DNA from: Candidatus Parvarchaeota archaeon UBA446
Lineage (GTDB): Archaea > Nanobdellota > Nanobdellia > Parvarchaeales > Parvarchaeaceae
DNA: 26,606 nucleotides
NCBI GenBank assembly: GCA_002503215.1
Contig: DARG01000026.1
Span: 1-26,606, forward strand
Direction: 5' to 3'
The notes beneath the pieces were generated by a model. The model was not told the origin of the DNA and ran no database searches. It was given only the letters and a program-made list of their open reading frames with translations. The position numbers were made by a program, and so were the translations under genes. Every line of letters begins with the position of its first letter. Within the stretch, counting starts at the first letter, position 1. Below are positions 1 through 26,606 of this stretch, in pieces.

Positions 1-4
1 ATGA

Positions 5-178
5 GGATTTCTACACAGCCTAAATTCGGTAAAAATATTTAGAAGATTAAAAAGTCATAGAGGTAAAGATGAAATCTTGTTATATTCAAAAAGGAATTTC
101 GTTGCCGCTTTATTTCAGACAATAGGGTTATTAGCTATAGTAGGTTTAATGGCTTACATAGGCGTAGTGCTTCATTAA
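5..178 (+). CDS. 3' end of a small membrane protein, SecE/Sec61-gamma-like (partial, uncertain)
   Basis: The frame open from base 5 to the TAA at 176-178 encodes 57 residues: an amphipathic, basic stretch (VKIFRRLKSHRGKDEI) followed by one hydrophobic helix of about 25 residues near the C-terminus. This order (basic helix, K-D-E, single C-terminal TM segment) resembles the translocon subunit SecE/Sec61-gamma, which clamps SecY in the membrane. There is no ATG before the TM helix (first ATG at 149) and a TGA lies in frame at 2-4, so the true start is not visible. The gene may begin outside the window, start at a non-ATG codon (TTG at 77), or be disrupted at the sequence edge. The SecE assignment is by eye and weak. 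Confidence 0.35.
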   Translation, partial: GFLHSLNSVKIFRRLKSHRGKDEILLYSKRNFVAALFQTIGLLAIVGLMAYIGVVLH

Positions 179-323
179 CATATGTGCTGGCAGATATAAC
201 GTTTATATATTAAGTATTGAAACAATTACCTACAGAACATATAGCGCGTTAATAGCTTATTTTTATGTTTATCCTTTCTTCAGTATTACTCTGTTATGAG
301 TTTACAATTGAGATGTCTACCTT

Positions 324-824
324 TTAAAGTGCTTTTTTAAGTTCTTCGTACGCTTTTAACATATTTTTGTAATTATATCCGAATTCTGCTGCAAAAGATT
401 CCAACTGGAAGGGAGATAGTACGTTTGTCGCGTTATCGGCAAAGCTAGAATATATACAATTAACGCCATAATCATTGCATATCTTGCCGTTTATTAGAAG
501 GTTCTTATACACTTTGAACATATTGTTGCTATCCAAGAGTGATGAGAAAGAAAATAACACGAAAATCTTATTTTCCTTTAGCTTGCTGCATAATCCTTTG
601 TTAAGAATGAATCCTTCATTTTCTAAATCAAATATAATATTTGCTTTTCCTTTTCTGATTACAAATTCATAATCCTTTCCATGGTATGCGGTAAGATCAG
701 TAATCTTGTCTTTAAAAGCATCAAAGACTTTACAATCTTCGATTGATATAGCATTTTGAAACCCTACTTCTCGTAGTTTATTTTTAATTTCTTCTGATCT
801 GAACTTAATGACATCGATTTTCAT
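324..824 (-). CDS. rnp3: RNase P protein component 3-like (Rpp30 family)
   Basis: The 166-residue protein resembles archaeal Rpp30, a PHP-fold subunit of RNase P, which removes 5' leaders from pre-tRNAs. The C-terminal half carries the family pattern: 'LCSKLKENKIFVLFSFSSLL', then a helix, then a strand ending in YSSFADN, a conserved-looking 'LSPFQLESFAAEFGY' and a final helix. This corresponds to the family's 'RPLL ... TSSA ... RYPRDL..LG' region. Archaeal Rpp30 is usually a little over 200 residues, so this copy is reduced at the N-terminus. It is divergently transcribed from eL40 across a 63-nt gap, with a TATA-like element (revcomp of 841-848) about 20 nt before the ATG. Another PHP-like protein is possible but less likely. 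Confidence 0.65.
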   Translation of the reverse strand: MKIDVIKFRSEEIKNKLREVGFQNAISIEDCKVFDAFKDKITDLTAYHGKDYEFVIRKGKANIIFDLENEGFILNKGLCSKLKENKIFVLFSFSSLLDSNNMFKVYKNLLINGKICNDYGVNCIYSSFADNATNVLSPFQLESFAAEFGYNYKNMLKAYEELKKAL

Positions 825-887
825 ATTTTATATTTATTTTCATATAAATAAAACTTTATATATAAGAAAATAGAAAGCTATAAGATT
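825..887. promoter_or_regulatory. Divergent promoter, Rpp30-like / eL40
   Basis: The 63-nt spacer between two divergent starts holds a TATA-like element on each strand. TTTATATATAAG at 855-866 is centred about 28 nt before the eL40 ATG at 888, and TTTATATG (reverse complement of 841-848) lies about 20 nt before the Rpp30-like ATG at 824. The spacing leaves room for almost no 5' UTR, so both mRNAs are probably leaderless. Confidence 0.6.
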
Positions 888-1076
888 ATGGCAGAAAGAT
901 CTAACCCTGTAGCGGACAAAAGATTGTTTTACAATGTTTATGTTTGCAGAAACTGTAACACAAAGATGCGAATTTCAAGTCAAAAAGTGCTTAGGAACAA
1001 CAAAGTAAGGTGCAGAAATTGCGGTTCTTCAGCTTTAAGACCTAAACACAAAGAATTAAGAAAGCTGAAGGTGTAA
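888..1076 (+). CDS. rpl40e: 50S ribosomal protein eL40
   Basis: A 62-residue basic zinc-ribbon protein of the large ribosomal subunit. Cys20/Cys23 and Cys42/Cys45 form two CxxC knuckles, followed by the eL40 signature G-x3-LRPKxKE near the C-terminus. The Cys23-Cys42 spacer (18 residues) is longer than the roughly ten typical of archaeal eL40, so the loop between knuckles is expanded. The ATG at 888 sits about 28 nt after a strong TATA-like element, consistent with leaderless translation. The site-2 protease gene follows after 8 nt and is probably cotranscribed. Confidence 0.88.
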   Translation: MAERSNPVADKRLFYNVYVCRNCNTKMRISSQKVLRNNKVRCRNCGSSALRPKHKELRKLKV

Positions 1077-1084
1077 ATATTATA

Positions 1085-2338
1085 ATGTCTGTATTAGGCC
1101 TTTTATTAGCAAATGGCGATAATCTATTACTTACAGTAATAATACTTGTTATATTCGGGTTATTTGTACTTGTAAACAGAAGAAAATTTGATGTTGAAGG
1201 AAAGGTGGTTTTTCTATACAAAACAAAAATTGGCCTAAAAATAATGAAACGTATAGCAAAGTTCAAAAGACTAATAAACATATACTCCACTATAGGTGTT
1301 TTTGTTGCACTTGCAGGTATTGGCTTTGTTCTTTATCTTTTTATACCCTACCTATACTTGATGATAATACACCCAACAACAACGTTACCTGCTGTGGCTC
1401 CCTTGTTTCCCGTATCCATTTCATTACACGGTTTACCAGTTTTGATAGGAGTCCCAGTAATATACATACTGCTAGCTATAATAGTTCTAGCAGCGTTGCA
1501 TGAAGCTTCTCACGGCGTTGTAGCCCTATCAAAAAAAATAAAAGTAAAATCAACCGGTTTCGGATTTCTTTTTGGTGTTCTTCCCCTTGCATTCGTAGAA
1601 CCTGATGTTAAACAGTTAGTAAAAGGAAAGAGGATAGATAGGTTAAGGATATTCTCGGCAGGGGCGTTTACAAATGTGGTTTTAGGCTTTATATTTTTGG
1701 GGGCATATCTTCTGCTTTCGCATTTTATGGTTTCAGCTAGTTTAGTTTCATATTCTGCGTATAATCTGGATGTGTCTTCTGTGGTCAGTAACAGTCCTGC
1801 AAGTCTGGCAGGACTTCCAGTAAATGCAACGGTTTCGGAGATAAATGGAAATGTTTTCTATAATACTTCTCAAGCCCTTTCTGATCTCAATGTTAAGCCT
1901 GGTCAGTATGTAAATTTCACACTAGTAAACGGTTCAGTATACTCTATGAAAACTACTTATAACTCCTCTATAAATAACACTTATCATAGTTATATAGGAG
2001 TAAGTGGTTTTTTCACGCTTGCTAAACCACCTTCGTTTTTAATAGAACCAATATCGATTACTGCTTATCCTAAACCGTCTTTTCCTTCGCAGTCTTTATA
2101 CTGGATAGATGGACTTCTTCTCTGGTTTTGGGTTATATCTTTCAGTTTAGCTATAGTAAATATATTGCCTCTCTCTTATCTGGTCGATGGTGGCAAAATC
2201 GTTTTTGATGCTTTAGGATATGTAATAAAAAACGAAAAAACTGCTCTGAAAATATTAAATACATTGGCATTTTTGTTTATTTTATTATTAGTTCTTTTAA
2301 GTCCTATTGGTTCTATTATATTTTCTGTTATAAGGTAA
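1085..2338 (+). CDS. Site-2 protease family intramembrane zinc metalloprotease with PDZ domain
   Basis: A 417-residue polytopic membrane protein of the M50 (S2P/RseP) family, which cuts substrates inside the membrane. The zinc motif HEASH lies at residues 139-143 in a hydrophobic helix. The second conserved site, LxDGGK with Asp368 as the third metal ligand, lies near the C-terminus (the usual NPDG is read here as LVDGGK). Between them (roughly residues 225-300) is a PDZ-like insert: 'SVVSNSPASLAGLPVNATV', then 'INGN', as in substrate-gating PDZ domains. Hydrophobic segments lie at both ends. It starts 8 nt after eL40. The physiological substrate is unknown. A second, PDZ-less S2P is encoded at 4572-5399. 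Confidence 0.9.
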   Translation: MSVLGLLLANGDNLLLTVIILVIFGLFVLVNRRKFDVEGKVVFLYKTKIGLKIMKRIAKFKRLINIYSTIGVFVALAGIGFVLYLFIPYLYLMIIHPTTTLPAVAPLFPVSISLHGLPVLIGVPVIYILLAIIVLAALHEASHGVVALSKKIKVKSTGFGFLFGVLPLAFVEPDVKQLVKGKRIDRLRIFSAGAFTNVVLGFIFLGAYLLLSHFMVSASLVSYSAYNLDVSSVVSNSPASLAGLPVNATVSEINGNVFYNTSQALSDLNVKPGQYVNFTLVNGSVYSMKTTYNSSINNTYHSYIGVSGFFTLAKPPSFLIEPISITAYPKPSFPSQSLYWIDGLLLWFWVISFSLAIVNILPLSYLVDGGKIVFDALGYVIKNEKTALKILNTLAFLFILLLVLLSPIGSIIFSVIR

Positions 2339-2381
2339 ATAGGATAGAAATGGTTAAATTCATACCTTACTTTAATATCTG

Positions 2382-3098
2382 ATGGTATCTAAAAAAAGTA
2401 AGGCAAATTTAAGTAAAAATAAACTTAATAAAACTGTTACAAAAAAAGTAAGTTCAATTAAAATAAAGTCAAATGCAAAAAAATCAGTTTTAAAGAAGAA
2501 AAGTAAGAAAAGTTTAAGCAAAAAAGGATTAGGGCCAATAAAAGAGAAGAAAATTCGCGTAGATTCAAAGAAGCTTCTTGAACTTGAAGAATCAAAAAAA
2601 TATGTTATGGATGTTGCTGGTGAAAATGGACTGATGGTATTTAAATTCTTAATATCACAAGGCGAAATGGAAGAAAACCAGTTAGCAAAGAAATTAAAAT
2701 TTGAGAAAGCGAATGCTATAAGGAAATTTCTTTATAGGCTTTACAATAATAACTTAGTTTCTTATAGAAAAGTTAAAAAGAACAATAAGGCATGGTATAC
2801 ATATTTTTGGAGTGCAAATCCGGATAAGCTTGTAATGATAATAACTAAAATGTATGAAGGCGAAATAAGGGACACAAAAAAATCAATGGAGCTTAATAAG
2901 GCAGAAGATTTCTATGTTTGTGATATATGTAATAGAAGGTACGACGTTAGTGAATCACTAGAGAATGACTTCAGGTGCAAGAATGATGGTGGATTGCTTG
3001 AGCACGTAGAATCACAAAAGATGTTAGAAGATAAACAGAGTAGAATAGACTTCTTAAATAAAAAGCTAGAAGAAGTAAGGAAAATAATAAAGAAATAA
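2382..3098 (+). CDS. tfe: Transcription factor E (TFE), alpha subunit, with Lys-rich N-terminal extension
   Basis: A 238-residue homologue of archaeal TFE, which binds RNA polymerase and assists promoter opening. Residues 1 to about 60 are a low-complexity Lys/Ser tail. Residues about 65-155 are a winged helix (GLMVFKFLISQGEMEENQLA, then IRKFLYRLYNNNLVSYRK). A zinc ribbon follows with Cys180 and Cys183 (CDIC) and Cys199, and a C-terminal coiled helix ends the protein. The fourth ligand position of the ribbon (normally CPxCG) reads C-K-N-D-G-G, so Asp202 replaces the cysteine. A weak TATA (GTTAAATT, 2353-2360) lies 25 nt before the ATG. It is convergent with the next gene: the two stop codons abut at 3098/3099. 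The Lys tail may contact DNA (inference). Confidence 0.88.
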   Translation: MVSKKSKANLSKNKLNKTVTKKVSSIKIKSNAKKSVLKKKSKKSLSKKGLGPIKEKKIRVDSKKLLELEESKKYVMDVAGENGLMVFKFLISQGEMEENQLAKKLKFEKANAIRKFLYRLYNNNLVSYRKVKKNNKAWYTYFWSANPDKLVMIITKMYEGEIRDTKKSMELNKAEDFYVCDICNRRYDVSESLENDFRCKNDGGLLEHVESQKMLEDKQSRIDFLNKKLEEVRKIIKK

Positions 3099-3389
3099 TT
3101 AATTAACCGACGATAATCCACACTTGTAATTTAGATTTATTTCATTCGAGTTTGAACACACGCTAGCAGAAGGGGAAGATACAGCTGCGCAAGAATATCC
3201 AAAGCTTGCATTCTCTTTTATACAGGTATTACTATTTATTGTGTTATTTATGATAAGGTTGTGGCAGCTTAGCTCGCATATACCTATTGCTACCTGCCGA
3301 TGATTCTCATAAGGATTCGTATAAAAAAGTGCTGCTCCAATCACGAGTGCGACCAAAACTATTAAAACAGCATAATAACCCTTATCCAT
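3099..3389 (-). CDS. Small Cys-rich, membrane-anchored exported protein
   Basis: A 96-residue protein with an N-terminal hydrophobic helix (about residues 5-24) and a short polar domain containing six cysteines and three Asn-x-Ser/Thr sequons. I do not recognise a family. The topology suggests a signal anchor with a small extracytoplasmic domain that could hold three disulfides. A TATA-like element (reverse complement of 3409-3420) lies about 25 nt before the ATG, so it has its own promoter. It ends with no gap against TFE. Confidence 0.6.
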   Translation of the reverse strand: MDKGYYAVLIVLVALVIGAALFYTNPYENHRQVAIGICELSCHNLIINNTINSNTCIKENASFGYSCAAVSSPSASVCSNSNEINLNYKCGLSSVN

Positions 3390-3453
3390 AACAGTTAATA
3401 TATCAATTTTTAAATATAAAAAGTGTTTAAAATGATAACTTATACTAATGTTT
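3390..3453. promoter_or_regulatory. Divergent promoter, Cys-rich protein / Nudix-like protein
   Basis: Two AT-rich TATA-like elements are visible. The one spanning 3407-3420 (TTTTTAAATATA) is about 25 nt before the minus-strand ATG at 3389. GTTTAAAA at 3424-3431 is about 26 nt before the ATG at 3454 and 20 nt before that at 3448. The latter spacing slightly favours 3454 as the Nudix-like start. Confidence 0.45.
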
Positions 3454-3858
3454 ATGCCAAAAAGAGTTTCAGCATTGATTATACGTGATGATAAAGTATT
3501 GATGGTAAAGCTTAAGACACAAGACAGATATATGCCAAGAGCTACTTGGGTATTCCCTTTTATAGAACTAAGCGAAGATAATAGTCCAAGAAGAGAGATA
3601 CTTCTATTAATTAAAAATTTTTCAATTGATGTTAGACTTACAGGAAAGTTTTTTAATTATTATCCAAGTGAGAATCCAAAGCTTCAATATTTTCTTTATG
3701 TGATGGATTACCTAAAGGGTGAACCGGAAGTAATGTCTAATTTTCAGGCATATAAATGGGTACAGATTTCAGATATAACTTCCTATTCTACTTCATTTAT
3801 GGACAATAATGTATCAAAGTTTCTAGATGAAAAAGCTAAAGAGTATAATAAAAATTAA
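3448..3858 (+). CDS. Nudix-fold protein with degenerate catalytic box
   Basis: A 136-residue protein with the Nudix fold order: N-terminal strands ('KRVSALIIRDDKVLMVKLK'), a 'TWVFPFIEL' strand, the box helix, and a C-terminal 'YKWVQISDI' strand followed by a helix. Nudix hydrolases cleave nucleoside diphosphates linked to X, using the G-x5-E-x7-REUxEExGU helix. Here the Gly-Gly is Phe-Ile, and the helix reads 'SPRREILLLIKNF', lacking the metal-binding glutamates (REx2EE). It is therefore probably not a working hydrolase; a ligand-binding or regulatory role is possible. Start could be 3448 or 3454 (second Met). It overlaps the convergent PAC2 gene by 4 nt. Confidence 0.65.
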   Translation: MFMPKRVSALIIRDDKVLMVKLKTQDRYMPRATWVFPFIELSEDNSPRREILLLIKNFSIDVRLTGKFFNYYPSENPKLQYFLYVMDYLKGEPEVMSNFQAYKWVQISDITSYSTSFMDNNVSKFLDEKAKEYNKN

Positions 3859-4526
3859 ACGTACATGTTTTGTTCTTCATTTTTAGGAGTTTTATCTAAT
3901 CTTTTTACAAGATTGTTTATTTGAATCAGCGTTTTTTTGTATTCGGATACCAATTCCGAAGTATCTATCTTTAAGTCTATAAATTCTCCTAGAACGTCTA
4001 TAAGTGCAGCTGCGGCTATTCCATCAGGTATTTCGTTATGTGTCTCCGCCATTAATACTATAAAAGGTATGCCCAAATTTCTACATTGATTGGCTATGTA
4101 AGAATTGAATCCCATCATTGCACCTTCCGGTAGTTTCTTGCAGTTTTTTATCTCCTTTTCTGTATATGTACTTGCAAAGTATACATTACTTTTATCTTGG
4201 GGTTTTTCTATAGATAGTCCATCTAAAGCTATCATCTGAGATGCGTTCTTTTCCTTATAAAGGTCTATTACTTTTTTGGATAAGGAACTTACGGCGTTTA
4301 TCTGAAGAGGTATATGTGATGTTATTATTATAAAATCCTTACCTTCAAGCATCCGCACAGGAGAAAGCATTTCTCCGTTTTTTATTACAGAAAATTGTGA
4401 CATTTCATCTAAGTCTATGCCCCCTATATCTTTCACAACTCCTTTCTCTTCAAGAAATCTAGCAGCTAAAAGTGATATATATCCAGCTGTTTGGAAAGCC
4501 GTTATTATCTTTTTTATTTCTTCCAT
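3855..4526 (-). CDS. pbaA: PAC2-family proteasome assembly chaperone with C-terminal HbYX motif
   Basis: A 223-residue PAC2-family protein, related to archaeal PbaA/PbaB and eukaryotic Pac1/Pac2, which bind 20S proteasome alpha rings during assembly. Supporting features are an N-terminal 'QTAGYISLLAARFLEEKG', a central strand-rich domain (KDFIIITSHIPLQ), a 'GAMMGFNSYIANQCRNLGIP' segment and a C-terminal helical domain with 'DIALIDVLG'-like packing. The last three residues, Met-Tyr-Val, fit the hydrophobic-Tyr-X motif that docks activators and chaperones into alpha-subunit pockets. It has its own promoter (ATTTAAAC on the minus strand, 4547-4554, about 24 nt before the ATG), although it follows the S2P operon. 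No proteasome subunit gene is in the window. Confidence 0.8.
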   Translation of the reverse strand: MEEIKKIITAFQTAGYISLLAARFLEEKGVVKDIGGIDLDEMSQFSVIKNGEMLSPVRMLEGKDFIIITSHIPLQINAVSSLSKKVIDLYKEKNASQMIALDGLSIEKPQDKSNVYFASTYTEKEIKNCKKLPEGAMMGFNSYIANQCRNLGIPFIVLMAETHNEIPDGIAAAALIDVLGEFIDLKIDTSELVSEYKKTLIQINNLVKRLDKTPKNEEQNMYV

Positions 4527-4546
4527 TGTTAGTTAAATCAATGTAA

Positions 4547-4554
4547 GTTTAAAT
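4547..4554 (-). promoter_or_regulatory. TATA-like element of the PAC2 gene
   Basis: ATTTAAAC on the minus strand, centred about 24-25 nt before the ATG at 4526, inside the 45-nt spacer after the upstream S2P gene. The spacing predicts a leaderless transcript. Confidence 0.5.
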
Positions 4555-4571
4555 AATCTTTTAATTTAGAT

Positions 4572-5399
4572 CTATAACCCAATTACATTTAAGACAGGTA
4601 TATATCCTAGGTATATCATAACTGTCATAACAACCGGAATAATAAAAAATAGTACCCAATACACTTTGTTCCATCTCCATACTTTGTAACCATCTAATCC
4701 TATAAAAGATACCGAGCCTAAAGGCAGCATATTGAATGCTGCGAGATAAAAACTTATAAAAGTTCCTAATCCAGTAACCAAATATCCAAAGCTTGTAAGA
4801 AGCCCAATCGAAGAAGGAACTCCAACTAAGGAGTATATAACAAGGAAAAGTCCCAAAAATACAAAACCTGCCACTATATCTATTAATGGACCAGCAAGGG
4901 ATATTTTACCATATCTCTCAGTAAATCCTTTCGGATCAGTATAAGGTTCACTTGGATTAGGTTCAAATATCGTAGCACCCGGGAGAGCAAATACAAATCC
5001 TATGAGTAAGGCCATAATTACAGCTAGTACCAAAAAGAAGGGAAACATTCTGAACTGAGCTTGGTACCCATAGCTCTGTGCCACAAACTTGTGCATAAGT
5101 TCATGTAGTATAAAAGCTATTCCCAATACTATTAAAGACGCCATAAAATAGAAAATAAATGCAGAGCCATAAACTGGGTACAAAACTACAGCAAATGCAA
5201 AACTAAGTCCTACCCAAGCTATAAGTATATCCTCAACCTCTTTTACTGAAAATCTAGAAGAAAAGTTGCCGAATCTTTTGCCACTATTTGTTTTATAACC
5301 TATATTAGATTTGAAAGGAATAAATTCCCAAGGCTTTTTTTTTCTGTATATCCTTACAGAAGGATTGCCTCTCTTTACTACTTTCACTTCTTTTTGCAT
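4572..5399 (-). CDS. Site-2 protease family intramembrane zinc metalloprotease (compact, no PDZ)
   Basis: A 275-residue M50-family membrane protease. After a basic cytoplasmic N-terminus (about 60 residues) come hydrophobic helices. The zinc motif HELMH is at residues 99-103, and the second conserved element (NMLPLGSVSFIGLDG, Asp236 as likely metal ligand) is in the C-terminal third. No PDZ domain is inserted, unlike the S2P at 1085-2338, so this is the short archaeal type. It is the last member of an overlapping minus-strand cluster: its ATG lies 16 nt inside the end of ksgA, implying translational coupling. Substrate unknown. Confidence 0.88.
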   Translation of the reverse strand: MQKEVKVVKRGNPSVRIYRKKKPWEFIPFKSNIGYKTNSGKRFGNFSSRFSVKEVEDILIAWVGLSFAFAVVLYPVYGSAFIFYFMASLIVLGIAFILHELMHKFVAQSYGYQAQFRMFPFFLVLAVIMALLIGFVFALPGATIFEPNPSEPYTDPKGFTERYGKISLAGPLIDIVAGFVFLGLFLVIYSLVGVPSSIGLLTSFGYLVTGLGTFISFYLAAFNMLPLGSVSFIGLDGYKVWRWNKVYWVLFFIIPVVMTVMIYLGYIPVLNVIGL

Positions 5400-6172
5400 A
5401 CTCCTAATACTAGCATATCTTTATATATATTTTCTAATTCTTCTATCTCCAAATAAAAAACCTTCTTTTTAAGTAGATCTTTTTTACTGTATGGTTCAAG
5501 TTTATTTCTTATATCTCCTTTAGACAAATTAAGCATAGATCTGCTATCCATAATAGCGGAATAAAGGTTTTTTTTCTTATGTTGGAACAAAAGTCTAGTG
5601 AATCTTAAGAAATTTTTGTCTATTTCTATTTTCTTAGGAATTAATTTTAATATTATCGATTCTACGGCAGGTTTGGGCCTAAACGAGTTTTTGCTTACAT
5701 TAGATATATGTTTTACATCGCAAGTATACTGTGCAAAAACAGATATCATTGAGTAATCTCTTATCCCTGGAAATGCCAACATCCTGTTTCCAAATTCAAG
5801 TTGGTACATAAGCACCGCAAATCCGTCTCTTTTTTTGTTTAAAAAATATATAATTTTTTCAGTTATAGGTGAAGATATTGCATATGGCAGATTTGATATA
5901 ATTTTATTTGCGTTTTCTGGGAATTCTATCGAAAGCGCATCAGCATTTATAAACTCGATATTATCATTTTCTACAAGCGTCCTAGCAGAATCATATAGAT
6001 TAGTATCTATCTCTATTGCGTATACTTTCTTTACAAGAGTAGCTATCCTCTTTGTAAGTCTCCCATCACCGCTACCTATCTCTAAGATAATATCATCTTT
6101 CTTAAGCTCAGATGCTTTTATTATCTTATTAAACACCGATTCATCTTTTAAGAATACTTTAGTGTTATTCAT
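5384..6172 (-). CDS. ksgA: 16S rRNA adenine dimethyltransferase KsgA/Dim1 (RsmA)
   Basis: A 262-residue SAM-dependent enzyme that dimethylates the two adjacent adenines in the GGAA loop of 16S helix 45. Motif I is EIGSGDG (residues 31-37), the acidic ribose-binding residue follows in AIEID (about 52-56), and the catalytic N-L-P-Y lies at 94-97. A helical C-terminal domain completes the usual KsgA/Dim1 length. The N-terminus is slightly short: 'KVFLKDESVFNKII' corresponds to the family's QNFLxDxxxxxxI. It overlaps the upstream GTPase gene by 4 nt and the downstream S2P by 16 nt. Its predicted substrate loop (stem GUAUG/CAUGC, loop GGAA) is present near the end of the 16S gene in this same window. 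Confidence 0.93.
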   Translation of the reverse strand: MNNTKVFLKDESVFNKIIKASELKKDDIILEIGSGDGRLTKRIATLVKKVYAIEIDTNLYDSARTLVENDNIEFINADALSIEFPENANKIISNLPYAISSPITEKIIYFLNKKRDGFAVLMYQLEFGNRMLAFPGIRDYSMISVFAQYTCDVKHISNVSKNSFRPKPAVESIILKLIPKKIEIDKNFLRFTRLLFQHKKKNLYSAIMDSRSMLNLSKGDIRNKLEPYSKKDLLKKKVFYLEIEELENIYKDMLVLGVCKKK

Positions 6173-7308
6173 ACCAATATCTTTATTACCTGCCCATTTT
6201 TTACAGGCGCATCGTTTTTAATTTTTAGCCCAGTGTCGCAGTCTATTGCACCTTTGTAGTTCTTTGCAACATCAGAATGTATTATATAAGCTACATCCTT
6301 AGGTGTGGATAACTCTTCTACTAAGTAAGCATCTGGTAATATTCTACCAAAGCCGTCCATAAGTCTTTTTTCATCTTCCACTGGAAATACGGCTTTATAC
6401 TTTTTTATATCAAATACAAGTTTATTTATTGCTTCCGTTACACCAGTTCCTCCATTTTTTAAAATTATTTTTTCTATAATATTCATAGCCTTTTCCTGTT
6501 CATCACTCAACTGTTTCAATTTTTCTATGTGATTGTTCGTAAATTTTATAAAACCATTTTTTTCTGCTTCCCTTATAGTTAGTTCTGCTGCAGCAGAGCA
6601 TGGCATAAACTCATAATCAAATTTTTCTTTTAGCTTACTTATCTTAGTAGAAACGTCATCCACCGAATCCATTTTATTACATAGTATTAGAATAGGTTTT
6701 TCTTTTTTCATAACCAATGAAGAGATGGCTAATGCATTTTGTTCATTTATTTCTTTTATATCAAGTTCTTTTACCGCATCTTTTATTGTTTCAAGGTGCA
6801 AGTTAACTCCAGATAAGTTCTTAAATATTACGTTTGATATGTCATCTTTTCCAACATACCTAGATCGTTGTATTATAGACGCAAGCCACCGTTTTATTTC
6901 ATTATCAACCATAGAGATATCCACAGCAGGATCAAATTCTTTGGTGTGGTTTCCATTGGAATCCGTATTTCCAGATATATCTATTACTTCTATTATAGCA
7001 TCTGCTTCCATAATATCACTAAGAAATTTATTTCCTAGTCCTTTACCTTCGCTTGCCCCTTCAATTAAACCGGCCACATCTATTAAATTAACAGGTATAA
7101 ACCTGGTTCCATTCTTACATGGTGCGTTGTGCGGAATGCATTTGACAGAGAATCTTTTTTCAGGGCATTCTATGGTAGCATAACCTATCCCTTTATTTGG
7201 AGATATAGTAGTAAAAGATCTGTCTTCTATCTCAACTTCTTCCAAGGTAAGAGCCTTAAATAGTGTACTCTTTCCAACGTTGGTTCTGCCGATTATTCCT
7301 ATTTTCAT
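6169..7308 (-). CDS. YchF/OBG-type GTPase with C-terminal TGS domain
   Basis: A 379-residue P-loop GTPase of the archaeal OBG/YchF-related group, usually linked to ribosomes or translation. G1 is GRTNVGKST (residues 7-15), G3 is DVAGL within 'PVNLIDVAGLIEGASEGKG', and G4 is NKMD. The segment before G3 contains 'CIPHNAPCKNGTRF', a Cys-containing insert typical of the archaeal branch. The C-terminal ~70 residues form a TGS-like domain ('AYIIHSDVAKNYKGAIDC ... VIKILV'). It overlaps both neighbours by 4 nt (ATGA type), so it is translationally coupled with the membrane protein upstream and ksgA downstream. Confidence 0.87.
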   Translation of the reverse strand: MKIGIIGRTNVGKSTLFKALTLEEVEIEDRSFTTISPNKGIGYATIECPEKRFSVKCIPHNAPCKNGTRFIPVNLIDVAGLIEGASEGKGLGNKFLSDIMEADAIIEVIDISGNTDSNGNHTKEFDPAVDISMVDNEIKRWLASIIQRSRYVGKDDISNVIFKNLSGVNLHLETIKDAVKELDIKEINEQNALAISSLVMKKEKPILILCNKMDSVDDVSTKISKLKEKFDYEFMPCSAAAELTIREAEKNGFIKFTNNHIEKLKQLSDEQEKAMNIIEKIILKNGGTGVTEAINKLVFDIKKYKAVFPVEDEKRLMDGFGRILPDAYLVEELSTPKDVAYIIHSDVAKNYKGAIDCDTGLKIKNDAPVKNGQVIKILV

Positions 7309-7661
7309 ATGATAATTATAGCTCCTATTATTAAATTAGATACAAGTAAAGCTACCATATATTTTATAGCAATTTGCAAGTCTGCTTTTTCTGCCGAATA
7401 AAACATTGATAGAGAAAGGTTGGCAATTACAAATATTCCTCCAATCAAAAAATAATATGTAACGGCGAACTTTAAGATAATAGCAAGGATTATTATTTCA
7501 GCCACTATAAAAAAATAATTAAATATTTTAGTTATGTATAGTTTTTTTGATATTTCTTCTAGTTCTTCTTGAGTAATTACCCCTATAATATAACCTAATA
7601 TGATGCTAAAGGCGATTAGGACACTGAATTCTATATCTTGCATCAGTAAAATCATATTCAA
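7305..7661 (-). CDS. Four-helix membrane protein of unknown function
   Basis: A 118-residue, very hydrophobic protein with about four predicted TM helices and a short charged loop (TQEELEEISKK) between the first and second. I do not recognise a family. It is the first gene of the minus-strand operon (membrane protein, GTPase, ksgA, S2P) and overlaps the GTPase start by 4 nt. The N-terminus has several Met codons (7661, 7655, 7643); the TATA position suggests the second or third may be used. Confidence 0.6.
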   Translation of the reverse strand: MNMILLMQDIEFSVLIAFSIILGYIIGVITQEELEEISKKLYITKIFNYFFIVAEIIILAIILKFAVTYYFLIGGIFVIANLSLSMFYSAEKADLQIAIKYMVALLVSNLIIGAIIII

Positions 7662-7678
7662 TTAGTATGTGTTATTTA

Positions 7679-7691
7679 TTATTTAAATAAA
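7679..7691. promoter_or_regulatory. Palindromic TATA element between divergent genes
   Basis: TATTTAAATAAA contains the palindrome ATTTAAAT (7681-7688) in the only AT-box of the 47-nt spacer between the minus-strand operon (ATG 7661) and the flippase gene (ATG 7709). It lies about 24 nt from the flippase ATG and about 22-24 nt from the opposite start, so one symmetric box may serve both directions. Confidence 0.5.
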
Positions 7692-7708
7692 AGAGTTGTG
7701 AATAATAA

Positions 7709-9253
7709 ATGAATGTGCCTAATAATAGTGTAGATATAGATGTTGAAGAAGAAAAAGGATTAGTTGCATCCAATAGTATATACGGTTTATTGAGATCTGG
7801 ATCCAAATTTTTTGTTTCATTTCTTATAAGCATACTTCTCGTTAGATTTTTAGGTCCTGAAAATTATGGTTATTATACAATAGTCGTTCTATATTGGGGT
7901 GTTGCTTCAACTGTAGCAGGTTTAGGAATAGGGGCTACAATCCAGTATGCAATATCAAAATACAGAGCTCAGAGTTCAAATACGAAGTTATTATGGGCAG
8001 TTAAACATTATCTGCTGCTTGTAACACTGTCATCGTTGGTTGCTTCCTTGATATTATTTATGCTTTCTGGAGTAATTGGCTCACTTTATCATTCGGCAGA
8101 GGTTAGTTATCTTTTAAAAATCTTAGCACTTGGTCTCGTTTTTTATTCTATAGCAGGTAACTTTACCGAGCCTTCCTTTATAGGTTTCCAGAAGATGAAA
8201 AACAGTTTTATAACGGGAGTACTGTATGATTTTTTGAGAGTTGTACAGTTACTTGTAGTTTATCTTGGTTTTGGTTTAATAGGCGCAATAAAATTCTATG
8301 ATATAGTGTATTTAGTTGTTTCAACCGTCGGACTTTTTCTTCTTTATCGTGCGATTCATGGTTTTCCAAAGGCGGCAAAGCCGGAAAAAGAGGATCTCTC
8401 TCATTTTTATGGGTATAGGAACTTTTCATATATAATAGCAGTTATATCACTTCTTTACGGTACAATTATAGCGCTTTTTCTAGGAGTAGTAGCCCCAAAT
8501 ATCTCCGCTGTAAGTTTTTATAGAGTTGGACTTATAATGGCAGGAATACTAGCAATACCTGCATCTGCTATTGGTTCTGCGTTTTTTGCATCAATAACAA
8601 AATTCTTTGAAAAGAAAGACTTCAATGTTTTTTATAGGATGCAAAGAAGTTTGATAAAATATTCCTTTTTAGTAACTTTTCCGCTAGTAATAGCATCTAT
8701 AATCTCAGCTCCTCGTTTAATATCATATCTTTACAAGTCTACTTTCATAGGTGCAGAGATTCCTTTTATAATACTACTTATACCTGTTCTAATTTCAAGC
8801 ATATTCGGACCTATAACTCAGGTTTTAAGTGCAACTGGTAAGCAGAAGTATATGATGTATTCCGCCATAACAGGTGCGGTAGTGGGCCTTCTTCTTACCT
8901 TTATCCTTGTTCCTATATTTTATGCAGAAGGGGCAGCTATAGCATATTTATCAGTTAATCTTGCCATGCTTATAGTAAATATTTTTTTGGTTTCAAAGTA
9001 CATAAAGATAATAATACCATATCTAGATCTTTTGAAAGCGATTGTATCTGTAGTTTTAATGGCCGCTTTTCTTTACTTTATGCTAAAAATTGTAACGAGA
9101 CTTGCGTATCTGCCATTAGTACTCATATCTGCGCTCGTGTTCTATGTAATAATCCTTTATTTGATCAGAGCTATAAATAACAAAGAGATAAGATTTATAA
9201 TAAAGCTTGTAAAAGCCGACAAGTTTGTAAAAATGTTTTATAAAAAGTATTAA
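7709..9253 (+). CDS. Polysaccharide/lipid-linked oligosaccharide flippase (MOP superfamily, Wzx/RfbX-like)
   Basis: A 514-residue membrane protein with about 12-14 hydrophobic helices and the N-terminal signature of the polysaccharide transporter branch ('SIYGLLRSGSKFFVSFLIS ... RFLGPENYGYYTIVVLYWG'). These proteins flip lipid-linked sugars across the membrane. Directly downstream are a cupin sugar-phosphate isomerase and the AglB oligosaccharyltransferase, which suggests it supplies the lipid-linked glycan for protein N-glycosylation (inference from context). The ATG at 7709 is about 24 nt after a TATTTAAATAAA element, so the mRNA is probably leaderless. Confidence 0.87.
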   Translation: MNVPNNSVDIDVEEEKGLVASNSIYGLLRSGSKFFVSFLISILLVRFLGPENYGYYTIVVLYWGVASTVAGLGIGATIQYAISKYRAQSSNTKLLWAVKHYLLLVTLSSLVASLILFMLSGVIGSLYHSAEVSYLLKILALGLVFYSIAGNFTEPSFIGFQKMKNSFITGVLYDFLRVVQLLVVYLGFGLIGAIKFYDIVYLVVSTVGLFLLYRAIHGFPKAAKPEKEDLSHFYGYRNFSYIIAVISLLYGTIIALFLGVVAPNISAVSFYRVGLIMAGILAIPASAIGSAFFASITKFFEKKDFNVFYRMQRSLIKYSFLVTFPLVIASIISAPRLISYLYKSTFIGAEIPFIILLIPVLISSIFGPITQVLSATGKQKYMMYSAITGAVVGLLLTFILVPIFYAEGAAIAYLSVNLAMLIVNIFLVSKYIKIIIPYLDLLKAIVSVVLMAAFLYFMLKIVTRLAYLPLVLISALVFYVIILYLIRAINNKEIRFIIKLVKADKFVKMFYKKY

Positions 9254-9276
9254 TAATTTGTGATATTTATAAAAAC

Positions 9277-10056
9277 ATGAAACTAAATGTTAAAGCAGTC
9301 GACCTAGAATTTGACGAAGATGATAGAAAACTATTCGCCGATGGAAAGGAAGTTCCATTTTCTGTGAGAAAAGTAAGTGAAATGAAGGACGTTCTGTTCA
9401 ATAAAGAGTTTATAACGACTAAAAATAAAGGAGATATCCTTTATAGAATGTATAGAGGTGCAGGGGTCGATAAGAATGCAACAGTATTTTCAGCGCACAA
9501 TATAAGATATGATGTTACAGTTATAGAAAATTATGACTTAGGGGGAGAATTCACAAAAACCTTAGGCCATTATCATCCTATAGTAAAAAACGGTTTAGCT
9601 TACCCAGAATTGTATGAGGTTATAAGCGGAGAAGTCGTTTATCTCCTTCAGAAAAAAAATGATGACGGGAGTTATGATTTACAGCTTGTTCATGCAAAAA
9701 CTGGAGATAAAGTTATAATGCCTCCTAACTACGGTCATTTTTCTATAAATGTAGGTAGTGGCTTACTTATAGAAGCAAATCTAGTTAATTCGACATTTTC
9801 TTCTAATTACAAACCGGTACAAGATATGGGAGGTGGTGCTATATTTTTGCTTAGAAATGGAAATGCCGTGCTTAACAGGAAATATTCAGAAACTACATTA
9901 AAGCACGGCGAAGCCGAAAAAATACCTTTCCTTGACTACTCACAGAGCATATACGATGAGTATATAGCTCATCCAGAACATTTTATATTTTTAAATAAAC
10001 CTGAGTTTTTGTTTTCAAAACATGACTCTTGGGATATAGAAACGCAGGATTTTTGA
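9277..10056 (+). CDS. pgi: Cupin-type phosphoglucose isomerase family protein
   Basis: A 259-residue protein whose core (about residues 75-190) matches archaeal cupin glucose-6-phosphate isomerase, a metal-dependent enzyme interconverting glucose-6-P and fructose-6-P. The metal-binding residues visible are His98 and His100 in TLGHYHP, an acidic residue in PELYE (Glu111 or Glu114), and His154 in 'MPPNYGHFSIN'. Typical members are about 190 residues; this one has an extra ~65 at the C-terminus and a longer N-terminus. It lies 23 nt after the flippase and 48 nt before AglB, so it may feed hexose phosphates into glycan synthesis rather than only glycolysis (inference). GTGAT at 9260-9264 could pair weakly with the 16S 3' end. 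Confidence 0.83.
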   Translation: MKLNVKAVDLEFDEDDRKLFADGKEVPFSVRKVSEMKDVLFNKEFITTKNKGDILYRMYRGAGVDKNATVFSAHNIRYDVTVIENYDLGGEFTKTLGHYHPIVKNGLAYPELYEVISGEVVYLLQKKNDDGSYDLQLVHAKTGDKVIMPPNYGHFSINVGSGLLIEANLVNSTFSSNYKPVQDMGGGAIFLLRNGNAVLNRKYSETTLKHGEAEKIPFLDYSQSIYDEYIAHPEHFIFLNKPEFLFSKHDSWDIETQDF

Positions 10057-10075
10057 GTTAGAAAGGTTTAATAAC

Positions 10076-10083
10076 TATAAATA
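10076..10083 (+). promoter_or_regulatory. TATA element of the aglB gene
   Basis: TATAAATA centred about 25-28 nt before the AglB ATG at 10105. A second AT-rich run (10088-10097) is too close to the start to serve as TATA. Predicts a leaderless aglB mRNA within the flippase-pgi-aglB cluster. Confidence 0.5.
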
Positions 10084-10104
10084 ATTGTTTTATATATTTG
10101 GATT

Positions 10105-13100
10105 ATGGCTGAAAATGATGAGTTAAATGACATTAAAAAGGATGCCTTGCATGAAGAGCATAAAGTAGAGTCTGAAATAAAGAAAGAAGAACATAAATTG
10201 TATCAAGAAGAAGCAGAAATAAAGAAAGAGGAGATAAAAATTAGAGAATTAAAGGAAGAAAATGAAAGACTGGCAAAAATAGAAGAAGAAACCTCAAAGA
10301 AAAAAGCCAGCGAAATAGAAATTGAGTTAAATTTTTCAGGATTAGAGAAATTTGGAGGAGTAGCTTATAATATACTTATCAAAAGAAGAGTACTATTTTA
10401 TATACTTCTTATACTTGCGGTTACCGTAGGTTGGTACGTTCATACAGCCAGTATACCTGGACTTTTAAATCCTCTTTCTTCAAATTCTTCGTTAGTAGGA
10501 AATAATTACTTGGGTATGGGTGGTTCACTATCTGGTTTAGATCCATATACTTTCTATATACAGATGCAGAATATACTGAAAACTGGTAATGTGCCCGTTG
10601 TAAATCACCTGCAGTATCTGCCCATAGGTTTACCGTCTAGATCTGATGAACTTATGGTCTCTTTCTTTGGTGCCTTTACCTCAAGGTTAGTGGATCCTAT
10701 AGTAAAAGGAGCGGTGCCAATGACTTCTTTCATGCTTCTACCAGCAGTATTTGCTATATTTTCTGCGCTTCTCTTGTTTTTGATACTTTTGGAGCTGTTT
10801 GGTGATTACTGGATGGCCACAATAAGTGCATTTATGCTACCAGTATTTCTGACCTTTTTAAGCCGTTCAACTGCAGGATTTACACAGAAGACTTCTTTAG
10901 GCTTCATGTTTATTCTTCTAGCTATATTTTTCCTCGTAAAATCATTAAAATCAAAAAGAACAAGAAGCAAGATGGTCTATGGTCTTGCTACAGGAATAGC
11001 TACAGGCCTAGCGACTGCGGCAAGTGGGTATAGTGAATATCTTATCTTGACTATACCTGTTATATACTTAGTCGTTATACTATTGGGATATGCTAAGAAG
11101 GGAGATCTTCTAGCTTACATACTATTCGCTATATGGATTCCTATAAAAGTAAGCTTCGTAAGCTTTACATTCTCCGACGTTATACACAGTGCGTTGTATT
11201 ATCCTATGATTTTCGTGTATGTACTTGTAATATTCAAGTTGTTGATATATGATAAACGCCATAGTAAACTTAAAATACCTTTAATAAGTAACGGCTTTTC
11301 TGCTGTTATATACAGTATAATAATATCTCTTGCAGTTGTTGCTTTAACAGGATTAAACACTTTAAAGCATGCATTTTCAAGAGTAGCGTCCGAATTTATC
11401 CATCCACTTGGAGTAGGGATAGTTAATCCAGTTACAGAAACTATAGCAGAATATGCACCTTTAAATCTAACTCAGAGAGTTCAAGACTTTAATTTCATTT
11501 TTGGATCTCTTGGGATAAATTTTCTTTTATTCTGTGCTGGGGCAGCATTCCTTTTCTTTATAATGCTTAAACGCTTCAAACATTGGTATATACCCTATTT
11601 ATTAGGAGTACCGTTTATATTGATGCTAAATGGTGGTACATTCAGTTATAATGCTACTTCTTATTCTTTCCTTTTTACATTTTTAGCACTGGAGTTTATA
11701 CCTATAGGTTATCTGGCTTTACATAACAGAGACATAGATTCTAGGAAAATTTTGAGCGCAGTAGTATTCCTTACGCTGATTTCTTTAATAATGACTATAG
11801 TCTTCTGGACTATGAACTCCTCAGCAAATAATTACAAGTATGGCGCACTTGGTTTGGTAATAATACTAATCTTTGAGTTTGCGTTTGATAAACAGCAAGA
11901 TACTAATTTAGTATCGCTTCTAGCAATAGTGCCATTCCTTTTCTTTGTTTTAACGGTTATACTCTCAAACGTTGAAAGCAGACTTTTAGAACCTACTGAA
12001 CTAGGAGCAGCTATAATAATACCGTTTGCACTAGTATACTTCTTTAGAAATTCAATAGATTTACTGAAAGGATTTACTCCTTCTAAAAATACACAAAAAA
12101 TAATAACCGCAGTTATAATAATAATAGCAGTCGCATTTATAGCAGCAGATTTGCATTCTAGCTTGGTTCTTTCATATCAAACCGCGCAGCAAAGTGGAAG
12201 CGGTCTTTTGTTATGGGGGCCGACTTTGCAATGGATTAGCCAGAACACTCCAACAAATACTTCAATAATCTCATGGTGGGATTATGGATACTGGGAAGAA
12301 GCGATAGCTAATAGAACTACTGTAGCAGACGGAAGCAATGCCTACGGCTATCAATCCATGATAGCAAAATACTTTTTTGAGGCTACCTCACCGTATACAT
12401 ATTCTACTTACTTGCATTTCATACATGAACCCACATATGCGATTATAAGTGGTAGTGAGGTTGAGAAGTTCTCAGCTATTTCTACAATAGCACTGGAACC
12501 AACATCATTCACTCCTATGGACGAAATAAATGCTACAAAAAATCTGAATAATGTAGGCAATGCAAGCTATAAGTTTCTTCTTTCTTTTGGAGATTCAAAT
12601 GGGCAGATAAGTTCATTATACTCAAATGCAACAATTAGTGGTTTAGAAGGAAACGCAAACGATTATATACTAGTTGAAATACAAATACCTGTGAATGCTA
12701 GTAATTCTGGTGTTATAACCGCAATAGGTAACCCTTATGGTATATTATACAATCAATTGACTGGTAGTTTCTCATCACCTATGCCTTTGGATTATAACTG
12801 CGTTTACAGTGTAGGTTGTAAGAGCGTATCGAACAACAGTATACCTGGAGGAATGATGCTTCTTAATGCAACAAATTCGGTGGATCTACATATAGGGGGC
12901 ATATCATCTGCACCCGGTGGATATGAAGTTTTACCAATAAACATGTCGCAATTCGGAAATGGGCCAGCTTTGTTATACATGCCGAATGAAACTCTAAACA
13001 CTCTATTTGACAAGTTATACCTATTAAATGAGACAGTACCCGGTTTCAAGCTGCTTTATACGGATAACTTACCAGTGAATTCTCTTCTAAGCATAGAGAA

Positions 13101-13278
13101 TCAAGTTCTCACAGATGTTAATGTTTATGAGATAAATTATACTGCTCTTAGCAAGTACATGTTAACAAGCGAATGTTCTGTTTCACCTTCTGCAGTTAAC
13201 TATTGTGATAATCTAAGTTATCTACCAGTCGTTTTCAAAAATAACAGTAAACTTATAAATAATACACCAATTAATTAG
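10105..13278 (+). CDS. aglB: Archaeal oligosaccharyltransferase AglB (STT3 family) with N-terminal coiled coil
   Basis: A 1057-residue STT3-type enzyme that transfers lipid-linked glycans to Asn in N-x-S/T sequons on the outer face of the membrane. Residues about 1-75 form a cytoplasmic Glu/Lys-rich coiled coil. TM1 starts near residue 95 and is followed by the first external loop with a catalytic-type acidic site (SGLDPY, Asp146). About a dozen further TM helices run to about residue 700. The globular C-terminal domain opens with the diagnostic WWDYGYW at residues 724-730, which recognises the sequon. The charged N-terminal extension is unusual for the family and adds to an already long protein. 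Flippase and cupin isomerase precede it; cytidylate kinase starts 2 nt after its stop. Confidence 0.94.
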   Translation: MAENDELNDIKKDALHEEHKVESEIKKEEHKLYQEEAEIKKEEIKIRELKEENERLAKIEEETSKKKASEIEIELNFSGLEKFGGVAYNILIKRRVLFYILLILAVTVGWYVHTASIPGLLNPLSSNSSLVGNNYLGMGGSLSGLDPYTFYIQMQNILKTGNVPVVNHLQYLPIGLPSRSDELMVSFFGAFTSRLVDPIVKGAVPMTSFMLLPAVFAIFSALLLFLILLELFGDYWMATISAFMLPVFLTFLSRSTAGFTQKTSLGFMFILLAIFFLVKSLKSKRTRSKMVYGLATGIATGLATAASGYSEYLILTIPVIYLVVILLGYAKKGDLLAYILFAIWIPIKVSFVSFTFSDVIHSALYYPMIFVYVLVIFKLLIYDKRHSKLKIPLISNGFSAVIYSIIISLAVVALTGLNTLKHAFSRVASEFIHPLGVGIVNPVTETIAEYAPLNLTQRVQDFNFIFGSLGINFLLFCAGAAFLFFIMLKRFKHWYIPYLLGVPFILMLNGGTFSYNATSYSFLFTFLALEFIPIGYLALHNRDIDSRKILSAVVFLTLISLIMTIVFWTMNSSANNYKYGALGLVIILIFEFAFDKQQDTNLVSLLAIVPFLFFVLTVILSNVESRLLEPTELGAAIIIPFALVYFFRNSIDLLKGFTPSKNTQKIITAVIIIIAVAFIAADLHSSLVLSYQTAQQSGSGLLLWGPTLQWISQNTPTNTSIISWWDYGYWEEAIANRTTVADGSNAYGYQSMIAKYFFEATSPYTYSTYLHFIHEPTYAIISGSEVEKFSAISTIALEPTSFTPMDEINATKNLNNVGNASYKFLLSFGDSNGQISSLYSNATISGLEGNANDYILVEIQIPVNASNSGVITAIGNPYGILYNQLTGSFSSPMPLDYNCVYSVGCKSVSNNSIPGGMMLLNATNSVDLHIGGISSAPGGYEVLPINMSQFGNGPALLYMPNETLNTLFDKLYLLNETVPGFKLLYTDNLPVNSLLSIENQVLTDVNVYEINYTALSKYMLTSECSVSPSAVNYCDNLSYLPVVFKNNSKLINNTPIN

Positions 13279-13280
13279 TA

Positions 13281-13841
13281 ATGAAAGTAATAGTTTCCGG
13301 ACTTACAGCATCTGGCAAATCAAGTGTTTCTAAGGCTTTAGCAAAGGAATTTAATCTTGAGTATTTTTCAGCAAGTTCAAAGCTTAGAGAGATTCTACCA
13401 AAAAAAGATTTTGAAGTTTGGGAATCTAAAAAAGGTATAGAAGCAGTGAAATTTAGAATAAAAAATCCAATTTATGATAAGAAACTCGATAGAATTATGT
13501 TATCTCTTTTCAATAGAAGCTTCAATATGATATTGGACAGTTGGGTAGCTTCTTGGAAAGTAACTGATACAAACATTATTAAAATATATATAAAGGCTGA
13601 CGAAAAAATAAGGGCTGAGAGGGTTAGTAACAGAGATGGAATAACGTTTAAACAGGCACTTTCTTTTATGAGAATAAAAGATAAACTTACCGCTCAAATT
13701 TATAGCAATATCTATGGTATAGATGTTAAAAAAGATTTTAGACCTTTTAATCTTGTAATAGATTCCTCTTATTTGGATTTAAAAGAGGTTATTAAAATAT
13801 GTTCATATTTTATACTTAAATGTAAAAAGGCAAAGTTTTAA
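13281..13841 (+). CDS. cmk: Cytidylate kinase (archaeal type)
   Basis: A 186-residue P-loop kinase phosphorylating CMP/dCMP. The Walker A is GLTASGKSS (residues 7-15). The substrate segment 'MILDSWVASWKV' replaces the usual 'vleGRlaGw', and the archaeal lid/C-terminal pattern is present ('RVSNRDGITFKQAL', 'IYSNIYGID', 'FNLVIDSS'). It begins 2 nt after aglB and ends 23 nt before cbf5; cmk next to cbf5/truB is a recurrent archaeal arrangement. The RNA-processing neighbour suggests shared expression rather than a direct functional link. Confidence 0.85.
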   Translation: MKVIVSGLTASGKSSVSKALAKEFNLEYFSASSKLREILPKKDFEVWESKKGIEAVKFRIKNPIYDKKLDRIMLSLFNRSFNMILDSWVASWKVTDTNIIKIYIKADEKIRAERVSNRDGITFKQALSFMRIKDKLTAQIYSNIYGIDVKKDFRPFNLVIDSSYLDLKEVIKICSYFILKCKKAKF

Positions 13842-13864
13842 TTCTTAATCCTTAATTTAATGAA

Positions 13865-14875
13865 ATGAAACTGCCACTTGAAGGTTTGAAGCAGGATATC
13901 TTCTCAATAAGAGAAGAGGAAACTGATCTTAAATACGGCAGATTTCCTGAAAAAAGAAGCGTAGAAGAAAGGATAAATTATGGCTTTATTCTGCTTGATA
14001 AACCAGCAGGTATAAGGTCTAAGACGGCTGCGTATATAGCTAAGAAGTTAATGGCAGTACTTGGTGTAAAAAAGATAGGTTACTCAGGGACTTTAGAAGA
14101 TTGAAGAAATCCCAATGTAACAGGTCTTTTACCCTTAGCCATAAACAATGCTACAAAGGCACTGTCAGTCCTTCTTCTTGGCGGAAAGGAGTATATAGCT
14201 CTCATGCACCTGCATAAAGAAGTAGAAGAGCACTTACTCAGAGATACGTTCATAAAATTCACAGGCGAGATAACTCAGATGCCCCCAGTAAGATCGCATG
14301 TTAAGCGCCAGTATAGACAAAGAGAAGTGTATTATTCTGAAATAATAGAGATTTCTGGAAAAGATGTCCTCTTTAAGGTTGGAGTCGAATCTGGCACATA
14401 TATAAGAAAGCTTATACATGATATGGGTGAAAATCTCGGCGTAGGTGCACATATGGTAGAACTAAGAAGAACCAAAGTTTCTACTCTTTCAGAAAAAAAC
14501 AACTTAGTAACACTACAGGACCTAGAAGATGCTATACATATGTATGTAAATGAAAAGGATGTACGGTTACTTAATCAATGCATAGGCAATATAGAATCGG
14601 CAATAGATTTTATTCCAAGAATTTTTGTATCCGACACTACTGTAGATCCAGTATGCCATGGTTCTCCAGTGGCGATACCAGGTATAGTAAAACTGACGGA
14701 TTTTGATAAAGGCGAGCTTGTAGCTATAATGACTTTGAAAGGAGAAATTATAGCTCTCGGAAAATCCGTACTTTCTTCAGAGGATATAAAATCTATTAAA
14801 AGAGGAGTAGCTGTAAAAACAGACAGCGTTATAATGAATATTGGGACTTATCCAACGTATAAAAAGGTTAATTAA
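13865..14875 (+). CDS. cbf5: rRNA pseudouridine synthase Cbf5 (TruB family), interrupted by a 12-nt intron
   Basis: Cbf5 is the catalytic subunit of H/ACA ribonucleoproteins and isomerises uridine to pseudouridine in rRNA. The N-terminal part carries 'INYGFILLDKPAGIRS', the central part the catalytic motif, then 'GLLPLAINNATKAL', 'MPPVRSHVKR', 'ESGTYIRKLIHDMGENLG' and a C-terminal PUA domain (about 'PRIFVSDTTVDPVCHGSPVAIPG' onward). Read directly, the frame hits TGA at 14102-14104 inside the catalytic motif (SGTLED-stop-RNPNVTG). Removing 14097-14108 gives SGTLDPNVTG with the catalytic Asp, and a 332-residue protein of normal Cbf5 length. Both halves are in the same frame and otherwise intact. 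It follows cmk by 23 nt; tRNA-Pro follows 31 nt downstream. Alternatives are stop readthrough or pseudogene, both less convincing. Confidence 0.93.
14097..14108 (+). other. Predicted 12-nt bulge-helix-bulge intron in cbf5 pre-mRNA
   Basis: The removed sequence is AAGATTGAAGAA. The flanks fold into the canonical archaeal splicing motif: outer helix GGGA (14087-14090) with TCCC (14110-14113); central helix CTTT (14091-14094) with GAAG (14103-14106), i.e. four pairs including one G-U; a 3-nt bulge AGA (14095-14097) on the 5' side and AAA (14107-14109) on the 3' side. Cutting each bulge after its second base removes exactly these 12 nt and gives TTA-GAT-CCC (L-D-P). The remaining 5 nt (14098-14102) form a tiny loop with only one possible pair, so the inner helix is essentially absent. 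No splice product has been observed here. Confidence 0.85.
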
Positions 14876-14906
14876 AATAAATGTCTAAAGTATAGAATCG
14901 TGAATC

Positions 14907-14981
14907 GGGGTGGTGATCTAGCTTGGTTATGATGCTAGCTTCGGGGGTTAGTTGACCTGGGTTCAAATCCCAGCCACCCCA
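14907..14981 (+). tRNA. tRNA-Pro (anticodon CGG)
   Basis: Complete cloverleaf. Acceptor GGGGTGG (14907-14913) pairs with CCACCCC (14974-14980), discriminator A at 14981. The T arm is CTGGG/CCCAG with loop TTCAAAT. Anticodon stem CTAGC (14935-14939) pairs with GTTAG (14947-14951) around loop TTCGGGG, giving anticodon CGG at 14942-14944 (codon CCG). CCA is not encoded and no intron is present. The D stem has a T-T mismatch at 13-22. A TATA-like TTAAAATA (14873-14880) about 30 nt upstream could drive it, or it may be processed from the cbf5 transcript. Confidence 0.93.
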
Positions 14982-14990
14982 TTTATGTTT

Positions 14991-16151
14991 TTATGAACCT
15001 CTTAAGAATGAGGTGGCTATTATTGATATTATTATTGTGGCAAGTATCGCAACAGAATATGCTTGTTCTGTTATTACACCGATGCTTAAACCCACAGTCG
15101 CTATAGCTATGCCTACTGCACCTCTGCCGTTTATTATTGCGCTAACTTTTCTTTTCACTTTTTTATTTTTAATTCTCATTACTCTGCCTGAGAAATAAAA
15201 ATTAAGTATAAGAGAAAAAAATATTACTGCAAAAGATATTATTACTATTTGAATCACTATATTTTTGATAATTTGGAAGCTTGAGACTTCAATTCCAGCT
15301 ATTCCGAAGAAAATCGGTATGAAGAATCCATCGTTCATCCTTTTAAGAGTTTTTCTAATTTTACCGAAAAGTTTTCTACCTATAAGTCCCTCATGTATTA
15401 TAAGCCCAGCAAAGAATACTCCTATTATGTAATTTATTCCTATCAGCTGTGATATAACTCCCACAAGCAGACCTATAATTATTATCACTCCGTATCCAAA
15501 ATGTTCACTTTTAAGAATGGCCCTTGATCTTGTAAGGTGCATTCTAAATTTTTTCTTGCCCTTATTTAGTACTTTGTCGATATTTACGAATATAAGAAGA
15601 AATACGGTGAAATAAACTATCATTAGTATAGCATCCAGAAAATTTTTATAAGTCATTCCTAATAAAATAAAGGCTAAAGTGTCTGTTATAATGACAGATG
15701 AGATTATAGTTACTCCTTTACTGTCCCGCTCAAGTCTGTATTTCATTATAAGTACCGAGATTATAGATATAGAAGGTACAGCTATAGAAAGAGATACTAT
15801 TAGATCAGCTTTTATACCAAAACTGAACAAAGTAGTAGAAAGGGCTATGGCAAGTATGAGAGGTAAAACAAAACTTGGTATTACCATTTTTATTCCAGGT
15901 TTTAAGTATTTTATTACATATTCCGTTTTCATTTCTATACCTAGAAGAAATATTATGAAGAAAAGTGCAAGTGAAGATAGAGTCTGTAAACTGCTATTTA
16001 TTGATATAACATCAAGAAAAAACGGACCTATAATTAATCCAGCTATTAAGTATCCTACAATTGAAGGAAATTTCAACTGCTCAAATATCTCCCCTATAAC
16101 CATCGATACAGCAAGTATTATTAGTATCTGTATTATAATATCAAGTGCCAT
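14991..16151 (-). CDS. Na+/H+ antiporter, CPA2/KefB-like membrane domain
   Basis: A 386-residue protein with about 12-13 TM helices of the sodium/hydrogen exchanger family. Typical stretches are 'EQLKFPSIVGYLIAGLIIGP' near the N-terminus, 'FFIIFLLGIEM' after it, a 'YIIGVFFAGLIIHEG' helix and 'IPIFFGIAGIEV'. The protein ends after the last TM helix, so it lacks the cytosolic NAD-binding (TrkA-N/RCK) domain found in KefB/KefC. For an acidophile, proton/cation exchange would fit pH homeostasis (inference). It is flanked by two tRNA genes on the opposite strand; the 3' end lies 9 nt beyond tRNA-Pro. Confidence 0.88.
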   Translation of the reverse strand: MALDIIIQILIILAVSMVIGEIFEQLKFPSIVGYLIAGLIIGPFFLDVISINSSLQTLSSLALFFIIFLLGIEMKTEYVIKYLKPGIKMVIPSFVLPLILAIALSTTLFSFGIKADLIVSLSIAVPSISIISVLIMKYRLERDSKGVTIISSVIITDTLAFILLGMTYKNFLDAILMIVYFTVFLLIFVNIDKVLNKGKKKFRMHLTRSRAILKSEHFGYGVIIIIGLLVGVISQLIGINYIIGVFFAGLIIHEGLIGRKLFGKIRKTLKRMNDGFFIPIFFGIAGIEVSSFQIIKNIVIQIVIISFAVIFFSLILNFYFSGRVMRIKNKKVKRKVSAIINGRGAVGIAIATVGLSIGVITEQAYSVAILATIIISIIATSFLRGS

Positions 16152-16210
16152 GGTTTTTTATATTATTATACTATATATATTATATAAAAATAATATTTAA
16201 GTAGTGTTAT

Positions 16211-16218
16211 TATAAATA
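16211..16218 (+). promoter_or_regulatory. TATA element of tRNA-Leu
   Basis: TATAAATA about 43 nt before the mature tRNA-Leu 5' end. Transcription would start near 16240, leaving a leader of about 17 nt for RNase P. The same intergenic stretch (16152-16257) also contains the minus-strand promoter of the antiporter, in an AT run at roughly 16163-16190. Confidence 0.45.
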
Positions 16219-16257
16219 TGGAGCTTTTTTATTTGTAGATCAGTTCTAAATTATGAT

Positions 16258-16340
16258 GCAGAGGTAGCGAAGCGGTCAAACGTGTAAGGCTAAGGACCTT
16301 ATGGCTCAGGCCTTCGAGGGTTCAAATCCCTCCCTCTGCA
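16258..16340 (+). tRNA. tRNA-Leu with anticodon AAG
   Basis: Class II tRNA. Acceptor GCAGAGG (16258-16264) pairs with CCTCTGC (16333-16339), discriminator A at 16340. The T arm is GAGGG/CCCTC with loop TTCAAAT, and there is a long variable arm (GGC/GCC stem, 16303-16312). Anticodon stem TAAGG (16285-16289) pairs perfectly with CCTTA (16297-16301) around a 7-nt loop CTAAGGA, placing A-A-G at 34-36 (codon CUU). Discriminator A plus long arm indicates leucine. Archaea normally use GAG here, and A at position 34 is essentially unknown in archaeal tRNAs, so this is anomalous or a base error. No intron. Confidence 0.9.
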
Positions 16341-16401
16341 TATAAATAAATATTAAAACATTTTATTATGAATTCACGGGTTTTTAACCGTTAAACAAAA
16401 G

Positions 16402-16409
16402 TATAAATA
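16402..16409 (+). promoter_or_regulatory. TATA element of the eL21-rpoF-DUF655 operon
   Basis: TATAAATA centred about 29 nt before the eL21 ATG at 16435, compatible with a leaderless or near-leaderless operon transcript starting around 16431-16435. Confidence 0.45.
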
Positions 16410-16434
16410 CTAAGTAAATTTATAAAATACAATT

Positions 16435-16731
16435 ATGTCGATAACAGGTAATGGTATTCATAAACGTTCTAGAAAACGTTTAAAGTTGGATATTAATGAA
16501 AGAGGTAAGATAGATATAAAGAAGGCTTTGCAGTCCTTTGATGTTGGAGACAAAGTAGTAATAGATCCAGATTCTAGAATACAGAGAAATCTACCTCAAA
16601 GAAGCTTTTTTGGGGCCGTCGGTGTTGTACTTAATAAGAAAGGTAAAGCTTATACTATTGAGGTAAAACAACAAGGCAAGTATCCTAAGAAGATAGACGT
16701 TTTACCTGTGCATATGAAGAGGCTTATCTAA
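16435..16731 (+). CDS. rpl21e: 50S ribosomal protein eL21
   Basis: A 98-residue basic protein of the large subunit. Diagnostic stretches are 'FDVGDKVVIDPDSRIQRNLPQRSFFGAVGVVLNKKGKAYTIEV' in the middle and 'KIDVLPVHMKRL' at the end, matching the eL21 SH3-like fold. It overlaps the rpoF start by one base (stop TAA 16729-16731, ATG 16731), so the two are translationally coupled. The eL21-rpoF-DUF655 order is widely conserved in Archaea, which strengthens all three calls. Confidence 0.92.
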   Translation: MSITGNGIHKRSRKRLKLDINERGKIDIKKALQSFDVGDKVVIDPDSRIQRNLPQRSFFGAVGVVLNKKGKAYTIEVKQQGKYPKKIDVLPVHMKRLI

Positions 16732-17054
16732 TGGAATACGAAGTTATAGACGAAAAATTTATGGATGAGACAGAAATAAGAGATAATTATACCAATTTTA
16801 TAGATAAAAACTCAGAATACGGCAAAAAAATGCTTGATCATATACAGAAGAATATTAAAATCGATAATTTTGAAAAAGTTTTCGAGGAATTGTCGGCGTT
16901 AAATCTGAATATCAGAGATGATTATCTACGGATGTTAATAGACGCTATACCTTCCTCATCGGACCAAGTAAAAGCAATAATAGCACCACTTAAGTTGAAT
17001 ATAAAGGAAGAAGATTTAAAATTAATAATCTCAGTGCTAAAAAAGCATTTATAA
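16731..17054 (+). CDS. rpoF: RNA polymerase subunit Rpo4 (RpoF/Rpb4)
   Basis: A 107-residue, acidic, all-helical protein matching archaeal RpoF, which pairs with RpoE to form the RNA polymerase stalk and contact nascent RNA and TFE. Sequence identity in this family is low; the assignment rests on length, the C-terminal HRDC-like segment ('SSDQVKAIIAPLKLNIKEED') and the conserved position between eL21 and DUF655. TFE, a functional partner of the stalk, is encoded at 2382-3098. Confidence 0.85.
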   Translation: MEYEVIDEKFMDETEIRDNYTNFIDKNSEYGKKMLDHIQKNIKIDNFEKVFEELSALNLNIRDDYLRMLIDAIPSSSDQVKAIIAPLKLNIKEEDLKLIISVLKKHL

Positions 17055-17061
17055 CTCTGCA

Positions 17062-17607
17062 GTGCCCTTCTATAATATGGGAAAAGATGAATATGCATAT
17101 GTTTTGGAATACATGCCTTTTGGGTTACCTGACTCAAAAGACAGAAAGGCATCGGCTATAGTTTTTACAGATTCTCTCAGTCTTCTTTTGGTTGCTCTTA
17201 AAAAAGATGTAAAGGTAGACCCTGGTTTGAAAGTATATATAGGAGAAAATAAAAGGGATGAAGTTCATCATATAATCCAACGTATAACTCCTGATAAATT
17301 AAGTGGTAATGGGTTGGCTTCACTAAATGATAGGATTGCAACTATAGTAAAAGAGAATGAAGAAAAATATATAGACATAATAAATAAACTTGGTTCTATA
17401 AATGTACGTCTGCATTCTTTAAATCTGCTTCCTGGAGTGGGTAAGAAAATCGTTCAAAAAATACTAGAAGAAAGAACAAAAGCTAAATTTAAATCATACG
17501 AAGATTTTAATGAAAGAGTAGGTTTTACATCCGATATCGCTAAGAGTATAGAAGACAGAATAATGGAAGAACTCAACGGTGAGGATAAATACAAGATATT
17601 TACTTAG
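17062..17607 (+). CDS. DUF655 protein with helix-hairpin-helix domain
   Basis: A 181-residue archaeal DUF655 protein, predicted to bind RNA or DNA. An N-terminal OB-like domain (about 1-75: 'EYAYVLEYMPFG', then 'YIGENKRDEVHHIIQRI') is followed by a helix-hairpin-helix region with 'LNLLPGVGKKIVQKILEER', a classic HhH. The frame can start at GTG 17062 or ATG 17077; I keep GTG because family members have 'EYAYVLDYLP' a short way in and 8 nt separates it from rpoF. The stop TAG (17605-17607) shares its last G with the first base of tRNA-Trp. Precise function unknown. Confidence 0.85.
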   Translation: MPFYNMGKDEYAYVLEYMPFGLPDSKDRKASAIVFTDSLSLLLVALKKDVKVDPGLKVYIGENKRDEVHHIIQRITPDKLSGNGLASLNDRIATIVKENEEKYIDIINKLGSINVRLHSLNLLPGVGKKIVQKILEERTKAKFKSYEDFNERVGFTSDIAKSIEDRIMEELNGEDKYKIFT

Positions 17608-17718
17608 GGGTTGTAGTCTAACCAGGCAGAATCAGCGGCTCCAGCTTGACTGGAAAAATGACGTTAAGAATGATTAAGAAGAAACCGCTTGATCCAGGTT
17701 CAAATCCTGGCAACCCCA
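17607..17718 (+). tRNA. tRNA-Trp (anticodon CCA), with intron
   Basis: Acceptor GGGGTTG (17607-17613) pairs with CAACCCC (17711-17717), discriminator A at 17718. T arm CCAGG/CCTGG with loop TTCAAAT. The anticodon stem AGCGG (17634-17638) pairs with CCGCT (17685-17689). The loop begins C-T-C-C-A-G, placing anticodon CCA at 17641-17643, after which a 39-nt insertion precedes base 38. The D stem is weak (C-A at 12-23). The first nucleotide is also the last base of the DUF655 stop codon, and the 3' end overlaps the opposite-strand membrane-protein gene by 19 nt. CCA tail not encoded. Confidence 0.93.
17645..17683 (+). other. Intron of tRNA-Trp, position 37/38, bulge-helix-bulge
   Basis: The 39-nt insertion lies after base 37 (G, 17644). 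The fold is a standard BHB: outer helix is the anticodon stem; central helix CTCC (17639-17642) with GAAG (17678-17681), three pairs plus one C-A mismatch; 5' bulge AGC, 3' bulge AAA (17682-17684); inner helix TTGA (17646-17649) with TTAA (17674-17677). Cleavage after the second base of each bulge excises 17645-17683. Position 37/38 is the usual archaeal tRNA-Trp intron site. No convincing C/D box guide is seen inside it. Confidence 0.85.
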
Positions 17719-18218
17719 GCCTTTGGCCCCAGTTTTATTCGGCAGTTACGGAATGTATCCAGAGATTTTCTATAAAATATGTATATAATTATCATAGATG
17801 CTATTATTATTGCAGCATCAGAATCCACAAGTATAGTTTGTGTGGACAGGTAAATAGGAGACAATGCAGTAGAACCGAATATAAACGCGACAAACAGTGG
17901 TATAAGTACATTGCAACAGAACGGTGTTGTAATTAGACTGAAAAAAATAGCAACAGCTGTATTTTTTTCGTTGGCATGTTTTTTAGCTTCTATTATATAA
18001 TAATTTACAGTTATTATTATACTTATAAGAAAACTTAGGATGAAAGCGGAAAGCACATCGAAAATCGGGTAAAAGTATGAGAATATTGGCATTCCTACGC
18101 TATCATTAAGGAATAAGTAGACATATGCTGTAAATATTAAGACAGGCACTAATGTGAATAATTTTCGACGTCTCACTAAGTTTTCAAATAATTCCAAACC
18201 TTTAATTTTCTGCATCAT
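17700..18218 (-). CDS. Polytopic membrane protein of unknown function
   Basis: A 172-residue protein with about four TM helices. A basic N-terminus (LVRRRKLF) precedes the first helix, and a notable 'TPFCCNVLIPLFVAF' motif places two adjacent cysteines in or near a helix. I do not recognise the family. Its last six or so codons and stop lie antisense to the T arm and acceptor of tRNA-Trp; since the C-terminal tail (polar, after the last helix) is probably dispensable, the overlap need not constrain the tRNA. Its start is separated by 124 nt from the divergent DUF763 gene. Confidence 0.65.
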   Translation of the reverse strand: MMQKIKGLELFENLVRRRKLFTLVPVLIFTAYVYLFLNDSVGMPIFSYFYPIFDVLSAFILSFLISIIITVNYYIIEAKKHANEKNTAVAIFFSLITTPFCCNVLIPLFVAFIFGSTALSPIYLSTQTILVDSDAAIIIASMIIIYIFYRKSLDTFRNCRIKLGPKAGVARI

Positions 18219-18342
18219 TGTCGTATATACTAAGAAAATATAAAAACTTTTTTAATTTCATAGATAAAATAATAAATTATATCATGTTATAAACCGGATT
18301 AAAAAAGATAAGGATTAATTATGCTGTATAATTATTCTCTTA

Positions 18343-19467
18343 ATGGTTGGTATAGCTGATTTACCGTTGCATTATGGACACGTTCCCGATTATCTGCTTA
18401 GGATAATGAAGGATATGTGTGATTCTATAGTACATACAATGATTTATGAATTCGGAGAGGATAAACTATTGGAAAGACTTTCTAATCCTCTTTGGTTTCA
18501 GGCCCTCAACAATGCAATAGGGATGGACTGGGATTCAAGCGGTTCCACAACAGTACTGTTGGCACTGCTTAAGCAAATATTAAACAAAAAAAGTGATATA
18601 TTCGTGTTAGGGGGTAAAGGAAAGCATTCTCTTGGAGTGCAAGAGGAAAGTGGTTCAATTCCAGCTTCGTTTGATATTGATCCAAAGGATGTGAAAGATA
18701 ACAGCGTTCTATCGGCAAAGGTCGATACAGTACTCTTACAAGATGGCTACAATCTATATATACACTACATGTTGGTTTCAAAATCTGGAAAATGGTTAGT
18801 GGTACAGCAAGGAATGAATCCTAATACTAGATTTGCTAGGAGGTACCATTTATCCGAGGTAGACAACTTTGAATGCGAACCAAATTCGTCCATTTCGGGT
18901 GTAATTGGAAGGGCAGTAAACATAATACAAAAGGATAGCAGTGATGTTAGGAAATTATTTTTAGAGCTTATTAACAGCGACAGGAATACCCTACTGAGGG
19001 ATTACTCAAAGGCCATGAATAATTTGAAAGGAAATACCACGTTGGAACTTACGGAAAGCAATGCGTCGATATATGGATTTGATAGGGTGAAAAAGTTGAA
19101 TTATTATAAGCCTGTAAATATACATCTGCTGAAAAGGAACTTAGAAAAGATAAAAGCAGATAGCCTTTCATCCATATCTGACACGCTTCTTAACGGCATG
19201 ACCGCATCTACTGCGAGGGCAATTTTCCTCATATCAGATCTAATCTACAACGAACCCCCTTCTTTTCAGGATCCTGTCAACTATCCTTATGATCCATTTA
19301 AATACTCCTTCTTAATAGGAGGGAAAGATGGTATACCCTACCCTATAAACAGCAAGATGGCATACTCTGTTATAGACACAATGAAAGGCATAGTAATGAA
19401 GACTAAACTTGGAGAGAAAAGCAAAAATAGAGCGATATTCAGGCTCGAAAGTCTGACTAAGCATTAA
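18343..19467 (+). CDS. DUF763 family protein
   Basis: A 374-residue protein matching the DUF763 family shared by archaea and some bacteria. The conserved start 'GIADLPLHYGHVPDYLLRIM' is followed by 'RLSNPLWFQALNNAIGMDWDSSGSTT' and a 'LGGKGKHSLG' loop. The family's biochemical role is not established. A further motif, 'DPVNYPYDPFKYSFLIGG', near the C-terminus is family-like. It stands alone, with no gene overlapping either end. Its codon usage looks slightly richer in AGG/GGG than its neighbours, which may hint at different origin, but I did not quantify this. Confidence 0.87.
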   Translation: MVGIADLPLHYGHVPDYLLRIMKDMCDSIVHTMIYEFGEDKLLERLSNPLWFQALNNAIGMDWDSSGSTTVLLALLKQILNKKSDIFVLGGKGKHSLGVQEESGSIPASFDIDPKDVKDNSVLSAKVDTVLLQDGYNLYIHYMLVSKSGKWLVVQQGMNPNTRFARRYHLSEVDNFECEPNSSISGVIGRAVNIIQKDSSDVRKLFLELINSDRNTLLRDYSKAMNNLKGNTTLELTESNASIYGFDRVKKLNYYKPVNIHLLKRNLEKIKADSLSSISDTLLNGMTASTARAIFLISDLIYNEPPSFQDPVNYPYDPFKYSFLIGGKDGIPYPINSKMAYSVIDTMKGIVMKTKLGEKSKNRAIFRLESLTKH

Positions 19468-19507
19468 AAACAGTAAATATAGGTTATTTTGTGGGGCATG
19501 TAAGATA

Positions 19508-19517
19508 ATATTTAAAT
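19508..19517 (+). promoter_or_regulatory. TATA element of the MFS transporter gene
   Basis: ATATTTAAAT centred 27-28 nt before the ATG at 19540, an exact fit for leaderless transcription. Confidence 0.55.
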
Positions 19518-19539
19518 TCTATAACTAATTCAATATTGG

Positions 19540-21216
19540 ATGCAATATAAATGGACAGTTCTTGCCAATACAACGATGGGCGGATTGATGGCTTCTATAA
19601 ATGCAACTATAATACTTATATCTCTGCCGTCGATTTTTAGAGGGTTGAATGTAAATCCTGTTGCGTCAGGGAATTTTACGTTGCTTTTGTGGGTAATCTT
19701 AGGTTACATGGTAGTAACCGCCTCTCTTTTAGTTACATTTGGTAGATTATCCGATGATCACGGTAGAAAGAGATTTTATACCTTAGGCTTTGCTATTTTT
19801 GCCGCAGCATCTATAGCTCTTTCGTTTACTCCGTATAATTCGGGTACTTCTGGTGTTTTGTTCATAATAATCTTTAGGCTTGTACAAGGGGTGGGAGGAG
19901 GTTTTATAATGGTGAACAGTACAGCACTGCTAACAGATGCTTTCCCAGACAATGAAAGAGGCAAAGCACTTGGTACAAACCAAGTGGCATTTCTAGCTGG
20001 TAGTTTTATAGGATTGGTAGCTGGAGGATTGTTAGCTCCTTTTGATTTTCATCTTATATTTATAGTTAATATACCATTCGCTGTTCTAGGGGCATTTTGG
20101 TCTTACTTTAAGCTTAAAGAAGAAAAAACATCAAGAAAAAAGGTGAAATTGGACATAAAAGGAAATCTTACATTATCAGGAGGTTTGATTCTAATAGCTT
20201 TAGGTTTTACCTATGCTCTTTCTCCTTATAAAAGTAATGCATTAGGTTGGTTTAACCCTTGGGTAATCGCAAGCCTAGTTATAGGTCTGGCACTTATAGT
20301 GTCATTTGTATTTGTGGAGAAAAAAGTTAAAAATCCTCTTTTCAAGTTAGGTTTATTAAAGAATATCCAGTTCGCTTTCAGTTCGTTAGCTCTTTTTCTA
20401 AGTGCATTGGCTAGAGGAGCCGTAATGTTTTTGGTGATAATATGGTTGCAAGGTGTTTATCTTCCATTGCATGGATTTACGATAGCACAGACTCCTTTTT
20501 GGGCAGGAGTATATATGATCCCATTAATGGTCGGTTTTATCGCATTTGGTCCTATAAGTGGAGTTTTAACAGATAAATTCGGCGGCAGAATCTTTAGTAC
20601 CGGCGGACTTCTTATAAGCGCATTAGGATTGTTTTTATTAACTCTTTTTTCAGCAAGCTTTTCTTATATACCCTTTGCTATAGTACTTTTCATTATAGGT
20701 GCAGGAAACGGGTTATTTGCAGCTCCAAATACTAAGAGGGCTATGGATGCTTTAGAATGGAGAGACCGGGGAGTAGGTAATGGAATAAGGACTACTTTTG
20801 CAAATGTAGGTCAGATGATAAGTATGGTTATATTCTTTACTATAGCTATAACAATATTTTCACTTACGCTACCATCAATAATGAGTTCTCAGCTTATTTC
20901 TTTAGGAGTTCCATCCGGTATTACATCTCAGTTATCAGCGGTCCCAGCATCATCGTTTCTTTTCTCTGCTTTTCTTGGCATAAATCCAATATCTACATTT
21001 CTATCCGCAGTACCAGCAAATTTAGTATCACAAATACCAGCAAAGTCCTTAACTATCCTTAACTCTAGCTCTTTTATACCCAAAGTTATATCTTCTCCGT
21101 TCATGCAAGGCCTAAGAACAGCTTTGTATATTGGTATAATAATACTTATAATTGCAGCGATATTATCCGCTTTCACAAAACATAAAGTTGTGAGCGGAGC
21201 AGAAAAAGTTCTTTAA
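19540..21216 (+). CDS. MFS transporter, DHA2/EmrB-QacA type (14 TM)
   Basis: A 558-residue major facilitator with about 14 hydrophobic helices. Motif A, 'GRLSDDHGRKRFY', lies between TM2 and TM3, the motif C-like region 'GSFIGLVAGGLLAPF' in TM5, and a second motif A-like loop in 'GVLTDKFGGRIFS'. These are typical of the drug:H+ antiporter-2 family, which exports drugs or metabolites using the proton gradient. Between TM13 and TM14 a long Ser/Pro/Ala-rich external loop (about residues 455-520) is predicted. Substrate cannot be read from sequence. It is convergent with thermopsin: the two stops abut at 21216/21217. Confidence 0.9.
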   Translation: MQYKWTVLANTTMGGLMASINATIILISLPSIFRGLNVNPVASGNFTLLLWVILGYMVVTASLLVTFGRLSDDHGRKRFYTLGFAIFAAASIALSFTPYNSGTSGVLFIIIFRLVQGVGGGFIMVNSTALLTDAFPDNERGKALGTNQVAFLAGSFIGLVAGGLLAPFDFHLIFIVNIPFAVLGAFWSYFKLKEEKTSRKKVKLDIKGNLTLSGGLILIALGFTYALSPYKSNALGWFNPWVIASLVIGLALIVSFVFVEKKVKNPLFKLGLLKNIQFAFSSLALFLSALARGAVMFLVIIWLQGVYLPLHGFTIAQTPFWAGVYMIPLMVGFIAFGPISGVLTDKFGGRIFSTGGLLISALGLFLLTLFSASFSYIPFAIVLFIIGAGNGLFAAPNTKRAMDALEWRDRGVGNGIRTTFANVGQMISMVIFFTIAITIFSLTLPSIMSSQLISLGVPSGITSQLSAVPASSFLFSAFLGINPISTFLSAVPANLVSQIPAKSLTILNSSSFIPKVISSPFMQGLRTALYIGIIILIIAAILSAFTKHKVVSGAEKVL

Positions 21217-22458
21217 TCAGCTGATATTTAGGTAGTTCTTTATCCCTTTAGATACAGTATAATTTTTGTAATAAATCTCATTACTGTTTTCGTATCCTTT
21301 TATTATATAACTCCCAGACAGCAGTGTTAATTCTCCTATCCCATTTGAAAAACTCTGGTTAATATATGAATTATTTCTATAAATAGAAATATCTAAATTT
21401 CTTATAGAGCTGTTTATGTACAGTAATCCTATAGAAGATGAGTTAATTGACCACAGATTTCCAAGGTAAACATCTTTTCCGCTTGTGATATTTGCAAAAG
21501 GCAACCCATTACCACCAAATTTAGGATTCACTACCGCATTGTTTATACCTTCTTCGGTATCACACCCATAATTATAAGCATCTTGAAAAGCTTGGAAGTT
21601 ATTGCCATTCCAGTAGTCTATAGATAATAAAAGACTTCCATTAATCATAGTTGTGTTTGATCCTGCTCCAGGTCCACCTATTATTATACCTGCATCATAA
21701 AAATTATAGCCTGGAGTATAATTAAAGCCGCTTATTAACATAGACGCATTACTTACATTTTTTAGTCTATTAAATACAACTTTGTCGTATTCTTTCCAGC
21801 CGTATCCATCATTATATGAAAATATTATTTCAGGAGAGCCGTTTGCATTAATACTGCTATTTGTCATAAGATATATTTGTTGGTTGTTTCTCAAGGTTAT
21901 GTTATCTCCAGTTTGATTTGTATCCTCATAAAAATAGTAACTTTCATTCTTTGTTGAAGGTGCTACGGTGCCATTCCCTACAATAAGTTTTTGGTTCATA
22001 CTGGAATTTATCCCCGAGCTATTCCATACATTGTCTATAAATGCAATCGAATTGGTTATGCTATCAATCAGGATTACGTTTTGTAGAAAATAAGTTTGTG
22101 ATAGGTTTCCATAACTCAATAAAACATTGGAATTTAATTGTATAGACGCATTATAATTGCCGCTAATGTTTGTTAACATACCTTCATCAGTTATACTTGC
22201 TTTTATAGAATTTGTCGATAAGTTATAGATATTTCCGTAGCTTGTTACTCCATAATCTACTATACCCATAGGAGAAGGTTCAGAATATCTGCAAGAATAT
22301 AAATTTACCCCATCACTTATTCCTAATCCCGTAAATTGGTAATCATTATATGGGTAAAGTATAACCACTGCAATTATCATTACTGCAAAGACCCACCCTA
22401 TAAGCATAAATAATTCTGCTTTAGTATCATCCATATGCATTATATCTATCTTTAACAT
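21217..22458 (-). CDS. Thermopsin-family acid protease (peptidase A5), membrane-anchored
   Basis: A 413-residue protein matching thermopsin, an acid-active protease of acidophilic archaea. Family landmarks in order: 'FLQNVILID ... AFIDNVWNSSG', a 'YYFYEDTNQTGDNITLRNN' segment, 'EYDKVVFN', 'YTPGYNFYDAGIIIGGPGAGSNT', 'SIDYWNGNNFQ' and 'AYNYGCDTEEG'. The N-terminus has a single TM helix (about 15-37) without an obvious cleavage site, so it is probably tethered to the outer membrane face. The extracellular part is rich in Asn-x-Ser/Thr sequons, making it a likely substrate of AglB. Function in external proteolysis and nutrient supply is inferred. The divergent gene at 22618 shares the upstream spacer. 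Confidence 0.88.
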   Translation of the reverse strand: MLKIDIMHMDDTKAELFMLIGWVFAVMIIAVVILYPYNDYQFTGLGISDGVNLYSCRYSEPSPMGIVDYGVTSYGNIYNLSTNSIKASITDEGMLTNISGNYNASIQLNSNVLLSYGNLSQTYFLQNVILIDSITNSIAFIDNVWNSSGINSSMNQKLIVGNGTVAPSTKNESYYFYEDTNQTGDNITLRNNQQIYLMTNSSINANGSPEIIFSYNDGYGWKEYDKVVFNRLKNVSNASMLISGFNYTPGYNFYDAGIIIGGPGAGSNTTMINGSLLLSIDYWNGNNFQAFQDAYNYGCDTEEGINNAVVNPKFGGNGLPFANITSGKDVYLGNLWSINSSSIGLLYINSSIRNLDISIYRNNSYINQSFSNGIGELTLLSGSYIIKGYENSNEIYYKNYTVSKGIKNYLNIS

Positions 22459-22617
22459 TTAATTTCTTTTTGTTTTTGGGATAGGCTCTTTAAACGCAAA
22501 TATAAAAGTTTAAATTTAAGTACAGAAAATTTAGTTACTTATAAATACTTAAAAATAACTGTAAATTTTACAACTTATCACTAAAAACTATTAATATTAT
22601 AATTAATATTGATTAGT
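22459..22617. promoter_or_regulatory. Divergent promoter region, thermopsin / HExxE protein
   Basis: AT-rich spacer. On the minus strand GTTTAAAG (reverse complement of about 22487-22494) is around 30 nt before the thermopsin ATG. On the plus strand the AT run at 22591-22606 is about 20-27 nt before the ATG at 22618. Other AT-boxes occur at about 22540-22555 but are further away. No other gene is seen. Confidence 0.4.
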
Positions 22618-23250
22618 ATGATGATATATAGGATTGTGTCTAGGAAACTAGGTAAAAAAGAGGATTTTATCTACTTCGCTGTGAATTATATAGCTCCTTC
22701 TATGATTAAAGTTTCTTCTAATACCAAACTGTGTTTCAACTCTAAGATATATGTTGATGATGATATCGCTTATTACAATAAAAAATATTTAGGAAAAATT
22801 ATAGATTACAAAAGTTCATCAGATATTATCGTAAGTACCGATTACAGTATAAAATACACAGGAGGATATTCTCTGGATGGTAAAAAGATATTCTTAGACA
22901 AGAATTTTCCCAAATCTATAACAGTGAAAGGCAAGGCAGTAAATACAGTCGATAGCATAGCAAGGCATCATGAGCTAGTAGAAAAATGGATGATAGATCT
23001 TGGTTACAAATATGCTTATTCACATAGGATAGCTACTTCCGTAGAAAGGGAATTTATAAGTATGCTTGGAATCAATTGGAACGATTATGATAAATATCTC
23101 GGTAGACATTTACATGAGAATTACAGAAGAAAATTAGAAAATAGCCCTTTGGATTTAGATTTAATACCTTACGTAGAATCAAAGGATACATTAGCTCTAA
23201 AAGAAATAAAAGAAAGCATAAACACTATGATAATTGACATAGCTCAATAA
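22618..23250 (+). CDS. Uncharacterised protein with HExxE motif
   Basis: A 210-residue protein from ATG 22618 (a TTG at 22609 would add three residues; the ATG is preferred). The N-terminal half is strand-rich. The middle has 'ARHHELVEKWMIDLGYKYAYSHRIATSVE'-type spacing: H118-E119-x2-E122 in a helix, then His136 and Glu143, which resembles a zincin-like HExxE...H metal site. I know of no confident family. The last 60 residues are mainly helical. A metallopeptidase-like or structural metal-binding role is possible, but a chance motif cannot be excluded. The gene is followed after 47 nt by the HIT protein with its own TATA. Confidence 0.6.
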   Translation: MMIYRIVSRKLGKKEDFIYFAVNYIAPSMIKVSSNTKLCFNSKIYVDDDIAYYNKKYLGKIIDYKSSSDIIVSTDYSIKYTGGYSLDGKKIFLDKNFPKSITVKGKAVNTVDSIARHHELVEKWMIDLGYKYAYSHRIATSVEREFISMLGINWNDYDKYLGRHLHENYRRKLENSPLDLDLIPYVESKDTLALKEIKESINTMIIDIAQ

Positions 23251-23268
23251 AACTAAGAATAAAATAAA

Positions 23269-23278
23269 GTTTAATAAT
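23269..23278 (+). promoter_or_regulatory. TATA-like element of the HIT gene
   Basis: GTTTAATAAT centred about 25 nt before the ATG at 23298, implying a leaderless mRNA distinct from the upstream gene. Confidence 0.45.
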
Positions 23279-23297
23279 CCGTAAGCCTTTATCTTTT

Positions 23298-23726
23298 ATG
23301 AGTAATTGTATATTCTGTAGTATAGCAGAAAGAAAACAATCCGCGGAAATAGTTTTTGAAGACAAAGACTTTATTGCCTTTCTTGACAAGAGCCCAATAT
23401 TCAAAGGGCATACTCTGTTAGTGCCTAAGAAACATATACAAACTATATTGGATTTTCCGGATAACGAATTGATGAAAATGATAACAGATGTAAAACTACT
23501 TTCTATTGCAATAAAATCAGCATTAGAGTGCGACGGAATACTGCTTATAAATAATAACATAATTAGTCAAAGCGTACCTCATTTTCACATGCATATCATA
23601 CCAAGAAGAAAAGGAGAAGTACTAAAAGGATTCATGTGGCCAAGAACCAGATACAAAGACAATGAGTACGAAGAATTTGGAAAGAAGATAGCAGTAGCGG
23701 TAAAATCTCTTGAAGAAAGCATTTAA
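23298..23726 (+). CDS. HIT-family nucleotide hydrolase/transferase
   Basis: A 142-residue histidine-triad protein, which hydrolyses or transfers nucleotidyl groups such as AMP-lysine or dinucleoside polyphosphates. The catalytic triad H95-F-H97-M-H99 lies in 'VPHFHMHIIPR'. An N-terminal 'SNCIFCSIA' supplies two cysteines (Cys4, Cys7) of the common zinc-stabilised Hint/HIT branch. 'AFLDKSPIFKGHTLLVPKKH' is the characteristic second strand and loop. Length is normal. The exact substrate is not predictable. Confidence 0.92.
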   Translation: MSNCIFCSIAERKQSAEIVFEDKDFIAFLDKSPIFKGHTLLVPKKHIQTILDFPDNELMKMITDVKLLSIAIKSALECDGILLINNNIISQSVPHFHMHIIPRRKGEVLKGFMWPRTRYKDNEYEEFGKKIAVAVKSLEESI

Positions 23727-23728
23727 AT
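23721..23728 (+). promoter_or_regulatory. TATA element inside the HIT gene end
   Basis: ATTTAAAT overlapping the HIT stop codon, centred 27 nt before ATG 23752. This spacing is what decides the start of the next gene at 23752 rather than the upstream ATG at 23710. Confidence 0.5.
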
Positions 23729-23751
23729 ATGTTAATATCCTAAAGGTTACT

Positions 23752-24720
23752 ATGGTGTCTAATAGGGCTATATTGCCAATTATCATATCCTTTGTTCTTT
23801 TAGTATTTGTGTTAGGTTCAGTTCATGCTGCAGGAATAGGTACTTCAAAAGTAACGCTTACACAGTCATCTGTAAACATCTCGCAAGGTTCCTCAGCTAA
23901 TATTGGTTTTACAATAACTTTAGTGAGTGGAACCAAATGGGGAACCAGTCTAGCAGAAAGTCCTTCCAATAACTACATAACATTCTCTCCAAGTTTATCT
24001 GATCAAGACCCCTCGTACAGTGGTACACTTACAGTAAACGTTGCTAAGAATACGCCTCCGGGAACATATACGTTCAATGTGTCTGCGACAGGCGACGATC
24101 CTTCCACATCTTCTGTTCAATTAACAGTTTACGTATCTAAAGTAAACACAACGACTCCAATTTCTGTAACACCTCCTACAACTACAACTGCTAAGCCTGT
24201 GAATTACTTTGATTATGTAGGATTTATCTTCATAGTTATAATCGCAGTTATCTTAGGCCTAGGTTTTTCCATGAAAAAGAAGTTTATAAAAGCTGCCAAT
24301 TACACTATGTTAGTTTCTATAGTTCTAAGCCTTATAGCAGCAGTTTATCTTTTAATTTATGATAGTCTTTTAAGAAATTCAGGCATGCTGCATTATGATA
24401 TTCTTATCGTTTTCTTTGTACTTACTATAATATTAGCATATCTAGTATATGCAAACAAAAAGATGCATAGAAATGCATTGCTTGTGTTGGGTAGTTTATC
24501 TGCTTTGTTTGTATTAGCGATGTTTTTAGATGCAATCTTAGGTCTGCCTTTAACTAGCATCTCTGGTTCATTATCCTATGGTTTTAATTATCTTTTTGGT
24601 TTCGGCGCAGCTGGTACAGCATCTTCTTATAGTATCTCATTCGCTTTCAGTCTTTTGCTATTAAGTGTGACAGCAACGTCTCTTTTAAGCCTGTTACAAT
24701 ATTTTATCAATAAAAAATAA
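23752..24720 (+). CDS. Secreted Ig-like domain fused to multi-TM membrane domain
   Basis: A 322-residue protein when started at ATG 23752, which gives a clean signal peptide ('ISFVLLVFVLGSVHAAG', cleavage expected after VHA) and lies 27 nt after a TATA box. Starting at 23710 would prepend 14 residues overlapping the HIT gene. Residues about 27-130 are an Ig-like beta domain ('VNISQGSSANIGFTI ... GTYTFNVSATG'), then a Thr/Pro-rich linker with sequons, then about five or six TM helices. This resembles archaeal surface proteins with an external sandwich domain anchored by helices. Function unknown; the linker is a plausible N-glycosylation target. Confidence 0.75.
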   Translation: MVSNRAILPIIISFVLLVFVLGSVHAAGIGTSKVTLTQSSVNISQGSSANIGFTITLVSGTKWGTSLAESPSNNYITFSPSLSDQDPSYSGTLTVNVAKNTPPGTYTFNVSATGDDPSTSSVQLTVYVSKVNTTTPISVTPPTTTTAKPVNYFDYVGFIFIVIIAVILGLGFSMKKKFIKAANYTMLVSIVLSLIAAVYLLIYDSLLRNSGMLHYDILIVFFVLTIILAYLVYANKKMHRNALLVLGSLSALFVLAMFLDAILGLPLTSISGSLSYGFNYLFGFGAAGTASSYSISFAFSLLLLSVTATSLLSLLQYFINKK

Positions 24721-24925
24721 AGTTTATAAAATACTAAAATTTTTATAATAAATATAATTTTTGTGTAATAATTATTTATAAATTAAAGTAATAAACGAAT
24801 CATAAAAAGTAAGGTCTGCTATAAATATAAAAATAACAATAAAAATTATTAATAAAGATAATGTAAATATAATATATTAAATATATTATTATTTTTCATT
24901 TTTAATGCTTTTAAAATACAAAAAG

Positions 24926-24933
24926 TATTTAAG
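24926..24933 (+). promoter_or_regulatory. TATA element of the rRNA transcript
   Basis: TATTTAAG, the best TATA match in the stretch upstream of the 16S rRNA. It predicts transcription starting around 24955 and a leader of about 150 nt, consistent with GC content rising from that point. Other AT boxes exist in this very AT-rich region, so the choice is tentative. Confidence 0.45.
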
Positions 24934-24958
24934 TAAGAATAAGCAAATAAAGTAATTA

Positions 24959-25024
24959 TCTGTATATCCCGGATACGCAGGAGTGCTGTATTCAGTGCTG
25001 TGATTGCATCTTTTCATATACAGA
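24959..25024 (+). repeat. Inverted repeat in the 16S rRNA leader
   Basis: TCTGTATAT (24959-24967) and its exact complement ATATACAGA (25016-25024) can form a 9-bp stem closing a 48-nt loop in the transcribed leader. It begins close to the predicted start of transcription. It might fold the leader or assist early rRNA assembly; function not known. Confidence 0.5.
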
Positions 25025-25107
25025 AAATCGTTTGATGCTTTAAAAAGCAAATGAAAAACAATGAGTGCGTGAATTTCATATTTATGCATGATGATGTTAA
25101 TGCACCA

Positions 25108-26606
25108 ATTCCAGTTGATCCTGCTGGAGGTCACTGCTATTGGGATTCGAATGAGACATGCAAGTTCATCTGCCGGGTAACGGTAGATTGCGTACGGCTG
25201 AGGCAACACATAGATAACGTAACGTTAGGAAGAGGATATCCTCGGGAAACTGAGGTTAATACTCTATAGCAATAATATCTGAAACGATTTTATTGTTAAA
25301 GCTTATTTCTAATACCGAGATAATGTGCCTAACGATCGGTCTATGCCTGATTAGACTGTTGGTGAGGTAACGGCCCACCAAATCTAAGATCAGTAGGGGC
25401 CATGAGAGTGGTTTCCCCCAGAAGGGTACTGAGACAAGGACCCTAGCACTACGGTGTGCAGCAGTCCCGAAAACTCCACAATGCGCGCAAGCGTGATGAG
25501 GGAATCCCAAGTGTTCTTTCCGTTTCGGAAGGAACTTTTGCCACGTTTTGAAATGGCGTGGCGAATAAGGGCTGGGCAAGCGGGTGCCAGCAGCCGCGGT
25601 AATACCCGCGGCCCGAGTTGTGACCATTATTATTGAGTCTAAAGCGTTCGTAGCTGGTTTGGATAGTTTGTGCTTAAATCTTTTCGTTTAACGAAAAGGC
25701 ATGGTATAAATACTTCCAGACTAGAGGCCGGGAGGGGAGATGGGAACTTTTCGGGTAGGAGTAAAATCCTTTAATCCGAAAAAGACCACCAATAGCGAAG
25801 GCACATCTCCAGAACGGACCTGACGGTGAGGGACGAAGGCTAGGAGAACAAACCGGATCAGATACCCGGGTAGCCCTAGCAGTAAACGCTGCTTACTATA
25901 CGTTGCATTTTCTTGAGAAAATGCAGTGTGACAGCGAAGGCGTTAAGTAAGCCACTTGGGGAGTATAATCGCAAGGTCGAAACTTAAAGGAATTGGCGGG
26001 GGAGCACAAAAACGGGTGAAGTTTGCGGTTTAATTGGATTCAACTCCGGGAATCTTACCAGAAGCGACAGCAATATGAAGGCCAGTCTGAAGAACTTGCC
26101 AAATGCGCTGAAAGGTGTTGCATGGCCATCATCAGTTAGTATCTTGAGACGTCCCGTTAAGTCGGGTAACTAACAAGACCCTCTTCTATATTTGCTAACA
26201 TGCAATCCGTTGTGAATGAGCAAAATATAGAGACAGCTTTCGAAAGAAAGAGGAAGGTGAGGGCGACGGTAGGTCAGTACGACCCTAATCCTCTGGGCTA
26301 CACGCGAATTGCAATGGTAAAGGCAATAGGATGCCACTCCGAAAGGAGGAGCTAATCCCCGAATCTTTACCCTAGTTCGGATCGAGGTCTGTAACTCGGC
26401 CTCGTGAAGGCGGAATCCGTAGTAACCGCGTTTCAACAAAGCGCGGTGAATACTTTCCTGCTCCTTGCACACACTGCCCGTCAAACCAAACAAGTTGGAT
26501 TTAGATGAGATTGTCGTTATGCGATAACCGAATCTAGGTTCAGTGAGTAGGGTTAAGTCGCCACAAGGTAGCCGTATGGGAACATGCGGCTGGATCACCT
26601 CCTTTA
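25108..26606 (+). rRNA. rrs: 16S ribosomal RNA
   Basis: Full-length archaeal small-subunit rRNA of about 1,499 nt. Landmarks: 5' ATTCCAGTTGATCCTGCTGG at 25108, the 530-loop GTGCCAGCAGCCGCGGTAA near 25587, AAAGGAATTGGCGGGGGAGC near 25986, and the 3' end CTGGATCACCTCCTTTA carrying the anti-Shine-Dalgarno sequence. Helix 45 is present as stem GTATG/CATGC with loop GGAA, the KsgA target. The length is normal, so there is no rRNA intron. The window stops at the mature 3' end, so the linkage to 23S is unseen. Confidence 0.97.

Follow-up and report, generated by a model that had tools for sequence, protein, structure and literature searches.

The window analysed here is a whole 26,606-nt stretch of DNA, contig 27 of an archaeal genome (G000) of 841 kb in 41 contigs that is about 93% complete. 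Its cbf5 gene adjoins what we take, from its sequence, to be a cytidylate kinase gene (13281–13841), and a complete archaeal 16S rRNA gene (25108–26603) lies at the window end. The cbf5 frame starts at ATG 13865 (+) and reaches an in-frame TGA at 14102–14104 after 79 codons. Deletion of 14097–14108 restores SGTLDPNVTG, catalytic Asp included (...GYSGTLDPNVTGLLPL...), and the spliced Cbf5 would have 332 aa as counted from the coordinates. Thus, the interruption of the frame inside the GTLDP motif, the exact deletion that mends it and the end of the unspliced frame after 79 residues, all put forward in the initial annotation, were confirmed. Exon 1 closes on the G that begins the codon for the catalytic Asp, and exon 2 accounts for 254 aa from the Pro codon; Pfam matched TruB_N, TruB_C_2 and PUA on the piece starting at 14111. 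Since the insert begins and ends with A, deletion of 14098–14109 gives an identical mRNA, and of the two equivalent deletions 14097–14108 is preferred because the cutting rule for the bulge–helix–bulge (BHB) motif picks that register. The features are as follows:

13865–14096, + strand: cbf5 exon 1 (DKCLD and the start of TruB_N); open frame, with Pfam DKCLD on the 79-aa product
14087–14090, + strand: 5′ arm of the outer helix, GGGA, in exon 1; pairs with 14110–14113
14091–14094, + strand: 5′ arm of the central helix, CTTT, in exon 1; pairs with 14103–14106 (80 of 80 cells paired in the comparison below)
14095–14097, + strand: 5′ bulge (AGA), with the cut expected behind 14096 (layout as read from the sequence, cut rule from PMC2738675)
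14097–14108, + strand: predicted 12-nt intron, AAGATTGAAGAA; removal restores GTLDPNVTG, and a 12-nt insert is found in 19 of 30 family genomes
14098–14102, + strand: residual inner hairpin, with a possible A14098–U14102 pair and a variable 3-nt loop
14102–14104, + strand: in-frame TGA stop within the predicted intron; its T is invariant in 19 of 19 12-nt introns
14103–14106, + strand: 3′ arm of the central helix, GAAG, in the intron; helix pairing across 20 distinct sequences
14107–14109, + strand: 3′ bulge (AAA), with the cut expected behind 14108 (layout likewise as read)
14110–14113, + strand: 3′ arm of the outer helix, TCCC, in exon 2; pairs with 14087–14090
14109–14875, + strand: cbf5 exon 2 (rest of TruB_N, TruB_C_2, PUA by Pfam); low dN/dS in relatives

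The outer and central helices of the window motif form 8 out of 8 pairs, one of them a G–U pair in the central helix, and the Cbf5 protein would be restored if each bulge were cut behind its second base. The initial annotation called this a textbook BHB with practically no inner helix. Both helices and the bulges are indeed as it described them, but ‘textbook’ is an overstatement given that there is no real inner helix; its second remark holds, as at most one A–U pair could close the 3-nt loop. An inner helix beyond the 5′ bulge belongs to the strict BHB motif and is missing from relaxed forms; the 12-nt motif could have no more than this single pair there. In all 19 12-nt inserts the ends of the hairpin at 14098–14102 are invariant and its middle is variable. 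The minimum-energy fold (−5.7 kcal/mol) pairs CUUUA with UGAAG around a 6-nt loop, giving a bulge–helix–loop, and prefers A14095–U14102 over A14098–U14102; for this single sequence the energy is only modestly better than that of shuffled versions (11 out of 200 as good). Of the 52,972 sites on both strands of the window, 28 have a fully paired 12-nt motif arranged in this way; for the two protein-restoring registers together, this translates into a chance of about 1 in 1000. This figure is suggestive by itself, and it is the relatives that make the case for the predicted intron decisive.

The family is represented by 32 genomes, one per species, of which 30 have a cbf5 match and two (G027 and G028) gave none in the profile search. 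Close relatives in the scan bear the names ‘Candidatus Parvarchaeota archaeon’, ‘Nanoarchaeota archaeon’ and Candidatus Acidifodinimicrobium mancum, the last placed by NCBI in Acidifodinimicrobiaceae, Parvarchaeota. Among the 30 family genomes with cbf5, the insert is 12 nt long in 19, 16 nt long in two and absent from nine, and it always occupies one identical nucleotide; within the window's genus the 12-nt insert is found in 19 out of 27 genomes. The alignment of related DPANN cbf5 genes, proposed earlier as a check, has thus revealed present, longer and absent states. The 12-nt inserts share the pattern AA-NNN-TGAAGAA (G023 has TGAGGAA, and there a T–A pair of the central helix is replaced by C–G), with an invariant A before and T after the variable positions 3–5 in 19 of 19. 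The 16-nt inserts of G030 and G031 shift the frame, and their motif is complete, the inner helix having three base pairs (GTG-ATT-CAC). When three mismatches are allowed, the 27-nt motif has a single match, always in cbf5, in each of 19 of the 32 family genomes and no match in the other 13, so there are no dispersed copies of the 27-nt sequence.

The rest of the gene appears intact. Exon 2 has dN/dS of ~0.06 (L034/L035) and ~0.04 (L036/L038, dS 1.0) in the two usable pairs out of eight; one pair was too similar, and in the five comparisons with the window dS was saturated (1.8–3.0) with dN of 0.13–0.14. Judged by these rates, exon 2 is under purifying selection. Furthermore, G000 has no second TruB-type match, both profile matches being pieces of cbf5. 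These observations bear on the suspicion that the interruption is an assembly or sequencing error or marks a decaying pseudogene, which could be entertained on the grounds that the window comes from one metagenome-assembled genome. Yet neither the selected exon 2 nor the lack of a second copy fits such decay, the same-place 12-nt insert occurs in 19 species genomes, and in a set of 5.8 billion predicted proteins the identical 79-aa product represents 32 contigs. We regard this explanation as next to impossible. An assembly error of the 12 nt in particular is excluded in practice by the same-site inserts of relatives.

Same-site inserts extend beyond the family. In the named genome scan, 80 of 163 relatives were kept, corresponding to 30 family loci and 50 others, and in 16 of these 50 cbf5 carries an insert at that very nucleotide: two Woesearchaeota (18 nt), six Bathyarchaeota (19–34 nt) and eight Thermoproteota (27–38 nt). 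The woesearchaeal and bathyarchaeal intron loci are L133, L134, L138, L142, L147, L157, L158 and L160. A class survey of 207 genomes at least 80% complete, 199 of them with a TruB_N match, added eight genomes outside the family with inserts of 13, 15, 21, 21, 21, 22, 22 and 29 nt; they belong to four further families, each of which also has members with an unbroken profile match. All eight loci were read; survey genomes other than those read were judged by their profile tables, by which an in-frame stop-free insert would be missed. The 13-nt insert (L184) has no inner pair and is the near neighbour in length of the 12-nt form, the shortest among the loci read; in L183, exon 2 encodes NVYG in place of NVTG. 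Separately, TruB_N was found in frames of 824 and 829 aa (G101:C26:22696-23037 and G167:C7:36825-37163), far longer than Cbf5, which may represent a fusion or an intein.

Together, the 21 family introns, 10 from other DPANN, six from Bathyarchaeota and eight from Thermoproteota make up a set of 45, from which duplicates (L102-L129 and L166) were left out. They reduce to 20 distinct arm combinations, and the central helix is paired in 80 of 80 cells, with the 5′ arms CTTT, CCTT, CTCT, CACT and CCCT each matched by their 3′ partners and two-sided exchanges at two pairs (T–A/C–G/A–T and T–A/C–G). When the 3′ arms were re-dealt among the rows, a procedure that ignores relatedness, none of 20,000 deals reached 80/80. 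For DPANN alone, 40 of 40 cells are paired and one of 20,000 re-deals was as good; for the family alone, four distinct rows give 16 of 16 paired cells, and 5051 of 20,000 re-deals equalled this, which is not significant. The outer helix is paired in 69 of 80 cells and unpaired in 11, and since re-dealing left this unchanged, it provides no covariation support. Consistent with a constraint on the RNA, synonymous bases of the flanking codons that are used by the BHB motif are locked where the insert is present. All 21 family genes with the insert have G at the third position of the Gly codon, compared with 0 of 9 genes without it (Fisher 7e-8, ignoring relatedness). The Leu codon is TTA (21/21 vs 2/9), the Asp codon ends in T (21/21 vs 5/9) and the Pro codon ends in C or T (21/21 vs 2/9). 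Across all loci read, the Gly third base is G in 39 of 45 genes with and four of 67 without an insert, indicating that the codon lock is weaker outside the family.

If the TGA were read through or recoded, the insert would be translated and four extra residues would enter the Cbf5 catalytic loop. TGA is a common recoding target, and the 12-nt insert does preserve the frame. However, 14 of the 45 same-site inserts shift it, including the 16-nt ones of the same family, where simple readthrough could not mend cbf5. Moreover, the G022 insert contains TAA as well as TGA, TGA terminates four of the 23 window ORFs examined, and the DP of the loop would become E-x-x-R-N-P (G for R in G023), with the residue after E variable and Asp in only 10 of 19 genomes. 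Readthrough is thus highly improbable. Translational bypassing, in which the ribosome would hop over the 12 nt, deserves no more credit. Bypass sites are known from phage and yeast mitochondria, and a short stop-containing coding gap resembles them; a hop, however, requires matched take-off and landing codons, whereas here the codon before the stop varies freely and the same-site inserts range from 12 to 38 nt around a conserved BHB core.

In the other 31 of the 45 introns the frame is maintained, and each of the 31 has an in-frame stop. Among the 37 introns of the family and the named scan, which were gathered regardless of stops, the corresponding numbers are 27 and 27. Shuffling of the loop letters in nine lineages of our choosing, with a single sequence per lineage and some lineages not independent of others, gave a joint chance of 8e-5 for the stops. 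Without the three class-survey lineages the chance is ~3e-4, and ~6e-4 (obtained by division) if the window's lineage, noticed because of its stop, is left out as well. This hints at selection for a fail-safe, although in the 12-nt form the invariant T may also have a role in pairing.

As annotated, cbf5 is broken into two proteins. The 79-aa fragment has 14 hits, 12 of which reach the motif; the residue following GTLE is D in seven and V, N, H or Y in five. This variability implies that the 79-aa piece has no conserved catalytic Asp. Among the best 120 of 4098 database relatives of the spliced Cbf5, none that is uninterrupted exceeds 67% identity, the closer ones being split; such a database need not hold transcripts. 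One could imagine that pieces of 79 and about 248 aa are made separately and then assemble, given that databases predict two proteins with intact reading frames. But neither piece would have a conserved catalytic Asp, as the second starts after the motif, and the locked synonymous helix sites would be left unexplained, so we consider a split protein very unlikely.

To follow the insert through time, we built quick trees. In the RpoB tree of 30 family genomes, 28 of which have a known state (G001 and G003 gave no locus), insert presence needs two changes. The simplest reading is that the insert would have been present in the family ancestor and cleanly lost in an eight-genome clade (support 85) and in G029; such change counts cannot separate gain from loss, the deep forks are poorly resolved and the G028 branch is very long. 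On the Cbf5 tree of 112 rows, which carries a long-branch warning, insert presence needs 11 changes, at least seven of them by well-supported branches. A single ancient gain would then require about ten losses, and regains at the same nucleotide or transfers would be equally possible.

We identified in G000 one gene for the tRNA-splicing endonuclease EndA (177 aa from ATG, with Pfam N and C domains), the best solved relative of which is the M. jannaschii enzyme (1a79, alpha4). No second PF01974 match was present in G000 at E up to 10, a result of one profile on a ~93% complete genome, where a diverged second subunit could be missed; weak second EndA-like matches (E 0.009–0.19) occur in three of seven other genomes. 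Within this scope, G000 shows no sign of the broad-specificity heterotetrameric EndA, which is a correlate of the known cbf5 introns rather than a part of how the RNA motif is defined. In the available text of PMC6379350, the M. jannaschii alpha4 enzyme is listed as narrow in specificity, and efficient removal of relaxed motifs is ascribed only to heterotetrameric and epsilon enzymes. With at most one inner pair and a bulge–helix–loop fold, the 12-nt motif presses on the alpha4 specificity rule. An RtcB gene is present in G000. Elsewhere, the EndA catalytic domain of the congener G018 lies in two halves on two contigs (G018:C24:10488-10601 and G018:C5:28981-29124), which may be due to a contig break or a split gene, and the RtcB matches G014:C8:41327-44137 and G040:C56:18796-21552 are broken in two inside frames of 998 and 975 aa, as an intein may cause.

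In the source genome, seven tRNA introns were read, of 16, 18, 18, 25, 36, 39 and 49 nt, all of which, when placed at 37/38 as chosen among the listed readings, share the outer and central helix layout of the cbf5 intron. The 39-nt intron has three of four central pairs, and three of the seven have only one uninterrupted inner pair. One of them lies in the window (17607–17718) in a tRNA with anticodon CCA as read (Trp) and a 39-nt intron, which was found by Rfam and missed by ARAGORN; its end, GAAGAA/A (the slash marking the cut), resembles that of the cbf5 intron.

Overall, the 12 nt at 14097–14108 are very probably an archaeal BHB-type mRNA intron, predicted to be cut by EndA and likely rejoined by RtcB. 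The data support a BHB-type intron, which alone among the readings considered would account for all of them: a single nucleotide hosts alleles of 12, 16 and 0 nt within one family, some inserts of relatives shift the frame, the helix changes on both sides, neither unspliced piece keeps a conserved catalytic Asp, and exon 2 is intact and under selection. EndA would recognise the outer helix, the 3′ bulge and the central helix, together with an 8-nt loop in which the 5′ bulge lies, and would cut each bulge behind its second base, whereupon RtcB would seal the exons. Splicing, its enzyme and any gating of Cbf5 production, which the initial annotation proposed, are so far inferences. The predicted junction is ...GGGACTTTAG/ATCCCAATG..., with the 12 nt absent, and spliced Cbf5 should yield the peptide IGYSGTLDPNVTGLLPLAINNATK. 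Unspliced mRNA would give the 79-residue fragment, and neither piece would contain a conserved catalytic Asp. In these genomes, gene callers at present report cbf5 as a pair of erroneous proteins. A broader scenario is conceivable but rather doubtful: the cbf5 intron would be a single element shared across archaea, either an ancestral feature of the DPANN and Thermoproteota lineages that was lost many times, or regained at a splice site pre-formed by the catalytic motif (GGnA...TCC), here shrunk to near the 11-nt minimum of tRNA introns and kept as a fail-safe against reading unspliced message into the catalytic domain.

If the intron is real, it would indicate how small an RNA outside tRNA can suffice for the tRNA-splicing enzyme. 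Archaeal mRNA splicing would also reach beyond Crenarchaeota, to DPANN and Bathyarchaeota, always at a single fixed nucleotide, so that intron gain versus loss could be tested over very deep time. A 2020 paper, in its available text, names cbf5 as the only additional BHB intron so far reported (PMC7714728). Among the open-access papers listed, as judged by titles and abstract beginnings, there was no report of cbf5 or BHB introns in Bathyarchaeota, DPANN, Woesearchaeota, Parvarchaeota or Nanoarchaeota, and a term search of the main text of the Parvarchaeales papers examined found neither ‘intron’ nor ‘cbf5’.

The closest known system is the cbf5 intron of Desulfurococcales and Sulfolobales, which, according to Yokobori et al. 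2009 (PMC2738675), is 16–44 bp long and interrupts the codon of the catalytic residue; these authors report spliced cDNA for a number of species, partly as unpublished data. Watanabe et al. 2002 is cited there on the crenarchaeal intron. The statement of the initial annotation that such introns are known in some Crenarchaeota is therefore borne out. The likeness covers the gene, the codon of the catalytic residue, the BHB layout and the cuts between the second and third bulge bases, and the eight Thermoproteota insert loci read here sit at the window's identical nucleotide. By contrast, the window intron has 12 nt, at most one inner pair and a DPANN host, and its genome shows one alpha4-like EndA gene rather than the heterotetramer of crenarchaeal hosts. 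It is, on this comparison, a smaller form of the same predicted kind, in new lineages. With archaeal tRNA introns, which range from 11 to 175 nt in the same source (PMC2738675), it shares the expected enzyme pathway and the outer and central helix layout, and its 12 nt fall inside that range, but it lies in an mRNA and is shorter than all seven of its own genome. Among protein genes, its length would be matched only by unproven viral inserts. These are reportedly from a Sulfolobus rod-shaped virus. They are 12-bp introns proposed in archaeal virus protein genes (Peng et al., as cited in the available text of PMC2738675); they are only putative and the proteins may tolerate them, whereas the insert in the window disrupts the catalytic codon and brings in a stop. 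Finally, the introns of Stentor (15–16 nt in the available text of PMC9505925) are likewise extremely short and in protein genes, but they are spliceosomal and eukaryotic; at 12 nt, the window intron would be shorter than both these and the 16–44 bp cbf5 introns found in print.
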